From Acidimicrobiia bacterium (lineage in GTDB: Bacteria; Actinomycetota; Acidimicrobiia; Acidimicrobiales; Poriferisodalaceae): DNA of 63,636 nucleotides. The stretch covers positions 1-63,636 of the forward strand of contig DUBN01000038.1 of NCBI GenBank assembly GCA_012960315.1. The letters are read 5' to 3'. The notes under the pieces were generated by a model that was given only the letters and a program-made list of their open reading frames with translations, ran no database searches and was not told the origin of the DNA. Below are positions 1 to 63,636 of this stretch, piece after piece. Both the position numbers and the translations under genes were made by a program. Numbering within the stretch: position 1 is the first letter of the stretch; each line of letters opens with the position of its first letter.

Positions 1-117
1 ACCCCAATATCCAAGTGCTTCGGCCGTGACAGCTTCGTCGATTACTTCACGGTAAAACTGTTGGTGAGACCGAAGGGAGGGATAGTTGTCTCCCAGAGTA
101 AGAACCGAAAATCGCAC
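1..117 (-). CDS. LLM-class flavin-dependent oxidoreductase, N-terminal part (cut by window edge)
   Basis: Partial gene running off the left edge. From GTG at 117 the minus strand reads VRFSVLTLGD, then a stretch ending AVTAEALGYWG, which is the typical start of luciferase-like monooxygenases (first beta strand, then the helix with the A-E-x-L-G-[FY] pattern). An AGGAG lies 5 nt upstream of this GTG. The frame stays open upstream to about 315, so a start at ATG 258 is possible, but those extra residues do not resemble the family. The N-terminus resembles that of the monooxygenase at 17253-18338 (LTLGD), suggesting paralogues. FMN or F420 dependence cannot be decided from this fragment. Confidence 0.7.
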   Translation of the reverse strand, partial: MRFSVLTLGDNYPSLRSHQQFYREVIDEAVTAEALGYWG

Positions 118-524
118 AATCACTCCTACTGCAAGAGTCCGAGGCGCTCGCCACTCCTTGCACTCGTACACGAACACTACTTCTCCTGGCCACGGGGTGA
201 TCCGGGCAGGCTGCGGTATGACTGGCAAAACCTGCGAGCCAGGGGCATTCGCGTCCATACGCGGAGTGGCAACAAAAACTTCTGGCCGATGCTCACCAAC
301 ATCCAGTTGTAGACCAATTCACGGGGTGCGACGGTGCTCTTATTATTCAACGAACATCCTTTCCGATGTCATTCCTCGGTGCTTCACGAGTGGGTGACAC
401 AAGCAACGACTCGACGAGGAAAATCCACTGTTTGGTCTCGAAAGGACCTCGCTAAACGTGCTGACAGGTGTTGCATCTTTGATTCGGGGCCGCGTCGACA
501 GGCACAACAAGGCAAAATGAGGTT
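118..524. other. Intergenic region between divergent genes
   Basis: About 400 bases between the minus-strand monooxygenase start and the plus-strand CoA-transferase. I see no recognisable gene. Only the ribosome-binding site of the left gene (AGGAG near 123-127) and short non-conserved open frames are present. It probably holds divergent promoters, but no clear -35/-10 pair stands out. Confidence 0.4.
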
Positions 525-1751
525 ATGACTGACCACCTCGAGGCCCACCAAACAGCGGCACCAATGGCATCTGGCCCCACAGGGCCACTCCAAGGACTAC
601 GCATCCTTGATGTCACACACGCTCTCGCCGGACCATTCGCAGCAATGCTCCTCGCTGATATGGGAGCAGATGTGATCAAAGTCGAACCTCCGCAAGGAGA
701 GATGACTAGGCACCAGGGTCCCTGGACCAGAGATGACGAGGAACGGTTTTATTCTGGCAACTATGCGATGCGCAATCGCAATAAGCGATCCATTTGCCTC
801 GATCTCACGACAGATGAGGATCGAGAAGTCTTCCTTCGTCTCGTAGAAACATCCGATGGTCTTATCGAGAACATGCGAGCTGGGGTGCTGGACCGCCTTG
901 GGGTGGGTTGGGAGATTTGTCATGAACGCAACCCAAAGCTCGTATATGCAGCAATCCGAGGATTCGGTGATACGCGAATTGCACCGAGCCCCTACGCCAA
1001 CTGGCCTGCTTACGATCTCATCGCGCAAGCGATGGGCGGTGTAATCGCTGCTACTGGCCAAGACGAAGACCACATCATGAAAGTCGGACCACCCATCGGC
1101 GATACCGTGCCTGGCACTATGGCCTCACTCGGCATGTTGGCTGCATTGTGGCGGGCTCGCGATACCGGCAAAGGTCAGTTCATCGATGTCGCCATGGTTG
1201 ACGTGATGATGACGATGTCTGAAGCAAGCCAAATGGTGTGGTCCTACATGGGCCGTCCAATGCGTCCAATGGGGAACGGTGTCGATGGACTCAGCCCCTA
1301 CGACGTGTACCCCACTAAAGACGGGCACTGCGTCATTGCCACTCCGACCCAGCCACACTTCGAACTCTTATGTCAACTTATTGGGCGAGAAGACCTCATA
1401 ACCGATGAACGAACCCGAAACAATCGCCGAAGGGTCCGCAACAAAGAGTATGTGGACGAAGCCATCGGCGGATGGGCAGCGGCGCGCACCACTGGCGAAG
1501 TAGTCGAAACACTCGGCAACCAGGTACCGGTAGGGCCCGTGTACGACCCGTCTGACTGGGTTAACGACCCTCATGTCGCAGCTCGAGAAATGCTTGTCCG
1601 CCTTGACCACGATCACCATCGCCCGACTGTCGTGTTGAACAGCCCCATCAAGTTCAGCGACGACCCGGCCGGTATTTACCGCGGGGCACCCAGACTCAAC
1701 CAGCATGGCGACGAGATTCGTTCTGAACTGGACACAGATTCAGATAGCTGA
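525..1751 (+). CDS. CaiB/BaiF family (class III) CoA-transferase
   Basis: A 408-residue protein of the formyl-CoA transferase/CaiB superfamily, which moves CoA between a thioester and a carboxylic acid. The N-terminal signature runs LRILDVTHALAGPFAAMLLA, followed by GADVIKVEPP. The catalytic aspartate is predicted at D164 in AYDLIAQAMGG, matching D169 of formyl-CoA transferase. Length is normal (about 400). The start follows a weak GAGG only a few bases upstream; an internal ATG about 39 bases later is an alternative. Substrate cannot be inferred. It stands alone, with an amidohydrolase remnant just downstream. Confidence 0.9.
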   Translation: MTDHLEAHQTAAPMASGPTGPLQGLRILDVTHALAGPFAAMLLADMGADVIKVEPPQGEMTRHQGPWTRDDEERFYSGNYAMRNRNKRSICLDLTTDEDREVFLRLVETSDGLIENMRAGVLDRLGVGWEICHERNPKLVYAAIRGFGDTRIAPSPYANWPAYDLIAQAMGGVIAATGQDEDHIMKVGPPIGDTVPGTMASLGMLAALWRARDTGKGQFIDVAMVDVMMTMSEASQMVWSYMGRPMRPMGNGVDGLSPYDVYPTKDGHCVIATPTQPHFELLCQLIGREDLITDERTRNNRRRVRNKEYVDEAIGGWAAARTTGEVVETLGNQVPVGPVYDPSDWVNDPHVAAREMLVRLDHDHHRPTVVLNSPIKFSDDPAGIYRGAPRLNQHGDEIRSELDTDSDS

Positions 1752-1780
1752 CTCTCTTAGCCTTCGCGCGCTAAACCTGC

Positions 1781-1981
1781 GTGCATGAACGCGGTTCTAT
1801 CGAGGTCGGCAAACGCGCAGATCTTGTTCTTATTGACGCTACAACCGGCAATCTCGCCCCAGTTAGCGATGCGGTTGCAGCTCTCGTGAATAGGGCCACT
1901 GCAGCTAACATTCGAGCTGTCTTCAATAACGGCGCACTTGCCCATGGGGATCCTCTAGACGTGATCCCTCACCGGGTGTGA
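1781..1981 (+). pseudogene. C-terminal remnant of an amidohydrolase
   Basis: A 66-residue open frame containing GSIEVGKRADLVLID and VSDAVAALVNRATAANIR, then VFNNG. These are the terminal composite-domain motifs of metal-dependent amidohydrolases of the cytosine/SAH deaminase type. The metal-binding barrel is entirely missing, and an in-frame stop sits just upstream at 1772. The piece abuts the CoA-transferase. I read it as the 3' scar of a deleted gene rather than a functional small protein. Confidence 0.7.
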
Positions 1982-1994
1982 TTCCTTATTCACG

Positions 1995-3398
1995 TCAAAA
2001 CAAATTCGAGCAGATGTCTCGCGGAAGATACTGACCGTCACCTTTTGTCCCTAGGTATTCAGTGCCGTCAACGACAACCTTGCCGCGCAAGAGCACTTTC
2101 TCCACCTGGCCGGTCATCGTCATGCCCTCATAGCAGGAGTAGTCAACATTCATATGGTGGGTTTCAACTGACAGTGTGTGTGGACTGTTCGGATCGAAGA
2201 CAACGATGTCAGCATCTGAACCCGGTGCAATAGTTCCCTTTCGAGGATAAAGACCAAACATTTTTGCCGGCGCTCGGGAACACATATCCACCCAACGATT
2301 AAGTGACAGTCGTCCTTCCGCAACAGCGCCTTGGAACATCAACTCCATCCGGTGTTCCAGGGTGGGTAACCCATTAGGGATGCTCCGGAAATCATCTCTC
2401 CCTATCTCTCTTTGCTCCCAACAAAATGGGCAATGGTCAGTAGCGACTACTTGCAGGTCATTGGTACGCAGCCCTCGCCACAAATGGTCTTGATGTTCTT
2501 GAGGTCGGAGTGGCGGTGAACACACGAATTTCGAACCCTCGAAATTGGGTCGGTCCAAGTCACTGAGGTCGAGAAACAGGTACTGAGGGCACGTCTCCGC
2601 GAAGACATTAAGTCCACGATCTCGAGCAGCTACCACTTCTTCAAGTGCGTTTGAAGAGGACAGGTGGACGATGTAAAGCGGCGAACCAGCAACTTCGGAC
2701 AGGGCGATTGCGCGATGCACAGCTTCAGCTTCGAGGATCGGGGTGCGGGTAACTCCATGGAACAGCGGTTCGATATCGCCGCGCTCGGCGGCCTGTTCTC
2801 TTAGGACATCAATCGCTATCCCGTTCTCGGCATGCATCTGAATCAAGGAGCCATTCTCGGCTGCCTGTTGCATCATGCGAAGGATCTGACCATCGTCGGA
2901 ATAAACCCGCCCCGGGTAAGCCATAAACAACTTAAAACTGGTGACTCCTTCTCGAACAAGCAGGTCCATCTCCTTTGGAGACTGCTCATCAACGTTGGCC
3001 ACCATGATGTGGAATCCATAGTCCACCGCACATTCGCCAGCAGCGTTCTCTCGGTGGCGTTCGTAGCCGTCTGGTAGCCGCTCATCGCCACTCATGAAAG
3101 CAAAATCGATGATGGTTGTGGTACCACCAAACGCCGACGCGACAGTACCGGTTTCAAACGTTTCGAGAACAGGGGCGATCTGGCCAGTCGCCTGCAAGTG
3201 CGTATGAGCATCAATACCACCTGGCACGACAAACTTCCCCTGAGCATCAATCACCCGATCGGCGCCCGCGGCGAAGGTTCGTGTCAGCTCACTATCGGGA
3301 TGCACCACGCCCACTACAATCTCGCCTTCAACTAACACATCAGCCAAGACAGTTTCAATAGCGGTAACGACAGTGCCCCCTGTAATCGCAGTCCTCAT
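1995..3398 (-). CDS. hydA: Dihydropyrimidinase / D-hydantoinase
   Basis: A 467-residue cyclic amidohydrolase that would hydrolyse dihydropyrimidines or 5-substituted hydantoins to N-carbamoyl amino acids. The binuclear zinc set is complete: DAHTHL (H65, H67), the carboxylated lysine K156 in SFKLFMAYPG, H189 in QMHAENG, H245 in YIVHLSSS and D321 in VATDHCPF. The C-terminal GSDADIVVFDP strand is present and length is standard. A fragment of the next pathway enzyme (carbamoyl-amide hydrolase) lies directly upstream in the same direction, so this is the survivor of a reductive pyrimidine/hydantoin operon. Whether the substrate is dihydrouracil or a hydantoin is open. Confidence 0.93.
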   Translation of the reverse strand: MRTAITGGTVVTAIETVLADVLVEGEIVVGVVHPDSELTRTFAAGADRVIDAQGKFVVPGGIDAHTHLQATGQIAPVLETFETGTVASAFGGTTTIIDFAFMSGDERLPDGYERHRENAAGECAVDYGFHIMVANVDEQSPKEMDLLVREGVTSFKLFMAYPGRVYSDDGQILRMMQQAAENGSLIQMHAENGIAIDVLREQAAERGDIEPLFHGVTRTPILEAEAVHRAIALSEVAGSPLYIVHLSSSNALEEVVAARDRGLNVFAETCPQYLFLDLSDLDRPNFEGSKFVCSPPLRPQEHQDHLWRGLRTNDLQVVATDHCPFCWEQREIGRDDFRSIPNGLPTLEHRMELMFQGAVAEGRLSLNRWVDMCSRAPAKMFGLYPRKGTIAPGSDADIVVFDPNSPHTLSVETHHMNVDYSCYEGMTMTGQVEKVLLRGKVVVDGTEYLGTKGDGQYLPRDICSNLF

Positions 3399-3408
3399 CT
3401 CTGTTCCT

Positions 3409-3618
3409 TCATTTCGCAGTCAGGTCGTCGTAGGTCTCAGGACGGCGGTGGCGCCAAAATGGCATGTCTACATGGGTAGCCCGGAGAGATGACAGATCAA
3501 TATCAGCGATCAGGACCTCTTCTTCTTCGCCAGCTTCAGAGAGAATCCGGCCGTAAGGGTCACAAAAGTAGCTATGGCCATAGAACTCATTGGGGCCTGT
3601 GGACCCTTTACGTTGTAG
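3409..3618 (-). pseudogene. C-terminal remnant of a carbon-nitrogen hydrolase (beta-ureidopropionase/N-carbamoyl amidase type)
   Basis: Minus-strand translation ending at TGA 3409-3411 gives GPNEFYGHSYFCDPYGRILS, followed by an acidic EEEEVLIADIDL stretch and FWRHRRPETYDDL. This is the C-terminal region of nitrilase-superfamily N-carbamoyl hydrolases. An in-frame stop immediately precedes it and no Glu-Lys-Cys catalytic region remains, so only about 68 residues survive. It lies 10 bases upstream of the dihydropyrimidinase start, matching the usual pairing of these two steps in pyrimidine/hydantoin degradation. Confidence 0.8.
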
Positions 3619-3669
3619 TCATCAATGCTCATGTGTGATCACCGATAATAGTTTACGTCAGAGTCTGAG

Positions 3670-4005
3670 CTAGGAAAGCAAGACTTGTCTCTCAGGCGAG
3701 CCTGGAGTTTCTGACCATGTTCCCGTATCGACGAACTTTCGCAATTCCCCATCACGTTCGTCTCTGGGAATACTTCTGTTGGCACTGTCTAATGAAACCC
3801 AACCTTCAATAGTCCGTTTGCATTCGTTCGCATAAGGGTCTTCGCCATCTTCAAGTTCACGCAAAATCCCCACTATCTGATCCGCACTGTGCCGGCGTCC
3901 GTTCCATTGTCCAGGCTCGTAACCAAGTCGTTCTATCAACTTGACACGCCACTATTCATGTCTAGGACCAAAGCCGAATGCGTCCATAAGCTCTTCTTTA
4001 TTCAT
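3670..4005 (-). pseudogene. Unrecognised reading frame interrupted by an amber codon
   Basis: From ATG 4005 the frame reads 17 codons (MNKEELMDAFGFGPRHE), meets TAG at 3952-3954, then continues open for over 90 codons to 3670, including NGRRHSADQIVGILRELE. The latter vaguely resembles the start of IS3-type OrfA proteins (RRHSPEQIV-like), but the helix-turn-helix that should follow is not evident. Downstream of the stop the only start is a TTG without a ribosome-binding site. Either a decayed gene or chance; I cannot name it. Confidence 0.25.
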
Positions 4006-4127
4006 CAATTGGAACCAACTTTCCTTTTGATCGGATCTTGGGTATACCGTCCGGCTGCTTGTTTCGCTCTCTCATCGCCAGTCAGAAATGGCTGTATGTC
4101 AATTACAGGTACATGGTCGTCACTCAT
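4005..4127 (-). pseudogene. Possible N-terminal remnant of a 2OG-Fe(II) oxygenase
   Basis: A 40-residue frame starts MSDDHVPVIDIQPFLTGDER, which resembles the opening of isopenicillin-N-synthase-like 2-oxoglutarate oxygenases (PVIDLSPFL-type). Similarity ends after roughly 27 residues and no iron-binding HxD...H motif follows. Probably a 5' scrap in a decayed region; the resemblance is short and could be chance. Confidence 0.3.
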
Positions 4128-4442
4128 GGCTGACCAGCGAGAGCACGGTCGACTGCACGTGTTGACATCGCTCGTTTCACCCCCCGGCGAGTCCATGTGA
4201 TCGGACGCGTCAGCTGCATATCTTTTCCCATGCTGTCGGCACCGGGGCATGATCAGAGGTCCTAGTTGGTGACAAAGGTTCTTACTGGGATTACCACCCA
4301 AGTGTTAAATAACACAGCAGTCTTCGCCCGTTTCGAACTCCTCTTGCCTCAAGTGGCCTTGGGGCAATGATCTAGAGAGCGTTGCTTACAGTTTTATGGT
4401 GAGACGAATTAAAACAAAACATGCCGAAGAAAGCAGATGCAG
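4128..4442. other. Gene-poor stretch
   Basis: About 315 bases between the oxygenase-like remnant and the end of the YceI gene. I see no conserved reading frame, RNA gene or clear terminator. Together with the flanking scraps it forms a roughly 1 kb tract of decayed sequence. Confidence 0.35.
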
Positions 4443-4973
4443 CTACTCAGAAGCTGCTTCGATGAACTGGGCTCCAAGCACCAATTCCACGTCGTCTGTG
4501 ACCATTGGTACTCCGTAGCTCACGCCGAACGCACTGCGGCTAATCGTGCCTGACATGCTAAATCCGTGGTGTGTCGACCCATCCATGGGGAACACCGCTG
4601 AGCCGTTGTAGGTACCAGCCAAAGTAACCGTGTTGGTGATCCCCTTGATGGTGAGGTCACCCTTCAGTTCATAACCATCACTGGTTTCGGAGACCGACGT
4701 CGATGCGAATGTCATCTGGGGGTGGTTAGCCACGTCGAAGAAGTCGCCGCCGAGTATGTGCTTATCTCGTGCCGCGTTACCAGTGTTGACCGACGCCATC
4801 TCAGCCTCGATCGACACCGTCACGTCGGCAACAGTGCTTCCAATTGTCAATGAACCGGTGAAGACATCGAAGGTGCCTCTAACTAATGAGATATCTAGAT
4901 GGGTCACACAAAATCCCAGTTGGGAGTGGACCGCGTCAATCTCATATTTGCCATCGGCGATAGGTAAAACCAT
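4443..4973 (-). CDS. YceI family lipid/polyisoprenoid-binding protein
   Basis: A 176-residue lipocalin-like protein of the YceI family. It begins GKYEIDAVHSQLGFCVTHL, continues with SVNTGNAARDKHILGGDFFD and PQMTFASTSV in the middle, and ends with SRSAFGVSYGVPMVTDDVEL, all family hallmarks. No signal peptide is visible, so it is probably cytoplasmic, as are many actinobacterial homologues. Purine-rich AGGAAAGG precedes the ATG. The ligand is likely an isoprenoid lipid (family knowledge). It is transcribed alone. Confidence 0.9.
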   Translation of the reverse strand: MVLPIADGKYEIDAVHSQLGFCVTHLDISLVRGTFDVFTGSLTIGSTVADVTVSIEAEMASVNTGNAARDKHILGGDFFDVANHPQMTFASTSVSETSDGYELKGDLTIKGITNTVTLAGTYNGSAVFPMDGSTHHGFSMSGTISRSAFGVSYGVPMVTDDVELVLGAQFIEAASE

Positions 4974-5120
4974 TCCTGTGTCCTTTCCTCAAGACAATTG
5001 ATGCTATTGCACTGACACCTGACCCGCTCCGGACTATTGGGCGCATCCCCAAACTTTTTGATGGCGCGTCTAGATCCTCGAATCTGCGAGTAGGTTCCGC
5101 ATCCTTCTGTGCCCTACATA

Positions 5121-5780
5121 TCAGGCTTTCGGTAACACAACGAACACAAAAGCTACGTAGTGGAGTGACGCCGCGGCGACGGTGAGAGAGTGAAATATCT
5201 CGTGGAACCCAAACATGCTTGGCCACGGGTCAGGTCTTTGAGAGGCAAATATGACGGCTCCCGCGGTATACAGCAATCCGCCAGTGAGAAAAAGAACGAA
5301 CCCCAACACCCCAAGCTGGTGCCAGGCATCTTGGACTACAGCCAAAAGACACCATCCAACAACTAGATACGGCCCCGCCACAACCCATTTGGGGGCCTGA
5401 GTGAACCGAATGCGTATGAATGCACCTATGACGGCACCACCCCACACCAGGCCCAACACCAACTTCGCAGCCCAAGCCGACAAAGCAAATACAGCTACCG
5501 GGGTATAGGTCGCGGCTATAGCGAAGAATATGGTTGCGTGATCGAATTTCTGCAGTCTCTTCTTCCCTACCGGTCCCCAATTCACGCGGTGGTAGAGAGC
5601 AGACACCCCAAACAACGCTGTTATGGCAATGCTGTAGAGCGCCGTAATTAGTCGAGGCCAGACCCCTGGGGCTGAGACAACCACTATTGGGGCAAGCGTG
5701 ATCGAAGCAATAAAGGCTGCCCGATGTGACACCCCTCGAAAAACAGGCTTAGTCACAAGATCGCTCGAGCTGCGGCCCAA
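5121..5780 (-). CDS. Hemolysin III / PAQR (TrhA) family membrane protein
   Basis: A 219-residue protein with seven predicted membrane segments. The family motifs are SALYHR (H64), KFDHATIFFAIAATYTP (D80, H81) and FGFHEIFHSLTVAAASLHY (H193, H197, H207), the metal-binding set of PAQR/HlyIII proteins. Bacterial members affect membrane energetics and fluidity; the name hemolysin is historical and does not imply toxicity. Monocistronic on the minus strand, upstream of and parallel to the YceI gene with about 150 bases between. Confidence 0.9.
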   Translation of the reverse strand: MGRSSSDLVTKPVFRGVSHRAAFIASITLAPIVVVSAPGVWPRLITALYSIAITALFGVSALYHRVNWGPVGKKRLQKFDHATIFFAIAATYTPVAVFALSAWAAKLVLGLVWGGAVIGAFIRIRFTQAPKWVVAGPYLVVGWCLLAVVQDAWHQLGVLGFVLFLTGGLLYTAGAVIFASQRPDPWPSMFGFHEIFHSLTVAAASLHYVAFVFVVLPKA

Positions 5781-5840
5781 ATGTAAGCGACGAAAATAAC
5801 GATGAAAATGATGCGCCAGGTTCGTTTCCTCATCTACCCA

Positions 5841-6263
5841 TCACAATTTGGTTGCTTTCTTCACATCTTTGCGCTTAGCCCTACGGTACTTCCGTTTGAC
5901 AAGGCTTTTTCTAGTTACGGTCCCTTCGACAGCTTCAAAGTTGGAGACTGCGTTCTCTGCACTCAAGTCAGACTCAGGCAGCGCTGTTGTCAACAAGTTC
6001 CCAGGCACTCCACGCTCACGGCCGGTACCGTGCGAACATGCATATCCGCGTCGGGCTCTTTCAGGTGGAGTGGTGAACCAAACACTCGCCAACACCAAAC
6101 CGTCATCGGCCAGGGCACAGATCTTGACTCCTTTCGCAAAGCCTGGTTCATTACAGCTGCAACTGGGCCCGTGGCAGCATTGGCTGTCTATCTGATCGGC
6201 AAAACCAACTCTTCCGATAACGACTAACCCTGTGACGTTATTAAATGACAAAAGACGGCCCAT
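5841..6263 (-). CDS. Hypothetical protein (uncertain)
   Basis: A 140-codon open frame with a cysteine cluster near the N-terminal third (CCHGPSCSCNEPG) and a very basic C-terminal tail (KRKYRRAKRKDVKKATKL). No ribosome-binding site is visible before the ATG and no family is recognised. The opposite strand also carries a similar-length frame. It may be a real lineage-specific gene or non-coding. Confidence 0.3.
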   Translation of the reverse strand: MGRLLSFNNVTGLVVIGRVGFADQIDSQCCHGPSCSCNEPGFAKGVKICALADDGLVLASVWFTTPPERARRGYACSHGTGRERGVPGNLLTTALPESDLSAENAVSNFEAVEGTVTRKSLVKRKYRRAKRKDVKKATKL

Positions 6264-6287
6264 GTCTAAGGCTCAGCGACAAAGCAG

Positions 6288-6575
6288 TTAAACACCATCG
6301 CAAATGACGAGAGGTCCCTCGGAATTGTCTAGGCGGAAAGGCAGGATGTCCTGATATGCACCTGAGCTTTTCCAAGCGACCGCCGAGTCACTATTGGGGA
6401 ACTCCAGCACTACTGCCACGGGGTTTGGGTCACCTTCTGTGTAGTGCTGTGCGCCTCCTCGGACAAGATAACTACCTCCGTGATCGGTGACTGTTTTCTC
6501 CACAGCTTCCAGGTACGGACCCATCGCTTTGGGATCATTAATTTTTAGTAGTCCTATTACATAGGCCTTCGTCAC
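6288..6575 (-). CDS. DUF1330 domain protein
   Basis: A 95-residue protein with the DUF1330 ferredoxin-like (dimeric alpha-beta barrel) pattern: AYVIGLLKINDPKAMGPYLEAV, then GGSYLVRGG, and VAVVLEFPNSDSAVAWKSS near the middle. Length is typical. CTAAGGAGAG precedes the start. Function is unknown in the family, although members often sit near catabolic oxidoreductases; here an SDR gene lies just upstream on the same strand. Confidence 0.88.
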   Translation of the reverse strand: MTKAYVIGLLKINDPKAMGPYLEAVEKTVTDHGGSYLVRGGAQHYTEGDPNPVAVVLEFPNSDSAVAWKSSGAYQDILPFRLDNSEGPLVICDGV

Positions 6576-6649
6576 GTTCCACTCTCCTTAGCTGGTAACT
6601 GAGACCAAAGGCCTACCAGGTAGCTGCACCAAGAATCAACGAAGTCTGA

Positions 6650-7502
6650 TCATCCCAGAGGCGGTGTCTGGAACTGGGGTTGAAGTCGCTGCGCGACTTC
6701 AGTAGCTCGCGCCGCTATTGGGGCATTCCAATTCTCGTCGGTAAACAACCAGAAATCGCCACCGAGTACTGCGTCATAAACCTGATCGCCTACTCCCGCG
6801 GGGTCCAAACCGCCCAGCAACGCGCGCTGGGATATTTCGAGGATCTGGTTACCTAGGTTGCCCTTGGCGGAGCCGACCGAACCCGACGGTCGTGCGGCCA
6901 TCGCGTTCGCGATGTTGGTGTTCACCGATCCCGGACACAAACAAGTGACACCGACAGTGGGCCCCTCTGTTGTTAGTTCATGGAAGAGGGTCTCAGCGAG
7001 GGTTACGGCGCCGTGTTTGCTGATGGCGTAGGGGGCGTTGAATGGCGATGACACATGACCCATGACCCATGACCGAAGCGGTGATTACTACGTGGCCATC
7101 ACCATGATCGACCAGGTGGGGAACGAAGGCCCGAACACCATGAATCACCCCGCCGAGCAGGATGCCAAGCGTCCATTCGTAGTCATCTTTGGACAGAGAC
7201 CATGATCGCCCAATCGATCCCTGTACGCCCGCGTTAAGACACACCACATTGACGCGCCCAAACTCATCAATGGCAGTTTCAAATAATGAATGGTTCTGAG
7301 CTTCGTCCGCGACGTCGGTGGTCACGGCTATCGCCCTCGCGCCAAGCCCGATCACCTCCTGCAAAGCTCGGTCGAGCGTGGCGTCGTCTATGTCAGATAG
7401 GACTAGCTTCGCACCTGCTCGCGCGAAACGGCGAACCATTGCGAGCCCTATTCCCGAGGCAGCTCCGGTGACGACTGCTGTCTTATCTTTGAGGGTCTCC
7501 AC
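6650..7502 (-). pseudogene. Short-chain dehydrogenase/reductase, frameshifted
   Basis: The 5' part (7502 down to about 7055) encodes the Rossmann start TGAASGIG, LNAGVQG and the catalytic serine region VVITASVMGH. The 3' part (from about 7063 down) continues in another frame with YAISKHGAV (catalytic Tyr and Lys) and PGSVNTNI. The break coincides with three tandem copies of CATGACC at 7054-7074. Removing one copy restores a continuous frame (ASVMGHVSSPFNAPYAISK). As written the product loses its active site. It could be a true mutation, a slippage switch or a sequencing/assembly error. Intact product would be about 280 residues, normal for a classical SDR. Confidence 0.88.
7054..7074. repeat. 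Tandem 7-bp repeat (CATGACC x3) inside the SDR gene
   Basis: Three perfect adjacent copies of CATGACC at 7054-7060, 7061-7067 and 7068-7074. Seven is not a multiple of three, so copy number sets the reading frame of the SDR gene. Two copies give the conserved family sequence. Confidence 0.95.
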
Positions 7503-7686
7503 GGTCCGAGACTAGACCTCCCCCTTACCGCGGTCACAGTGGCCGCTGCCGTTAACAAACGATCGGATTGCTTGGCCGGGGGCCAGGACCACCTCTTGAT
7601 GCGGGCGCTCTCCACCACGTGAGTCATACTGCTTCATCCGGCGCGATACCAGCAGTGTCGAGTCATTGGGGTGACGATCCGGCAAG

Positions 7687-9822
7687 ATGAACGGTGTGAA
7701 CGCGTTGTTCCCGAAGCTGCTTTCTCCCGGACGGCTTGGTCCGCTCAAGGTGCGTAACCGGATAGTCCTGCCAGCCATGGACCAGAACAACTGCACCGAA
7801 GAGGGCCTAATCACCGACGAAACTATCGCCCACTATGAGGCACGCGCCAAGGGAGGTGTGGGGCTTCTGATCGTTGAGACCTCAGCCGTCTCCTACCCGC
7901 ATGGCGCGACTGCTCGCCATCAACCAGCACTCTCGCACGACAAAGTGATCCCAGACCTCCGGCGGCTCGCTGATGCTGTCCACGCACACGGCGCGAAGAT
8001 CATTGTCCAGATTTGCCATCACGGAAAGACGTCGAGCGTTGACATCTCTGAGGGACGACCGGCACTTATACCGTCACTGCCGCCACCCCCCTCAGACCCC
8101 AGGGGAATGATGGCGGACACAACCATGGACGAGTTGCTGCAGATGGCGACCCTTACCGGAGGGCAAATGCCCTCTTACGCTGAAGCGACAGCCCCACAAC
8201 TCACGGATATTGTCCGAGACTTCGCCGCCGCCGCCACTCGAGTCCAACAGGCTGGATTTGATGGGGTTGAGGTCCACGCGGCCCACGGTTACCTCCTTTC
8301 TACGTTCCTGTCTCCAGCTTGGAACCGTCGTGACGATATCTACGGGGGCTCCGGTGAGCGACGGACCCGACTCCTCACCGATGTCATCACAGCGGTTCGT
8401 CATAGGTGTGGACCGGAGTTCGCAATCATCGTGCGCCTAGACGGCCACGAATACGGCGTTGACGGTGGGATCACCGTCCGGGATGCTGTCGAACACGCAC
8501 GGGCGGCCGTCGATGCGGGAGCGAACGCAGTCCACGTCTCGGCGACTTCGTCAGCAGGGACTGGGGTTGGGTTCACCGATGCGCCGATCCCTTGGCAGTT
8601 CAATCAATATGAGGGCCTGGCCAGAAGTGTGAAGGAAGCGGTCGACGTACCCGTTCTCGCGGTCGGACGAATCCGTCCTTCGGACGCTGAACGCATCCTT
8701 GGTAGCAGCAACGCCGACTTCGTGTCGATGGGCCGGCAACTCCTGGCAGATCCCGACCTGGTCCGACGCCTGGATGCCGGCCACCCCGAGCTGATTCGTC
8801 CCTGCATTAACTGTCTCGTCTGCGTCGCGCAGAACTTCTGGAGTGGCCAACCGGTGTGTGCCGTCAACGCACGGCTTGGCCACTACGACGAACCTGATCC
8901 GTTACCTGCCGTTTCACCCCGCCATGTGGTCATCATCGGTGGCGGACCAGCCGGCATGGAGTGCGCGCGAGTTGCAGCCAAACGCGGTCACCGAGTCACC
9001 CTGCTCGAAGCTTCCGACCAACTTGGGGGAACGACGCGTTTTTCGTCACTCACTACCCCCGCCAACGGCGAGTTTATCGAGTTTCTTCGCGCCGCAATCA
9101 GCGAAGCTGGTGTCGAAACCCACACCGGTGTGAGAGCTGATAGTGAACTGATCGCCAACCTTGCGCCGGAGGCTGTCGTAGTTGCCACAGGTGCGCGCCG
9201 GGCCCAGCCTGACCTCCCCGGCGCTGATCTTCCCCATGTGCTATCTGGTGACGATCTCCGGGCCCAACTGACTGGCGACGCTGACCTGGTTGCGCGTCGT
9301 CGCCTAGGAATGCTGACCCGACTGGTTCTCAGGACCAGTCGCCTCCTGCGGCTCACGGCCGATATGGGCCGGGTGCGTCTTCTCTCCCGACTTTGGATGC
9401 CGATTGGTCGCCGCGTCGTAGTCATACATGGCGATCTCGTTGGTACCGAAATTGCACATTTTCTCGCCAATCGGGGACGCACCGTCCACGTACTCGAGCC
9501 AGGTACCCAGCCCGCCACCGCTATGGCCCATCCCCGCCGCTGGCGGGCACTGCATGAGTCGCGGCTTGCTGGCGTCACGTTTCACACCAAAGCCGAAGCA
9601 ACTTCTATCTCGCCGACGCAGGTCGAATATCGGCAGGCCGACATGACCCTCCAACTCGACGCCGACACAGTGATTTTCGCCGGAGCAGTTCACGCTGACC
9701 GCTCGCTAGCTGACGCCCTCTTAGCTAACGGCCACGAGGTGCACATCGTCGGTGACGCCGACGAAGAGTGGTACATCGAGGGAGCAGTACGCAGCGGCCA
9801 TCGGGTCGGGGTCGCACTCTGA
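7687..9822 (+). CDS. OYE-like NADH:flavin oxidoreductase fused to FAD/NAD(P) reductase (FadH/TMADH family)
   Basis: A 711-residue three-part flavoprotein of the 2,4-dienoyl-CoA reductase / trimethylamine dehydrogenase family. Residues 1-360 form the FMN-binding TIM barrel (LKVRNRIVLPAM; HAAHGYLLSTFLSPAWNRR near 197-215; YGGSGERR). Cysteines 373, 376, 379 and 391 are the probable [4Fe-4S] ligands; the C-x2-C-x2-C spacing is slightly tighter than in FadH. From about 412, VVIIGGGPAGMECARVA begins the FAD domain and the NAD(P) fold follows. Such enzymes reduce enoyl-type or demethylate amine/betaine substrates; the substrate here is unknown. It is divergent from the SDR gene. Confidence 0.92.
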   Translation: MNGVNALFPKLLSPGRLGPLKVRNRIVLPAMDQNNCTEEGLITDETIAHYEARAKGGVGLLIVETSAVSYPHGATARHQPALSHDKVIPDLRRLADAVHAHGAKIIVQICHHGKTSSVDISEGRPALIPSLPPPPSDPRGMMADTTMDELLQMATLTGGQMPSYAEATAPQLTDIVRDFAAAATRVQQAGFDGVEVHAAHGYLLSTFLSPAWNRRDDIYGGSGERRTRLLTDVITAVRHRCGPEFAIIVRLDGHEYGVDGGITVRDAVEHARAAVDAGANAVHVSATSSAGTGVGFTDAPIPWQFNQYEGLARSVKEAVDVPVLAVGRIRPSDAERILGSSNADFVSMGRQLLADPDLVRRLDAGHPELIRPCINCLVCVAQNFWSGQPVCAVNARLGHYDEPDPLPAVSPRHVVIIGGGPAGMECARVAAKRGHRVTLLEASDQLGGTTRFSSLTTPANGEFIEFLRAAISEAGVETHTGVRADSELIANLAPEAVVVATGARRAQPDLPGADLPHVLSGDDLRAQLTGDADLVARRRLGMLTRLVLRTSRLLRLTADMGRVRLLSRLWMPIGRRVVVIHGDLVGTEIAHFLANRGRTVHVLEPGTQPATAMAHPRRWRALHESRLAGVTFHTKAEATSISPTQVEYRQADMTLQLDADTVIFAGAVHADRSLADALLANGHEVHIVGDADEEWYIEGAVRSGHRVGVAL

Positions 9823-9889
9823 ACCCAACCCGCGCCGGTGCGGAGCTATTGCTCAGCTACTCGACACCTTGGATAGTTAGGGTGGGGGG

Positions 9890-11599
9890 ATGACAGGGAA
9901 TCATTGGAAGCGGGCAAGTCTCGAGTTGCGGGCGGCCGGGTTTGAGCCCGAGACCATCGCGGCGAAGAACACGATCGTTACGGTGGCGGGTGCCTACACA
10001 AACGCCCATCGCTGCAACAACCGGGTCGAGCGCATATCGGACCTGATGTCGGAGTCGATCGCTTCGCATGGCGGACAAGGGTTGGTCGTTGGTGCGCCGG
10101 CGGTCTCCGATGCTCTCACCCAGGGTTCACCCAATGCCAGCTACAGCCTCGTGTCACGAGACATCATCGCCGACTCGTTCGAGATCGGGCATCGGGCCCA
10201 TCACGGCGAGGCGATGGTTATCATCTCGGGCTGCGACAAGACGGGCGCAGCCGCGATGATGCCCCTGGCTCGCACCAACGACGTTGGACTCGTGATCTAC
10301 CCAGGGACTAGCTCGCCGGGCTGCGTGAACTTTGAGCCATGGGCGTCGAAGGGTAACAACCTGACGATTCTCGACTGGGCCGAGGCACGAGCGGCGATGC
10401 GAGCCGATCGGATCAGCCGAGAGGAATTCGAAGAGGTCGAACGGAACGTGATGCCCGGCAGTGGCACCTGCGGGGCAATGTTTACAGCGAACACCATGAG
10501 CACCATCACCGAGGCAATGGGGATGATGTTGCCCCGGGGCGCCTCGCATCCGGCCGACTACAACGCCGCGAGCGATATCCACGACGACGTGAAGGCTCAG
10601 GTGGAAGCAACCGCCGAAGCTCTGTACACCCTGATCGAAGCCGACCTTCGGCCCCGGGACATCATGAACACGAAGGGCTTCGAGAACGCCATCACCACCG
10701 CCTACGCGATGGGGGGCTCAACCAACATGTACCTCCATTTGCTGGCGATCGCTCGCGATGCAGAGGTGGCCCTCACCATCGATCGCATCCAGGAGATCGG
10801 CGAGCGGGTGCCACTCATTGCGAATCTTCAGCCGCACGGTCCTTACTCGATGGTCGCCCTGCACGAACTCGGCGGAGTGCCGGTCGTGATGAAGGAGCTC
10901 CTTGATAACGGCTTCCTACATGGCGACGCCATGACGGTCACCGGAAAAACTCTCGTTGAGAACCTGGCTGACGTGGCCTCGCTGGCCGATTTGGGTGACC
11001 AGGACTTGGTGCAACCGGTGTCAGCCCCGGCGGCCCGACCGAACAACCACATCACGGTCCTGCACGGAAATTTGGCTCCGGAGAGTTGTGTCCTGAAACT
11101 GGGAGGCAAGACTCTCGAGACGGGCGAGTTCCGCGGAATCGCCAAGGTGTTCGAAAACGAACCGGACGCCATGACGGCCATTCAGTCCGGAGTCATCGTG
11201 CCTGGCGACGTGGTTGTGGTGCGCAACGTCGGCCCCAAGGGGGGCCCCGGTATGCCCGAGATGGTGATGCTCACCATCGAGTTGCAAGGACGCGGTTTGG
11301 GCAAGGACGTCGCGCTCATCACTGATGGCCGGTTCAGCGGTGTCTCGCACGGAATCCTCATCGGACATATTTGCCCCGAGGCGGCCGACGGTGGTCCGCT
11401 CGCAGCAGTGCAGGACGGCGACACAATCGTCATCGATCCGGTTAATCGGACTCTTGACGTAGCGATCGACGACAGCGAGTTACAGCGACGGATGGCGACG
11501 ATCGGGCCGAGGGACTTGCCGAGCACCATTCCGCAGGGTTCGGTGTTGCGCCGGTACGCCCGACACGTATCATCGGCCCACTATGGATGTGTGCAGTAG
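9890..11599 (+). CDS. IlvD/Edd family dehydratase (dihydroxy-acid dehydratase-like)
   Basis: A 569-residue protein of the dihydroxy-acid/6-phosphogluconate dehydratase family, which removes water from 2,3-dihydroxy acids using an Fe-S cluster. Likely cluster cysteines lie in AHRCNNRV, IISGCDKTGAAAMM and GSGTCGAMFTANTM. The conserved C-terminal GPKGGPGMPEM and TDGRFSGVSHG motifs are present and length is normal. Purine-rich GGTGGGGGG lies just before the ATG. No isoleucine/valine genes are adjacent, so this may be a sugar-acid dehydratase paralogue rather than the biosynthetic IlvD. A thioredoxin-fold gene follows. Confidence 0.85.
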   Translation: MTGNHWKRASLELRAAGFEPETIAAKNTIVTVAGAYTNAHRCNNRVERISDLMSESIASHGGQGLVVGAPAVSDALTQGSPNASYSLVSRDIIADSFEIGHRAHHGEAMVIISGCDKTGAAAMMPLARTNDVGLVIYPGTSSPGCVNFEPWASKGNNLTILDWAEARAAMRADRISREEFEEVERNVMPGSGTCGAMFTANTMSTITEAMGMMLPRGASHPADYNAASDIHDDVKAQVEATAEALYTLIEADLRPRDIMNTKGFENAITTAYAMGGSTNMYLHLLAIARDAEVALTIDRIQEIGERVPLIANLQPHGPYSMVALHELGGVPVVMKELLDNGFLHGDAMTVTGKTLVENLADVASLADLGDQDLVQPVSAPAARPNNHITVLHGNLAPESCVLKLGGKTLETGEFRGIAKVFENEPDAMTAIQSGVIVPGDVVVVRNVGPKGGPGMPEMVMLTIELQGRGLGKDVALITDGRFSGVSHGILIGHICPEAADGGPLAAVQDGDTIVIDPVNRTLDVAIDDSELQRRMATIGPRDLPSTIPQGSVLRRYARHVSSAHYGCVQ

Positions 11600-11654
11600 T
11601 GGGCACGGTGAGTTACTGAGGACCCTCTTCAGGCTGGCGAAGACCCTCGAGAGT

Positions 11655-11660
11655 TATAAA
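11655..11660 (+). promoter_or_regulatory. Candidate -10 element for a leaderless transcript
   Basis: TATAAA lies 8 bases before the ATG at 11669, and no ribosome-binding site is visible. The spacing puts the transcription start at or next to the start codon, as in leaderless actinobacterial mRNAs. No clear -35 element was found. Confidence 0.45.
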
Positions 11661-11668
11661 ATCTGTTT

Positions 11669-12019
11669 ATGTCCATAGAAGAGCTTTCAACCTTGCCAGA
11701 TGGATTAGTAATATTTGTCAGAAAGGACTGCCCAACATGTGTCGAAATACAGTCGGTGCTTCGGCAGCTATCCAAAAGTGATTTAGTTCTAACCGTTTAC
11801 TCAGATGACCCTGGCTTCCCGGCGAGAGTCAGTACCGTGAAACATGACCGCGATCTGCGCGTTTTTCGGAAGAACGAAGTTGACGACGTGCCAACCTTGA
11901 TACACGTTGTCGATGGCCGCGCGGTGGCGAGGACGGTGGGTTGGGAGCGACGTTCCTGGGAGGCCTTAACCGGCACTGACGACCTTGGATTAGATCTTCC
12001 AGACTGGCGTCCCGGTTGA
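11669..12019 (+). CDS. Thioredoxin-fold protein (CxxC)
   Basis: A 116-residue protein with a redox motif CPTC in VRKDCPTCVEIQSVL and the cis-proline region DVPTLIHVVDGRAV, the two key features of a thioredoxin/glutaredoxin fold. The C-terminus ends LDLPDWRPG. No signal peptide, so cytoplasmic. The start appears leaderless. It directly follows the IlvD-like dehydratase in the same direction (69-base gap), so a role in protecting or reducing that Fe-S enzyme is conceivable but only inferred. Confidence 0.75.
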   Translation: MSIEELSTLPDGLVIFVRKDCPTCVEIQSVLRQLSKSDLVLTVYSDDPGFPARVSTVKHDRDLRVFRKNEVDDVPTLIHVVDGRAVARTVGWERRSWEALTGTDDLGLDLPDWRPG

Positions 12020-12278
12020 GTGTTACCAAAAACTTTCTTAGCGGTCGCTGAGAATGAAAGCCTGAAAACTCAACTCCCAAATTCGCGTGAGCGATCATGA
12101 CCCTAAAGAGGCTGTCACATATCGAGGTGTGGCCGCTACAGAACAAACCCTCAGACATAAAAGTGCAAAGAGCCAGCGAGCTAATGGAGAAGTTGGTCAA
12201 GCCATCGACCATTGCTCAACCGGAGCGTGTCCGATCAGATAATCACCACGGCGGAAACAGCCAACGTCGAGTTCGGCG

Positions 12279-12923
12279 TCACGGGTAGGTGACGGCGCCC
12301 CACCTTTCGGAGAAAACAACCTCGTCAAGACCCATACGGTCAAGCTTGGTTGGGAACGGCTGCGTTCTGTGGCCGACTGCTACGTGTGCGACCGTTGCGG
12401 CATCGTCAGGGATCTCTAGGAGTTCCTTGACCTCGGGTTCAAACAGGCACAGCAGGGTGGTGAGTGCGGCGCCGAGCTGTGCTTCGCGACATCCCAAAAT
12501 GAAGTTCTGCACCGCTGGGTAAATTGATGCTCCTCCAACTACCGATAAGCGTCCCAATTCAGTGTCTGTGGGGTGGGTGCTGTCTAGATGGGCGCATGCG
12601 ACCACCATGACCGGTACCTGCTCCAGGTGATCCGCGAAATGATCCGCGTTTCTGAGCAGCTTCGCGGCCTTATCCGATCCGATGTCGATGTCGCCAGTTT
12701 CGGCGTCGGCGAGGTAGGCCTTCCAAGGGACTCGATACCAGTCCGCTAATCGATTTCGCTTTTCTTGGTCTCGTACGACGACAAACCTGACGGGCTGACG
12801 GTTACCGCCCTGGGGTGCAAACCTCGCGTAATCGAACGCTGTTTGGAGTTGGCCGTCGGTGACCGGCTCGTCGCTGAAATACCGGGTCGTCACCGCGCTG
12901 CGGATAGCTTCACCGAGTTCCAT
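12279..12923 (-). CDS. Nitroreductase family protein
   Basis: A 214-residue FMN-dependent nitroreductase-like enzyme. Seen: AVTTRYFSDEPVTDGQL at the start, then FAPQGGNRQPVRFVVVRD (FMN-binding SxGNxQPWRF-like motif) and NFILGCREAQLGAALTTL (second FMN/dimer segment). Length matches the family. Preceded by AAAAGGGGAAG. Physiological substrate unknown; the family reduces nitroaromatics, quinones or flavins. A second, broken nitroreductase lies at 15505-16102. Confidence 0.9.
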   Translation of the reverse strand: MELGEAIRSAVTTRYFSDEPVTDGQLQTAFDYARFAPQGGNRQPVRFVVVRDQEKRNRLADWYRVPWKAYLADAETGDIDIGSDKAAKLLRNADHFADHLEQVPVMVVACAHLDSTHPTDTELGRLSVVGGASIYPAVQNFILGCREAQLGAALTTLLCLFEPEVKELLEIPDDAATVAHVAVGHRTQPFPTKLDRMGLDEVVFSERWGAVTYP

Positions 12924-13313
12924 ATCTTCCCCTTTTGTAACTCAAACAGACAAGTCGAAAACTTGACTAATAGATGCGACCAACTTAGACGTGAAGGAGT
13001 TCGGGTTTGACCACGCGTTCGTCGCTAAAAGATTGAGGCCGGCTTCAGCATTCATGACTCATCGCAACCGCTTCCCCTTGGGCCGCTACCAGCTAGATAC
13101 GCCTAGCCATAGGAACTAGCGCTCTCCCCAATACATGCTTGCTAAGCCTCATCGAGGCGAGCGATCATGGAGCTGTTGAGGACATCCATGTCGCAGCCAA
13201 ATGGATCAGGAAGAGCTCCGACGAGCCAAAGGGCCCCCAGTGCGGGAAGGAAGAGAAGTGCACCAGGGGCCCTCGATCAGAAGAAGGTTTGGTCTAACAA
13301 TTTCCGCCTTCCA
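12924..13313. other. Intergenic region
   Basis: About 390 bases between the nitroreductase start and the ammonium transporter stop, both on the minus strand. On the minus strand around 13145-13285 there is a short hydrophobic frame without a start codon (GALLFLPALGALWLVGAL), possibly a membrane-protein scrap. A weak GCCTC-ATC-GAGGC hairpin lies near 13148. No RNA gene seen. Confidence 0.35.
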
Positions 13314-14711
13314 TCACGAGTAGTGGGTCTCTCTCGTGACAACATCGTCGAGCACTAGACCAGGTCCTCCATGTTCGGAAACGTCCAGTCCCACAGTTTC
13401 TTCTTGTGGTGACACCCTCAGGCCCATTATGTACTTCAGACCACCAAACATGATGAAGCCAGTAACAAGTGTCCATGCAGCGACTATGAGAACCATGACC
13501 GCTTGCATAGCTAGTTGGTCTAAGCCTCCTCCATAGAACAACCCGGCGTCATCTCGTCCCAAGAAGGCGTCGTCGTATTTTGCGAACAGCCCAATGGCTA
13601 GGGTTCCCCAAATACCGCACGCTCCGTGGACCGCAAACGCTCCTACGGCGTCATCGATTTTGAGTTTTCGATCTACGAAATTCGCTGCCAGCACCACGAC
13701 GAAGCCTGCAATCACTCCTGTAAGAACTGAGCCCCAAGGGGTCATCGTTCCACAGCCAGCGGTTATACCGACCAACCCGCCCAAAGCGCCGTTACCTGCA
13801 ACAGCAACGTCTGGCTTCCCCGTTCGTAGCCAATTAAATGCTGCCGCCCCGATGACGCCCGCACAAGCCGCTAACACTGTATTAAGAGCGACAAACATCA
13901 CCCAATTGTCAGCTGCTAGTTCTGAACCCGGGTTAAATCCAAACCAACCGAACCAAAGTATGAAGACACCCAGTATTGCAAGGGTGATGTTGTGGCCAGG
14001 GATTGTTCGAACACTTCCATCAGGGCCGTACTTGCCTATGCGGGGACCGACCATAAACGCTCCGATCAGAGCTAGCCAGCCTCCAACGCTGTGAACAATG
14101 GTTGATCCCGCGAAGTCACTATAAACAGCATCACCAATTGTTATTTGGGCAATGAGCCCACCACCCCAAGTCCAGTGAACAACGATGGGGTAAATAATTG
14201 CTGTCGTGAGAAGACTAAAAATTAGGTAAGCGCTGAATTTGGTTCGTTCCGCCAACGCTCCGGAAGCGATCGTTACAGCGGTAGCAGCGAAGACGGCTTG
14301 GAAAAAGAAGTCAGTGGCTCCACTTAACCCTTCACTCATGTCGAATAGATCGACTCCGCTCAGGGCGAACGATCCCCATCCAAACAAGTCACTGCTGCCT
14401 GAGTCGCTTCCATAGGCAAGGCCATAGCCAACCAAGAAGAACGCCATAATTCCGATGGCGGCGTCTGCGAGGTTCTTCGCCATTATGTTGCCTACATTTT
14501 TCGATCGGGTAAGGCCCGATTCCAGCATGGCGAAGCCCGCTTGCATGAGGAACACAAGCACACCTGCGATGAACACCCAAAGGTTGTCCATTACCGCTTG
14601 CACCGCCATGGCGGCTGCGTCCCCATCGTGCCCATCTGCGCTAACGGGGCCGGCAAAGAGGAACAGTCCGCCAACAACGCCTGCGGCGGCAATCAATAAT
14701 TTGCGTTTCAT
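13314..14711 (-). CDS. amt: Ammonium transporter (Amt/MEP family)
   Basis: A 465-residue ammonium channel with a cleavable signal peptide (MKRKLLIAAAGVVGGLFLFAG, then PVSADG), about eleven membrane segments and the family signatures FMLQAGFAMLE-like (VFLMQAGFAMLESG), DFAGSTIVHSVGG and AVHGACGIWGTLA. The start at 14711 is chosen over the longer frame because GGAAGGA lies just upstream and the signal peptide follows immediately. A GlnR-type box and a -10 hexamer lie upstream, consistent with nitrogen control. No glnB/glnK follows, unlike many amt operons. Confidence 0.95.
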   Translation of the reverse strand: MKRKLLIAAAGVVGGLFLFAGPVSADGHDGDAAAMAVQAVMDNLWVFIAGVLVFLMQAGFAMLESGLTRSKNVGNIMAKNLADAAIGIMAFFLVGYGLAYGSDSGSSDLFGWGSFALSGVDLFDMSEGLSGATDFFFQAVFAATAVTIASGALAERTKFSAYLIFSLLTTAIIYPIVVHWTWGGGLIAQITIGDAVYSDFAGSTIVHSVGGWLALIGAFMVGPRIGKYGPDGSVRTIPGHNITLAILGVFILWFGWFGFNPGSELAADNWVMFVALNTVLAACAGVIGAAAFNWLRTGKPDVAVAGNGALGGLVGITAGCGTMTPWGSVLTGVIAGFVVVLAANFVDRKLKIDDAVGAFAVHGACGIWGTLAIGLFAKYDDAFLGRDDAGLFYGGGLDQLAMQAVMVLIVAAWTLVTGFIMFGGLKYIMGLRVSPQEETVGLDVSEHGGPGLVLDDVVTRETHYS

Positions 14712-14742
14712 TTTTTTCCTTCCAGAACGCACGAACAACTGC

Positions 14743-14748
14743 ACTATA
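14743..14748 (-). promoter_or_regulatory. Candidate amt -10 element
   Basis: Minus-strand TATAGT about 32 bases upstream of the amt ATG, leaving a leader of roughly 25 bases with the GGAAGGA site. A TTGATG lies 20 bases further upstream, wider than ideal spacing; an activator-dependent promoter with a poor -35 would fit the GlnR-like box found upstream. Confidence 0.4.
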
Positions 14749-14802
14749 GAAGTGGCTGATTTCGCGCTCATCAAGGCTGGTTTACGAAAACGTCAACATC
14801 TG

Positions 14803-14840
14803 TTTTCAGCAATGTTAAGCAGGTGTTTCACGATTGTTAA
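14803..14840 (-). promoter_or_regulatory. GlnR-type nitrogen-regulator box upstream of amt
   Basis: On the minus strand the sequence reads TTAAC-n6-GAAAC-n6-TTAAC-n6-GAAAA. This reproduces the actinobacterial GlnR consensus gTnAc-n6-GaAAc-n6-gTnAc-n6-GaAAc, including every 6-base spacer. It lies about 92 bases upstream of the amt start and 55 bases upstream of the candidate -10, a position suited to activation under nitrogen limitation. Confidence 0.75.
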
Positions 14841-15085
14841 CACCAAGCGGTTCGTGGCTAAATCGATTGAGGACCGCTCCCGCGAGGCGCACCCCGCTGC
14901 AATCAAGCGTCGAGATCATGGCGAATTGAATTTTGTCGCACACACTCAACGGGTCGGGGTTGTCCCCACGAGAGATGACTCAAAGCAATGCCATCGCTAC
15001 TACAGCGAAGACCCAGCTCATGATTCAAATCCTTCGCCGCGTAGCTCGCGCGGACGTAACCTGACACCACCACCCTCAGGATCTG

Positions 15086-15478
15086 TCAAGCGCCCCCATG
15101 CTTCCAGTAGGTGTCCTTTTTGACGATCCGATCCATACGGTCAAGCGTGTACAGATCGACGGCCGCGACCTCGAACTTCTTGCCCTGATCGGTGCCTGAG
15201 ATGGTGAACGACTGGGTTATGAGTTTGGGCGCGAAATATTCATTCAGGGCCTCGAACCGGACGTTGCTCCAAGTCCGCTTGCGTCGTTCGAGCTCAACAA
15301 CCATCTCGTCGACACCCCGCAGGACGCGGCCGGTCGAGATGGGGTGGTTGGGATCGAACGTGTGTGTGTGCCATTCGAACTCATCGCCCAACACCCCCGC
15401 GAGCAGCTCACGGTCCGCGGCGGCGAACGCCTTTCGGAACCGATTCATGATGTCTTCGTACTCTGCGAGCTCATTCAT
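15086..15478 (-). CDS. SnoaL-like (NTF2-fold) protein
   Basis: A 130-residue protein with the NTF2/SnoaL pattern: helix YEDIMNRFRKAFAAADRELL, GVLGDEFEWH, and beta strands ending AAVDLYTLDRMDRIVKKDTYWK. The start at 15478 is supported by AAGGAG four bases upstream; the longer frame has none. Members are polyketide cyclases, isomerases or ligand-binding proteins; function here is unknown. Likely cotranscribed with the upstream redox genes. Confidence 0.85.
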   Translation of the reverse strand: MNELAEYEDIMNRFRKAFAAADRELLAGVLGDEFEWHTHTFDPNHPISTGRVLRGVDEMVVELERRKRTWSNVRFEALNEYFAPKLITQSFTISGTDQGKKFEVAAVDLYTLDRMDRIVKKDTYWKHGGA

Positions 15479-15504
15479 TAGACTCCTTGATGTCCTCGTC
15501 AAAC

Positions 15505-16102
15505 CTAAACCGTTCGTTCACTGCCCATGCGACCGGTTGTCCGAAGCACTCGCTGAACGTGAACCAGTGGCCGCTTAGCCAGGCCCCAGTGTCCGAACGG
15601 TTTACCGATCGGAATCATGGCGTCGAACTGCCAATCTGAGTCTTCGGGTATTCCGAGCAGGCGATCGGTTTTAGCCTGATGAAACCGCAGCACATCCGTG
15701 AAGGTTGGCCCAAGTTCATGTGCTCATGCCGCCAAGCAGAGTTGCCATGCGACAGGAAACGAGGTGGAGCCGAGGACGATCACTGGTACCTCAGCACGGT
15801 GTCGCCCCAACCAGCCGGCAGTCTTGACCGTTGCAGGATCCGGCGGTCCCGCGAGATCATCGGGGTCAGCTGGCGGAGCTGGTTGGAAATACAGCTGCTT
15901 CATCCCGTCGGTGTACAGGACCTGCGGCTCAGCCTTCGTGCCGGCGTCGCCGAACGATGACGAACCGGACCCACATCCGGTTTTCGCCAGATAGTCCGCT
16001 CAGAGCGGCATCAAGCGGTCTGGCGATGAAGTCATCGTCGATCGGATCGGGCGCCAGGCGCCGCATCGCCCGCGTGGCGTCAAGAAGGTCAAGTGCAACG
16101 AT
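15505..16102 (-). pseudogene. Nitroreductase family protein, decayed
   Basis: Read across frames the minus strand encodes a nitroreductase: ALDLLDATRAMRRLAPDPID, RFVIVRD, a middle part with VPVIVLG, and IPEDSDWQFDAMIPIGKPFG near the end. Three lesions are visible: the likely start codon is ATC (16102) after GGGGAG; one extra base in CGGCGAC near 15952 shifts the frame within VIVRD; and an in-frame TGA at 15721-15723 lies in LCLAA-stop-AHELG where arginine (CGA) is expected. It follows the AhpD-like selenoprotein candidate and was probably cotranscribed. Confidence 0.8.
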
Positions 16103-16134
16103 GGCTAGCTCCCCATCGTCCGATTGCGCCGTTC

Positions 16135-17256
16135 TCAGCGCGGAGTGTCCTGGCTACTGAGGTACTCGTTCGCGCCGAACTGATCGGTCACCGATGGTGC
16201 TAGCCCTGCCATGGCTCTATCGAGCGGAGTACCGGTGCCGTTGGCGACTCGGTTCATCAGATGGAAGAGCGCGCTGACCCCTACGGCGTCCACGAGTGCC
16301 TCTCGGCCCATCGCTGATTCGACTTCGTCTCTCACGTCGCTCAGAACATGCTCGCCCGTGCCTGCCATTGCTTCTACAAGCCTCACTAGAAGCTCCCCGT
16401 GTTCCACACCGCCGTCGCCGTGACCCGAACCCCGGACCGCATCCAACGAGATATCCACACCTTGGGCTTGCCCACTCAGACCGAGCAGGACAGCGTGGCT
16501 GGACGCTCAGTAGAAGCATTCATTTATAGCGGATGTCCGTGCGCCGATCAACTCGATCTGGGGGCGTTGCAGAGACCAGACCGACTCTGCAAAGTCACCG
16601 CCGAGAGCCCCGCCGGGGACATAGTGGGCGTCAATGAGAACCCATTGCATGACCCTTTCCGGCGGGACGAGGCTGAGCGCTCTACGTACGTTGGGGACAC
16701 CACGGGCAGCCGACAACCCGGTGCCCTCTGAATGGTCAACCGGCTGCCATGAGTCGTCAACGATGGGTGCAGTGGGTACCCAGTGGGTCGACACAGCGGC
16801 GGCGGCGGGCGTGATGCGCGTGGGTTCACCATCGATAGGTTGGCGAAGTCGTGGTCTTGGCAACGAAAGCCCATCAGCGAAGTGATCGACCAGATTCACT
16901 TGGGATATAAGCCCGATCAGCTCCACGTATTCTCCGGCCTCGAGCGCCGATGGTACAAGATCCTGGTACCACTCCAAGGTGAGGGTGGTGAGATGGTTCG
17001 TCACCCGCCAGACCATGTCGATCGCGGCAGATGGAAGAGGGTGGTCGTCGGGGATCAGACCCTCAACGGTTGACGGAGCGATCCAGGGTGGGAGTTCGTC
17101 GGCGTCGCGTGCACGCCGAACCTCTTCGACTGCGGCAGTTCGCTCGACTGCGGTCAACCAAGTGCCGGGCGACGCCCAGTGCTCGAGAGCAGCTGACTGC
17201 GTGCTGATTATCTCGGACCGAATGGGAAGTTCTGTGTCGTAAAGGGAGGTGTTCAT
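16135..17256 (-). CDS. AhpD-like / carboxymuconolactone decarboxylase family protein, candidate selenoprotein with in-frame UGA
   Basis: Read through one TGA (16507-16509) this is a 373-residue protein. The 249 codons before and 123 after are in the same frame. Around the stop: E235-x11-C247-F-Y-[UGA250]-A-S-S-H254, exactly the AhpD active-site pattern E-x11-C-x2-C-x3-H with UGA replacing the second redox cysteine. The protein resumes with AVLLGLSG and later ALVDAVGVSALFHLMNRVAN, a typical C-terminal helix of the family, so coding clearly continues. A hairpin with GGUCU loop follows 24 nt after the UGA. AhpD-type proteins are thiol peroxidase partners. The start overlaps the stop of the upstream monooxygenase (ATGA). 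Alternative: a simple nonsense mutation, noting that the neighbouring nitroreductase is decayed. Confidence 0.75.
16471..16489 (-). promoter_or_regulatory. Candidate bacterial SECIS hairpin
   Basis: In the RNA, CCUGCUC (16489-16483) pairs with GAGUGGG (16477-16471), seven pairs with two wobbles, closing a 5-nt loop GGUCU. The loop begins 24 nt after UGA 16507-16509, inside the usual bSECIS window, and GGUCU also occurs in the SelB-binding loop of E. coli fdhF (known). A competing GCGU/ACGC hairpin right after the UGA is possible; folding was done by eye. Confidence 0.55.
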
Positions 17257-18338
17257 GATCGAGTGGCCCGTTCAACTGGCTTGGTGGAGGTAGGTGCGGA
17301 AGAGGACGAGATACGGAGATCGGGCATCACCTGATTGGCGAATAGATCCAGCGATCGCTTCACCAGCTGCCAAGGCTGTCCGCCGTAGTCACCTTGGTAG
17401 GTGAATCGATCGAAGTCACAGATCCCGTCAATGGAGCCGATGCGGTCCACGACTTCCTCGGGGCTCCCGTTCACGATCGCGCAGTTCGGATTGTCGAGTT
17501 CGGTTATGTGGGGGGGCAGTTGGACATCATCGGGGTTGGCACCCGTTTTCTTCGAGCCCACCCAGCGCTGGAACGGGAACTGATAGACACCGAGGTGACT
17601 GTGCGCTTCCTGGCTTGTCGGGGCTACATGAACGTGGGCGTGCAGGGTGACGCGGGGCTCGTGAGTGTGTCCAGCCGCGTCCCAGGCCTCGTGGTAGCTC
17701 TCGACGAGTCGCGGCAAGACCTCGCGCGGGAAGTACAGCAGCGAGATTGTGACGCCGAGTCCCGCGGCAGCCGCATCGGCTGCCGATTGGGGGCTAGAGC
17801 ACGCCACATAGACCGGTACATGTGGCTGCTGCACCGGCCTCGGCTCCAGAGTGACATTATCTAACGGAGGCCTGAAAGATCCATTCCAGGTCACGTCCCG
17901 CTCGGTCCATAACTTCAGGAGCAGCTCCAACCCCTCCTGTTGCATCTCGAGGGCCCTTTCGTTGTCTTGGCCAAACTGGCGGTAGACAGACGGTTCGACA
18001 CCTTTACCCACCCAGACTTCGGCTCGCCCCTCTGAGACCACGTCGAGGGTTGCAAAGTCTTCAGCGAGGCGAACTGGATCGTGATGGGGCAACAACGTTA
18101 CCCCAGTCCCGAGGCGGATCCTGGAGGTCCGCCCTGCGAGCCAGGCTAGGAAAACTTGCGGGACTGCGACGATGAAGTCGCTGAAGTGATGCTCGCCGAC
18201 CAGCACCGCGTCGAAGCCAGCGGGCTCAGCAAGGTCGATGTAGTCGAGAATCTCGCTGTGCCGCTGGGCCTGAGAGTTTCTGATCCCGGTCAAAGGGTCA
18301 GCGCGGTGGTCTCCGAGTGTGAGCAGGCCGAATTCCAT
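17253..18338 (-). CDS. LLM-class flavin-dependent monooxygenase
   Basis: A 361-residue luciferase-like monooxygenase (TIM barrel). It begins MEFGLLTLGDHRADP and contains FDAVLVGEHHF (conserved EHH), then a strand ending RIRLGTGVTLLPHHDPVR and GRAEVWVGKG. The start at 18338 is preferred because the longer frame adds 35 residues unlike the family; AGGA lies close upstream. Its stop overlaps the start of the AhpD-like gene (17253-17256), so the two are translationally coupled and probably act together. Substrate unknown; FMN versus F420 not resolved. Confidence 0.88.
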   Translation of the reverse strand: MEFGLLTLGDHRADPLTGIRNSQAQRHSEILDYIDLAEPAGFDAVLVGEHHFSDFIVAVPQVFLAWLAGRTSRIRLGTGVTLLPHHDPVRLAEDFATLDVVSEGRAEVWVGKGVEPSVYRQFGQDNERALEMQQEGLELLLKLWTERDVTWNGSFRPPLDNVTLEPRPVQQPHVPVYVACSSPQSAADAAAAGLGVTISLLYFPREVLPRLVESYHEAWDAAGHTHEPRVTLHAHVHVAPTSQEAHSHLGVYQFPFQRWVGSKKTGANPDDVQLPPHITELDNPNCAIVNGSPEEVVDRIGSIDGICDFDRFTYQGDYGGQPWQLVKRSLDLFANQVMPDLRISSSSAPTSTKPVERATRS

Positions 18339-18564
18339 ATTCCTATCATTATCCAAATGGTGAGATTCTGCCCAAAAACAAGACTTCCAGGTCATCGGAC
18401 ACATTCTCTGGTGCCCCAGAGGTGCACCTGGGAGGCATTTCATTCAATCGACGCTTCGAGTGCTGATCCGGTGGTGTGCCGCTACTCCCCCAGATACATC
18501 TACTGATTATCGGTGTGGGTTCGTGTTTGGTTCAGCGGCCTGTGCACGCTTGGGATCAGGGTTT

Positions 18565-20004
18565 CTATGGTTCCCAGATTTCAGTACGTGGATGCATGCC
18601 GTACCACGCGAACCAATACATTTGGTTTGCCGTGATGCGATGAAGCGTTGGAAAGCCGCGAACCTGGGCTGCTTTCTCCGTCCAAAATTCGATATCAAGA
18701 AAATCGATATTTGGATGGTCCGAAGTCGAAGCGGCGAGATACAACCGTGCGCCTGTCTTTGTCGGCATCACTAACAGCAGCCGAGATGCGAATTCCAAAG
18801 CAAACGGGTACTCCTCCTCCATGTAGCGGACCGGGATCGCCAATGAATCTCCGTCCAAATTCACTCCGACAATTTCTTCTTTTGGATCCAAACCGGCGGA
18901 TGGAGTGACCGTGGGAAACCACAAATCTTCGGAGGCGTAATAAGACGAGTAAGCGGAATCGGGGGTGTAGTCATAAGCAATTGGCATTCGTTCCGGTTGA
19001 TCAGGGAACCATGTCGGCTCAGGAATACTCAACGTGAGCGTATGGGGATGCTTTGCGAGCCAATCTGCCCAACTAGTCGTGACCAACGGCAGGGTCTTCA
19101 GAACAGTCCCCTTTAGCGGCCCTGTGATTGCTTCTCCTTGCAAATGTCGCCAAAGACTATTTGTCTCGTTGTCCACCATAATTTTGTTGGAGTCAATCAG
19201 CAGGCCAGACGTTTGAAAGGTGAGTCGATTGTCGTTGTGGCCCGTTTGGAAGAGGATTCCCGTTTTACAAAGACTGCAGTAACCCAATGCGATTGGCACT
19301 TCGCCAACAACATCGTTCACGAATTCGTGATGATTGACGAACCGAAGGGGATAGGCAATTGGTGTTTCCCCTACCACCGCTCCCAGAACAAGTTCGTTGT
19401 CGGTCAAAAAGTCGGCTTGGTGAGCAAGTATGTGCTCGGGAAAGTTTAGTTCAGGGATTCCCCCTCTCCTTACCCCACCCCATTGCATTTTCGAAAGCAG
19501 GTTCGCATCCTTGACCCCTTGCAATAAGGCGTAATACTCGGCATCAATGGTCGACAAAAAGGCTTTTTTCCATTCCACGTAGCCCGCCCCGGGGTGGAAG
19601 CCGTTGTTGCGAAACCAGTTCCCGTAGGTAACAAAATCTGATCCCAAGTTCCCGTCGGCAGCAATACTGCTGAGGTCTTGTAGAGCTCTTGTCGCAGCAA
19701 GGGTTGTTTCGGAACTAAATCCAAGACGCAGAATGTCCAGTAGCCACGCAACCCATCGTGTATCTCCTGATTGACCCATAGTTGCCGCGATATTCGCTGC
19801 AAAAATCGTGTTGGGGGTCTCAATAAAGCTTTGTATTTTCTCATCAAGAGTGAGCTCAAGAAACGGTCGATCACTCAATATCGAAGCAATCCACTGAGTC
19901 GATGGCGCTGGTTCGGAAACTTGAAACTCGGAACTACCCTCACCACTCAAGCAGGAAGTAAGTGAAAGCGATGCGACCAAAATGGGTACGAAATTCCGTC
20001 GCAT
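18565..20004 (-). CDS. DUF3179 domain lipoprotein
   Basis: A 479-residue secreted lipoprotein. The N-terminus MRRNFVPILVASLSLTSCLS carries a signal peptide and lipobox LTSC. The DUF3179 region spans roughly residues 195-450, with AYPLRFVNHHEFVNDVVGE and ALGYCSLCKTG (conserved C-x2-C), then SGLLIDSNKIMVD. DUF3179 proteins are widespread in marine bacteria and archaea and have no assigned reaction; the paired cysteines suggest metal or redox chemistry. Processing would need the Lgt encoded at 25897-26727. Confidence 0.88.
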   Translation of the reverse strand: MRRNFVPILVASLSLTSCLSGEGSSEFQVSEPAPSTQWIASILSDRPFLELTLDEKIQSFIETPNTIFAANIAATMGQSGDTRWVAWLLDILRLGFSSETTLAATRALQDLSSIAADGNLGSDFVTYGNWFRNNGFHPGAGYVEWKKAFLSTIDAEYYALLQGVKDANLLSKMQWGGVRRGGIPELNFPEHILAHQADFLTDNELVLGAVVGETPIAYPLRFVNHHEFVNDVVGEVPIALGYCSLCKTGILFQTGHNDNRLTFQTSGLLIDSNKIMVDNETNSLWRHLQGEAITGPLKGTVLKTLPLVTTSWADWLAKHPHTLTLSIPEPTWFPDQPERMPIAYDYTPDSAYSSYYASEDLWFPTVTPSAGLDPKEEIVGVNLDGDSLAIPVRYMEEEYPFALEFASRLLLVMPTKTGARLYLAASTSDHPNIDFLDIEFWTEKAAQVRGFPTLHRITANQMYWFAWYGMHPRTEIWEP

Positions 20005-20171
20005 TTCGACCTGCCCGTCTCGTCAGCTAGAACTATCCTGCGGATCAGCGACCCCAGCAACGCCCGAATTCTGGCACCGGAGCCTGAACTAGTTCGGTTG
20101 AACCGCTCCCACCAGCTTGCGCCCGTTCTCAGTCATAACCGCAACCGTAGCCTGCTGAGAACAACGAAAGA

Positions 20172-20188
20172 CCGCCCACTAGGGGCGG
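20172..20188 (-). terminator. Hairpin terminator after the 20308-20907 gene
   Basis: CCGCCC-ACTAG-GGGCGG forms a six-pair GC hairpin; on the minus strand it is followed by TCTTTCGTTGTTCT, a U-rich tail. It lies about 120 bases past the stop of the minus-strand gene at 20308. Confidence 0.6.
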
Positions 20189-20307
20189 CCCATGTCAGGT
20201 TGATGTTGCAGAGGAGTGTTTGGTTCAGTGGGTGTGGGCTGTGCTGATGAGAACCAGTCACACCCGCCTTCGTAGTGGCTGACTTCCGTTGACCAAAGGC
20301 GCCAATC

Positions 20308-20907
20308 TCAAAACATTGAATTGGCGTATGTCTCTACTAGATCCGTCACCTGCTCAAGATCTTGAACGTAGCTGGTTCGAGCCGTCGATATTACTAAGTG
20401 GCCGTTAGACGGATTACCGCCGCCCGCAAGAGGAACAACTACTCGTTGGTAGGTGTCTACCGCGATCGCCCAGCGAGGGTACGGGCCATACCCATAAAAG
20501 ATTGGTTGACAAGCTTCTTCTGTAAATGCCTCGCTCACGCTGAACGAATTCTCCTCACTACAAGAAAAACCCTTACCACAATAAAATTTTCCGGGTTCAA
20601 AGTGCCATCGATGGAAGAAACCGAATTTGTCGTGTACGTGGACTACTTGTCGAGCGACTTCAAGCGGAAAGCCGACCAAATATTGTCGAACGCACTTTGA
20701 AGAATCGGTTAAATCATCAACAGAGCCCCAGATCGCAGGATCTGCAAGAGGGCAAGCTTCAGCCATCTGATCTGCGATCTCTTGCACCTCAACTGACGGA
20801 AAAGATGATGCTCCGCTCGTCGAAGCCTCAGATTCTGCGTCGAGGAGAGTTTGGAGTTGTGAACTGATCTCAGCATGTTCATCTTGGATCGACCCCAGTA
20901 AAGCCAA
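20308..20907 (-). CDS. Hypothetical protein
   Basis: A 199-residue protein from a TTG codon, acidic and serine-rich near the N-terminus (DAESEASTSGASS) with six cysteines and aromatic clusters (FGFFHRWHF, IFYGYGPYPRW). No family recognised. The frame is open upstream to about 20995 but has no start codon. In a neighbouring frame just upstream the minus strand reads RGRRSFLHLLSSATALSSG followed by TAKA, which looks like a Tat signal peptide, so the true product may be an exported protein interrupted by a frameshift near 20920. Confidence in the start is low, in coding moderate. Confidence 0.5.
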   Translation of the reverse strand: MALLGSIQDEHAEISSQLQTLLDAESEASTSGASSFPSVEVQEIADQMAEACPLADPAIWGSVDDLTDSSKCVRQYLVGFPLEVARQVVHVHDKFGFFHRWHFEPGKFYCGKGFSCSEENSFSVSEAFTEEACQPIFYGYGPYPRWAIAVDTYQRVVVPLAGGGNPSNGHLVISTARTSYVQDLEQVTDLVETYANSMF

Positions 20908-21488
20908 CGTCTCATCACAACATCGGCTGCTTTGGCTGTTCCTGAGGACAGTGCGGTGGCGGAACTGAGGAGATGAAGGAAAGAGCGGCGCCCTCGATCA
21001 TCGCGATCCTCATCTCCCTTTTCTCTGGTGACGTTAAAGACGAAGGTTGCAGCATTGTCGGAACCTTAAGTTCGAGGGACCTTGGCAACTTTGGGGAGCA
21101 TGAACCGTTGGCCTTGGCCGAATGCATGGAGTCCAAAGTCGGTGACGTTTTGTTGAAATCCCATATCAAGGTGTCAGCCCATGACTGTGTTGCCACCGTG
21201 ATGCCAGCAATCTCACCTGACCGAGCTAAACGACTTGGCACGTACTGGCAGACACAACAACAACTCTCCGTTTTTAGTTGGGATCCGGCAGTGGGGTAGT
21301 AACTCCGTGTGGACCAACGAGTAGTGAGCTAGCCGGGGTTTTCCGGTCTCACACACAACAACAGGCCTCTGAACCACACTCGGACCTCTGTCGATAGTCA
21401 GTATTTGTGTGGTTAGGGGGCTCGGCACATGCCCCATTCAAGAAACAGAGTCGTTTCTGTGGGGCCCTGAGTAGTTCACCAACCACAG
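20908..21488. other. Gene-poor region before tRNA-Ala
   Basis: Contains a Tat-signal-like segment on the minus strand (about 20920-20990, see adjacent hypothetical gene) and an 8-bp inverted repeat AACCACAC (21372-21379) / GTGTGGTT (21407-21414). A 108-codon plus-strand frame at 20973-21299 has its ATG directly abutting GAGGAG, without spacing, and no recognisable homology, so I do not call it. A small RNA is possible but unsupported. Confidence 0.3.
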
Positions 21489-21536
21489 CCCCGTAAAACT
21501 TGACCGCGCAAAGGCGGAGTTTGTGGGGTTTTATTT
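21489..21536 (+). terminator. Long hairpin with U-tract
   Basis: CCCC (21489-21492) pairs with GGGG (21525-21528), with further pairing of AAACT/AGTTT and CCGC/GGCGG inside, then TTTTATTT at 21529-21536. The U-tract gives a plus-strand intrinsic terminator, although no confident plus-strand gene lies upstream. On the minus strand it follows tRNA-Ala directly and may act as a U-less terminator there. Confidence 0.6.
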
Positions 21537-21537
21537 G

Positions 21538-21611
21538 TGGAGCTGATCGGACTCGAACCGACGACCCCCTGCTTGCAAAGCAGGTGCTCTAGCCAACTGA
21601 GCTACAGCCCC
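21538..21611 (-). tRNA. tRNA-Ala (anticodon UGC)
   Basis: The minus strand from 21611 folds as a cloverleaf: acceptor GGGGCTG/CAGCTCC with the alanine identity pair G3:U70, D arm GCTCAGTTGGCTAGAGC, anticodon loop with TGC, T arm GGTTCGAGTCC, discriminator A. The 3' CCA is not encoded. Confidence 0.97.
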
Positions 21612-21735
21612 AAGGTTCCCCGAGGGTACCGAAGCAAACCCTCGACCACGACTTAGGCAGAGCATCCGATTAAGGGGCATGATCATGGAGTCAGATCTCA
21701 CCGAAACAGAGAATCTCTATTAGGAGGCGACACTA

Positions 21736-22638
21736 ATGAATATGCCCGCAATTTCACTCGCTGCTGTACAGGGCCGCCGTCAACAAACACTCGACATTGC
21801 CGCAGAAATTGAACGTCGCGGATTTAGTGGCATTTACTGCCCGTCGATGGGCGACTGTGTCGCTTTATGCCAAGGCATTGCCTCTGCAACTAACGAGATC
21901 GTTTTTGGAACTTCGGTCCAGCCGATCTATTTCCGAAACCCTGAAGACCTGGCAGCAACAGCTGCCTTTATCCACGAAATAAGCAATGGACGATTCCGGC
22001 TCGGCATAGGTGTGACGCACGGCCCAGTACATCAACGTTTGGGTATTACTCCCGGTAAACCTTTAGCTGATATCCGAGAGTACGTATCAGCAATGCAAAA
22101 GGCCGCTGAACATCACGGGGAATTACCACCGATCGTTCTTGCCACTTTGCGACGAAAGATGGTTGAACTGTCGGTTGAGATCGGGGCGGGAGCTGTATGG
22201 GCCAACGCCAGTCGCAACGACTTCAACAACTCGGTTGCAGACATTCCTCAAGATGTCCAGACCAGCGACTTCCTTATCGGGAACATGATCCCCACTGTTA
22301 TTGACGCTGATCGTGAGGCTGGTGCAGCCCGTAACCGCAAAACCTTGCAGGGCTACGTTTCTCTCCCCAACTACCGCAACTACTGGAAGCAAGCCGGCTA
22401 CGTCGAAGAAATGGAAGGTATCGAAGCAGCTATCGCTGACGGTGACCGCGAGCGGGTAGCTACTTGCATGACCGACGAATGGTTGTCGAACGCAACGCTC
22501 TACGGTTCCGCCGACCAAGTAAGAGACGGCGTCGAAGAATGGTTCGACCAAGGATGCAAGACACCTATCTTGGTGCCGTCGAGCACAAGTGGTGGGCAGA
22601 TGCACGCCATCCAAGAGATATTCGACTGCTTCGCATAG
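21736..22638 (+). CDS. LLM-class flavin/F420-dependent oxidoreductase
   Basis: A 300-residue luciferase-like oxidoreductase. It starts MNMPAISLAAVQGRRQQTL, with the TIM-barrel landmarks ERRGFSGIYCPS, IVFGTSVQPIYFRNPEDLAA and FRLGIGVTHGPVHQRLGI. The AGGAGG ribosome-binding site is eight bases before the ATG. The reduced size and the barrel pattern suit F420-dependent members, common in actinobacteria, but FMN is not excluded. It heads a plus-strand trio with a PLP-dependent dehydratase and an epoxide hydrolase (gaps 15 bases and an ATGA overlap), so the three probably form one catabolic operon. Confidence 0.88.
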   Translation: MNMPAISLAAVQGRRQQTLDIAAEIERRGFSGIYCPSMGDCVALCQGIASATNEIVFGTSVQPIYFRNPEDLAATAAFIHEISNGRFRLGIGVTHGPVHQRLGITPGKPLADIREYVSAMQKAAEHHGELPPIVLATLRRKMVELSVEIGAGAVWANASRNDFNNSVADIPQDVQTSDFLIGNMIPTVIDADREAGAARNRKTLQGYVSLPNYRNYWKQAGYVEEMEGIEAAIADGDRERVATCMTDEWLSNATLYGSADQVRDGVEEWFDQGCKTPILVPSSTSGGQMHAIQEIFDCFA

Positions 22639-22653
22639 TTCACCAACCGTGAG

Positions 22654-23625
22654 GTGTCAGTGCCAACCGAAATCGACCTCGCCGCAGCAACTGCAAGGCT
22701 GGCAGGTGTAGCGCGACGAACACCTGTCCTTCGTTCACGTTTATTGGACGAAGCCTTAGGAGCAGAAATCCATTTAAAAGCCGAACATTTGCAACACACC
22801 GGCGCGTTCAAGTTCCGAGGAGCTTTCAACGCCATCGCAGCCCTTGACAGCAACATCCGGGCGCGAGGAATTATCACCTACTCCTCCGGCAATCATGCCC
22901 AAGCCGTCGCCAGAGCCGCACAAATATTTCGTGTTCCTGCCACCGTCGTGATGCCTAACGACGCACCGACCTCTAAACGCCAAGCAACTGAAAGTTACGG
23001 TGCAACAATCGTCACCTACGACCGCTTTAAGGAACGTAGGGAAGACATTGCTGAGGCCATCCTCGCCGAACAACACTTCACACTGATTCCTCCTTTCGAT
23101 CACCCTGATGTGATTGCAGGCCAATCAACTTGCGCTCGAGAACTTTTCGAAGACTCAGGGCCACTCGACCAACTGATTGTTTCTGTTGGCGGTGGCGGAC
23201 TCATATCAGGCAGCGCGTTGGCAGCCCATGAAGCCAACCCGAAGTGTCGCATTGTCGGCGTTGAACCTGAAGCCGGAAACGACGTCCAACTGTCACTCCA
23301 GCAAGGCCGAATCGTTAAAATCGATGTCCCCGACACCATCGCCGACGGGCAACAAACCACATCACCGGGAAAACACACTTTCGCTGTCATGCAACAACAT
23401 GTTGACGAAATCGTGACTGTCACCGATGACCAGATACTTGATGGGGTCGACTATTTGTTCCGATTCCAAAAACAAGTCGCCGAACCAAGCGGGGCGTGCG
23501 CCTTCGCAGCAATTTTAGCCAACAAGGTCAAACTCGCCGGAAGTCGTGTCGGTGTCATCATCTCAGGCGGCAACATCTCACCCGAAAGATTCTTTGAACT
23601 TATGGAACCAAGGTGGAAAAAATGA
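22654..23625 (+). CDS. Threonine/serine dehydratase-like PLP enzyme
   Basis: A 323-residue fold-type II PLP enzyme of the threonine dehydratase / serine racemase family. The cofactor lysine is K53 in HTGAFKFRGAFNA; SSGNHAQAVA and the phosphate-binding SVGGGGLISG loop follow, and IISGGN is near the C-terminus. There is no ACT regulatory domain, so it is of the catabolic or racemase type rather than biosynthetic IlvA. It starts with GTG after GTGAGGTG. It could also act on hydroxy-aspartate or similar; the operon context does not settle it. Confidence 0.88.
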   Translation: MSVPTEIDLAAATARLAGVARRTPVLRSRLLDEALGAEIHLKAEHLQHTGAFKFRGAFNAIAALDSNIRARGIITYSSGNHAQAVARAAQIFRVPATVVMPNDAPTSKRQATESYGATIVTYDRFKERREDIAEAILAEQHFTLIPPFDHPDVIAGQSTCARELFEDSGPLDQLIVSVGGGGLISGSALAAHEANPKCRIVGVEPEAGNDVQLSLQQGRIVKIDVPDTIADGQQTTSPGKHTFAVMQQHVDEIVTVTDDQILDGVDYLFRFQKQVAEPSGACAFAAILANKVKLAGSRVGVIISGGNISPERFFELMEPRWKK

Positions 23626-24764
23626 TTGCCCATCTACCATTCACGATCGCCGTTGAAGACCAAGCAATTGACGACCTTAAAATTCGATTAAGGAGTAGCA
23701 GATTTTCTCAACAAATTGCCCACGAACCATGGACCCTAGGAACTGACCGCGAAACGCTCATTAATCTTTGCCACTATTGGGAAAGCACTTTTGATTGGCG
23801 TTCAGCAGAAATGCGTCTCAACGAATGGCCACAGTTTGTTTGCGAGATCGAAGGCGAAAAACTTCACTACGCGCACATCAGGTCACCCCACGACAACGCC
23901 ACCCCTTTAGTGATGACTCACGGATGGCCTGGTTCCATTGCCGAGTTTGTCGACGTAGTCGGTCCCCTCACTAACCCACTCGCCCACGGGGGCCACGAAA
24001 ACAATGCGTTCCACGTTGTCCTACCGTCTTTGCCTGGTTTCGGGTTTTCTGGACCCACCCAAAAAATGGGCACTTCCCCAACCCAAATCGCCACAATGAT
24101 CAAACACCTCATGGCAGATCTTGGATATGGCTCCTATCTAGCTCAGGGGGGAGATTGGGGGTCGATTATTACGACTGAACTTGGACGCCTTGACGCAGAC
24201 CATTTGATTGGCATCCACATCACGATGCCAATCGCTGGGCCGACACAACAAGCCCGAGACAACCCACAACCAGAAGACTTACTTGCGTTCCAGAAATTGG
24301 AATTCCGGAAAACAGTTGATGGTGGATACGCCGAAATTCAGGGCACCATGCCCCAAACAATTGGCTATGCCCTTGATGATTCGCCCGCAGGTCTCGCAGC
24401 GTGGATTCTGGAAAAGTTCCGCACTTGGTCTGACTGCGAAGGTGACCTTTTACGGAGCTATACGTGGGATCAGCTACTTACCAATATCTCGATTTATTGG
24501 TTTACTCAGACTGCATCAAGTTCAGCCCGCATCTATTACGAGATGCGTCAGTCCCAGATAAATTTCGACCTAGTCGAAATTCCCGTGGCTATCGCCCGCT
24601 TCCCCGGCGAGATTTTCTTACCACCACGGGCATGGTGCGAACAGGTCTACAACATCAAACGATGGACAGAGTTCGGACATGGTGGGCATTTTGCCGCTAT
24701 GGAGGTCCCCCAATTGCTGGTCGGCGATTTACGCGCGTGGCTCATACAGCTACACCATGACTGA
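23622..24764 (+). CDS. Epoxide hydrolase (EH N-terminal domain, alpha/beta hydrolase)
   Basis: A 380-residue epoxide hydrolase of the microsomal/juvenile-hormone type. The EH N-terminal domain (residues about 1-100; DLKIRLRSSRF and LNEWPQF) precedes the hydrolase core with oxyanion motif HGWPGS (H100), nucleophile D178 in QGGDWGS, and the C-terminal catalytic histidine in GHGGHFAAMEVP. The start at 23622 is chosen because AAGGTGG lies six bases upstream and the ATG overlaps the previous stop (ATGA); a GTG nine bases earlier is an alternative. It would open epoxides to diols. Confidence 0.92.
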   Translation: MIAHLPFTIAVEDQAIDDLKIRLRSSRFSQQIAHEPWTLGTDRETLINLCHYWESTFDWRSAEMRLNEWPQFVCEIEGEKLHYAHIRSPHDNATPLVMTHGWPGSIAEFVDVVGPLTNPLAHGGHENNAFHVVLPSLPGFGFSGPTQKMGTSPTQIATMIKHLMADLGYGSYLAQGGDWGSIITTELGRLDADHLIGIHITMPIAGPTQQARDNPQPEDLLAFQKLEFRKTVDGGYAEIQGTMPQTIGYALDDSPAGLAAWILEKFRTWSDCEGDLLRSYTWDQLLTNISIYWFTQTASSSARIYYEMRQSQINFDLVEIPVAIARFPGEIFLPPRAWCEQVYNIKRWTEFGHGGHFAAMEVPQLLVGDLRAWLIQLHHD

Positions 24765-24824
24765 TGAGCTCACAACGCCAGGTTGTTACCCCGATTTGGG
24801 GCGGACATTTCGGCGCGAATTAGG

Positions 24825-25841
24825 TCAGCTAGCTCGGGTAAGGGCATCAGAACGTCCGAGGTAGCGAACCTCCTCGTCTATCCCAACTTCGGGATCTACG
24901 ACCCACGTTTCCAGCAATGCCCGCCACCGTCGAGACCAGGTGTGTTCAGCGGTCACGCGAGACCACGCCGCCTCCCCAACTTTTTCGAGCTCAGCGACGT
25001 CAGCTAAAAGCACCGGCAACAACTGCCGCAAATCATTGAGTGACTTATAAGTGATGATTTCAGTGTTGGGGCTAAATACTTGTGACACAGCGGGTCGTTC
25101 CTGAACAACAGAAGGAGTCCCCACAACTGCAGCCTCGTACGTCGCCGACGAAAGCCCAAGTTCATATGGCGACCGACCGACCGCAGATTGGTGCATCAAC
25201 GGAGGCGGTAATTCCACTACAAAAGAAGCACCCGCAAACAAAGTGCCTCGGTCCGGCAGGGGAAGCGGATCAACAACGGAAACGTTTAAGGGAAGTTCAG
25301 CCCATCCCCTTCCCATCACAACAACGTCGTCGAGGTGGTCTAAGCCCATTACTACATCAACGTTTTCTGGATCTGCATCTCCGACAACCATGAACCCCTT
25401 TCGATCCGAAGACACCGACTCCAAAACCGCGGGTGGATGAACAGCTGGTTCCATCAAAGAAAGACGAAATGTTCCTAACACCGCATAGTCCTCAAGAGTT
25501 TGCCGGTCAGGAACAGTTACGAGGTCGTACTCGCGTATGTCATCAGCTAGTTCTCCGAGATCCGTAGGGACACCGATGAGGGAAGGCCCAGTGTGCAGGC
25601 AAAGGGCAACTGTCCCCGATTCTGCCGTTAACGAACGAACTTTGGACCGATCAGGAACCCCAGCAGAAGGAACAACCACAAGAATTTCAGGTGAGTATCG
25701 ATCAAGACCCCACCGAATCGCCGCTTCTGTCGGGGCCACTGCGACTACCTCATGACCTAAGAATCTTAAGGGGTCCGCTATTTGAGATCGCAGCGGCGAG
25801 TCCGTGGCGTCAACTCCGTAACCAGTTATTAGTATCCGCAT
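24825..25841 (-). CDS. CgeB-like glycosyltransferase
   Basis: A 338-residue GT-B-like protein: start MRILITGYGVDATDSPLRSQ, PEILVVVPSAG in the N-terminal Rossmann domain, and a C-terminal half matching the Glyco_trans_1_2 pattern (YELGLSSATYEAAVVGTPSV, then ITYKSLNDLRQLLPVLL and TAEHTWSRRW). The start at 25841 is preferred to an 18-residue longer frame because MRILI is the canonical first beta strand. Acceptor and donor sugars unknown. It lies 55 bases downstream of lgt on the same strand. Confidence 0.75.
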   Translation of the reverse strand: MRILITGYGVDATDSPLRSQIADPLRFLGHEVVAVAPTEAAIRWGLDRYSPEILVVVPSAGVPDRSKVRSLTAESGTVALCLHTGPSLIGVPTDLGELADDIREYDLVTVPDRQTLEDYAVLGTFRLSLMEPAVHPPAVLESVSSDRKGFMVVGDADPENVDVVMGLDHLDDVVVMGRGWAELPLNVSVVDPLPLPDRGTLFAGASFVVELPPPLMHQSAVGRSPYELGLSSATYEAAVVGTPSVVQERPAVSQVFSPNTEIITYKSLNDLRQLLPVLLADVAELEKVGEAAWSRVTAEHTWSRRWRALLETWVVDPEVGIDEEVRYLGRSDALTRAS

Positions 25842-25896
25842 GGTTGGGGGCGTCCCTACTGATCGATCTAATCGGTCCCCGCAGGGTCCTCCCAAT

Positions 25897-26727
25897 TCAG
25901 TGTGGAACAGTTCGCGTCAAATTTCGATGACCATCGGAAGGTTCATTTCGAAGACCGAACCAAATACAGACCAGGGCAACAACACCAACCACCAGCGACG
26001 TCCAGACGTTAATTCTCACACCAAGTACTTCAGTCGCTTCATCAGATCGAAGTAGTTCAATCCACAAACGCCCGCTGGTGTACCCGGCTACGTACACAGC
26101 CCAGCTGTAACCCTTCCTCAAATTTGGCAAAAGTTTCGGCAAAAGGAAAGCGATAAATGCAGCCAGCCCAAGATTCCATAGAGCTTCATATAGAAACGTT
26201 GGGTGAAATGTTGACGATTCTCGGTACAACCTCGGTCTGTGTTCCGGGTCGATTTTGAGTCCCCACGCCAAAGTTGTCGGCCGGCCAAATAGTTCCTGAT
26301 TGAACCAGTTACCTAATCTGCCCACTGCTTGAGCTACAGGAATACCGATAGCGGTTGCCTCCAACATCGCAGGGACGTCTCCCCCGTCACGACGCACGAT
26401 CCACCAGCCCACAAGTGTGGCCGCAGCAACGGCACCCCAAATCCCAAGTCCTCCTTTCCATAGCTTTGGAATTTCAGACCAGTTATTTTGAAAGCGGCTG
26501 AAGTCAGTGGCCACGTGATAGAGACGTGCCCCGACGATGCCAGCAGGGATGGACCAAGTCGCCATTCGATGCACAACAAGCAAGTCGCCACCAGCGGCCA
26601 CATAACGGCGCCCAGTGATCCATACAGCCAACATTGCTCCTACGGCGATCATCAAACCGTAGGCCTTTAGTTCAAAGACCCAGATCTGGATGAAGTTCGT
26701 TGACGGGCTAGGGATAGCGGCAATCAT
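25897..26727 (-). CDS. lgt: Prolipoprotein diacylglyceryl transferase
   Basis: A 276-residue inner-membrane enzyme that transfers diacylglycerol from phosphatidylglycerol to the lipobox cysteine of prolipoproteins. The Lgt signature GRLGNWFNQELFGRPT is present, with ELKAYGLMIAVGA near the start (catalytic-region histidine replaced by A-Y-G as in many members) and HPTFLYEALWN. Seven membrane segments are evident. The start at 26727 has GGAG six bases upstream. A lipoprotein substrate in the window is the DUF3179 protein. Confidence 0.95.
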   Translation of the reverse strand: MIAAIPSPSTNFIQIWVFELKAYGLMIAVGAMLAVWITGRRYVAAGGDLLVVHRMATWSIPAGIVGARLYHVATDFSRFQNNWSEIPKLWKGGLGIWGAVAAATLVGWWIVRRDGGDVPAMLEATAIGIPVAQAVGRLGNWFNQELFGRPTTLAWGLKIDPEHRPRLYRESSTFHPTFLYEALWNLGLAAFIAFLLPKLLPNLRKGYSWAVYVAGYTSGRLWIELLRSDEATEVLGVRINVWTSLVVGVVALVCIWFGLRNEPSDGHRNLTRTVPH

Positions 26728-26824
26728 CACCTTCTCCAGTCAGGTCGACAATAAAAAGCCAAAGCAATCATCATGTTCGGGGCAGAGTGCCGTCTTTGCC
26801 TTGAGGCTTCCCCTTGCTCGGTCA

Positions 26825-27874
26825 CTAGCTTGTCGAAATTCCCTGGTATACCGCAGCTTTGATACCTCGCTCTTCGAGTTCTAGGAGCCACGGCACAGGG
26901 TCATCCAACATCCCTAGGCTCCACCCTCCTGAAGGCAAAGCCCCAAGGAGCGACCACTCCGCTGCGATTGCGGCGATAGCTCCAGCAACAGCGGATGGAT
27001 GGTCAATGGCACCGATTACATCGGTTGCTTGGATGCCATCGCGCATCCCTCGGACTTCTATTCGGATAGCTCCGGGACCACCGTCATTATGGGGAGATCG
27101 AAGCATCGGTAACCACGCACTGAAACGATCTCTTCGAGTTGCGGCAACCTTTGCAGTGATGCGGTCGGCCTCTGGAAAGTTACGAGATAGCAACAGCGCG
27201 TCGGGAAGCGCAGCCCTGTAACAATCTCTGGCCCCTAACGGATCAGGGAACCAAACCAGTTCGCGACCTGTACCCCCTGGACGTTTACGCCAATTGCCGT
27301 CGCGCCAATCAATAGCTTCTTTCGTTCTTGCCCGATGCAGTTGACGTTGACACGCGGGGCCGCCAGTCCCCATCCGTGCGACATGAACTTCCTCAACTCG
27401 TTCGAATCTTGAGCCGGCGTGGCGGGCGAGTAAGCAACTCAGCCCTGGGGAAAAAGATGCACCAATAATTATTGACCGATCCGCTTTAGTCGCTGCAGCA
27501 TCAAGATCTAATAACGCTTCGACATCTTTAATTGAGTCAGAAACCGAAACAACATGGGAACCATTTCCAAGAGCTTCGTCTGCTAATTCCGCGTGGCCTC
27601 CAGTCGGTTGAGCCAATACGGTCACGTCGACCGAAGGGAGCGGCCCTGGCGCAATGACCTCTACGTCAACCCCGATTAACTGACGGACGAACCCACGCAG
27701 CCGCTCAGGGCGTCGCGATCCGAGAATCAGTCGGTCAACCACTCCCGAGGCTGCCAATTGTCGAGCAACACCTCGGCCAACGACACCGGCACCGATTACG
27801 GCAACTGTGGTCACGTCAGCGAAAATCCGGTCCGCTGAGTTGGCGCCAGCTTCCTTGTCGGGGAGGGACACCAC
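26825..27874 (-). CDS. Saccharopine dehydrogenase-like NAD(P)-binding protein
   Basis: A 349-residue protein with a Rossmann start TVAVIGAGVVGRGVARQLA and the pattern of saccharopine-dehydrogenase-like reductases: LILGSRRPERL, then DVTVLAQPTGGHAELADEAL and HVVSVSDS. The C-terminal half is a less conserved substrate domain. The annotated start is GTG at 27874; a GTG at 27814, next to the first strand, is an alternative. Reaction unknown. Confidence 0.75.
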   Translation of the reverse strand: MVSLPDKEAGANSADRIFADVTTVAVIGAGVVGRGVARQLAASGVVDRLILGSRRPERLRGFVRQLIGVDVEVIAPGPLPSVDVTVLAQPTGGHAELADEALGNGSHVVSVSDSIKDVEALLDLDAAATKADRSIIIGASFSPGLSCLLARHAGSRFERVEEVHVARMGTGGPACQRQLHRARTKEAIDWRDGNWRKRPGGTGRELVWFPDPLGARDCYRAALPDALLLSRNFPEADRITAKVAATRRDRFSAWLPMLRSPHNDGGPGAIRIEVRGMRDGIQATDVIGAIDHPSAVAGAIAAIAAEWSLLGALPSGGWSLGMLDDPVPWLLELEERGIKAAVYQGISTS

Positions 27875-28014
27875 CGGAGCCTCTCAACCTCAAAACGGCG
27901 GCAACTGCTGCCCCCACACTTGCTGCTAGTAAAGCTCGGCGTAGTACGCGCATAACTACCTCGGCCATAAGGATCCGCCCTATTCAAGTTTCCTAGAACG
28001 GATTGTTCGGAACG

Positions 28015-28088
<74 letters not shown>

Positions 28089-28133
28089 GAACGAATTGCT
28101 GATGGTAGCGGCGGGGAGGTTAAGTAGCCAACG

Positions 28134-28931
28134 TTAGTTTCCTTGCAAAGGAGGTTGGTCTTCTTCCAAAAGGGTGACGCGGACTCCACCTACGAGGTCA
28201 CTAATCAGGTTAAACACGATGGTCAAAAGAACATTTAGCGCGATTCCACCAACAAATAACACTGCTCCAATGACCGTCGCTCTTCGAAAAATTTCCTCTC
28301 CATTGATTTCCCAAATTTCATATGAGCCGACCTCGGCTACAAAAGATTCGATATTGGAAATTACGCCAGATTGGACAGCGGCCGACCATAAAAGGTAGCC
28401 AGCCAAAACTGTGGCTCCGTAGAGGCAAGCGTAAAGCACCACCGAGACTTTCAGTACTGACCACGGGTCAACATGTCGAATTGTGCGGCGGGTTCTCCGA
28501 ACGCGCGCCCGCCGGCGCCTCAACCAACCAAGGTCGCCTTCGCCAGGCACTACTGGGTCGTCTACCACTGGAGAAGAACTAGGAAGAATCGGACGATAAG
28601 CCGTGGGTTGGTCTGTTGAGGCACCAACCGACTCAATCGACGGTTCCGGAGCCTCAACTAGCGGCACAACCCCGGTGGTATCAGCTAGTTCTGAGTCTTC
28701 ATTGGCTGCATCACGTTTTCGTTGACGTGCTGGGGGTCGCCGAACCACAGTACGTTCTCGACGCTCAGACAGATCCTGATCCTCTATCCCATCGTCACGG
28801 AATTTTTTCTTTCCCCTTAACCCCCGCCTGCCTTCGTTATCACTTGTTAAGCCAACAGCTCGAGCGAAAGTTTCGTCGTCAATACCATCAACAGGCGCAT
28901 TTTCTCGATCTGGTTTATCAGACTCGGCCAC
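28134..28931 (-). CDS. DUF3566 membrane protein
   Basis: A 265-residue protein: a long charged, disordered N-terminus (about residues 1-135), a basic RRRRARVRRTRRTIRHVDPW stretch, then two membrane segments (VVLYACLYGATVLAGYLLW and AVLFVGGIALNVLLTIVFN) of the DUF3566 domain. In actinobacteria this gene is regularly located just after gyrA (Rv0007 in M. tuberculosis), as here (42-base gap). Its function is unsettled. Confidence 0.9.
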   Translation of the reverse strand: MAESDKPDRENAPVDGIDDETFARAVGLTSDNEGRRGLRGKKKFRDDGIEDQDLSERRERTVVRRPPARQRKRDAANEDSELADTTGVVPLVEAPEPSIESVGASTDQPTAYRPILPSSSPVVDDPVVPGEGDLGWLRRRRARVRRTRRTIRHVDPWSVLKVSVVLYACLYGATVLAGYLLWSAAVQSGVISNIESFVAEVGSYEIWEINGEEIFRRATVIGAVLFVGGIALNVLLTIVFNLISDLVGGVRVTLLEEDQPPLQGN

Positions 28932-28973
28932 GCGTCGAAGTGTACGGGAGGCTCAAGCGTCCCTGGTCGCGAC

Positions 28974-31490
28974 TCAACTCACTGCGTCAGATTCCACTGT
29001 TTCTTCCACTTCATCTTCATCTTCATCTTCGATGGTGACAGGCGACAACGCAGCCACAGTTTCCGCTTCACCGACATTCATCACTTTTACTCCAGTGGCG
29101 TCGCGTCGTTGTTCAGCAATCTCTGACACAGAGGTTCGTATAAGTACACCGCCAGAAGAAACCAGGATCACTTCGTCTTCGAGGTCAACCATCCGAGCAC
29201 CGATCACCGCAGCACCGCGTGCTTCGGTGAGTTTTATCCCTTTGACTCCCATGGTGCCGCGCCCTTTGCGAGGGTAGGCCTCAATTGGAGTGCGTTTCCC
29301 GTACCCGCCTTCTGTAACTGTCAGAAGGTGCCGTTGGTCGTTCTCTGAGATCGCCACCGCCGCCACTACAACATCATTCTCTTTTAACCGTATCCCCCGG
29401 ACACCGCCGGCGCTTCGCCCCATCGGTCGAACCTGGGTACCTGAGAAGCGAATGGCTTGTCCTCTGCGGCTCACCAGCACGATGTCATCAGTTTCGCGAA
29501 CCTGGATGACGCGGACCAACTCATCACCTTCGCGCAAGTTGATAGCGATGAGACCATTAGTCCGAGTCTTGTCGTATTCGGTGAACGCCGTCTTTTTGAC
29601 AACACCTTTTCGGGTCACAAAAAGCAGATACTCGTCAGCCGTAAATTCTTCTGTATCGATTACAGCCTCAACGACTTCGTCTGGTTCTAATTGCAACAAG
29701 TTCACCACGGCAGTCCCGCGCGCGGTCCGGTCCATCATGGGCACTTGGTAGGCCTTGAGCCGGTATACCTTGCCCCGATTGGTGAAAAAAAGAAGATACG
29801 AGTGGGTAGTGGTAGTGAGAACACGAACCAAAATGTCGTCCTCTTTCAATCGTGCTCCTTGGACACCTCTCCCTCCGCGTCCCTGAGTGCGAAATGAGTC
29901 GGCAGTGACTGATTTGATGTAACCACCTTTGCTGAGCGTTATCACTACGGGTTCGTTGTCGATGAGGTCTTCAATCTCCATGTCGCCAGCATCGAAGACG
30001 ATTTGAGACCGTCGCGGCGTGTCGTGCTCAAGCCGGACTTCGTTTAGCTCTTCCTTAATTACAGAGCGAAGCTGAGTCTCACTATTGAGAATGCCTTCGA
30101 GTTCTTCCATTCGGGCACGTAACTCAACGAGTTCTTCTTCCAGGCGGGTTCTCCCAAGCCTGGTGAGGCGCCCTAACTGCATATCGAGGATGTGATTCGC
30201 TTGGCGTTCGCTAAAGGAGAGCGGCTCAACTTGGAGATCAGCGAGCGCTGATACACGATCTTCGCTACCGCGTATGAGGGCAATGATGTCGTCAATAAGA
30301 TCAAGTGCCCGAACGAGACCTTCGACAATGTGGGCCCGATCCCGAGCTTGCCCTAGCCGATACTGCGAACGCCGCGTGACAACATCAATCTGGTGATCGA
30401 CGTACGCCACGAGCGCGTCGCGCAGATTGAGAGTCCGCGGTACCCCATCGATTAGTGCCACGACGTTCGCGGCAAAACTGCTCTGCAGGGGGGTGTGTTT
30501 GAACAGATTGTTCAAGACAACATTGGCTGGCGCATCTCGCTTAAGTTCAATAACGAATCGTGTCTCGCCTTTAGCGGACTCATTTCGCAATTCTCGGATG
30601 CCGTCGATAATTTTCCGATCCACGGCATCGGCAATTTTTTGTTCAATGTTCTCGACAGATGTTTGGTACGGAATTTCAGTGACCACAATTTGGGTATTCC
30701 GACCATCTTCAATTATTTCCGCACGGGCACGAATTCGAATCGATCCACGGCCCGTCATAAACGCACTCGTTAGACCTGCGCGTCCCATGATCAATCCACC
30801 GGTCGGAAAGTCAGGACCTTGAACAAATTCCATAAGGTCGGCGACCGTCGCCTCGGGGTTGTCGATGAGGTGAAGTGTGGCGTCGATGACTTCAGTCAAA
30901 TTATGTGTCGGGATATTGGTGGCCATGCCGACTGCTATGCCTTGGCTTCCGTTTACCAACAAGTTGGGAAAGCGAGCTGGCATAACTAGCGGTTCTTCTT
31001 TGGAACCGTCAAAGGTTGAGGCAAGATCGACAGTATCTTCGTCGATAGTTTCCACCATTCGCATTGCAAGATCGGTGAGTCGACATTCGGTGTACCGGTA
31101 TGCCGCTGGTGGATCACTGGGTGATCCAAAGTTGCCGTGCGGATCGATCAAAGTGTTAGCCAAGCTAAAAGTTTGGCCCATTCTCACCATTGCGTCGTAG
31201 ATCGCAGAGTCACCATGCGGGTGATAATTGCCGATGACGTCGCCTACAACGGTCGCACACTTTTTGTGTGGGCGATCGGGTCGCAAACCTGTCGAAAACA
31301 TTGACCAAAGGATGCGCCGGTGAACCGGCTTCAACCCATCTCGAGCGTCAGGTAGCGCTCGTGCAGTGATAACCGACATCGCGTATTCAAGGAACGACTG
31401 TTCCATCTCGTGTTGAATTGCGATCGGTTGCACGGACAGATGTGATTCACCATCTGAGGCTTGCCCGTCTGGGGGTGGAAGATCAGTCAT
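28974..31490 (-). CDS. gyrA: DNA gyrase subunit A
   Basis: An 838-residue type II topoisomerase subunit that cleaves and religates DNA. The catalytic tyrosine is Y133 in AAYRYTECRL. The quinolone-determining region reads HPHGDSAIYDAM with Ser95 and Asp99 in the susceptible-type state. The GyrA box is QGRGGRG, followed by six beta-pinwheel repeats, and the tail is acidic (EDEDEDEVEETVE). The gene starts 5 bases after the gyrB stop, so gyrB-gyrA are cotranscribed. Confidence 0.98.
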   Translation of the reverse strand: MTDLPPPDGQASDGESHLSVQPIAIQHEMEQSFLEYAMSVITARALPDARDGLKPVHRRILWSMFSTGLRPDRPHKKCATVVGDVIGNYHPHGDSAIYDAMVRMGQTFSLANTLIDPHGNFGSPSDPPAAYRYTECRLTDLAMRMVETIDEDTVDLASTFDGSKEEPLVMPARFPNLLVNGSQGIAVGMATNIPTHNLTEVIDATLHLIDNPEATVADLMEFVQGPDFPTGGLIMGRAGLTSAFMTGRGSIRIRARAEIIEDGRNTQIVVTEIPYQTSVENIEQKIADAVDRKIIDGIRELRNESAKGETRFVIELKRDAPANVVLNNLFKHTPLQSSFAANVVALIDGVPRTLNLRDALVAYVDHQIDVVTRRSQYRLGQARDRAHIVEGLVRALDLIDDIIALIRGSEDRVSALADLQVEPLSFSERQANHILDMQLGRLTRLGRTRLEEELVELRARMEELEGILNSETQLRSVIKEELNEVRLEHDTPRRSQIVFDAGDMEIEDLIDNEPVVITLSKGGYIKSVTADSFRTQGRGGRGVQGARLKEDDILVRVLTTTTHSYLLFFTNRGKVYRLKAYQVPMMDRTARGTAVVNLLQLEPDEVVEAVIDTEEFTADEYLLFVTRKGVVKKTAFTEYDKTRTNGLIAINLREGDELVRVIQVRETDDIVLVSRRGQAIRFSGTQVRPMGRSAGGVRGIRLKENDVVVAAVAISENDQRHLLTVTEGGYGKRTPIEAYPRKGRGTMGVKGIKLTEARGAAVIGARMVDLEDEVILVSSGGVLIRTSVSEIAEQRRDATGVKVMNVGEAETVAALSPVTIEDEDEDEVEETVESDAVS

Positions 31491-31495
31491 GTCCG

Positions 31496-33421
31496 TCAGA
31501 TATCCAAGAATCGCACGTCATGAGCGTTGGTTTGGATAAATCCCTTACGGCTCTCGACATGTTCGCCCATTAAGACACTAAAAATGTTGTCTGCTATTGA
31601 TGCTTCGTCAACGGTTACTTGCAGCAGTGTTCGCGTTTCGGGATCCAGAGTTGTTGTCCACAACTCATCTGCGTCCATTTCGCCTAAGCCTTTGAGACGT
31701 TGGAAATCGTTCTTATGGTTAGGACGTTCAGCTAAGAATTCGTCTTTCGCTCGGTCATCTTTGAGGTACACCGTGTCACTCCCAACCTTTGTCGAGTAGA
31801 GCGGGGGCTGAGCAATGTATACGTGGCCTCCTAGGACCAGATCTTTCATCTGCCGCCAAAAGAAAGTGAGGAGGAGGGTCCGAATGTGGCTTCCGTCAAC
31901 GTCGGCGTCACAAAGAAGAACCACCTTGTGGTAGCGAATTTTCTCGACCGCGAAGTTACCTTCGCCTACTCCTGCTCCAATCGCGGAAATCAACGCTTGC
32001 ACCTCGGTGTTCTGGTACATCTTTTCCAGTCGCCCACCCAGACGTTCAACGTTGAGGATCTTCCCGCGTATTGGAAGAATGGCCATGGTTCTGGGGTCTC
32101 TTGCGTCTTTAGCCGAGCCACCTGCAGACTGACCTTCAACGATGTAGAGCTCCGTTTCTGAGGCGTCTCCTGACGAGCAATCAGTGAGTTTCCCTGGGAG
32201 ACCGGCGCCCGCCAGTGCAGATTTTCTGACCGTGTTCTTAGCTTTTTGAGCTGCAAGACGGGCCCTTCGAGCATCAACGGCTTTCCCAATCGTCCGCTTC
32301 GCTTCTTTAGGGTGTTCTTCCAGCCAATCGGTTAATGCTTCATTGGTGGCTTTTTGCACCAGGCTCCGCATAGAGGTGTTCCCAAGTTTTGCTTTGGTTT
32401 GCCCTTCAAACTGAGGCTCTTGGAGACGAACACTTAGGATCGCTGTGAGCCCTTCGCGAATATCGTCACCTTGTAAATTATCTTCTTTTTCTTTCAGGAG
32501 ATTTTTTGCTCGTGCATACCGATTGACCGTTGATGTCAAAGCGGTTTTGAAACCCTCTTCATGCATTCCGCCTTCAATGGTGCTGATTCCATTAGCGAAG
32601 GAGTGAATCCCATCAAGTTGGTACCCCGTGTTCCATTGGAAAGCGATTTCCACTTCGTCGCCGCCCTCTTCTGCTTCTAGATAACCGACTTCCTCAAACA
32701 GGGGGTCCTTAGCGTCGTTGAGGTGGCGAACAAAATCCTTGATTCCCCCGTCATACTGAAACTCTGATTCAGTCGATGACGTGTCTCGCTCATCGCGAAA
32801 CCTAATACGAAGTCCAGCATTCAAAAACGCCATCATTTGGAATCTTTCCAAAAGCGTTTGAGCGCGAAAATCAACAGACTCGAAGATTGTCGGGTCAGGC
32901 GTGAACGTGATGGTGGTCCCTGTCTTGGTGTCCGTGGCATCAACAACTTCAGCTAAAGGGGCAATCGGCTCTCCCCCATTATGGAATTCTTGTTTCCATC
33001 GGCGGCCATCACGACCTATTTCAAGTTCCACATGTGTTGACAACGCGTTAACAACCGAAACACCAACACCATGAAGGCCGCCTGACACCTTGTAGCCGCC
33101 ACCACCGAATTTACCCCCGGCGTGCAGCACGGTCATAACTACTTCCGCAGCTGATTTATCAGGAAATTTAGGATGGGGACCAACCGGGATTCCCCGTCCG
33201 TCATCGATTACACGGCACCGTCCATCAACAAGAATCACAATTTCGATGGTTGTGCAGTGGCCCGCCATCGCTTCATCAACAGAATTATCGACCACCTCGT
33301 ACACCAAGTGGTGAAGGCCAGAAGGTCCAGTTGAGCCGATGTACATACCAGGCCGTTTTCGAACAGCTTCCAGGCCCTCCAGAACTTGAATACTGTCTGC
33401 TTGATATGTGGTATCGCTCAC
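31496..33421 (-). CDS. gyrB: DNA gyrase subunit B
   Basis: A 641-residue ATPase subunit of gyrase. The GHKL ATPase motifs are present (EVVDNSVDEAMAG, DDGRGIPVG, GGLHGVGVSVVNALS) and the TOPRIM Mg site DADVDGSHIRTLLLTF. The first TOPRIM motif reads EGQSAGGSA, where almost all homologues have EGDSAGGSA; the catalytic Glu is kept and Gln replaces the neighbouring Asp. It starts with MSDTTYQADSIQVLEGLEAV. It lies between dciA and gyrA. Confidence 0.98.
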   Translation of the reverse strand: MSDTTYQADSIQVLEGLEAVRKRPGMYIGSTGPSGLHHLVYEVVDNSVDEAMAGHCTTIEIVILVDGRCRVIDDGRGIPVGPHPKFPDKSAAEVVMTVLHAGGKFGGGGYKVSGGLHGVGVSVVNALSTHVELEIGRDGRRWKQEFHNGGEPIAPLAEVVDATDTKTGTTITFTPDPTIFESVDFRAQTLLERFQMMAFLNAGLRIRFRDERDTSSTESEFQYDGGIKDFVRHLNDAKDPLFEEVGYLEAEEGGDEVEIAFQWNTGYQLDGIHSFANGISTIEGGMHEEGFKTALTSTVNRYARAKNLLKEKEDNLQGDDIREGLTAILSVRLQEPQFEGQTKAKLGNTSMRSLVQKATNEALTDWLEEHPKEAKRTIGKAVDARRARLAAQKAKNTVRKSALAGAGLPGKLTDCSSGDASETELYIVEGQSAGGSAKDARDPRTMAILPIRGKILNVERLGGRLEKMYQNTEVQALISAIGAGVGEGNFAVEKIRYHKVVLLCDADVDGSHIRTLLLTFFWRQMKDLVLGGHVYIAQPPLYSTKVGSDTVYLKDDRAKDEFLAERPNHKNDFQRLKGLGEMDADELWTTTLDPETRTLLQVTVDEASIADNIFSVLMGEHVESRKGFIQTNAHDVRFLDI

Positions 33422-33526
33422 CGAACCCCGTTTCTGGACTCAAGGATACCAGCCGTAGGGGGATAAAAGAGGAAGGGTTAAAAGCCTGTAACAGGCTCTC
33501 AACGCTTCTCAGAGAAAAGAGTTGTA

Positions 33527-33847
33527 TCAGGAGCCTTTGACTTGAACTCTTATACCCGTGAGACCCAATTTTGGGTGTAGTTCGATCAATTTTGTAACCA
33601 AAACCTGTTCGAGATACTGAACTTCGGTCGCCCAACCAGGATGATCAACTTCGATTAGGAGCTCACCCTGTAATAAGCGGCGCGGCTTGCAATGTTGGGC
33701 AATAGTCGAACCTACGGCCTCATTCCAATGCTCGTGTATTGCATACATCGCGCCGTTGTCACCGAAATCACCGACCATTCGTTTCAGCACGTCGCTGAGA
33801 GAACGCGGTTCCAACCAGCGCCTACGTGAATGGTCCTCAAATCCCAT
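33527..33847 (-). CDS. dciA: DciA-like (DUF721) helicase-loading factor
   Basis: A 106-residue protein of the DUF721/DciA family, which helps load DnaB in bacteria lacking DnaC/DnaI. Seen: LSDVLKRMVGDFG, then HWNEAVGSTIAQHCKP (the W-x2-VG-x-x-IA-x-H family core) and LLIEVDHPGWATEVQYLEQ. The start at 33847 has AAGGTGA upstream and overlaps the recF end, a coupling typical of actinobacteria. No DnaC or DnaI is seen here, consistent with use of DciA. Confidence 0.88.
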   Translation of the reverse strand: MGFEDHSRRRWLEPRSLSDVLKRMVGDFGDNGAMYAIHEHWNEAVGSTIAQHCKPRRLLQGELLIEVDHPGWATEVQYLEQVLVTKLIELHPKLGLTGIRVQVKGS

Positions 33848-34919
33848 TGACTTCACCTTCGAAGATTTCAAGTGTTAGTCCTGGTTGGACTCCTTGAGGA
33901 ACCGTACCGGTAGCAGATGTTAAGACGATTTGCGCGTCAGGGAGACACTCTACGAGTCGACGCGCTCGTCCTTCGTCAAGTTCGGAGAACACATCATCTA
34001 GCAACACGAGCGGATTGTCACCAGACACCTGAGCCACATATGCATGGATCGACAAACGCAACGCTAACGCCAGACTTCGTTGCTCCCCTTGCGACGCATG
34101 TGTCCTGGAGTGAAGCTGATCTAATAAAACAACCAGGTCATCGCGATGTGGCCCCACTAAAGTCACCCCACGTCGTATTTCCTCATCTTGTACAGATAAA
34201 AGACTCTTCGCTAACCCTTCTTCTAACCAACTGGCGTCCAAGGTCAAGGACACTTCATCATCAGTACCCGCCACGCGTCGATAAAAGTCGGCGACCACTG
34301 GTTCGATATGTGACACAAACCTTGACCGCTGGTCCCCGATTTCATCAGCCACTTTGACCAGTTGCTGATTCCAGATAACCAAGCTTGCTTCAAGGTCCGA
34401 TGTCAACCGCCCACGAGCTTGCTTTAACAGATTATTTCGCTGCCGAAGAATGCGATCATAATCGGTCCTAACGGCCCGAAATTGACTGCTGATACTCGCC
34501 AGAGCGTCATCTAGCAACGAACGCCGTATTAAAGGTGACCCTTTTATGAGATCTAGATCATCGGGACTAAATACCACCACGCGAACTGTGTCACCCAGGT
34601 CTCTGAAAGTTTTTACTCGTTGTTTGTTTACTTGAGCTCGAGACTGTCCCCCGATAGCAAGTTCAAGTTCAACTAGAGAAGACCGCCCATTCTGTTCGAC
34701 CTCTGCCCGAATATATGCAGAGGACTTTCCACTGGCTACGAGTGCATCAACCTTCGCCCCCCGAAAGGAACGGGCCCCGCTCAAGAGCGCGAGACCCTCA
34801 ACGAAATTGGTTTTCCCGTGCCCATTGAGGCCAATAATTAGGGTGACTTTGTGATCAAGCCCAATTTCGGTTGTCAAGTGGTTACGGAAATCTGTAAGCC
34901 ATAGACGTTTGACGATCAC
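33837..34919 (-). CDS. recF: DNA replication/repair protein RecF
   Basis: A 360-residue SMC-like ATPase that helps load RecA at gaps. The Walker A is IGLNGHGKTNFVEG, the signature region is THASQGEQRSLALALRL, and Walker B is PLVLLDDVFSELDEGR. It starts with GTG at 34919, 17 bases after dnaN. Its last codons overlap dciA. Standard position in the dnaA-dnaN-recF-dciA-gyrB order. Confidence 0.97.
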   Translation of the reverse strand: MIVKRLWLTDFRNHLTTEIGLDHKVTLIIGLNGHGKTNFVEGLALLSGARSFRGAKVDALVASGKSSAYIRAEVEQNGRSSLVELELAIGGQSRAQVNKQRVKTFRDLGDTVRVVVFSPDDLDLIKGSPLIRRSLLDDALASISSQFRAVRTDYDRILRQRNNLLKQARGRLTSDLEASLVIWNQQLVKVADEIGDQRSRFVSHIEPVVADFYRRVAGTDDEVSLTLDASWLEEGLAKSLLSVQDEEIRRGVTLVGPHRDDLVVLLDQLHSRTHASQGEQRSLALALRLSIHAYVAQVSGDNPLVLLDDVFSELDEGRARRLVECLPDAQIVLTSATGTVPQGVQPGLTLEIFEGEVNGI

Positions 34920-34935
34920 CGCTTCGCCGTAACTG

Positions 34936-36042
34936 TTAAGAGACCCGAACTGGCATTAACAGATAAAGAAAATCTCCACCTTGACTTGACCGAAGCACAG
35001 CGGGTTTTAAAGCGTCGAGAGTTTCAAGAACCACTTCATCCCCAAGTGCAGCTTCTAAACCTTGGATCAGATAGTCCGGATTGAATGCAACGGTGAGTTC
35101 GTCACCGTCATACTGAGCATCTACCTCTTCGTGGGCTTGGCCTACGTCTTGTGTCACGGCCATTAATTCCACACAGTCTGACTTCTGGGTAAGTCTCAAA
35201 GGGGTGGTATCTCTCGCCATAAGTTTCACCCGCCGAACCGCTTCTAATAGCGGTTCCCTACCAATAGTGAGTTGGTTGGGATAGCTACTAGGAATGAGTT
35301 GTCGGTAATTAGGGAACTCCCCCTCTATGAGTCGCGTGGTTACCTGAACCTCACCGTCTTTGACTGAAACATTAAAGGTGACTTCCCGTTCACCCAAACG
35401 AACCCTCACTTCTTCTGATTCACCTAAGACGCGACTTAGTTCATCAAGAGCTCGCGAAGGGACAAGTACTTTTTGGCCTTCGCTAAGAACGGTTGCATCA
35501 GGAAGGTCACGAACCGCGAGACGATAAGAATCTGTGGCCACCAAACGAAGACCGCCATCTTCAGCTGACATCAACACACCAGTCAAAATTGGGCGAGCAT
35601 CATCACTACTTGCGGCTCTAACAACTTGTTTAAGACCAGCCGCAAGATCAGCAGTAGCAACTGTGACTTCGTCACCGCTCGGATCTGCAAGAACAGGAAA
35701 ATCATCTACCGGGAGCGTGCGCACCGAGAACTGTGACCGTCCTCCAACGATTTTCGCCTCTTCCCCAGAAACTTCGACTTCCACCGCTCCTGAATCAAGG
35801 GATCGCACAATATCGACTGCTATGCGCGATGGGAGCACCGCCTCCCCTGGTTCAGTTACCGCAACAGAAACCGACGCTCTCACGGTGATTTCTAGGTCAG
35901 TTCCTGTGATGGTTAGGAGATCGTCGCGAGCTGCGAGGTGAATACCTGTAAGTACAGGCAGAGCGCCACCGCGACTACTCACAGCTCGGCTTGCCGTTCC
36001 TAATTGCTCGACGAGTGCATCACGTTCACATCGGAATTTCAC
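34936..36042 (-). CDS. dnaN: DNA polymerase III beta subunit (sliding clamp)
   Basis: A 368-residue clamp with the usual three domains: starts MKFRCERDALVEQLGTASRA, with TGTDLEITVRA, DSYRLAVRDLP and the C-terminal LYLLMPVRVS, close to the canonical LMPMR-type end. The start codon is GTG after AGAGAGGAAG. It follows the DnaA-box cluster after dnaA. Confidence 0.98.
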   Translation of the reverse strand: MKFRCERDALVEQLGTASRAVSSRGGALPVLTGIHLAARDDLLTITGTDLEITVRASVSVAVTEPGEAVLPSRIAVDIVRSLDSGAVEVEVSGEEAKIVGGRSQFSVRTLPVDDFPVLADPSGDEVTVATADLAAGLKQVVRAASSDDARPILTGVLMSAEDGGLRLVATDSYRLAVRDLPDATVLSEGQKVLVPSRALDELSRVLGESEEVRVRLGEREVTFNVSVKDGEVQVTTRLIEGEFPNYRQLIPSSYPNQLTIGREPLLEAVRRVKLMARDTTPLRLTQKSDCVELMAVTQDVGQAHEEVDAQYDGDELTVAFNPDYLIQGLEAALGDEVVLETLDALKPAVLRSSQGGDFLYLLMPVRVS

Positions 36043-36272
36043 GTCGAACTTCCTCTCTTTACGTAGGTTTTAAAATTTAATAGTGGCAATAGGTCCTGTG
36101 GATTGTGGACAATAGGGTGAATCCGCTGGTCAATCATTGTTTCTTTATCGACACTACTGTCCACCGCTGCCCACAGGGAACCCCGCTGCGTAAAGAAAAC
36201 TCTTGATTTCTGTGGATAAGTCGAAATTGTCCACGAGGTCTCCACAATGCCGTCCAGAACCTTATCCACGGC
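36043..36272. promoter_or_regulatory. oriC: Likely chromosomal origin (oriC): DnaA-box cluster in the dnaA-dnaN spacer
   Basis: 230 bases with several DnaA boxes: perfect TGTGGATAA at 36211-36219, TTATCCACG at 36262-36270, TGTGGACAA at 36104-36112 and TTGTCCACG at 36227-36235, plus weaker TGTGGATTG at 36097. An AT-rich stretch TTTTAAAATTTAATAG at 36068-36083 is a candidate unwinding element. The dnaA-dnaN spacer is the known origin in mycobacteria and Streptomyces. Boxes occur in both orientations. Confidence 0.8.
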
Positions 36273-37736
36273 TTATGGGGACTTAATATCGGAGATCAAA
36301 GCGCTTACTTGGTCGTATACCTGTCGACGTTCAGCCATTTGGTTTCCCACTTTTTCAACGGCATGCATCACTGTTGTGTGGTCTCGTCCTCCGAATTCCC
36401 TAGCAATGGCTGGGTAACTCAGATCAGTTAATTCTCGAACCACGTACATGCTTATTTGACGTGCTTGCACCAGACTTCGATGGCGGCGCTTGCCTTTCAG
36501 TTCCTCAATGTCATAACCGAACATTTCGGAGGTTGCATTGATAATGACTTCAGAAGTAATCGGTCTCGACTGGTTGCTGTGAATAATGTCTCTCAATACT
36601 CGTTCGGCTAAATCAACAGTTAATGGTTCATCTGTTAATGACGCATAGGCACTGACCCGGATTAGTGCACCTTCAAGCTCGCGAATGTTGTTGGTAATGA
36701 GCTCAGCGATGAATTCCAGTACTTCGTCAGGAACAGCGCTCCCCCCAACTTCAGTTTTCTTCCGCAGGATCGCCAGTCTGGTTTCGACGTCAGGCGGTTG
36801 GATGTCTGTTATGAGGCCCCATTCAAATCTGCTACGTAACCTGTCTTCTAATGTCGCAATGTTTCTTGGCGGGCGGTCAGAAGACAAAATGACTTGGCGC
36901 CCAGCTCCATGAAGAGAGTTGAACGTATGGAAAAACTCTTCTTGTAGACCTTCTTTGCCTTCCATGAACTGAATGTCGTCGATCAACAACACGTCGATAT
37001 CGCGGTAGCGCCTTTTGAAGGTGTTGGTGGTTGAGGTTCGAATACCTTCAACAAATTCATTAAGGAAGGTTTCACTTGAAACGTAACGTGCTGTGTAATT
37101 GGGGTAAGTGCTTCTGATGTAGTGCACGATCGCTTGGAGCAAATGGGTCTTGCCTAGTCCAGCGCCTCCGTGAATGAACAGAGGGTTATAGCTGCGGCCA
37201 GGGGTTTCGGCGACTGCCAGCGCAGCAGCGTGGGCGAATCGGTTACTTGTGCCAGTTACGAATGATTCAAAGGTGTACAGAGGATGAACCGTCTCGGTGT
37301 AGGAGTCCCTCCGCTCGGGGCTTCGATGGCTCTCGATTTGGGTGGGTCTGTCAAGCCGATCTTGGAGGTCCGGGGCTGAAGGAGGTTCTTGCCGAATCTG
37401 TGGTGCCTCAGCGATACCCACAGAGGTATTGAGTTCCGGCTGAACTTCGATGTCAATTACGGCTGTTTCACAACCAGCATCGGCTAACGCTGCTTGCACC
37501 ATGGGTAGGTAGCGGTTCAACACGCGATCACGAATGACACCGCTAGGCGCTACGAGAACGACTCTCTCAGGTGACATTGCCACCATGTGGAGGTCGCGAA
37601 ATGATGTCAACCACACGGCCTCTGACACTTGGCTCCGAAGCAAACTCTTGCAGGTCGTCCAGGTTGAGTCGAAATTCAACGCGTCAAGCCGGGTAACGTC
37701 ATTTTGGTCTGAGTTACTTACTGTTTCATCAGCCAC
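36273..37736 (-). CDS. dnaA: Chromosomal replication initiator DnaA
   Basis: A 487-residue AAA+ initiator. Domain I covers residues about 15-95, with a variable linker to about 150. Domain III has Walker A HGGAGLGKTHLL and Walker B DVLLIDDIQF. Domain IV carries the DnaA-box-binding signature GGRDHTTVMHAVEKV. The start is GTG with GTGAGG upstream. Autoregulation is plausible, as DnaA-box-like sequences flank the gene on both sides. Confidence 0.98.
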   Translation of the reverse strand: MADETVSNSDQNDVTRLDALNFDSTWTTCKSLLRSQVSEAVWLTSFRDLHMVAMSPERVVLVAPSGVIRDRVLNRYLPMVQAALADAGCETAVIDIEVQPELNTSVGIAEAPQIRQEPPSAPDLQDRLDRPTQIESHRSPERRDSYTETVHPLYTFESFVTGTSNRFAHAAALAVAETPGRSYNPLFIHGGAGLGKTHLLQAIVHYIRSTYPNYTARYVSSETFLNEFVEGIRTSTTNTFKRRYRDIDVLLIDDIQFMEGKEGLQEEFFHTFNSLHGAGRQVILSSDRPPRNIATLEDRLRSRFEWGLITDIQPPDVETRLAILRKKTEVGGSAVPDEVLEFIAELITNNIRELEGALIRVSAYASLTDEPLTVDLAERVLRDIIHSNQSRPITSEVIINATSEMFGYDIEELKGKRRHRSLVQARQISMYVVRELTDLSYPAIAREFGGRDHTTVMHAVEKVGNQMAERRQVYDQVSALISDIKSP

Positions 37737-38187
37737 AAGGCCTCACAAATCAAGCCGTGTGGAAAACCTGTGGCTGCTGTGTAAAACCCTAGGATCCACC
37801 CGTTCGTGGGTTGTGGAACCTAGCACTCCGTGGCGGACAATAGGTAAAATACTACTTAAAGTGATAAGTTCTTACGAATAGGGTTTGAATCAACACGTTG
37901 CGCGCGAGAATCTGGTCAGCTTTACGAGCCTTGAGGTCTTTAGAGAACAGAGTTCCTATTTCAAGGCAATGTCCTCTAGGCTGATGTTGTTCGGGTGTAG
38001 TCAAGAGACTCGCCAGACAAGACTTATCTAAAATTCCTATTCCGACGTCCATATCGTTGTCCTTGTGAAAGGAAATCCTGGATTCTAGACGTATCCGCAA
38101 CCGCTCATAACGTTGCCGTCGAGTTTCCTCCCCCTTTCGTCTTCCTCAGCGACAGGCGTATCCACGGCCAAATTGGAGGCCGCCACC
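37737..38187. other. dnaA-rpmH divergent intergenic region
   Basis: About 450 bases carrying the divergent promoters of dnaA (minus) and rpmH (plus). Imperfect DnaA boxes are visible (TGTGGAAAA near 37751, TGTGGAACC near 37813) and an AT-rich GGTAAAATACTACTTAAAG tract near 37843. An 82-codon minus-strand frame (37852-38100) has no recognisable homology and I do not call it. This spacer may contribute to origin function. Confidence 0.5.
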
Positions 38188-38322
38188 ATGAAACGTACTT
38201 TTCAACCAAATACTCGTCGTAGGGCCCGTCGCCATGGGTTTCGTCATCGCATGTCAAGCAAAGCTGGACGTGTCATCCTCAAGTCGCGTCGCGCCAAGGG
38301 CCGCCAGCGGCTGAGCGCTTGA
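38188..38322 (+). CDS. rpmH: 50S ribosomal protein L34
   Basis: A 44-residue, highly basic protein: [19 protein letters not shown], then the conserved [21 protein letters not shown] at 38188 is preceded by TTGGAGG with eight bases of spacing. It is the first gene of the classic rpmH-rnpA-yidD-yidC cluster. Confidence 0.98.
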
Positions 38323-38645
38323 TTGAAAGTTGTAGCCAGCGAAGCGATTTTGCGATACTGAACCGAGCAAAACGGGTATCTGGCCGCATTTTGTGGATGA
38401 TGTTTTCCCCCGACGTAACCCTTGACCACCCGCGTGTGGCCTATGCCATCGGTCGCGCTCGAGGAACCGCAGTGCAACGAAATCGCTTGCGACGCCAAAT
38501 TCAGGCAGTTCTACGCGAGAAAGGTACCACCGTTCTCAATGGTCGTTACCTCATTGGAGCCCGTGTTCCTGCGGTTTCAGTGACTTATCCACAAGTGCGT
38601 GACGACATTGTTGAATTAATGAAGAAAACCCGAGAATTAACATGA
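38319..38645 (+). CDS. rnpA: Ribonuclease P protein component
   Basis: A 108-residue basic protein that binds the RNase P RNA for 5' maturation of tRNAs. The family core is [13 protein letters not shown] and the RNR motif lies in [20 protein letters not shown]. The start is TTG at 38319, overlapping the rpmH stop; no stronger start fits the family N-terminus. The RNA partner is not in the window. Confidence 0.93.
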
Positions 38646-38893
38646 GTTTGTTAGGCAAAGGGCTCTTAGGTGGAATTCGTTTATATCGGCTGTTTTCTAG
38701 CGGCCGTGTCCCTGTATGCCGGTTTGATCCGACTTGTTCCCAATACGCAATTGACGCCATAGAGGGCCATGGTGGTTTACGAGGCACTTTTTTTGCTGTG
38801 CGTCGCATCATACGTTGCCATCCGTGGGGTGGTCAGGGGTACGACCCAGTGCCAACCCTGGTACACGAAGCTGAGGTCCAATGTTCAACTTGA
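38642..38893 (+). CDS. yidD: Membrane protein insertion efficiency factor YidD
   Basis: An 83-residue YidD protein: [33 protein letters not shown] and [17 protein letters not shown], with the conserved cysteines and the HPWxxGGxDPVP-like end. Overlaps the rnpA stop by ATGA and reaches into yidC, so all are translationally coupled. It assists YidC-dependent insertion. Confidence 0.96.
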
Positions 38894-39891
38894 TTGCCCG
38901 AGTGCTTGCTTGGCTGTACGACTTTTCGGGTAGCTATGCGATATCGATTGTCCTTTTGACCATGCTAATCATGCTGGTACTGACTCCGTTGACCCTTAAA
39001 GGCACCCGCTCCATGATGCGGATACAAGAGCTTCAGCCGGAACTTAAGCGGATACAAACGCAACACAAAGGTGACCGTCAAAAGATAAACGAAGAAACCA
39101 TGGCTCTGTACAAAACACACGGAGCCAACCCACTATCTGGCTGTCTCCCCACCCTGGTCCAGCTCCCAGTGTTCCTTGTTCTCTACCGGGTCATTAATGG
39201 AATGACGAAGATCGGTGGTGACGGGATCCCAAATCCTTCCTACCTGGACAAAGAATCACACCTATATCAGGACTTAGTCGCCGATGGCGGCGAAATGGTT
39301 TCCTTCGGCATCGACTTGTCGGAAGCCGCGAAAGACGTCATACAGGCGAACTTTGTGGATGGACTCCCCTACCTCGGCCTTGTGGCCGTCACTTTTGTTT
39401 TGTCCTTCCTCCAACAAGCACAAATGAAGTCACGTAGAGGCGATGCTGCTGCGCAAAACCCGCAGATGGAAATGTTGATGAAAATCATGCCCTACATGCT
39501 TCCTGTGTTCGCATTTGTGGTGCAGGCAGCGCTTGGGGTCTATTTCATTGCTTCGAGCCTTTACCGCATCGGGCAGCAAGCATTTATTCACAAGACGATG
39601 AAACCTGTGATTGTCGGCGGGTCAAGCACGATCGAAGCTGAAGTTGTCGAGGAAAGTGAACCTCCCACAAAAGACGTACCTAACCGGCGCTCTCAAAAAG
39701 CTGTAGCGGCCGAGGATGAACGTCGCGACGCACGCGAACAGCGCAGCAAGAAACGTCAATCCGGAAACCGTAAAGACTCCCCCAAAGGTGGAACATCTAA
39801 GCCAAAGAAGCCTAAAAATGAGCCGGAAGCGAAACCGATTCAGTCCAAACGCACATCAGGCGATGGGCGAACTAGAAAGCGGCGGAAGTAA
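38881..39891 (+). CDS. yidC: Membrane protein insertase YidC
   Basis: A 336-residue YidC/Oxa1 insertase. An N-terminal membrane helix is followed by [20 protein letters not shown], the coiled-coil cytoplasmic hairpin ([20 protein letters not shown]) and [19 protein letters not shown]. The C-terminal 90 residues are a charged, Lys/Arg-rich tail ([10 protein letters not shown] and similar) that may contact the ribosome. Starts within the end of yidD. Confidence 0.95.
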
Positions 39892-39897
39892 CCAGAC

Positions 39898-40449
39898 ATG
39901 GATTGGATCGTGACAACTGGCCCCACCGTGGCCGACGCAGTGGAAATAGCGCTCGACGAACTTTCAGTTGCTAGGGAAGATGTGGAATTTGAAGTAGTCG
40001 CTGAGCCGAAAATATCGATCTTTGGCCTGCGACGAAAACCAGCTCAAGTGCGCGTTCGTGTTCGACCCGTCGCCCCGCCGCCCAAACGGGACAGACGCCA
40101 CCCTGAAAGAAATTCGAGAAATAGAAAACCTCGAAACTCGGGGCGAAAAGACAAACCGGAAACCGGTGGCTCTTCAAGGAAGCGGACTGCACCAAATCCA
40201 AGTAAACCGCGCGGTTCAGACGACACCGGAACCCCTGAAAGAAGCGCATCAAAGGTTGACAAAGGCCGTGGCCAGAAGTCTGACGCTAAGCCAGCCCACG
40301 CAGGAAACCGCCGGAAACGGACGATCAGCCCGGCACAGACGCCCCCCCAAACAAAATCATCGAACATACGTTCGAATCAAACAACTGACGACGACCAGGC
40401 GCCAACAAAAGCGCCCACAATTCGACGAATCCGTAAGATCGACCACTAG
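39898..40449 (+). CDS. Stand-alone Jag N-terminal domain protein with basic tail
   Basis: A 183-residue protein. Residues 1-60 match the Jag_N domain (VTTGPTVADAVEIALDELSV and EPKISIFGLRRKPAQVRVRV). The remainder is a low-complexity Arg/Lys/Pro/Ser tail without fold. In most bacteria Jag_N is fused to the KH-R3H RNA-binding module; here a stop codon ends this gene and the KH-R3H protein is encoded separately 36 bases downstream with its own ribosome-binding site. Probably both still function together at the membrane insertion/cell-division site. Confidence 0.82.
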   Translation: MDWIVTTGPTVADAVEIALDELSVAREDVEFEVVAEPKISIFGLRRKPAQVRVRVRPVAPPPKRDRRHPERNSRNRKPRNSGRKDKPETGGSSRKRTAPNPSKPRGSDDTGTPERSASKVDKGRGQKSDAKPAHAGNRRKRTISPAQTPPQTKSSNIRSNQTTDDDQAPTKAPTIRRIRKIDH

Positions 40450-40484
40450 GGACCAAGTCCCGGAATGAGAAGCAGGAGACTGCG

Positions 40485-40973
40485 ATGACTACTGAAACCA
40501 CCGTAGAAGAACAACAGAAGATGGTTGGTGAGTTCCTAGAGGGACTCGCCAAATCGTTTGGTATTGAAGCGACCATTCAACACGTTGCCGCTGACGAAGA
40601 CAGCTTCGAAGTGAATTTGGATGGCGACGATAAAGAATTAGGGCTCCTTATCGGTCCCAAAGGGAACCACTTGGTTGCCATGCATGAAGTGTGTAAAACC
40701 ATGTTGCAACGTCGGCTAGCTGGCATGGACCGCGCTCGTGTCCGCGTAGACGTTGGGGGTTATAGGGCCCGGCGACGTGAAGCTCTCCAGGCCTACGTCC
40801 AGGAACTAGCCCAAAACGTGATTTCCTCAGGGGTAGAAAAAGGGTTAGAACCAATGAATGCGGCTGATCGCAAGGTCGTGCATGATGCCGTCAATGAAAT
40901 TGATGGGGTGTCTACGGTTTCGGTTGGCGACGAACCTCGCCGGCGAGTCGTGTTGACCGTTGCTAGCGACTGA
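40485..40973 (+). CDS. jag: KH-R3H RNA-binding protein (Jag/KhpB C-terminal module)
   Basis: A 162-residue RNA-binding protein: KH domain with LLIGPKGNHLVAMHEVCKTM (GxxG variant), and R3H domain with MNAADRKVVHDAVNEIDGV and SVGDEPRRRVVL. AGGAG lies six bases before the ATG, confirming an independent start. It lacks the Jag_N domain, which is encoded by the preceding gene. KhpB-type proteins bind many transcripts and affect cell-wall growth. Confidence 0.93.
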   Translation: MTTETTVEEQQKMVGEFLEGLAKSFGIEATIQHVAADEDSFEVNLDGDDKELGLLIGPKGNHLVAMHEVCKTMLQRRLAGMDRARVRVDVGGYRARRREALQAYVQELAQNVISSGVEKGLEPMNAADRKVVHDAVNEIDGVSTVSVGDEPRRRVVLTVASD

Positions 40974-40981
40974 TTGGTCTG

Positions 40982-41596
40982 ATGAGGCGGCTTGAGCTAG
41001 CGGCCGTGTTTGAACAGTCCCAAGTCCTCGGTTACATAGGACCTGGAAACATCGATGAACACATAGAGCATGCAAGAGCCCATCTTGACGCGGCAAGCCC
41101 CACAAAAGGTTCAAGATGGTGTGATTTGGGCTCTGGCGGCGGACTGCCAGGTCTGGTAGTCGGGCATGACCGCCCGGATCTGCGAATAGTTCTTTTGGAT
41201 AGGTCAACTGCGCGAACAAATTTCTTAGATCAAGCCGTTATCGATTTAGGCCTTGAACAGTCTGTCGAAGTGCTGACTGTTGACGCTGCAGTTGTTGGCC
41301 ATCGCGGCGAGCATCGAGGGACTTACGACGGGGTGTTTAGCCGATCGTTCGGATCGCCAGCGATAACTGCGGAATGTGCCGTGGGGTTGTTGCGACTTGG
41401 TGGCCGGCTTGTTGTTAGTGAGCCGCCTGACCCAGCAGTGGACCGTTGGCAACAAACCATTCTTCACTCTATGGGATTTGGTGAACTGGAGTTCCTAGTT
41501 ACATCCCCACGGTTTGTCTCTATCTCACTGGTTAGACCTACAAGCAATGAATTGCCGAGAAGTTGGAAGAAAATAATTAAGGCCCCGATGTTTTGA
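40982..41596 (+). CDS. rsmG: 16S rRNA (guanine-N7)-methyltransferase RsmG
   Basis: A 204-residue SAM-dependent methyltransferase that modifies G527 of 16S rRNA. The SAM loop is CDLGSGGGLPGLVVG; LLDRSTARTNFLDQAVIDLG and VFSRSFGSPAITAEC follow. Starts 8 bases after jag. Position between jag and parA is standard. Confidence 0.95.
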   Translation: MRRLELAAVFEQSQVLGYIGPGNIDEHIEHARAHLDAASPTKGSRWCDLGSGGGLPGLVVGHDRPDLRIVLLDRSTARTNFLDQAVIDLGLEQSVEVLTVDAAVVGHRGEHRGTYDGVFSRSFGSPAITAECAVGLLRLGGRLVVSEPPDPAVDRWQQTILHSMGFGELEFLVTSPRFVSISLVRPTSNELPRSWKKIIKAPMF

Positions 41597-41612
41597 ACAG
41601 AAAACTGGCACA

Positions 41613-41628
41613 TGTTCCACGTGAAACT
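41613..41628. promoter_or_regulatory. parS: parS site (one or two mismatches)
   Basis: TGTTCCACGTGAAACT, matching the bacterial parS palindrome TGTTTCACGTGAAACA except at position 5 and the last base. ParB binding and CTP-dependent spreading nucleate at such sites. It lies 16 bases after rsmG. Confidence 0.85.
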
Positions 41629-41643
41629 AAGAAAACCTCTTGT

Positions 41644-41659
41644 TGTTTCACGTGAAACA
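41644..41659. promoter_or_regulatory. parS: parS site (perfect)
   Basis: TGTTTCACGTGAAACA, the exact 16-bp consensus palindrome, 31 bases from the first parS and upstream of parA. Two closely spaced sites here would organise origin segregation and may autoregulate parAB. Confidence 0.97.
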
Positions 41660-41791
41660 ACGCTTTGTTGAAAGCAAACACGCTGAAATGGCGGTTCTTT
41701 GGTTGAGAGTGCTTGACCCAGATGGTTGCAAGGACTGAGATGAGTACCAGAGAGATGGGCCCCCGGGCTTATCTGAAAGAGTCGGAACTTC

Positions 41792-42586
41792 ATGACCCGT
41801 GTCCTCGCGATTGCTAACCAAAAGGGTGGCGTGGGTAAGACCACGACAGCTATTAGCGTTGCGACAAACATTGCTTTGGCGGGATGGCGCACCCTTCTCA
41901 TCGACGCAGACCCACAGGGAAACGCGACGACCGGGTTTGGGATTAACCCACGAACCCTGGAAAGTTCTACCTACAACGTCTTGGTTCAACAGCTCCCCAT
42001 AAGCGCGGCACGAGTTCCAACCGAGGTTGACGGGTTGGACTTGTTGCCCTCAAATCTTGATCTTGCAGGAGCTGAAGTTGAGTTGGTTCCCATGTTCAGT
42101 CGAGAACTGAGACTTCGTTCGGCTATTTCGTTGGTCGCTAACGAGTACGACTATGTTCTGATTGATTGCCCGCCGAGTCTAGGAATGGTCACCGTTAATA
42201 GTCTCGCTGCCGCTCGTGAAGTGCTCATCCCTGTCCAATGTGAGTACTACGCGTTAGAGGGCCTAGGTCAGCTGCTAAGCAACGTGGATCTAATTCGTCA
42301 GAATCTCAACCCTGACCTAGAAGTTACGTCCATCGTCCTGGTTATGTACGACGCCCGGACCCGCCTCGCTGAGCAAGTGGTAAGCGAAGTTCGGAGTCAT
42401 TTCGGAGATATGGTGCGCACGACAGTGGTGCCCCGTTCTGTTCGACTATCTGAGGCGCCTAGCTATGGCCAACCCATTGAGTTGTATGACCCAGCTAGTC
42501 GAGGCGCAGTCGCCTATCGCGAAGTCACCAAAGAAATATTGGATCAACAAGCCCCGGGTATGTCTATGCCCGAAAGGAGCCCGTGA
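41792..42586 (+). CDS. parA: Chromosome-partitioning ATPase ParA (Soj)
   Basis: A 264-residue deviant Walker ATPase: NQKGGVGKTTTAISVATNIA with the signature lysine, DADPQGNATTGFGI, and DYVLIDCPPSLG. Starts MTRVLAIANQKGG. Drives segregation of ParB-parS complexes by nucleoid-bound ATP cycling. parB begins at its stop codon. Confidence 0.97.
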   Translation: MTRVLAIANQKGGVGKTTTAISVATNIALAGWRTLLIDADPQGNATTGFGINPRTLESSTYNVLVQQLPISAARVPTEVDGLDLLPSNLDLAGAEVELVPMFSRELRLRSAISLVANEYDYVLIDCPPSLGMVTVNSLAAAREVLIPVQCEYYALEGLGQLLSNVDLIRQNLNPDLEVTSIVLVMYDARTRLAEQVVSEVRSHFGDMVRTTVVPRSVRLSEAPSYGQPIELYDPASRGAVAYREVTKEILDQQAPGMSMPERSP

Positions 42587-43536
42587 TGTCTAAACCACAA
42601 GGAGGATTGGGGCGTGGATTAGGAGCGTTAATCCCGACTGTGACGCCAGTTGATCGACAGGATAAAATAGCTAGTTCTCAACCTTTTGGCAGAGGAGAGC
42701 TTCATATTGGTTCATTTGATGGACCCTCCCAGGCCAGTGGGTACGTTGAATTGCCGTTAGATGCTGTGGTGGTGAATAAGTCCCAGCCAAGAAAGATTTT
42801 CAGTAACCGTGCATTGGAAATTCTTGCGGTTTCCATCAAAGAGTTCGGAGTGCTACAGCCGATTGTTGTCAGGCATACAAAAGATGCCCAAACATATGAA
42901 CTGATAGCGGGGGAGAGGCGGTGGCGAGCTTCCCGGCTTGCTGGCTGCAGCACCGTCCCTGCGATTATTAGGGCTTCAACCGACGAATCAAGTTTGGTTG
43001 AAGCGCTTATTGAGAATTTGCACCGAGAGGACTTGAACCCATTAGAGGAAGCCGCCGCCTTCCAACAATTGATCGATGATTTCGGAGTGACTCACGCGGA
43101 GTTGGCCTCCCAGATGGGCAAAGGACGGGCAACGATCTCCAATTCCTTGCGCTTGTTGGAATTGTCTACCGACGCGCAAGCAGCAGTTGTCGAAGGAAAA
43201 ATCAGCGCTGGACACGCTCGGGCGTTACTCGCGTGTGGTTCACAGCGCCAGCAGGTGGTTCTTCTCGAGAAGATTATTGCCGAAAACTTGTCTGTTCGAG
43301 ACGCGGAGAAGTTCACAAAAGATTCGGGTGTGGATAAACAGACGTCGTCTGCCTCTTCCCAAAGGGAAAATCGTGTTCCCCAGGCATCTATTTTGGAGGC
43401 ACAGACCCAGTTAAGTGAACGCCTAAATACCACAGTGAGTGTTCATTTGGGCAGTAAACGGGGAAAAATCACTATTGACTTTGCCACGGTAGGTGATCTT
43501 CAACGGATCTATGACATCATTTGCCACCAGAACTGA
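42586..43536 (+). CDS. parB: Chromosome-partitioning protein ParB
   Basis: A 316-residue CTP-binding clamp: N-terminal KPQGGLGRGLGALIP (ParA-stimulating region), CTPase motifs GERRWRASRLAG and ENLHREDLNPLEEA, a helix-turn-helix in SQMGKGRATISNSLRLLEL for parS, and a C-terminal dimer domain. ATG at 42586 follows AAAGGAG by six bases; a GTG three bases earlier is equally possible. Confidence 0.97.
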   Translation: MSKPQGGLGRGLGALIPTVTPVDRQDKIASSQPFGRGELHIGSFDGPSQASGYVELPLDAVVVNKSQPRKIFSNRALEILAVSIKEFGVLQPIVVRHTKDAQTYELIAGERRWRASRLAGCSTVPAIIRASTDESSLVEALIENLHREDLNPLEEAAAFQQLIDDFGVTHAELASQMGKGRATISNSLRLLELSTDAQAAVVEGKISAGHARALLACGSQRQQVVLLEKIIAENLSVRDAEKFTKDSGVDKQTSSASSQRENRVPQASILEAQTQLSERLNTTVSVHLGSKRGKITIDFATVGDLQRIYDIICHQN

Positions 43537-43585
43537 ACCGATCGAAGCCTGCTGTTCATAACCTGCGGATAAAGTGTTTGAGGTA

Positions 43586-44566
43586 CTATTCAAGACCCTT
43601 TTGGACAAAATCACGAATGGCGTGGGTGATTATCTTTGCCATCATTTGGTGGCTGCGAACCAAAGCGTTTACATCGCTGACCCTGCATAACAGAGCGGGC
43701 ATTTGGGTTTCTCTCAACAAGGGAAGTCGCATCCCCGTCGATGTGATCCCAGGGAACAGGTCCTGGAGGTTGGAGGAGATGACTTGCCCAATTTGTTTGC
43801 CGGTTGGGCTTTCGAAATGATCCCCGAGAAAATGACAAATAGAGGAAGTCCCTTCGCGGATCTCGACTCCTATACAAAAATCAGCTCCAAAACTATTTGC
43901 TTGACGTGCGTGGTTACCCCAATCGGGATGGTGGGCACTGAGAACTTCTGCTCCTGCGTCCGTAAGGTTTCGTCGGAGGGAAGCAACTATTGCGTCTAAC
44001 CCCCCGGTTTCAGCTAGAAGGATTTTGTATCCATTTAGACGATGACTAGGAATAGAAAACTTGTGTTGCTCCCGCAGTCGAGTGATGTCCGCGGATCCCC
44101 CAAACCGATTTGCTACTCGATGTAAAAAGTCAATGGTGACGGATCCACACACGCCGTCTGGCACCAGCCCGGCATTCAACTGAAAATCGACCATCGCAGA
44201 CGCAGTCAGTTCGCCGTGGATTCCATCTATATGGCCCATTGGGAACCCGAGCGTCGTTAAGAGTCGTTGGAGTTCCGCAACATCGTCACCTCTCAGTGCT
44301 GGTACCTGCAGGTATAACAGGCGCGAGCCAAGCCGATGGCCAGCTTCGACAAGCTGGCTCCACGTTTGAGGACCGCAAATCCCATCCACGTCGATGGCTC
44401 GCTGAGCTTGGAAACGCTCCAGAGCTGATTTCGTTGATTCACCAAAAGTTCCATCAACCAAACCAGAGGGATGTCCAAGAGAAATCAGACGGTCCTGAAG
44501 ATCGCGAACATGGGCGCCTTGAGCGCCGATCCCGAACGGGCGAATCGCTGCCGGCTCTATAGGAAT
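43586..44566 (-). CDS. cwlM: CwlM-like peptidoglycan-binding/amidase-fold protein
   Basis: Two peptidoglycan-binding repeats (about residues 15-75 and 85-150, the second with AELQRLLTTLGFPMGHIDG) precede an amidase_3-like domain from about 180. The usual first zinc motif DPGHGG is replaced by LLAETGGLD, so zinc-dependent cleavage is doubtful; mycobacterial CwlM is likewise a regulator of MurA rather than an amidase. Gene order parB-cwlM-trxA-trxB equals M. tuberculosis. Standard starts only occur at TTG 44461, inside the first repeat; the frame is open upstream and an ATT at 44566, eight bases after GAGGAG within trxA, would give the complete domain. The exact start is uncertain. Confidence 0.8.
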   Translation of the reverse strand: MPIEPAAIRPFGIGAQGAHVRDLQDRLISLGHPSGLVDGTFGESTKSALERFQAQRAIDVDGICGPQTWSQLVEAGHRLGSRLLYLQVPALRGDDVAELQRLLTTLGFPMGHIDGIHGELTASAMVDFQLNAGLVPDGVCGSVTIDFLHRVANRFGGSADITRLREQHKFSIPSHRLNGYKILLAETGGLDAIVASLRRNLTDAGAEVLSAHHPDWGNHARQANSFGADFCIGVEIREGTSSICHFLGDHFESPTGKQIGQVISSNLQDLFPGITSTGMRLPLLRETQMPALLCRVSDVNALVRSHQMMAKIITHAIRDFVQKGLE

Positions 44567-44880
44567 TCGCTGATCTCCTCAAGCAGAGCACCCTTGGGCT
44601 TAGCCCCAATGAGCTTTTTGGCAGGTGAACCGTTTTCAAAAACAATTAGAGCCGGAATACTCATAATCTCGTAGCGGCGAGCCAGATCAGGGCTTTCGTC
44701 AACGTTAACTTTCGCTATTTTGATTCCTTCGTGTTCCGACGCGATCTCTTCAAGAATTGGAGCAATCATTTTGCAAGGGCCGCACCACTCTGCCCAGAAA
44801 TCGACAAGGATCGGAGTATCCGAAGAACTGATCGCTTCGTCAAAAGAATCCATATCAAGGTCGGTAATGCCCTCAGCCAT
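44557..44880 (-). CDS. trxA: Thioredoxin
   Basis: A 107-residue thioredoxin with active site WCGPCK in FWAEWCGPCKMIAPIL and the cis-proline loop IPALIVFENG. Its 3' end carries the probable ribosome-binding site of cwlM. Receives electrons from TrxB encoded 94 bases upstream. Confidence 0.98.
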   Translation of the reverse strand: MAEGITDLDMDSFDEAISSSDTPILVDFWAEWCGPCKMIAPILEEIASEHEGIKIAKVNVDESPDLARRYEIMSIPALIVFENGSPAKKLIGAKPKGALLEEISEFL

Positions 44881-44974
44881 TTTTGGCTCCTCGTCTCGGG
44901 TGAAGGCACTCTAGTGGCATTCGTCGATAGTTAATCGGCTTACCTCTGTCTGCAGTCGCTTAGCTAGGTAGAAG

Positions 44975-45922
44975 TTAACCGGAGTGTTCCTCTAGCCATC
45001 TTTCAGCGTCAATAGCTGCCATGCATCCCGAGCCAGCTGCCGTTATCGCTTGGCGGTAATAATCATCTTGGACGTCCCCGCAAGCAAAAATCCCAGCAAT
45101 CAGGGTTTCGCTGCTGTTGGGCTCCGTCACGAGGTATCCATTTTCTTTGAGTTCTAGTTGATCCCGAAAAAGATCGGTGTTGGGCCGATGCCCGATAGCG
45201 ATAAAGAGGCCTTGAACGCTTAAAGGTCTTTGAGCATTCGTGGTGGTGTCTTCAAGCACTACCCCGGACAATTTTTCATCCCCCTGGATTTCAACGACTT
45301 GGCTGTTCCAGAGAATCTCTAGTTTGGGGTTTGAAAGGGCTCGCTCGCGCATAATTTTGGAAGCCCGCAGTTCGTCGCGACGATGGATCAAGTATACCTT
45401 TGATGCAAATCGGGTAAGGAAAGTCGCTTCTTCGACTGCACTATCTCCGCCTCCCACGACGGCAATCTCCTGATCTCGAAAGAAAAATCCGTCACAGGTG
45501 GCGCAAGTGGAAAGTCCATGCCCAAGAAGACGGTCTTCATTCGGTAGTCCCAACATCAGGCTTTGCGCTCCGGTTGAGATAATGACGGTTCGTGCTTGGT
45601 GGGTCTCTTCTCCGACCCAAACCGTAAATGGGCGCGCACTGAAATCGACCCTTGTGACTTTGCTCGTAATGAACTCTGCCCCGAATCGTGATGCTTGCGC
45701 CCTGAAGTTCATCATTAATTCAGGACCCATGATTCCTTCGGGGAACCCGGGAAAATTTTCGACGTCGGTTGTCAGCATCAGTTGTCCACCTGGCTGATCG
45801 CTAGTCGAAGACGGTTCGCCTTCGATCACCAACGGTGCCATGTTTGCTCTTGCTGTATAGATTGCCGCTGTCAGGCCGGCAGGACCGCTTCCGATGATTA
45901 TGGCGTCACGGATGTCGTTCAC
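44975..45922 (-). CDS. trxB: Thioredoxin reductase
   Basis: A 315-residue flavoprotein: FAD motif GSGPAGLTAAIYTARA, redox centre CATCDG, NADPH motif GGGDSAVEEATFL and C-terminal FAD motif GIFACGDVQDD. Uses NADPH to reduce thioredoxin. Adjacent to trxA in the same direction. Confidence 0.98.
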   Translation of the reverse strand: MNDIRDAIIIGSGPAGLTAAIYTARANMAPLVIEGEPSSTSDQPGGQLMLTTDVENFPGFPEGIMGPELMMNFRAQASRFGAEFITSKVTRVDFSARPFTVWVGEETHQARTVIISTGAQSLMLGLPNEDRLLGHGLSTCATCDGFFFRDQEIAVVGGGDSAVEEATFLTRFASKVYLIHRRDELRASKIMRERALSNPKLEILWNSQVVEIQGDEKLSGVVLEDTTTNAQRPLSVQGLFIAIGHRPNTDLFRDQLELKENGYLVTEPNSSETLIAGIFACGDVQDDYYRQAITAAGSGCMAAIDAERWLEEHSG

Positions 45923-45955
45923 ATTGTCTCCCGTTGGGGCAGTTACTTGTTGGGT

Positions 45956-46261
45956 TTAAGCGAGGCGTTTTGACCAAAGAAGGCCGCCGGCTGCCGTGAA
46001 CAAAGTCCCCAAGAGAAGATGGGTGCTCCAGATGCCACCTGGCAAAAAGTTATTCGTAGCTTGCACCGCGGCAATAACCACAAGAGTTGCGATAGCTATT
46101 GCCGTTACACAAAGCACGATGCCATAAACAATGACGCGAGCGACGACAAGGAGAGGACCCGTAGTTCTTCCACGTAGCAATTCGACGAAGTCAATGACGA
46201 TCTTTGTGGCGCGATTAGCCAATCTCGTGTCCGTTGACTTTTCAAAGGCTGGTGACGTCAC
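45956..46261 (-). CDS. Small membrane protein
   Basis: A 101-residue protein with two predicted membrane helices (VVARVIVYGIVLCVTAIAIA and a C-terminal one ending LFTAAGGLLW) and a charged N-terminus. No named family recognised. Lies between the pseudokinase gene and trxB on the same strand with short gaps, so likely part of that operon. Confidence 0.7.
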   Translation of the reverse strand: MTSPAFEKSTDTRLANRATKIVIDFVELLRGRTTGPLLVVARVIVYGIVLCVTAIAIATLVVIAAVQATNNFLPGGIWSTHLLLGTLFTAAGGLLWSKRLA

Positions 46262-46311
46262 AGAATGATCCTATCCAGGACACTTTGGGCAAATGAATCT
46301 TGTCGACAGAT

Positions 46312-47727
46312 CTAGCCAAATAGCGGACGCCCACTGACCTTTAGTTCGCTGATCGTTACTCGGTGCCCTCCAACAGGCAGTCTTTTCCCAAGATCCGTTA
46401 TCCACAATAAAAGGGCGGCAGCTGGTGTTCCACCTAAAGGCACCGTGATCGTTCCGCTGGTTTCGTCTCGACGGGCGATCGCCTCGCCCCAACTCTGTAT
46501 GGCTCCGGTGCTGTCCTGGGAAGCGAAAATCTCAAATGACCAATCAATAGTTGGAGAACTAATTTGGATTTGATCAATATGTTGTGGGAGAACCAGTTGA
46601 ATGATGAGGCCCACACCGTCTTTTAATTTTCCAAAATCGCTTGTGGTGTAACGCTCGGTGTACCAACCAGTGCTGCTGTCACCGTTGTTGATCAGTTCGA
46701 GCTGTTCAGGATGCTCTTCTCGGTCATCACCAGCAGGATCAAAATCAACGATGCCAATAATTTGACGCGGTGATGAAGGAGAAGAAGGACGTGAAGTTAT
46801 TGGCGCCACGTCCGCTGGAGAATCCGAGAAGCTATCCATGAGTATGGTTTGCTCGGGTTCTAAGCGCACTACTTCGCTGGCATCTCCGACAAGTGAGGGA
46901 GCGCTCTCGGTTCGGGTCACAAAAAGTCCCGTGATGATGGCCAACCCACCTAACACCGCAATGATTGCTGCCGGGGCTAACCAAGTGCGCTCAACCCGTA
47001 AATAATCGGCTTGGGTGGTCTCCACATCGTGGGGGAGTCGATCGAAATCCTGTTGAAGGGACCTGAGAGATAGGACCAGCGCGGTCGCATCAGACCACTG
47101 GCTGTCCCGGTCGACCGACCGCCTGATGAGTTGCTCTAACGACGTAGGTATCGCTGGGTGAAGTTCGTACCGGCCTTGGTGATCGATTTGTGGCCTGAAG
47201 CCGACTAACAGACAATGAAGCAGCTCACCTAGTGCGCCTATGTCGTCGCTAGGGCGAGCAGGGATGCCAATGGCATCACTGGTCGGGGGACCTTCGACAA
47301 TGACAACGGTCCCGTCCGTTCGTTGCCCGACATCCTTAGCTTGGAGCCCGCCAAGTGCGAACCCCGCGTTGTGAAGGATCGCCAAAGCTTCGCCGAGTTG
47401 GATGCCAATAGTGATTACCTCTTGAGAAGAAAAGTGGCTTTGTTGAGAGATACGGTCTTGAAGAGTCTCTTCGGGCAGCAACTCGGTAACTACCCCAAAG
47501 CGATCTTCAAGATCAATGGTGTCGAGAACATGTAACAAAGCGGGATGTTCAAGGCGAGTCAAAGATCGTGCCTGGAGTTGGACGCGTTTTCCAATTTCAG
47601 TCGAGGGATCTAGAACCCTGATCGTTACCGGTCGATCTAAGGTCCGGTCCAAACCACTCCAAGACTCGACAGGGCCCACGCTGACGCGATCATCAATTCT
47701 GTATCTCTGATGATCTCCGGCCGCCAT
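46312..47727 (-). CDS. MviN-type pseudokinase with membrane helix and extracellular discoidin-like domain
   Basis: A 471-residue protein. Residues 8-230 follow the Ser/Thr protein kinase fold, but the catalytic lysine is arginine (R37 in VTIRVLD), the HRD loop reads AGFALGGLQAKDV and DFG reads VEGPP, so it should be inactive. A membrane helix follows at 250-270, then an acidic linker and a galactose-binding-like domain (about 330-468; GVGLIIQLVLP, WSFEIFASQD). In M. tuberculosis the same pseudokinase-helix-extracellular module is fused to the C-terminus of MviN/MurJ and recruits FhaA; here it is a separate gene two genes from murJ. Confidence 0.82.
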   Translation of the reverse strand: MAAGDHQRYRIDDRVSVGPVESWSGLDRTLDRPVTIRVLDPSTEIGKRVQLQARSLTRLEHPALLHVLDTIDLEDRFGVVTELLPEETLQDRISQQSHFSSQEVITIGIQLGEALAILHNAGFALGGLQAKDVGQRTDGTVVIVEGPPTSDAIGIPARPSDDIGALGELLHCLLVGFRPQIDHQGRYELHPAIPTSLEQLIRRSVDRDSQWSDATALVLSLRSLQQDFDRLPHDVETTQADYLRVERTWLAPAAIIAVLGGLAIITGLFVTRTESAPSLVGDASEVVRLEPEQTILMDSFSDSPADVAPITSRPSSPSSPRQIIGIVDFDPAGDDREEHPEQLELINNGDSSTGWYTERYTTSDFGKLKDGVGLIIQLVLPQHIDQIQISSPTIDWSFEIFASQDSTGAIQSWGEAIARRDETSGTITVPLGGTPAAALLLWITDLGKRLPVGGHRVTISELKVSGRPLFG

Positions 47728-47746
47728 TATTTATTAACGAATTCGG

Positions 47747-48589
47747 TTAACTAGTGGTTTGGAACGCGACACCGATTGTCCTGATACCGGCGTGGGCACC
47801 TACCACGGGACCAATCTGGCCAACTAATACATTGATTTGGACTAACGATTGGATTTGTTGGACAAAGGAGTCCACGTCGTCGCATGCCGCGTGGGTGACG
47901 TAAATGCTCTCAATTTGTTGGGCATGTTCTTCCACTACTTTGACGAGATAGGCGAGTGCCTTGCTTCTTGTTCGCTGTTTCCCCGCTGGTTCAACAACGC
48001 CGTTTCGTACTTCGATCAGAGGTTTGATCGAGAGCATTGACCCGAGAAGCGATTGTGCTGCGCCGATTCGTCCACCTTTTCGTAGGTTTTCGAGAGTGTC
48101 CAAGGCAGCATGAACGTGGGTACGAGATGCACTGTCTGTCGCGATATTTGCGACCTCATCCACGGTTGCACCTCCTTTTGCTGCTTGTGCGGCTGCCACT
48201 ACTACCGCGCCAAGGCCAAGAGTTACGGTTCGACTATCGACGACTCTGACATCTATGTTGCCCTCAACTTCGCGCGCAGCTTGTTGCGCAGCTTCGATGG
48301 TTGCTGAGAGTTCTCCACTGAGCACTATCGCAACCACGCCAGGTGCACCCTCATCGGCTGCGCGTTGAAATTCAGCGATGAATGCGCCGGGTGCTGGGGC
48401 GGCAGTTGACGGTAGTTCGTCTGTCTGCTGGCACTTTTCCCAAAATTGATCTGTAGTCAGCTCAAGCCGATCGACGAACTCTGTTTGTCCGAATCGAATC
48501 TTGAGGGGCACGATACCGATGCCGAGTTGGGCTATGAGATCTTCAGGTAGATCACAGGAACTATCAGTGACGATCTGAACAGAGTTCAT
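47747..48589 (-). CDS. DegV family fatty-acid-binding protein
   Basis: A 280-residue DegV (FakB-like) protein: VQIVTDSSCDLPEDL at the start, ELPSTAAPAPGAF, VVAIVLSGELSATIEAAQQA and VVDSRTVTLGLG, the standard fatty-acid pocket motifs. FakB proteins present fatty acids to FakA; no FakA is in the window. It overlaps the murJ stop by four bases. Confidence 0.93.
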   Translation of the reverse strand: MNSVQIVTDSSCDLPEDLIAQLGIGIVPLKIRFGQTEFVDRLELTTDQFWEKCQQTDELPSTAAPAPGAFIAEFQRAADEGAPGVVAIVLSGELSATIEAAQQAAREVEGNIDVRVVDSRTVTLGLGAVVVAAAQAAKGGATVDEVANIATDSASRTHVHAALDTLENLRKGGRIGAAQSLLGSMLSIKPLIEVRNGVVEPAGKQRTRSKALAYLVKVVEEHAQQIESIYVTHAACDDVDSFVQQIQSLVQINVLVGQIGPVVGAHAGIRTIGVAFQTTS

Positions 48590-50253
48590 GATGTTTCGTC
48601 CTTTGTTGGTGTTGACGGGATTGGGGAGTCGCCCCGAAGGCCTGAGACTAGATCTGACAACGCTTGCGTACCTAAGACCACTGAAGCCACGAGATGCGCT
48701 ATTAGCACCCCGACACCAACGAGAGCTACCCGAAGCAGTGCTTGGTCAATCTTAAGGCGGTTCATCGCTACAGCTGCGCCGAGAGCGGTCAAGGCGGGCA
48801 GGATGTGTTTCCAGAATCCTGACTGTGTCAGACCTTTCAAGTGCCAGCGTGTCAAAACTTGTTTTCGAAGTTGCCAAAATTCGATCCAAGCCCCCACAGC
48901 GGACCCGAGTGCTAGCCCTACTGGCCCCAAACGAGCTGGGAGATGCGCCGCGTTTCGCACAGAGTCGGACAATGGTCCCCAGACAAAGTTCCCGTCGCCA
49001 AACCCGACGAGCCTTTGATCCACTACCAAAATTTGTTCGAACTGGAACATTAAAACTGCCCCGACGATCAAGGAGATGATCACCCGGCGGCCAGCGATTC
49101 GAGCCGGAGTGCGAGTATCACCGACGCTGTAACAGACATTTTGGAGTACGCGGGATGCCATTAAGGCAGGCACGCCAAGGGCGTATCCTCCGAGCGTTAA
49201 CCCAATGACAGTTAAATCATCGTGACTGACTTGGTTTCGAAAGCCGCCAAGATTGAACACAGCATCAGCGATTTGTGGACCTGCTGCTAAATACATCGCG
49301 AGGATTGGACCGACTAGCCAAAGCATTTGGAGCAATCTTCTCGATAGCCGAGCCGCGACTTCATCAAAATTATCCATGCGACTGAGTTCAGGTAAGTCAG
49401 CGGCAACAATGCTTGTCGCTATTAGAGCTATAGGAAGCAAATAGAGAGCTTGAGCTGCTCCGAGCGAAGAAGCAGCCCCAACCGATAACAATGATGCCAA
49501 CGCAAGGTCAAGGAACGATGAGAGTTGTAACGCTCCCCTGCCAAGCACGGCAGGTCCGAATCGTTTGAGGACTGCAGCGGTCGCGGGGTCTTTCCAAAGG
49601 AAATTGAGCTTTATATGGCGATTTGCCTTTAAGACCGCGGGAAGTTGGACAAGCACTTGCAGGACGGATCCCGCCACGAGCGCCCATGCCAAAGTTTCTG
49701 CCGCGGAGGTGTCACTGAACTCCGATACTGCTATCGCAATGAGAACTGCAATCTGGGCTGCGTTCCAAACAATTGGAGCTGAGTATCCAAGAAAAAGTCG
49801 GCGGTGGCTGGTGAGCAAAGCTAAACACCAGGCGCTCAGCACTAAAACGCCGGCTCCGATCAGAATGATTCGGACTAAACGAACTGTGAGGTCAAAGCGG
49901 GCACCCGTAAACCCCCAAGCGATTCCTCGTGTCAGAGGCTCTGCCGCAAGAAACCCAAGGGCTACTAAGCAAGCGACGAGGCACAGCAGAAACGAAGCGA
50001 CTCCTCCAGCTAGCCGGCCGGCCTGTTCGGGGTCATCCTCGGATAAGCGGCTGTACTCAGGAACGAATGCTGCAGAGAGAGAGCCCTCGCCGAAAAGATT
50101 CTGCAACACGTTGGGAATTCGCTGAGCCGCGGCAAACGCGTCGCCGACGAGGCCTATCCCCAGAATATTTGTGATGAGAGCGGCGCGAATCACGCCGGTA
50201 AATCGTGACAATCCGATGCCACTCGCTGCTGCGCTCGCGCCGAAGCGGGTCAT
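48586..50253 (-). CDS. murJ: Lipid II flippase MurJ
   Basis: A 555-residue protein with about 14 membrane helices. The N-terminal signature reads SRFTGVIRAALITNILGIG, then AQRIPNVLQNLFGEGSLSAA and FVPEYSRL. It flips lipid II for peptidoglycan synthesis. It lacks the C-terminal pseudokinase extension of mycobacterial MviN, which is encoded separately at 46312-47727. Start overlaps the stop of the DUF6049 gene (ATGA). Confidence 0.95.
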   Translation of the reverse strand: MTRFGASAAASGIGLSRFTGVIRAALITNILGIGLVGDAFAAAQRIPNVLQNLFGEGSLSAAFVPEYSRLSEDDPEQAGRLAGGVASFLLCLVACLVALGFLAAEPLTRGIAWGFTGARFDLTVRLVRIILIGAGVLVLSAWCLALLTSHRRLFLGYSAPIVWNAAQIAVLIAIAVSEFSDTSAAETLAWALVAGSVLQVLVQLPAVLKANRHIKLNFLWKDPATAAVLKRFGPAVLGRGALQLSSFLDLALASLLSVGAASSLGAAQALYLLPIALIATSIVAADLPELSRMDNFDEVAARLSRRLLQMLWLVGPILAMYLAAGPQIADAVFNLGGFRNQVSHDDLTVIGLTLGGYALGVPALMASRVLQNVCYSVGDTRTPARIAGRRVIISLIVGAVLMFQFEQILVVDQRLVGFGDGNFVWGPLSDSVRNAAHLPARLGPVGLALGSAVGAWIEFWQLRKQVLTRWHLKGLTQSGFWKHILPALTALGAAVAMNRLKIDQALLRVALVGVGVLIAHLVASVVLGTQALSDLVSGLRGDSPIPSTPTKDETS

Positions 50254-52133
50254 GGATGGCGGACTTTCTTTCTTTTGGTGTCAACTACCCACCAGATCGC
50301 TAAGAAAACTGCTGCTCCGATGGTGAGCCCAAGACCCACTCCTGTCGGGGTTGTCGCTCGTATGGCAGCTTGTGCTTTTCCAACTAGTAGCCCACCGTCA
50401 GGGGAGTGGAGTTCGATCGTCACGGGAAATGACCCGGACCCGAGGGCGCGGAGTAGAAAACGATGAGTTGTAACGCCAGGTTCTAAAACTAACGTGGTGC
50501 TTTCTCCATCGTCGAAATCGTCGACGGTCAGTTTTTCTCCGATGATCCGTAATTCCACTCGAAGTGGGACATCGGATCGGTTCTGGAAGCTGAACGGTAC
50601 GGACGCTTTCCGCGACGTTAACTGGATTGATTCGTCTGGGGGAATGTCAATCAAACTTGTCTGCACTCGGATTCGGCTGACGATCGATTCCCACAACGTT
50701 CGCCGGTCGAGTTGCGACGAATCGCTCGACAAACTGAAGAGTAATTTCTGAGCCAGTTGGTCATGTTCGGACGCATCTTCGTCGCGGATCATTGAACGAA
50801 ACGATGTTAAGTATCTTTGAGCATCGCGGTAGCCAGTGAAGTTCTCAGTTGTGGAATTGGGCTGGCTTCGAAGTCGATACTGCTGGAGTTTCCCGTCCTT
50901 AAGCAACAATGCCTTAGTGATAGCAGCACTGGCCGGTACTGGCTCAACCCAATCCAAATGGGTGAGACCGTTCAGAAATGCTGTCGCAAAATCAACATTG
51001 CGGGTTCCTGCCCCGAGATCTAAGACGAGTAATGGTGTCGGCTGTTGGGTGAAGGCAATGGTCGCAAGGTGCGCCAAGACGCGATGGGCTTCGCTAGATG
51101 CAGTGTCGTGCTCCTTTTGTGATGAGAGATGGTCGACGATTAGCGCCCTGACATTTGAATCGACTCCCAGTATTTCCACCGGGCCGCGTGGTGCAGTATC
51201 GGGTAGTGGGGAGAGCGAAGAAGGTTCGACAATTACCTCTCGGATGCCGCGTTGCCATCGATGGTCCACTTGAGCGGCGTCGGCCATTCCATGTCCGACC
51301 CAAAGAGTTGACGGTGCCAGAGTCCCCAAACTTCTCAGTTCTTCTGAACCTATTTCGAGGAGTGTTGACACCTCACGGGTGAGTCCAGCATCCATGAGTG
51401 CTGCTTCATCAATGGGAATGAAAGAACCGCGTACAAGCTCATGTTGTGTTTTCGTGTTCCTGAATTGTTCTATGGCCGCTTCATTTACGGCGCTGTCAAT
51501 CTGGTTGGGCTGAAAGGTGATGCTCACTGGGATGTCGGAATGGTTGACCAACAAATTGAACCAAGCTGAGGCGGTATCGACATTTTGCTTTGAGTCAGAG
51601 TGGCCCGGTGAGTGCGGAATTTCGGCCACAAGTGCCAACGGCAACCTTTGAGAAGGTTCCTCACCAATTCGGATGAGATGGGTCACGACGCGGCCAACAA
51701 GCTCTTGACTCGCAGTCCGCATTTCGATTGTTATTGGGTACACCCCAAGTCTTGCGACACGGATAGCTTCATCGCCACTATTTGTCAGGGGAAATTTGAT
51801 GGGGGCTAAGCCCCACGGATCAAGGTCAAGATCTGATACATCAATTGTTCGAGAAGCGAGAACGCCGCCTAACCCTTGCCCGTTAACCGATTGGAGGAAC
51901 CCCGTTTCGTCGATGACTGGTTCGTGAACTGTCACGATGATCTGGTCGTCGTATGCAACTACTCCGGGTAGCCGGAGTGTGAAGTCCAATGACCCACCTG
52001 CTTGGGCGATTGGAGATTGACGAGTGATTTGTATCCCACCAGATCCAACTTCGACTGCGTTAGCTAGCCCAGGAAAACTAACGAGAAGACAAAGAAGAAT
52101 TGGGATTCCACGGATCCACCTCAAACGGTTCAT
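50250..52133 (-). CDS. DUF6049-type secreted/membrane-anchored protein
   Basis: A 627-residue exported protein: signal peptide MNRLRWIRGIPILLCLLVSF followed by PGLANA, a large extracellular part with beta-sandwich-like ends and a polysaccharide-deacetylase-like middle (PLALVAEIPHSPGHSD), and a C-terminal membrane helix (GVGLGLTIGAAVFLAIWWVV) with a KRKK stop-transfer. It corresponds to the gene always found before murJ in actinobacteria (Rv3909 position). ATG 52133 overlaps the preceding stop. Function unknown, presumably cell-wall related. Confidence 0.8.
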   Translation of the reverse strand: MNRLRWIRGIPILLCLLVSFPGLANAVEVGSGGIQITRQSPIAQAGGSLDFTLRLPGVVAYDDQIIVTVHEPVIDETGFLQSVNGQGLGGVLASRTIDVSDLDLDPWGLAPIKFPLTNSGDEAIRVARLGVYPITIEMRTASQELVGRVVTHLIRIGEEPSQRLPLALVAEIPHSPGHSDSKQNVDTASAWFNLLVNHSDIPVSITFQPNQIDSAVNEAAIEQFRNTKTQHELVRGSFIPIDEAALMDAGLTREVSTLLEIGSEELRSLGTLAPSTLWVGHGMADAAQVDHRWQRGIREVIVEPSSLSPLPDTAPRGPVEILGVDSNVRALIVDHLSSQKEHDTASSEAHRVLAHLATIAFTQQPTPLLVLDLGAGTRNVDFATAFLNGLTHLDWVEPVPASAAITKALLLKDGKLQQYRLRSQPNSTTENFTGYRDAQRYLTSFRSMIRDEDASEHDQLAQKLLFSLSSDSSQLDRRTLWESIVSRIRVQTSLIDIPPDESIQLTSRKASVPFSFQNRSDVPLRVELRIIGEKLTVDDFDDGESTTLVLEPGVTTHRFLLRALGSGSFPVTIELHSPDGGLLVGKAQAAIRATTPTGVGLGLTIGAAVFLAIWWVVDTKRKKVRHP

Positions 52134-52834
52134 CTCGTCGCGTCCCACCGCAAGACTGCTAGCCCATCGTTTCTTTGAACAAATCCGGTGGACTCGTAGA
52201 GTTCTAATGCTGTGACATTTTCGATTTGCGTATTTACCAGTACTTCATAGACCCGTCGTTTCTGAAGCCAACGAAGAGCATCAGCTACCAAGGCACGGCC
52301 TAGACCACTCCCTTGATGTATCGGATGTACCGCGAGCCGTTGGAGAAAACCTTGTCGCCCCGAGCGACCCGTTATCGCAAAACCTTGTGGTGAAGGGCCA
52401 GTGTTGACACGAACTCTGCTCCTAGGTGTGGCCTTTATGGCCTCCGTTAGAGATATCGCGTCAAATTGCCAGAACTGCGAGAATGCGGAAGCATCGATGT
52501 CGAGAATATGTGGCCAGTCGGACCGCTGAGCGCGTCGCGTAGGACGAGTAGGGGCTGGGATCTGTGCCGATAGATCGTGACTGAGCAAAAGCAACTCTTC
52601 GTGTAGCTCGAATCCAATATTTCTAAAAAAACTTTGCTCTCGCGATCTTATTGCTGAAGTGAAAACGCGCTGCACGCCGTTCTGTGCGAGTAATTGCAGA
52701 GTGGTTTTAATTTCGTTTGATCGCAGCTTCTCGGGGGGAAGCATTGGCCTGAGGTAAGCATCGGACTGACATTGAGAGTCTGTTCGGATGCGCACGCCAT
52801 TGGAACTCCAGTGGAGCGGTTGGTCTGTCGACAC
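52130..52834 (-). CDS. GNAT family N-acetyltransferase
   Basis: A 234-residue protein with a GNAT domain in the second half: RLAVHPIHQGSGLGRALVADA (acetyl-CoA loop Q-G-S-G-L-G-R) and NVTALELYESTGFVQRN. The first half resembles a degenerate second GNAT repeat (FFRNIGFELHEELLLLSHDL). Acceptor unknown. Heads the DUF6049-murJ-degV run by ATGA overlap. Confidence 0.85.
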   Translation of the reverse strand: MSTDQPLHWSSNGVRIRTDSQCQSDAYLRPMLPPEKLRSNEIKTTLQLLAQNGVQRVFTSAIRSREQSFFRNIGFELHEELLLLSHDLSAQIPAPTRPTRRAQRSDWPHILDIDASAFSQFWQFDAISLTEAIKATPRSRVRVNTGPSPQGFAITGRSGRQGFLQRLAVHPIHQGSGLGRALVADALRWLQKRRVYEVLVNTQIENVTALELYESTGFVQRNDGLAVLRWDATR

Positions 52835-52898
52835 TGGACCCTCCCCACATGAAGTTATAGGGAGGAGTCAAGCAGAGTTGGTCGCCTTAGCTAACGAC

Positions 52899-53381
52899 CT
52901 AGCTAGCGAGTCTTGTTTCTACTTGATCTAGTGCTTCGTCCTCGCTGACATCCATGCTTATCGAAAGCTCAGAAATCAGGATCTGACGGGACTTGTCAAG
53001 CATGGATTTCTCGCCAGCCGACAAACCCTTTGCAGATTCGCGCAACGCGAGGTTTCTCACCACTTCTGCTACTTGGTAAATATCACCAGACTTCAGTTTC
53101 TCTTGGTGATTTTTGAACCGGCGACTCCAGTTTGCGGGCTCGCGTATATCTTTTTTGGCTAAAAGTTCGAAAAGGTCTTCCACGTCGTCTTCGTCGATTG
53201 GAGGTCTCATCCCTACGGCATCCGCCATATCCGCGGGAACAGACAGCGTTAGATCACCGTGTGCTGTTTGAAGGATCAGGTATTCGCGCTCTTCGCCGAA
53301 CGCGTTTCTCTTTTCCCTTGCGGTAATCAGAGCTGCCCCGTGGTGTGGATAGATCACGCGGTCGCCGAGGTCGAACTTCAT
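52899..53381 (-). CDS. carD: CarD family transcriptional regulator
   Basis: A 160-residue CarD protein: KFDLGDRVIYPHHGAALIT opens the RNA-polymerase-interacting domain, and the helical DNA-binding part contains WSRRFKNHQEKLKSGDIYQVAEVVRNLALRE in two adjacent helices. CarD stabilises open complexes at promoters, especially rRNA. ATG 53381 is favoured by GGAG five bases upstream. Confidence 0.95.
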   Translation of the reverse strand: MKFDLGDRVIYPHHGAALITAREKRNAFGEEREYLILQTAHGDLTLSVPADMADAVGMRPPIDEDDVEDLFELLAKKDIREPANWSRRFKNHQEKLKSGDIYQVAEVVRNLALRESAKGLSAGEKSMLDKSRQILISELSISMDVSEDEALDQVETRLAS

Positions 53382-53553
53382 GCCCACTCCATCAAACTTC
53401 CGATTTCCGGCTCCATAATGGAATCCGGGCCTCTTAGGTTGCCAGGACTGACCTGGAACTCCAACTTGTTGGGGAAGATAACTGGTCCTTACTGAGGCGA
53501 AGCTTCATTAATCTTGCAAAATTTGTGCCAATACGAAGGTACCGTTTCGTTGT

Positions 53554-54792
53554 ATGGACGGCGTCGCACAAGCTGATCGCGATGACGTTGATCGACGCGT
53601 AGGGAATCTAGCTGAGCTGTTTGTTTCCGCTGGGTGGGGGTTCTTTGTCGTTGGAGGTGTCGTCCGGGACTTGTTTCTTGGACGACAGAGTGGCGATATC
53701 GACATCACCACAGACGCGATGCCAGCGGACACATCGTCAATCTTGGAGGGATGGGCGGACACAACCTGGGATCAAGGCGCCCGCTTTGGCACTGTGGGAG
53801 CGCGTAAAGGCGATGTCATGGTGGAAATCACGACCCACCGGTCAGAGAAATATCACGCCGACTCGCGAAAACCGAGCGTCGAGTTTTCAAGCAAGATTGA
53901 TGATGACCTTGCTCGACGAGATTTCACCATCAACGCCATGGCGATTCAACTGCCTAGCTGGCGATTGGTTGACCCGTTTGATGGAAGGACTGACTTGGCG
54001 AGGCGTGTGTTGAGAACACCGTTAACGCCAGAAATAGCTTTTTCTGATGACCCCTTGAGAATGTTAAGAGCCGCCCGCTTCTTGTCGGGTTATCAATTGA
54101 CGTCGCCTATAGAACTCGAAAACGCTATGGGTGTTATGGCTGAGCGCCTTGACATTGTGTCGAAGGAACGAATCAGCGAAGAATTTTCGAAATTTCTGTT
54201 AGTTGAACGCCCTAGCCGTGGCGTACAACTGTTGCACCGAACAGGGCTGATGGAACGACTTTTCCCTAGCATCTCGAATCACGAAAACCTGCAAGCACAG
54301 TCCATAGATCTTGTGAGCCGGAACTTGGAATTACGATGGGCGTGTCTTCTTTGGCCAGTTTTACAAGAGGGGATTCTTGCCCGCAAAGCGCTCGCTGGGT
54401 TGAGAGCGTCAAACGCGACAGCTTCACGGGTCGGAGCGATCATCGATGCCGCTCGTGCTCTGGCTGAAGCGAAAAATAATGACCATGCGACGGCTCGACG
54501 ATTACTCCATCAGGCGCGCCACGATCTTGAACCGGCGATCGAATTATTAAATGCCTACGAGCAACCGCCACTGCCGTCGGTTGTTTCAGCGATCGACCAG
54601 GTCCGGGAACTAGAAGGAGACGAAGAATTTCAGCTTCCTTTGGACGGCAACGAAATCGCTGAACTGATTGGTGGAGAAGGCCCACTCGTTGGCGAGATGC
54701 TCGCCCGATTGATGGATCAGCGGCTACGGACTGGTCCGTTATCTAAGAAAGATGCAACTGCTCTAATACAAGATTGGCGAAAGAACCCCTAG
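53554..54792 (+). CDS. CCA-adding enzyme / poly(A) polymerase family nucleotidyltransferase
   Basis: A 412-residue protein. The nucleotidyltransferase head is clear: FFVVGGVVRDLFLGRQSGD, then IDITTDAMP with the catalytic Asp pair, GTVGARKGDVMVEITTHR, RRDFTINAMAI and DPLRMLRAARF. The HD phosphohydrolase domain that usually follows is shrunken; where LLHDIGK-like residues are expected the sequence reads LELRWACLLWPVL. It probably still builds tRNA 3' CCA ends, which two of three tRNA genes here lack. Confidence 0.88.
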   Translation: MDGVAQADRDDVDRRVGNLAELFVSAGWGFFVVGGVVRDLFLGRQSGDIDITTDAMPADTSSILEGWADTTWDQGARFGTVGARKGDVMVEITTHRSEKYHADSRKPSVEFSSKIDDDLARRDFTINAMAIQLPSWRLVDPFDGRTDLARRVLRTPLTPEIAFSDDPLRMLRAARFLSGYQLTSPIELENAMGVMAERLDIVSKERISEEFSKFLLVERPSRGVQLLHRTGLMERLFPSISNHENLQAQSIDLVSRNLELRWACLLWPVLQEGILARKALAGLRASNATASRVGAIIDAARALAEAKNNDHATARRLLHQARHDLEPAIELLNAYEQPPLPSVVSAIDQVRELEGDEEFQLPLDGNEIAELIGGEGPLVGEMLARLMDQRLRTGPLSKKDATALIQDWRKNP

Positions 54793-54811
54793 TTCTGACT
54801 ACGCTGCATGG

Positions 54812-55201
54812 GTGCCGTATCACCCGGGCCTAGCGAGTGAAGACGCCGAGGCAGGCTTCGGCGAGGTTGACTACCGTCTTCAACGCCGGCGGCTGCTTCG
54901 AGATATTGAGCGCGGCATAGTTAACAGAGACGAAGCATGTGAGATTCATCCCGAGTTACTCCGAGTTGCTCGAAATGCTGCACCGCACATGGGGGGTAGC
55001 TGTCCTTTGTGCAACGAAGATGAGTTACGTCTTGTTGCCTATGTCTTCGGCCCACGCTTAGGGCCAGGAGGCAAGTGTGTGGTGTCGGACCACGAACTTC
55101 AGAGAATCGGGCGCCGTCAAGGCCACTTCGTTTCATACGAAGTTGAGGTGTGCACAAAATGTAGGTGGAATTATCTCCTTCGCCGATATCCACTTCACTA
55201 G
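54812..55201 (+). CDS. DUF5318 zinc-ribbon protein
   Basis: A 129-residue protein from GTG with two C-x2-C knuckles (SCPLCNEDELRLVAYVFG and VEVCTKCRWNYLLRRYPL), forming a likely zinc ribbon. The N-terminal VDYRLQRRRLLRDIERGI segment is conserved in actinobacterial DUF5318 proteins, which typically lie before a penicillin-binding protein gene, as here. Function unknown. Confidence 0.85.
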   Translation: MPYHPGLASEDAEAGFGEVDYRLQRRRLLRDIERGIVNRDEACEIHPELLRVARNAAPHMGGSCPLCNEDELRLVAYVFGPRLGPGGKCVVSDHELQRIGRRQGHFVSYEVEVCTKCRWNYLLRRYPLH

Positions 55202-55305
55202 TCGCCCCGCGGGTTTCTGTAGTTGTTTGGTATGCGCCCTTGGGTACTCTCCAGTAGCTAAGGGTTACAGCTGAATAACTTATTGACGAAGCGATTTCTG
55301 GACAG

Positions 55306-56847
55306 ATGTCTGATCCAGCTTTACTAGAGAACAAACCAAATAAGGCACCAACATTGTGGTTGGTTTTGTACCTGCTGCTAGTTCTTGCTGTCTTAGGGGT
55401 CGGTATATCGGTTCGAACCATGGGAGACGCACCGCTGTCCCTCGCGGCGACCTTCGATAAGGACACGGTTATTTATGATCGCTTCGGGATTCAATTAGCG
55501 GGGCTTCACCCGGAAATCAACATGTTTCCTGTGACATTGGAAGAAATGTCGCCAATCCTGCTTGACGCCGTGTTGGCAACACTTGACCCCCAATACCTCA
55601 ATCAAGGAGAAGTTGAACCTTGGCCGCTTTTTACTGCTGTTTTGTGGCCCACGGGTTCCAGTAGACAGCCGACAATCACTCAACGTCTGGTGAGATCAAT
55701 TAACGGCAGAGCTACAACACGATTGGCAGCGCTGCGTGAGGCGGCAGTAGTCATACACCTCGAGCAAACTGAGCCCAGAGAAGCCCTCTTAGAGCAATTT
55801 CTATCTCAGGTACCGCTGGGTAGATCCACCTATGGGGTCGAAGCTGCTTCGCGTTCTTGGTATGGGAAAAGCGCATCAGATCTCGAGATAGGCCAGGCTG
55901 CTCATTTAGCAGGGTTGATGCTTGAAGGTGGGGGAGGGGACAGTTCTGAGCGGGGCCGCAACCAAATTCTTGCCCTGCTCTATGAAGCGGGGTTGATCAC
56001 GCAAGAGGAATTGGTTTTTCAGCGGACAATTCCTCTGAAAAACTTGTTGATACCGGTGAGCGAAGAGACGCCGGTTAACAGCCTTGTCCCCGATGCGGGT
56101 CTGTTGCCCTATTTGGAGAGGATTTATAGCCAATTGGTTGAACAGTACGGGAGTGCACCAGTTGTTAAAGGGCAAATAGAAGTGGATTCGACCTTGGATT
56201 TGGGTGCCCAAGAAATAGTTGCGACCATTGTCGAAAAAGCTGCTGGAGCGCGAGGACTATCAGAAGTCGTTGTCGTTTTGTTAGATGACCGCAGCCAGGT
56301 GCGTGTGATGTATGCAACCGATGGTTCCGTTGCCGAAGAGGCTCGGATTGATAGTGAAGAAGTGCTCAAGCCTTTTTGGCGCTGGGAAAGTTTCGAAAAT
56401 TCTCTTAATTGGTCTGACCAGATAACGGCTCTCGAACTTGCGCAAGGGCACGCTTTGGTAGCTCGGGGCGGCCGGCGGTACGAGACCCAAACTGTCCTCG
56501 AAATAAGAAATGCCGATGGTACGCGAATCGATCGCGGTAACGACCAAACCGAGGTGTTGCTTGACGCTCAAACAGCATCCCAGATAAGCGAACTTCTTAC
56601 CGAGGTCGTGGCGCGCGACCTTGGGTTCGGTGCACAACTTGACGACGTCGCAGTTATTGGTAGTCCCGGCGTCAATGCTGATCGAGACCTCGCCTGGTTC
56701 GGTGGTTCTACCGCTCGTTTTTCGATAGGCCTATGGATGAGTGTCACGTCTGACTCAGACGCAGGAAATGCTCAATTTGATCTAGACGAAACTGCGGCGG
56801 CTCGACTGGCAGGCGAAGTGTTGCAAGAGTTACATCGCGATGGATAA
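55306..56847 (+). CDS. Class A penicillin-binding protein homologue lacking both active sites
   Basis: A 513-residue membrane protein: cytoplasmic tail, membrane helix at about 17-36, then a GT51-like domain. The catalytic Glu motif (ATEDPRF in active enzymes) is ATLDPQY with Leu93, and GGSTITQQ is RQPTITQRL. Later GT51 features are kept (LEQFLSQVPLG, YGVEAASRSWYGK). The transpeptidase part is shortened; no S-x-x-K serine or K-T/S-G is evident although DLAWFGGSTARFSIGLWMS resembles the end of the fold. It is at the ponA position after DUF5318. A pseudoenzyme, possibly a scaffold or regulator. Confidence 0.8.
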   Translation: MSDPALLENKPNKAPTLWLVLYLLLVLAVLGVGISVRTMGDAPLSLAATFDKDTVIYDRFGIQLAGLHPEINMFPVTLEEMSPILLDAVLATLDPQYLNQGEVEPWPLFTAVLWPTGSSRQPTITQRLVRSINGRATTRLAALREAAVVIHLEQTEPREALLEQFLSQVPLGRSTYGVEAASRSWYGKSASDLEIGQAAHLAGLMLEGGGGDSSERGRNQILALLYEAGLITQEELVFQRTIPLKNLLIPVSEETPVNSLVPDAGLLPYLERIYSQLVEQYGSAPVVKGQIEVDSTLDLGAQEIVATIVEKAAGARGLSEVVVVLLDDRSQVRVMYATDGSVAEEARIDSEEVLKPFWRWESFENSLNWSDQITALELAQGHALVARGGRRYETQTVLEIRNADGTRIDRGNDQTEVLLDAQTASQISELLTEVVARDLGFGAQLDDVAVIGSPGVNADRDLAWFGGSTARFSIGLWMSVTSDSDAGNAQFDLDETAAARLAGEVLQELHRDG

Positions 56848-56991
56848 GAAGTCTTGCGATAGTGGATTAGTGACGGTGCTTCGTTCTCGTTTTTGGTGTG
56901 TTTCCACGTTTTAGTCAATACGGTGGGGCGCGGAAGTGGACACACCTGAACGCGACAGTGTTCTAGGCCGCTCAGAAATCTTTAACCCCTG

Positions 56992-57020
56992 CCCCGTGAT
57001 TGGGGCCCCGGCTAGCCGGG
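56992..57020 (+). promoter_or_regulatory. Tandem hairpins in the rpsF leader
   Basis: CCCC-GTGATT-GGGG (56992-57005) and CCCGG-CTAG-CCGGG (57007-57020) directly precede the AAGGAGG ribosome-binding site of rpsF. In other bacteria the S6:S18 complex binds such a leader (with a CCG-containing element) to repress translation; this is a candidate for that but not verified. Confidence 0.35.
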
Positions 57021-57038
57021 TCCGAAGGAGGAAACGGC

Positions 57039-57380
57039 ATGCGTGCTTATGAGTTAATGGTCATTCACGATAGTGACCTTGATGACGCACAAGTTCAAGA
57101 TGCCTTGAAGGACTTGCGCACCCGCATCGAAGACGTTGCAACCATTGCTGGCGTTGATTTTTGGGGTCGACGAAAATTTGCGTACGAAATTGACCACAAA
57201 ACCGAGGGCTACTACTCAGTGATTGAATTGGTTGCTGAAGGTGGGGCCATGGACCCTGTCGAACGAGGACTGCGTATAGCCGACGACGTCGTTCGTCATA
57301 AACTTATTCGCCTACCCGACTATGAAGCTGCGAAGCGTGGCTTACTTGCCGGAACTACTTCAGCGACAGACGCTGAGTGA
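57039..57380 (+). CDS. rpsF: 30S ribosomal protein S6
   Basis: A 113-residue S6: MRAYELMVIHDSDLDDAQVQ, DFWGRRKFAYEIDHKTEGYY and DVVRHKLIRLP. ATG 57039 has AAGGAGG seven bases upstream; the longer frame upstream is not conserved. First gene of rpsF-ssb-rpsR-rplI. Confidence 0.97.
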   Translation: MRAYELMVIHDSDLDDAQVQDALKDLRTRIEDVATIAGVDFWGRRKFAYEIDHKTEGYYSVIELVAEGGAMDPVERGLRIADDVVRHKLIRLPDYEAAKRGLLAGTTSATDAE

Positions 57381-57395
57381 TTTGGGGGAATCAAA

Positions 57396-57842
57396 ATGGC
57401 TTTCGACAACAACATTGTGCTCGTAGGGAATGTGACCCGCGATCCAGAGCTTCGTTTCACACAGGGCGGTGCAGCGGTGTGCAGTTTTGGTATCGCATGG
57501 AATCAGCGATCTAACCAAGGGGAAGATAAAGCTCATTTCTTTGATGTTTCGTGCTGGCGCGACCTAGCTGAAAACGTGGCAGAGTCTGTTACGAAGGGCA
57601 TGCGAGTCGTGATTTACGGCCGGCTTGATTACCGTAACTGGGAAGGCCCAAACGGCGAAAAGCGATCAGCTGTGCAAATTGTTGCAGATGAGGTGAGCCC
57701 AAGTATTCGTTGGGCTACCGCACAGGTCAGTCGTAACGAACGAAGTGAAGGCGGGGCCCCACGTTCTAATCAATCCAATACGTCTAACACCGGTTCTGAC
57801 TTTGGAGCTGGGTATGAAATTCCTGATGAGGAGCCGTTCTAG
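57396..57842 (+). CDS. ssb: Single-stranded DNA-binding protein
   Basis: A 148-residue SSB: OB fold with [37 protein letters not shown] and [16 protein letters not shown], a Gly/Ser/Asn-rich linker and the acidic C-terminal tip DEEPF that binds partner proteins. Placement between rpsF and rpsR is standard. Confidence 0.97.
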
Positions 57843-58303
57843 TGGCAGGTAAGAAAAAACCACCCCGTGCAAAAGCTAAAGATTTGCGCAAACCTCGCAA
57901 AAAAAAGATCAGCCCGATCGTCAAAGACAAAATCGAGTACATCGATTACAAGGACGTGAACCTGCTGCGTGCCTTTATTTCAGATCGGGCAAAAATCAGG
58001 GGCCAACGTGTGTCTGGCAATAACCGCCATCAGCAACGTGACGTTGCAAAAGCCATAAAAGTGGCTCGAGAAATGGCGTTGATCCCCTATGCCCAACGGG
58101 TTGTCACACAACGAAAAGGTGACCGGCGTCGCGGCCGCTCTGATCGAGAACCGCGCAACGACGATCGAGAACCGCGCAACGACGATCGAAAACAGGGTAA
58201 CGAAGAATTTGTAGAACAAAAAAATGCCGACGCGCCAACCGATGAATTTGTCGAGTCCGCCGAGATATCTGAAGAGATGCCTGCAGAGGTGAATAGCGAG
58301 TGA
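57842..58303 (+). CDS. rpsR: 30S ribosomal protein S18 with long C-terminal extension
   Basis: A 153-residue S18. The conserved core (about residues 25-85) has [20 protein letters not shown] and [20 protein letters not shown]. It lacks the zinc cysteines. Normal S18 is 75-90 residues; here about 60 extra residues follow, beginning with a repeated DREPRND element and ending in an acidic tail. Starts with GTG overlapping the ssb stop by one base. The rplI start overlaps its stop. Confidence 0.95.
58142..58183 (+). repeat. 21-bp tandem repeat in the rpsR tail
   Basis: Two perfect adjacent 21-bp units (58142-58162 and 58163-58183) encoding DREPRND twice, followed by a partial third (DRKQGN). In-frame, so it lengthens the disordered tail of S18. 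Confidence 0.9.
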
Positions 58304-58749
58304 AGGTAATTCTGCGATCCGATGTAGAAGGCGTAGGAAATACTGGCGACGTTGTTGAAGTTGCCAGCGGTTATGCGCAGAATTTCCTTATGCCAAAAGG
58401 GCTAGCGATGAGAGCTACCCAAGGTGCAGCTAGCCAGGCTCAGGCGATGCAGCGATCCCGCGATCTGCGCAACATCAAAGAGCGGGAAAGCGCTGAAAGG
58501 CTCGTTCAAGAATTGGAATCTCAAACAATTGCAGTGCAAGCTCGCGTGGGCCAAGACGATCAATTGTATGGCTCGGTGACTACAACCGAAATAGCGGAAG
58601 CGGTCAAAGCTCAGACCGGAGTTGAACTAGACCGCAGAGACATGTCGCTTGAGGAACCCATCAGACGAGTTGGCGTTCACATCGTCGAGGTCCGTTTACA
58701 TTCAGACCTTCGGCTACATCTCACAGTTGAAGTTAGTCCGCTCGATTAG
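58300..58749 (+). CDS. rplI: 50S ribosomal protein L9
   Basis: A 149-residue L9: [20 protein letters not shown] and [13 protein letters not shown], followed by the long connecting helix and a C-terminal domain with [23 protein letters not shown] start overlaps rpsR (GTGA). Confidence 0.97.
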
Positions 58750-58821
58750 GGGCGCTCCAATGGCCGAGGCTGTTGTCAGAAAGACGACAGATTCATTGAC
58801 ATGGTCCACGAAGGAGGAGCC

Positions 58822-59739
58822 ATGGCACTTGATTCCGCCATCGAAGTATTGGATCCACGCTTCTACGGGCTAGTCATTCACAATGCGCATGTTGATCACC
58901 TATGGACAGGCGCTCGCTGGGCAGAGGGACCCGTGTATGTCCCGAGTGCCCGCCAAATTATTTTTTCGGACATTCCCAACGACCGGACCCTTCGGTATGA
59001 CGAACGAACGGACCTAGTCGACATATTCGACCAACCTGCATTTAACGCCAATGGGCATTGTCTGGATCTTCAAGGTCGAATAATCACCGCCGAACATGGC
59101 GGACGATCCGTAACCAGGATTAATCATGATGGGATTCGCCAAGTTCTTGTTGAGCGATACGCAGATAAAAGGCTCAATTCACCGAACGATGTCGTCGTGA
59201 AATCAGATGGCAGTATTTGGTTCAGTGATCCCACCTACGGCATCGATAGCGATTATGAGGGGCATGCGGCAGAATCTGAAATCGGTGCTTCGTATGTGTA
59301 TCGGTATGGTGCTGATGGCACATTAGAGGTCGCGGTTTCCGACATGGTTCGCCCCAACGGCCTCGCATTTTCGCCAGACGAAAAAACTCTTTATGTTGCG
59401 GATACAGGGATCTCACACGTCGGCGTAAGCTGCCCGCCCGATATCCGCGCATATGACGTATCCGCTGATGGGCGAACGCTAACCGGCACCTATTCGACTT
59501 TTGCAACATGCACCGTTGGTGTGTTTGACGGTTTTCGTGTCGATCACAAAGGAAACGTTTGGACGTCGGCCGGTGATGGGGTGCATTGTTTCGCGGATGA
59601 TGGCAAGTTGATTGGGAAAATCAGGATCCCTGAAGTCGTCGCGAATGTCGAGTTCGGTGGACTCAAGAGAAACCGCCTGTACATATGCGCTACAACTGGT
59701 CTCTATTCGATGTATTTGAACACGCGTGCCACGCGTTGA
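58822..59739 (+). CDS. SMP-30/gluconolactonase family protein
   Basis: A 305-residue six-bladed beta-propeller hydrolase: WAEGPVYVPSARQIIFSDIP (metal-binding Glu), NSPNDVVVKSDGSIWFSDPT, ADTG and VFDGFRVDHKGNVWTSAGDG (catalytic Asp). Family members hydrolyse sugar lactones. The start at 58822 has AAGGAGG four bases upstream. With the next gene it lies between rplI and dnaB, which are adjacent in many genomes. Confidence 0.9.
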   Translation: MALDSAIEVLDPRFYGLVIHNAHVDHLWTGARWAEGPVYVPSARQIIFSDIPNDRTLRYDERTDLVDIFDQPAFNANGHCLDLQGRIITAEHGGRSVTRINHDGIRQVLVERYADKRLNSPNDVVVKSDGSIWFSDPTYGIDSDYEGHAAESEIGASYVYRYGADGTLEVAVSDMVRPNGLAFSPDEKTLYVADTGISHVGVSCPPDIRAYDVSADGRTLTGTYSTFATCTVGVFDGFRVDHKGNVWTSAGDGVHCFADDGKLIGKIRIPEVVANVEFGGLKRNRLYICATTGLYSMYLNTRATR

Positions 59740-59802
59740 GAAACGTAACTTGTGTGAAGCGAAGTGCCGCGGTGCGCGATGCTGTAGGCGGAGAAAGAAA
59801 TT

Positions 59803-61044
59803 ATGACGACTGTTATCCCGGCACCTGACGCAAACAATGAATGGCGGCTGAACACCCCTGGGTCATCGGGGTGGGAGCGTTCGCCACGTCCCGGTGCACA
59901 GAACAAATACTTCATGGTGTCAACGGATGGTCATGCTCAAGAACCCAAGGACCTCTGGGCGACCCGAATCGACGAGAAGTATCAGGAACGTTTGCCTGGA
60001 GTGATTATTGGGATGAAAGGTGAAAAGTTCCAGAAAACTGAAGGGTTTCGTAGTCCTCTAAAACTGAACACCATTCAGTTCGAGGGACAAGATCTGCTTC
60101 GCAATAAAGCGGGCTACACCCCAGAAGCACGAATCGCTGATCTTGCCGCTGATGGGACCGACGCTGAGATCATCTTCCCGAATAAAGGCCTCACTATGTG
60201 GGCTACTAGTGACCCCGAGTTCAGCCACGCGATGTGTCGCGTCTATAACGACTGGGCGTGGGAAACTTTTGGTCCACACAACGACCAGTTAATTTCTATG
60301 GCTTGCATTGCGCCTGCTGGTCTTGACAATGCGATCACTGAAATTCAACGTTGCGCGGAACTTGGGTTTAAGGGGCTACAACTTCCAAGTAAACCCATCT
60401 GGGGTGCCCCAGACCATGAGGCTTTGAACTACAACCTCAAAGAGTTTGATCCCTTATGGGCAGCGATAGTGGAGGTCGATTTACCGGTGACCTTCCATAT
60501 CTCTACTGGGCGAGATCCTCGGACTGCCCGTAGTAGAGGTGGCGCGGTCATCAACTACGCGGTGCATTCACTTGCACAAAATATTGAACCGATCGCTAAT
60601 CTCTGCGCTTCTGGAGTAGCTGAGCAATTCCCGACATTGCGATTTGGAAGCGTCGAAGCTGGCATTGGATGGGTTCCATGGGCCATCCAAGCTATGGACG
60701 AGGCCTACCTTAAACATCATTGGGCGGTAAGGCCCAAGCTGGACTTGCTACCTAGCGAATACTTCAAACGCCAAGGTTTCGCGACTTTTCAAGAAGACGC
60801 AGCTGGGTTGGATTTAGCTCTGCGCCATGATTTGGTTCCCAATTTCATGTGGGCGAATGACTATCCGCATCACGAAGGATCGTGGCCGCATTCTGCGGAA
60901 GCGATTGAGCGGACAATGGGGGAGTTGGACGATGCCAGCCGGGCGAAAATGTTGGGATTAAATGCAGCTGAAGTCTTCAAAATCCCAATTCCGGAACGGT
61001 ATTTGGATCATTTGGACGCGCGAGAAAGCGCTGCTCGGTTCTGA
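59803..61044 (+). CDS. Amidohydrolase family 2 (TIM-barrel metal hydrolase/decarboxylase)
   Basis: A 413-residue amidohydrolase_2 protein: VSTDGHAQEPKDLWA at the first metal position (DxH-like D-G-H), AGYTPEARIADLAADGTDAE, LPVTFHISTG with the metal histidine, and the late ANDYPHHEGSWPHS aspartate segment. ACMSD-type members act as decarboxylases or lactone hydrolases; next to an SMP-30 lactonase a role in lactone or aromatic-acid breakdown is conceivable. Confidence 0.88.
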   Translation: MTTVIPAPDANNEWRLNTPGSSGWERSPRPGAQNKYFMVSTDGHAQEPKDLWATRIDEKYQERLPGVIIGMKGEKFQKTEGFRSPLKLNTIQFEGQDLLRNKAGYTPEARIADLAADGTDAEIIFPNKGLTMWATSDPEFSHAMCRVYNDWAWETFGPHNDQLISMACIAPAGLDNAITEIQRCAELGFKGLQLPSKPIWGAPDHEALNYNLKEFDPLWAAIVEVDLPVTFHISTGRDPRTARSRGGAVINYAVHSLAQNIEPIANLCASGVAEQFPTLRFGSVEAGIGWVPWAIQAMDEAYLKHHWAVRPKLDLLPSEYFKRQGFATFQEDAAGLDLALRHDLVPNFMWANDYPHHEGSWPHSAEAIERTMGELDDASRAKMLGLNAAEVFKIPIPERYLDHLDARESAARF

Positions 61045-61143
61045 TAGAAGCTGATTTCAGGACAGAATTTCGCACGACGCGAGAATTATGGAACGAACGG
61101 CTCTAACAAGCTCAGCGATGCGGCCCGTCACCTAGCTGTCATG

Positions 61144-61176
61144 TTCTGTGGATAACTACCCTAGTTATCCACAGAA
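61144..61176. promoter_or_regulatory. Palindrome of two perfect DnaA boxes upstream of dnaB
   Basis: TGTGGATAA at 61147-61155 and TTATCCACA at 61165-61173 face each other inside a perfect 15-bp inverted repeat with a 3-base centre (CCC). It ends about 62 bases before the dnaB start. No U-tract follows on either strand, so it is not a normal terminator. A DnaA-binding operator is the best explanation. Confidence 0.8.
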
Positions 61177-61237
61177 AATGGTAACTAAATCCCCAAGGTC
61201 TGCCCCTAGTTCTACACATGAGTCATCTGAGAGACTG

Positions 61238-62617
61238 ATGGCAATGAGCAACGACCTTTCTTTTAATCCACCACCAGCTAACTCCAATGGGCGGGTGCCG
61301 CCGCACAATGTCGATGCGGAGGCGTCTTTGCTAGGAGCAATGCTTCTCTCACGTGATGCCATCGGCCCTGCAGTCGAAACTCTTAGTGGTGACCAGTTCT
61401 ATGTGCCAGCACATGGGTACGTGTTCGACGCAATTGCTTCGCTGTATGGCGCGGGAGAGCCAGCGGACCCAGTGACGGTTGCCGAAGAACTCACTAGGGC
61501 AGGTCTCCTCGAACAGGTGGGCGGTCCTCAACGCCTGCTTGAGTTACAAATGTCTACGCCCGCCGCATCTAATGCTGCCCGGTACGCGCTCATTGTGGAA
61601 GAACATTCGATGCTTCGTCGGCTCATTGGGGTAGCTGGCGACATAATGGAATTGGGGTACAGCCGACCGGAAGATGTAGTCAAAACCATCGATGAAGCCG
61701 AAGCGATGATGTTCCAAATCGCGGAACGTCGAGTGGTGGACAGCACCAAACCCATTCGCGAACTACTTGACGCCAATCTTGATCGTCTAGAGGAGTTATA
61801 CGAACAGGGCAACGCGATCACGGGGCTTCCCACCGGTTATGTCGACTTCGACGAACTTCTTTCCGGGTTGCAACCCAGCAACCTCGTTGTTGTTGGCGCT
61901 CGCCCTTCTATGGGTAAGACAGCATTCGCTCTTGGAATGGCTGCAAACGCTGCGCTTGAAGCACAACGTCCCGTCTTGTTCTTTTCTCTGGAAATGGGTC
62001 ACCTTGAGTTAACTCAGAGGCTTCTCTGTTCGGACGCTCGAGTTGACTCTCAGAGAATGCGAAACGGAAATCTTTCCGAAGATGACTGGCCCAAAATAAC
62101 GCGAGCAGTTGGCAAGCTTGGTGAAGCCCCAATATGGATTGACGACAACCCAAACTTGACGGTAATGGAAATCCGAGCGAAAGCCCGGAGGCTGAAGAGT
62201 CGGCTAGGAGACCTTGGGCTGGTTGTCGTTGACTATCTGCAACTAATGAGTGGTAGGAGGAATGCTGAAAATCGTCAAGTTGAGGTTTCGGAAATGTCTC
62301 GTGGCTTAAAGATCCTCGCTCGTGAACTTGAGACACCCATAGTCGCGCTATCGCAGCTCAGCCGCGGGCTTGAGTCGCGAACCGATAAACGGCCCATGCT
62401 CGCAGACCTGCGAGAGTCTGGATCTATAGAACAAGACGCTGACGTCGTTGCTTTTCTATATCGAGATGAGGTGTATAACCCTGAGTCACCTGACATTGGG
62501 TCGGCTGAAGTCATTGTTGCGAAACACCGCAATGGACCTACTGGCACGGTTCGACTTGCTTGGCTCAGCAATTACACGAGATTCGCGAATATGAGCCGCT
62601 ATCAAGACCCGGCCTAA
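61238..62617 (+). CDS. dnaB: Replicative DNA helicase DnaB
   Basis: A 459-residue hexameric helicase. The N-terminal domain starts RVPPHNVDAEASLLGAMLLS; the RecA-like motor has Walker A GARPSMGKTAFALGMA, Walker B LVVVDYLQLM and LRESGSIEQDADVVAFLYRD. No intein is inserted. The start at 61238 (or 61244) is chosen because upstream codons fall in the DnaA-box palindrome and are not family-like. Loaded presumably with DciA (33527-33847). Confidence 0.96.
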   Translation: MAMSNDLSFNPPPANSNGRVPPHNVDAEASLLGAMLLSRDAIGPAVETLSGDQFYVPAHGYVFDAIASLYGAGEPADPVTVAEELTRAGLLEQVGGPQRLLELQMSTPAASNAARYALIVEEHSMLRRLIGVAGDIMELGYSRPEDVVKTIDEAEAMMFQIAERRVVDSTKPIRELLDANLDRLEELYEQGNAITGLPTGYVDFDELLSGLQPSNLVVVGARPSMGKTAFALGMAANAALEAQRPVLFFSLEMGHLELTQRLLCSDARVDSQRMRNGNLSEDDWPKITRAVGKLGEAPIWIDDNPNLTVMEIRAKARRLKSRLGDLGLVVVDYLQLMSGRRNAENRQVEVSEMSRGLKILARELETPIVALSQLSRGLESRTDKRPMLADLRESGSIEQDADVVAFLYRDEVYNPESPDIGSAEVIVAKHRNGPTGTVRLAWLSNYTRFANMSRYQDPA

Positions 62618-62629
62618 GGAATCGCGATC

Positions 62630-62836
62630 GTGTTCCTGGGTCCCGACCTCATTCCTTTTCTGATGCTTGCTCTCGGGGCGGCGCTCTTTGTAGGCAACGG
62701 GTTAGCGCTGCTTCGTCCGCGCAGTGCACCCCGAGGGGAAAATGAGTTGGAGCGAGCCCCGATTGGACGAAGCATGCTCATGCTGGTCGTCGGGCTCGTG
62801 GCTGCGGTATGGGCGTTAGGAACACTTTTGGGATAA
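62630..62836 (+). CDS. Small two-helix membrane protein
   Basis: A 68-residue protein from GTG: two hydrophobic helices (LIPFLMLALGAALFVGNGLA and SMLMLVVGLVAAVWALGTLL) joined by a polar RPRSAPRGENELERAP loop. Starts 12 bases after dnaB. Function unknown. Confidence 0.75.
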   Translation: MFLGPDLIPFLMLALGAALFVGNGLALLRPRSAPRGENELERAPIGRSMLMLVVGLVAAVWALGTLLG

Positions 62837-62886
62837 TGCTGTCTTTAGCTGCTCAGGTAAAAGGTAAAAAGAGAGCTATGTAAAGT

Positions 62887-62960
62887 TGGAGCGGGTGACG
62901 GGAATCGAACCCGCGTTCTCAGCTTGGGAAGCTGACGTTCTGCCATTGAACTACACCCGC
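62887..62960 (-). tRNA. tRNA-Gly (anticodon CCC)
   Basis: The minus strand from 62960: acceptor GCGGGTG/CACCCGC, short D arm GTTCAATGGCAGAAC, anticodon loop TTCCCAA (CCC), T arm GGGTTCGATTCCC, discriminator U. CCA is encoded at 62889-62887, unlike the Ala and Ile tRNAs in this window. Confidence 0.96.
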
Positions 62961-63082
62961 ATTGCCTACTGTCGTGTGGAAAGTGAAGTCTAACGAGGCC
63001 GTGGACCCTCCAACTGATCGGAGCACGAACCTCCCATTACAGGGTCAGCCCCGGTATCGCGCGCCGCTAGGCTGCATTTCTT

Positions 63083-63636
63083 ATGATCCTCTCCGATCGC
63101 ACAATCCGCGAGTTCCTGTCGGACGGGCGTATCGTGATTGACCCTCTCGATCCGGCAGATATTCAGCCGTCTTCAGTCGACCTTCACCTCGATAACAGAT
63201 TCCGAGTCTTTCTCAATCACACGCGACGAGTGATTGACGTCAAAGAAGATCAGACTGATCTAACCGAAGAAGTAGTAGTTAATAACGATGACGCCTTCAT
63301 TCTGCACCCTGGTGAATTCGCGCTTGGATCGACGCTGGAACGGGTTGCGATTCCCGATGACCTGGTAGGTCGTATCGAAGGAAAATCGTCTCTTGGCCGA
63401 TTGGGTTTACTTATCCACACGACCGCAGGGTTTGTTGATGCAGGTTGGGATGGCCATCTCACCCTTGAACTTTCAAATGTTGCCAACCTGCCAATCACCC
63501 TTTACCCGGGTATGAAAATTGGTCAGATTAGCTTCATCCAGATGACGACAGCTGCGGATGTGCCATATGGGGCGTCCTCGCTCGGTTCGAAATATTTAGG
63601 TCAGCGAGGCCCCACACCTAGCCGATTCCATGAAAA
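63083..63636 (+). CDS. dcd: dCTP deaminase, 3' end cut by window edge
   Basis: About 184 residues visible: [37 protein letters not shown], the catalytic-region [20 protein letters not shown] and [14 protein letters not shown], ending [17 protein letters not shown]. Converts dCTP to dUTP; some actinobacterial members are bifunctional and go on to dUMP. Only the last few residues are missing. Confidence 0.96.

Follow-up and report, generated by a model that had tools for sequence, protein, structure and literature searches.

The window analysed here starts at the first base of a 112 kb contig and covers 63,636 bases of it; the genome has 2.82 Mb in 91 contigs and is 96.6% complete. This window almost certainly contains a gene for a selenoprotein of the NF041238 family, with selenocysteine (Sec) at residue 250. 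As judged from sequence comparison, the product would be an AhpD-related protein of 373 residues whose Sec takes the place of the second Cys of a C-x-x-C site, and its gene is coupled to that of a luciferase-like monooxygenase.

An in-frame UGA at the second Cys position

The gene occupies positions 16138-17256 of the minus strand, running from an ATG at 17256-17254 to a terminator TGA at 16137-16135. It consists of 249 codons, one UGA, and 123 further codons, the UGA (16509-16507) being the only internal stop. In the read-through product, the site reads E235-x11-C247-F-Y-U250-A-S-S-H254. The original prediction had placed a single TGA at the second Cys of an AhpD-type C-x-x-C motif, with coding continuing in frame for 123 codons past it, and the reading frame, otherwise open, agreed on both counts.

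Among 66 distinct homologues, selected with a motif that permitted only Sec or Cys at this position, 63 had TGA at codon 250 and the other 3 had TGC (Cys), with nothing else found; the check that the original prediction had proposed, for homologues with Cys or UGA there, came out in favour of Sec. An independent family search of 397 genomes gave nearly all full-length matches with one TGA. Matches above the cut-off were present in 83 of the 397 genomes of the order; within a set of 148 related genomes, 59 had a match, and the full-length ones nearly all contained one TGA. The closest orthologues (L019 and L020) were 66-67% identical to the window protein. Four paralogues occur in the source genome, all with TGA (C38, two on C78, one on C5). 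Those outside the window (C78:182850-183890, C78:210599-211666, and C5:7359-8387 of G000; L082, L083, and L084) have different neighbourhoods. Close homologues with TGA, 56-59% identical, were also seen on contigs binned as Gammaproteobacteria (L078, L079, L080, and L081), in genomes with selB, which suggests either inter-phylum transfer or mis-binning. The rare Cys forms, CFYC (L087, L088, and L101), apparently represent Sec-to-Cys changes, and in them the hairpin described below is weakened or lost.

Since the gene next to this one has decayed, the TGA might be a nonsense mutation and the gene a pseudogene as well. Yet, its frame is intact apart from the UGA, and the same codon recurs in the great majority of homologues from many genomes, as would not be expected of a random mutation, which the original prediction had already considered unlikely. 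Moreover, selection acts alike on both sides: compared with L019, pN/pS was 0.217/0.703 before the UGA and 0.205/0.603 after it. We consider a pseudogene highly improbable.

The genome encodes the selenocysteine machinery

The original prediction had called for a genome check of selA, selB, selD, and tRNA-Sec, and every one was present. A profile search identified selB with 284 bits (cut-off 242), with selA (396 bits) and a WhiB gene beside it; the WhiB gene, given where such genes are known to occur, points to Actinomycetota. The tRNA-Sec scored 65 bits and has the anticodon TCA (UCA in RNA). The selD gene (L017, 1390-2451, minus strand) encodes a selenoprotein too, an in-frame TGA occupying its catalytic Cys codon (GAGUACK). 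Together, selA, selB, selC, and selD make up the set by which a bacterium is judged able to make selenoproteins.

That several genes have an in-frame UGA could also be accounted for by an alternative code in which UGA is read as an ordinary amino acid. Against this, the luciferase-like gene and the selenoprotein gene both terminate at TGA, the in-frame UGAs in the genes examined fall at redox sites of the Cys type, and tRNA-Sec and SelB are present. Such a code has, in our view, hardly any probability, and decoding as Sec is the reading we retain.

Family members with UGA also co-occur with selB, which was found in 78 of the 82 genomes with UGA-bearing members, versus 142 of the 315 others (p~1e-18, a value that treats the genomes as more independent than they are, those of one order being related). 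The four UGA-bearing genomes without a selB match are each incomplete (74-83%). One genome with a Cys copy of the family, G280, had no selB above the cut-off and only a weak EF-Tu-like match, which we interpret as EF-Tu rather than SelB.

A SECIS-type hairpin lies just downstream of the UGA

As the original prediction had proposed to look for, a bacterial SECIS-type hairpin was found near the UGA. It lies past this codon, at 16471-16489 of the minus strand (CCUGCUC-GGUCU-GAGUGGG), with the loop GGUCU at 16478-16482, and it starts 17 nt after the UGA. The published bSECIS model describes a loop of 3-9 nt, a stem of 4-16 bp, a G in the first two loop positions, a distance of 16-37 nt from the UGA, and a minimum free energy of at most -7.5 (PMC13188914). 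The hairpin fits this model, with a loop of 5 nt that begins with GG, 7 bp, 24 nt between UGA and loop, and an energy of -7.9 kcal/mol.

Conservation of this structure was assessed on 27 related sequences, from which near-duplicates had been thinned by hand. Pairing was retained in 98.1% of cells, and two-sided changes occurred in 3 of 6 pairs. The covariation score was higher than in all 500 shuffles, slid versions of the hairpin scored lower, and RNAalifold returned the same hairpin unprompted. When synonymous constraint was computed on same-residue pairs, it peaked just past the UGA, the best stretch of 9 codons being +6 to +14 (excess 0.49, versus a mean of 0.04 and a standard deviation of 0.07 over all such stretches). 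In the three Cys homologues, the energy of the hairpin was -1.2, -6.1, and -4.9, versus a median of -8.7. On the other hand, the hairpin is short. When single sequences of 48-61 nt spanning the UGA were folded, the z-scores were not significant, the window sequence itself favours a different structure at 61 nt, and a search of Rfam gave no family matching the hairpin.

Termination generally competes with Sec insertion, and on this ground the UGA could be regarded as a true terminator, leaving a functional protein of 249 residues. But the 123 downstream codons, which include H254, are conserved like the rest, the three Cys homologues read on past codon 250, and a SECIS-type hairpin follows the UGA. 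We therefore give almost no credit to a genuine stop at this site. Instead, SelB and tRNA-Sec would decode UGA250 as selenocysteine, directed by the hairpin 17 nt downstream.

Family membership and active site

The read-through product matched the NF041238 profile with 321 bits (cut-off 175), residues 12-365 covering positions 1-355 of the model, and it has the C-F-Y-U site with an in-frame UGA. NF041238 is the NCBIfam entry AhpD_rel_CFYUT, ‘alkylhydroperoxidase-related (seleno)protein’. Thus, the original reading as an AhpD-like CxxU selenoprotein was right, except that the family had been recorded as one of selenoproteins before. In a 2026 review, the entry for NF041238 reads ‘AhpD-related protein (hypothetical protein 1, Sargasso Sea metagenome)’ with a CxxU motif (PMC13188914), and the hypothetical protein 1 family of the 2005 Sargasso Sea selenoproteome comprised four sequences with a SECIS hairpin (PMC1088965). 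The family was thus known before, as were its motif and the presence of Sec, and the present gene is a further member. The long N-terminal domain, by which the original prediction had set this protein apart from known AhpD-like selenoproteins, is in fact standard for NF041238, so that the protein is no unusual AhpD fusion. The window protein shares with the family the full-length match, the CFYU motif, and Sec at the second-Cys position, but it has Ala after the Sec (CFYU-A), where the family has Thr (CFYU-T). Its gene also differs in being coupled to that of a luciferase-like monooxygenase; most other family copies examined had no such neighbour.

When compared with AhpD-like peroxidase-related proteins (TIGR01926; structures 6k40, 3c1l, 2pfx, 2oyo, and 2prr), the C-terminal half of the window protein aligns and has all five relay residues of the PA0269 type, whereas some 190 N-terminal residues are additional and Sec stands for Cys. 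It scored below the cut-offs of both TIGR01926 (40 versus 81.8) and PF02627 (17.9 versus 23). The AhpD-like 1 and AhpD-like 2 selenoproteins of the Global Ocean Sampling survey have in common with it a CxxU in an AhpD/CMD-type domain (PMC2398784), but they are separate families (COG2128, PF02627), the window protein remaining below the PF02627 cut-off.

Across 23 aligned members, E235, C247, Y249, U/C250, and H254 are invariant, and the window protein contains the whole AhpD proton-relay pattern, Glu-x11-Cys-x-Tyr/His-Cys-x3-His. The weak peroxidase PA0269 from Pseudomonas aeruginosa has Glu36, Cys48, Tyr50, Cys51, and His55 as the corresponding residues (PMC3141380); the selenoprotein has them in the same spacing, with Sec250 at the place of Cys51. 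The family profile matched solved AhpD-like structures over the C-terminal half (4e-12). An AlphaFold run on five sequences returned a poor model (pLDDT 45).

Gene neighbourhood

The luciferase-like monooxygenase gene (Bac_luciferase, by profile match) lies at 17253-18341 of the minus strand, its start being set at an internal ATG that agrees with the orthologues. Its stop overlaps the start of the selenoprotein gene in an ATGA at 17256-17253. The coupling claimed by the original prediction is therefore real, and two close relatives, L085 and L086, have kept it. A gene for a SnoaL-like (NTF2-fold) protein at 15086-15502 (minus strand, PF12680) completes the conserved cluster as its third member. 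In L085 and L086, the luciferase-like, selenoprotein, and SnoaL-like genes are adjacent, without the nitroreductase relic described below, and the cluster has an aldehyde dehydrogenase gene and one of the TetR type at its flanks, as read by eye from the translations. On Gammaproteobacteria-binned contigs, homologous luciferase-like and selenoprotein genes lie about 3 kb apart; in L078, a flavin monooxygenase and transporters accompany them. In the window, the cluster is adjoined by a gene for a DUF3179 protein at 18565-20004 (minus strand).

Between the selenoprotein gene and the SnoaL-like gene, which are adjacent in relatives, sits a nitroreductase-like relic with a frameshift and a TGA (15547-16120, minus strand). 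As the original prediction had cautioned, this downstream neighbour is a pseudogene with its own TGA, and its pieces lie in two frames. The longest of them is similar to nitroreductase-type proteins that the genome encodes in intact form; a Pfam search with its two pieces gave no match. By eye, the relic TGA falls at an apparent Arg position of the intact copy, unlike the Sec UGA.

We also scanned the codon usage of the window for TGAs with 40 coding-like codons on each side, which gave four places. Besides the Sec UGA, one is the ordinary stop before ssb (57378); the remaining two are TGA 15197-15199 (plus strand), which is antisense to the SnoaL-like gene and probably belongs to a shadow frame, and TGA 10718-10720 (minus strand). 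Separately, a thioredoxin-like gene at 11669-12019 (plus strand) has a TGA exactly at a Cys codon of its homologues of about 496 residues (RPG-C-GS), and its closest homologues extend about 380 residues past that Cys. It was rejected as a second selenoprotein and taken as a truncated copy, because nothing homologous follows the TGA. Two longer relatives of this gene occur elsewhere in the genome.

Discussion

With Sec250 in the second-Cys place of the AhpD C-x-x-C, the predicted active site would also include Glu235, Cys247, Tyr249, and His254. The enzyme would most likely reduce a hydroperoxide or another oxidised small molecule, after which cellular thiols may re-reduce the Cys247-Sec250 selenenylsulfide. 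From sequence, we lean moderately towards a peroxidase-type activity. A lesser, though appreciable, probability goes to a selenoprotein that is no peroxidase and whose CxxU carries out some other redox or decarboxylase-like reaction with the monooxygenase product: the CMD/AhpD superfamily has non-peroxidase members, PA0269, whose relay position holds Tyr, is only weakly active as a peroxidase (PMC3141380), and the neighbouring genes are for oxygenation and catabolism. The conservation of all five AhpD relay residues speaks against it. Our best guess is a reductase of the CxxU type that acts on a hydroperoxide or small molecule in a monooxygenase pathway.

Because its gene is coupled to that of the luciferase-like monooxygenase, the selenoenzyme would probably protect the oxygenation step or act on its products, as part of a small catabolic cluster. 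A more specific proposal, which we put forward tentatively and hold to be possible rather than probable, is that the subgroup is a dedicated partner of the monooxygenase that handles peroxide or the oxidised product, in a catabolic module of luciferase-like, AhpD-Sec, and SnoaL-like proteins.

For annotation, the correct reading is important because gene callers would end the product at residue 249 and so drop the active site. For the family, the preponderance of Sec over Cys copies (63 against 3) means that Sec is almost obligatory. The conserved coupling to the monooxygenase is a modest new lead, which provides a first concrete functional hypothesis for one subgroup of the family.

Follow-up and report, generated by a model that had tools for sequence, protein, structure and literature searches.

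Directly upstream of dnaB, the gene for the replicative DNA helicase, the window (by which we mean the whole 63,636-nucleotide stretch of Acidimicrobiia DNA that was analysed) carries a perfect inverted repeat, TTCTGTGGATAACTA-CCC-TAGTTATCCACAGAA, at 61144-61176, with 15-bp arms at 61144-61158 and 61162-61176 and its CCC centre at 61159-61161. The repeat bears two exact TTATCCACA DnaA boxes, one on the minus strand (61147-61155) and one on the plus strand (61165-61173), in divergent orientation with their TTAT ends pointing at each other. Direct reading of the sequence confirmed the initial annotation on this point, as it had described two exact boxes in an inverted repeat with 15-bp arms and a 3-base centre; its placement of the site just before dnaB also holds, and its distance of 62 bases needs correction, as we measure 61 bases from the end of the palindrome to the dnaB ATG (61238). 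The identity of DnaA was confirmed by NCBIfam TIGR00362. The features of the region are the following.

36043-36272, no strand assigned: oriC, the dnaA-dnaN intergenic region with a DnaA-box cluster that includes a divergent pair (36211/36227)
61137-61142, plus strand: TGTCAT, putative -26 element of a PafBC-type promoter, assigned from the layout
61144-61176, no strand assigned: inverted repeat with CCC centre bearing the divergent DnaA-box pair, kept as TTCTGTGGATAA-N9-TTWTCCACAGAA in 17 relatives
61147-61155, minus strand: DnaA box 1, exact TTATCCACA, invariant in 18 of 18 aligned loci
61153-61158, plus strand: TAACTA, putative -10 element, offset by 16 from TGTCAT and sharing TAA with box 1
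61165-61173, plus strand: DnaA box 2, exact TTATCCACA (TTTTCCACA in some relatives), 8 of 9 columns invariant
61187-61195, plus strand: weak DnaA-box-like 9-mer AAATCCCCA (6/9), 22 bp from box 2, kept in relatives, with in-phase enrichment across families
61199-61207, plus strand: possible very weak 9-mer TCTGCCCCT (4/9), 34 bp from box 2, in the same register and singly unconvincing
61210-61218, plus strand: weak DnaA-box-like 9-mer TTCTACACA (7/9), 45 bp from box 2, kept in relatives
61238-62617, plus strand: dnaB, replicative DNA helicase (NCBIfam TIGR00665, E 3.2e-169)

Two apparently metabolic genes, judged by eye to be SMP-30/gluconolactonase-like and amidohydrolase-like, lie between rplI and dnaB (58801-61044); in many relatives rplI and dnaB look directly adjacent.

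Seven exact boxes are present in the window where 0.39 would be expected, and 16 exact TTATCCACA boxes in the whole 2.82-Mb genome. The pattern TGTGGATAAN{0,30}TTATCCACA, that is, two boxes with 0-30 bases between them, occurs once in the source genome, and the exact pair is found in 12 of 61 genomes, as one copy each, always upstream of dnaB and nowhere else. This restriction to dnaB, together with the excess of boxes over expectation, argues that the site is not a product of chance. As a separate observation, 7 of the genome's 16 exact boxes fall within the 63-kb window around oriC, at positions from 36211 to 63419, and several of those in the window are intragenic by position (rnpA, parB, dcd).

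The association with dnaB extends well beyond the exact pair. In a set of 73 dnaB loci from Acidimicrobiia and close relatives, the 200 bp preceding dnaB contain 65 exact TTRTCCACA boxes in total, and about 306 kb of sequence upstream of these stretches contain none. A phylum-wide sample of 40 genomes gave 48 boxes with at most one mismatch in 10 kb close to dnaB, versus 11 in 40.5 kb farther upstream; in this sample several actinobacterial families have box clusters before dnaB and other families have none. In 18 colinear loci column identity is 1.00 for box 1 and 0.95 for box 2, versus 0.70 for the centre and 0.53 far upstream; the flanks TTC and GAA are almost always kept, and the 9-bp centre between the boxes drifts in sequence and is 8 bp long in one genus. 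The initial annotation had proposed a search for conservation upstream of dnaB in relatives and named its absence as the outcome that would speak against the site; the result is clearly the opposite, with the pair site conserved across genera and DnaA boxes before dnaB conserved across the order. Two features of a DnaA-controlled dnaB promoter of the mycobacterial type, high-quality boxes directly upstream of dnaB and their conservation across related genera, are thus both present.

We analysed the arrangement of the boxes in 46 representative loci having a strong box. Reverse-strand partners occur at offsets of 17 (5 loci) and 18 (8 loci), 13 of the 46 in all, and any other offset is found in 0-1 loci: the partner box occurs at a single distance, 17-18 bp. 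Downstream of the strong box the DnaA-box-like score peaks at about 11-12, 21-24, 32-35 and 42-45 and drops between these positions; the in-phase minus anti-phase score is 4.39 bits, whereas 540 other box-like anchors give 0.22 (bootstrap maximum 1.87); leaving out the window's clade gives 4.41. In a register-specific test 13 of 1000 permuted consensus motifs equalled the in-phase signal, so that part of the register is general sequence periodicity; a plain amplitude test of periodicity is weaker (34 of 500 permuted motifs). Weak boxes trail the strong box toward dnaB in an 11-12 bp register. The sequence, conservation, uniqueness, spacing and register of the site are established by these comparisons. 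The arrangement favoured by E. coli DnaA in vivo is a different one, with boxes on one strand and 2-3 bp between them (PMC11317965), and the divergent pair with its 9-bp spacing at dnaB does not match it, which speaks against DnaA action at the site. The dnaB leader at 61187-61230 (AAATCCCCAATGTCTGCCCCTAGTTCTACACATGAG in relatives, loci L002-L019) is almost unchanged across genera, which exceeds the needs of weak DnaA boxes alone. An open frame from GTG 61148 would make this leader coding, a reading that is not favoured because one relative (L018), read by eye, has an in-frame stop before the dnaB start and lacks the ATG.

The region upstream of dnaB also has the layout of a promoter. The motif TGTCR-N11-TANNNT precedes dnaB in 26 loci, many of them from close relatives, so that the figure is not a count of independent events; only 0-3 loci have the two halves at any other gap in the range scanned (5 to 19), and the background rate of the motif is 0.004 per 300 bp. 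The layout spans the order and two mycobacteria-like genomes, and the source genome follows it with a putative -10 element, TAACTA, that deviates from TANNNT at its last base. We take TGTCR-N11-TANNNT to be the consensus of the RecA-NDp (PafBC damage-response) promoter. Neighbouring WYL-domain genes (PafB/PafC-like), one with the PafC HTH, are present in the source genome. PafBC reads a -26 element together with sigma A (PMC11804915), and induction of M. tuberculosis dnaB is reported to be partly PafBC-dependent (PMC8151990). From its anatomy this promoter would start transcription at about 61164-61166, at the edge of box 2. The putative -10 element overlaps box 1 in the window's clade, and DnaA bound there would be expected to mask the core of the promoter; among other families, 20 of 20 loci have their boxes downstream of the promoter-like motif. 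A sigma-70 scan found no E. coli-type promoter. A resemblance to an MtrA site (GTCACA) was also considered and set aside, as the constant spacing of 11 bp before TANNNT is better explained by a PafBC promoter. Separately, 7 of 73 loci, from certain Acidimicrobiia and other actinobacteria, have LexA/SOS-box-like palindromes upstream of dnaB (versus 0.036 expected per 300 bp per locus), among them those at -154 (L070), -117 (L108), -114 (L106), -137 (L084) and -55 (L158) from the dnaB start; that of L070 is an exact TCGAACACATGTTCGA.

Several other explanations of the palindrome deserve consideration. RNA from 61140-61182 is predicted to fold strongly (z -7.9), as would be expected if the repeat were a hairpin or terminator in the dnaB leader with an incidental match to DnaA boxes. 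We consider this very improbable, as no T run follows the stem, a terminator scan finds none at the palindrome, and an Rfam search returned only tRNAs; furthermore, 17 relatives show no pairing covariation beyond shuffles, 7 of these 17 break a central pair (TTATCC to TTTTCC) without a compensating change and inner pairs are lost, and distant relatives retain DnaA boxes without the palindrome. An intrinsic terminator or structured RNA was therefore rejected on the lack of compensatory change, T run and non-tRNA Rfam match. As box sequence and spacing are kept and pairing is lost, the conserved entity is two protein-binding boxes at a fixed distance and not a stem. Such boxes could in principle mark a secondary replication origin, and the grammar at dnaB is indeed oriC-like: a divergent pair is likewise present in oriC of this genome (36211/36227) and its clade, at offset 16, and same-strand boxes follow one another there at steps of about 11 bp. 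The oriC boxes are, however, poorer matches to the consensus than the two at dnaB, and oriC occupies the dnaA-dnaN gap, where GC skew is lowest. The cumulative skew minimum, at 34-36 kb, and the switch in gene strand both fall at dnaA-dnaN, while the dnaB site lies at 61 kb and so is not, as a chromosomal oriC is, a box cluster at the skew minimum beside these genes; no AT-rich unwinding element is seen in its sequence, and the boxes follow dnaB across the order. A second origin here is thus exceedingly improbable. These positions also put the site 25 kb from oriC (36043-36272), and the initial annotation was mistaken in calling it far from the origin.

Proximity to oriC would suit a site for titrating or recycling DnaA, similar to datA or DARS, that lies beside dnaB by coincidence, and opposed boxes followed by same-strand boxes do recall the core of E. 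coli DARS1 and DARS2, where oppositely oriented strong boxes are likewise combined with same-strand boxes (PMC8682772, PMC5742627). DARS elements have boxes I and II convergent and box III on the strand of box II at fixed spacing, and the dnaB site was rejected as a member of this class: DARS1 has 5 bp between its convergent boxes (TTATCCACT-N5-TGTGGATAA), whereas the dnaB boxes are divergent with 9 bp between them (TGTGGATAA-N9-TTATCCACA), and DARS1/DARS2 have no tie to dnaB and function in the release of ADP from DnaA. Identity with datA was rejected as well, since its essential boxes all point in one direction and are accompanied by an IHF site (PMC5742627), and the strong dnaB boxes are opposed. 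Two strong boxes are also few for titration, and the site keeps its position relative to the dnaB start throughout the order and has no copies elsewhere, so that titration or recycling is improbable. The initial annotation had offered either DnaA control of helicase supply or a titration/regulatory locus; the regulatory role it foresaw is supported, and direct control of dnaB is a better fit than mere titration, given that the site keeps its place at dnaB and overlies the putative promoter.

We consider it probable, for the proposed mechanism as a whole, that the site upstream of dnaB is a DnaA operator that ties helicase supply to the initiator cycle and to replication stress. We infer DnaA binding in the source organism, a member of an uncultured lineage, as well as the position of the promoter and the sign of control. 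Two DnaA molecules would occupy the divergent pair of predicted high-affinity boxes, and ATP-DnaA would then spread from box 2 over the weak same-strand boxes every 11-12 bp toward the dnaB start, in a small version of the oligomerisation grammar of oriC. In the window's clade the pair would cover the putative -10 element and transcription start of a sigma-A promoter of the PafBC type, and DnaA should therefore compete with RNA polymerase; abundant active DnaA would damp dnaB transcription, and helicase supply would thereby be coupled both to the initiator cycle and to replication stress. Such occlusion of the promoter core leads us to favour repression modestly over activation. DnaA might instead activate dnaB, with the bound pair recruiting or stabilising RNA polymerase so that helicase rises with active DnaA. 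The M. tuberculosis DnaA variant I282T shows reduced binding at the dnaB promoter and uniquely has lowered dnaB expression (PMC7738170), and Caulobacter dnaB was assigned to the DnaA regulon by delayed dnaA transcription (PMC8203912), both of which would be expected of an activator. An overlap with the putative -10 element and start point in the window's clade is unusual for activators, as are boxes downstream of the promoter-like motif in the 20 loci of other families, and we regard activation as the somewhat less likely sign.

Binding of DnaA upstream of dnaB has precedents. It was detected by IDAP-seq in M. tuberculosis and by ChIP-seq in M. smegmatis (PMC7738170); in these mycobacteria the site, at the same gene and in the same phylum, is one of only five high-affinity DnaA regions and is bound in vitro and in vivo. 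The perfect divergent pair with its 9-bp centre and the putative -10 overlap are features of the window's clade, and the likeness to the mycobacterial site is one of gene and DnaA binding. The DnaA-bound region Rv0010c-Rv0011c of M. tuberculosis also contains a palindrome of two DnaA-box-like sequences, 65 bp ahead of a start codon (PMC7738170), but it belongs to a different gene. Caulobacter dnaB has predicted DnaA boxes upstream and responds to delayed dnaA transcription (PMC8203912, citing Hottes 2005); this phylum is distant, and the likeness is one of gene and predicted boxes, not of site architecture. Since DnaA binding before dnaB is already known from mycobacteria, what appears from our sequence analysis to be new is the partner spacing, the phased weak boxes and the PafBC-like promoter layout; the literature searched, of partial coverage, yielded no description of a fixed divergent pair, a phased array or a PafBC-type promoter overlap at dnaB.

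Little is known about whether cells match their supply of helicase to DnaA, the initiator, and an order-wide conserved site with fixed spacing and register provides concrete bases to mutate. The fixed register predicts that ATP-bound oligomers are the form of DnaA that should matter, and the similar layout in two mycobacteria-like genomes, together with proven mycobacterial DnaA binding before dnaB, makes the idea testable in a laboratory strain such as M. smegmatis. More tentatively, in Acidimicrobiia and other Actinomycetota the promoter of dnaB may be an old integration point, in which an oriC-like DnaA array overlies a PafBC-type promoter (LexA-boxed in some lineages) and the amount of helicase answers both to the initiator cycle and to signals of replication stress. 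As for the dnaB gene itself, in nine relatives (G037, G038, G039, G041, G047, G049, G055, G057 and G059) the DnaB matches are split at about residue 228 or 404 within open frames of 715-1478 aa, a pattern suggestive of inteins.
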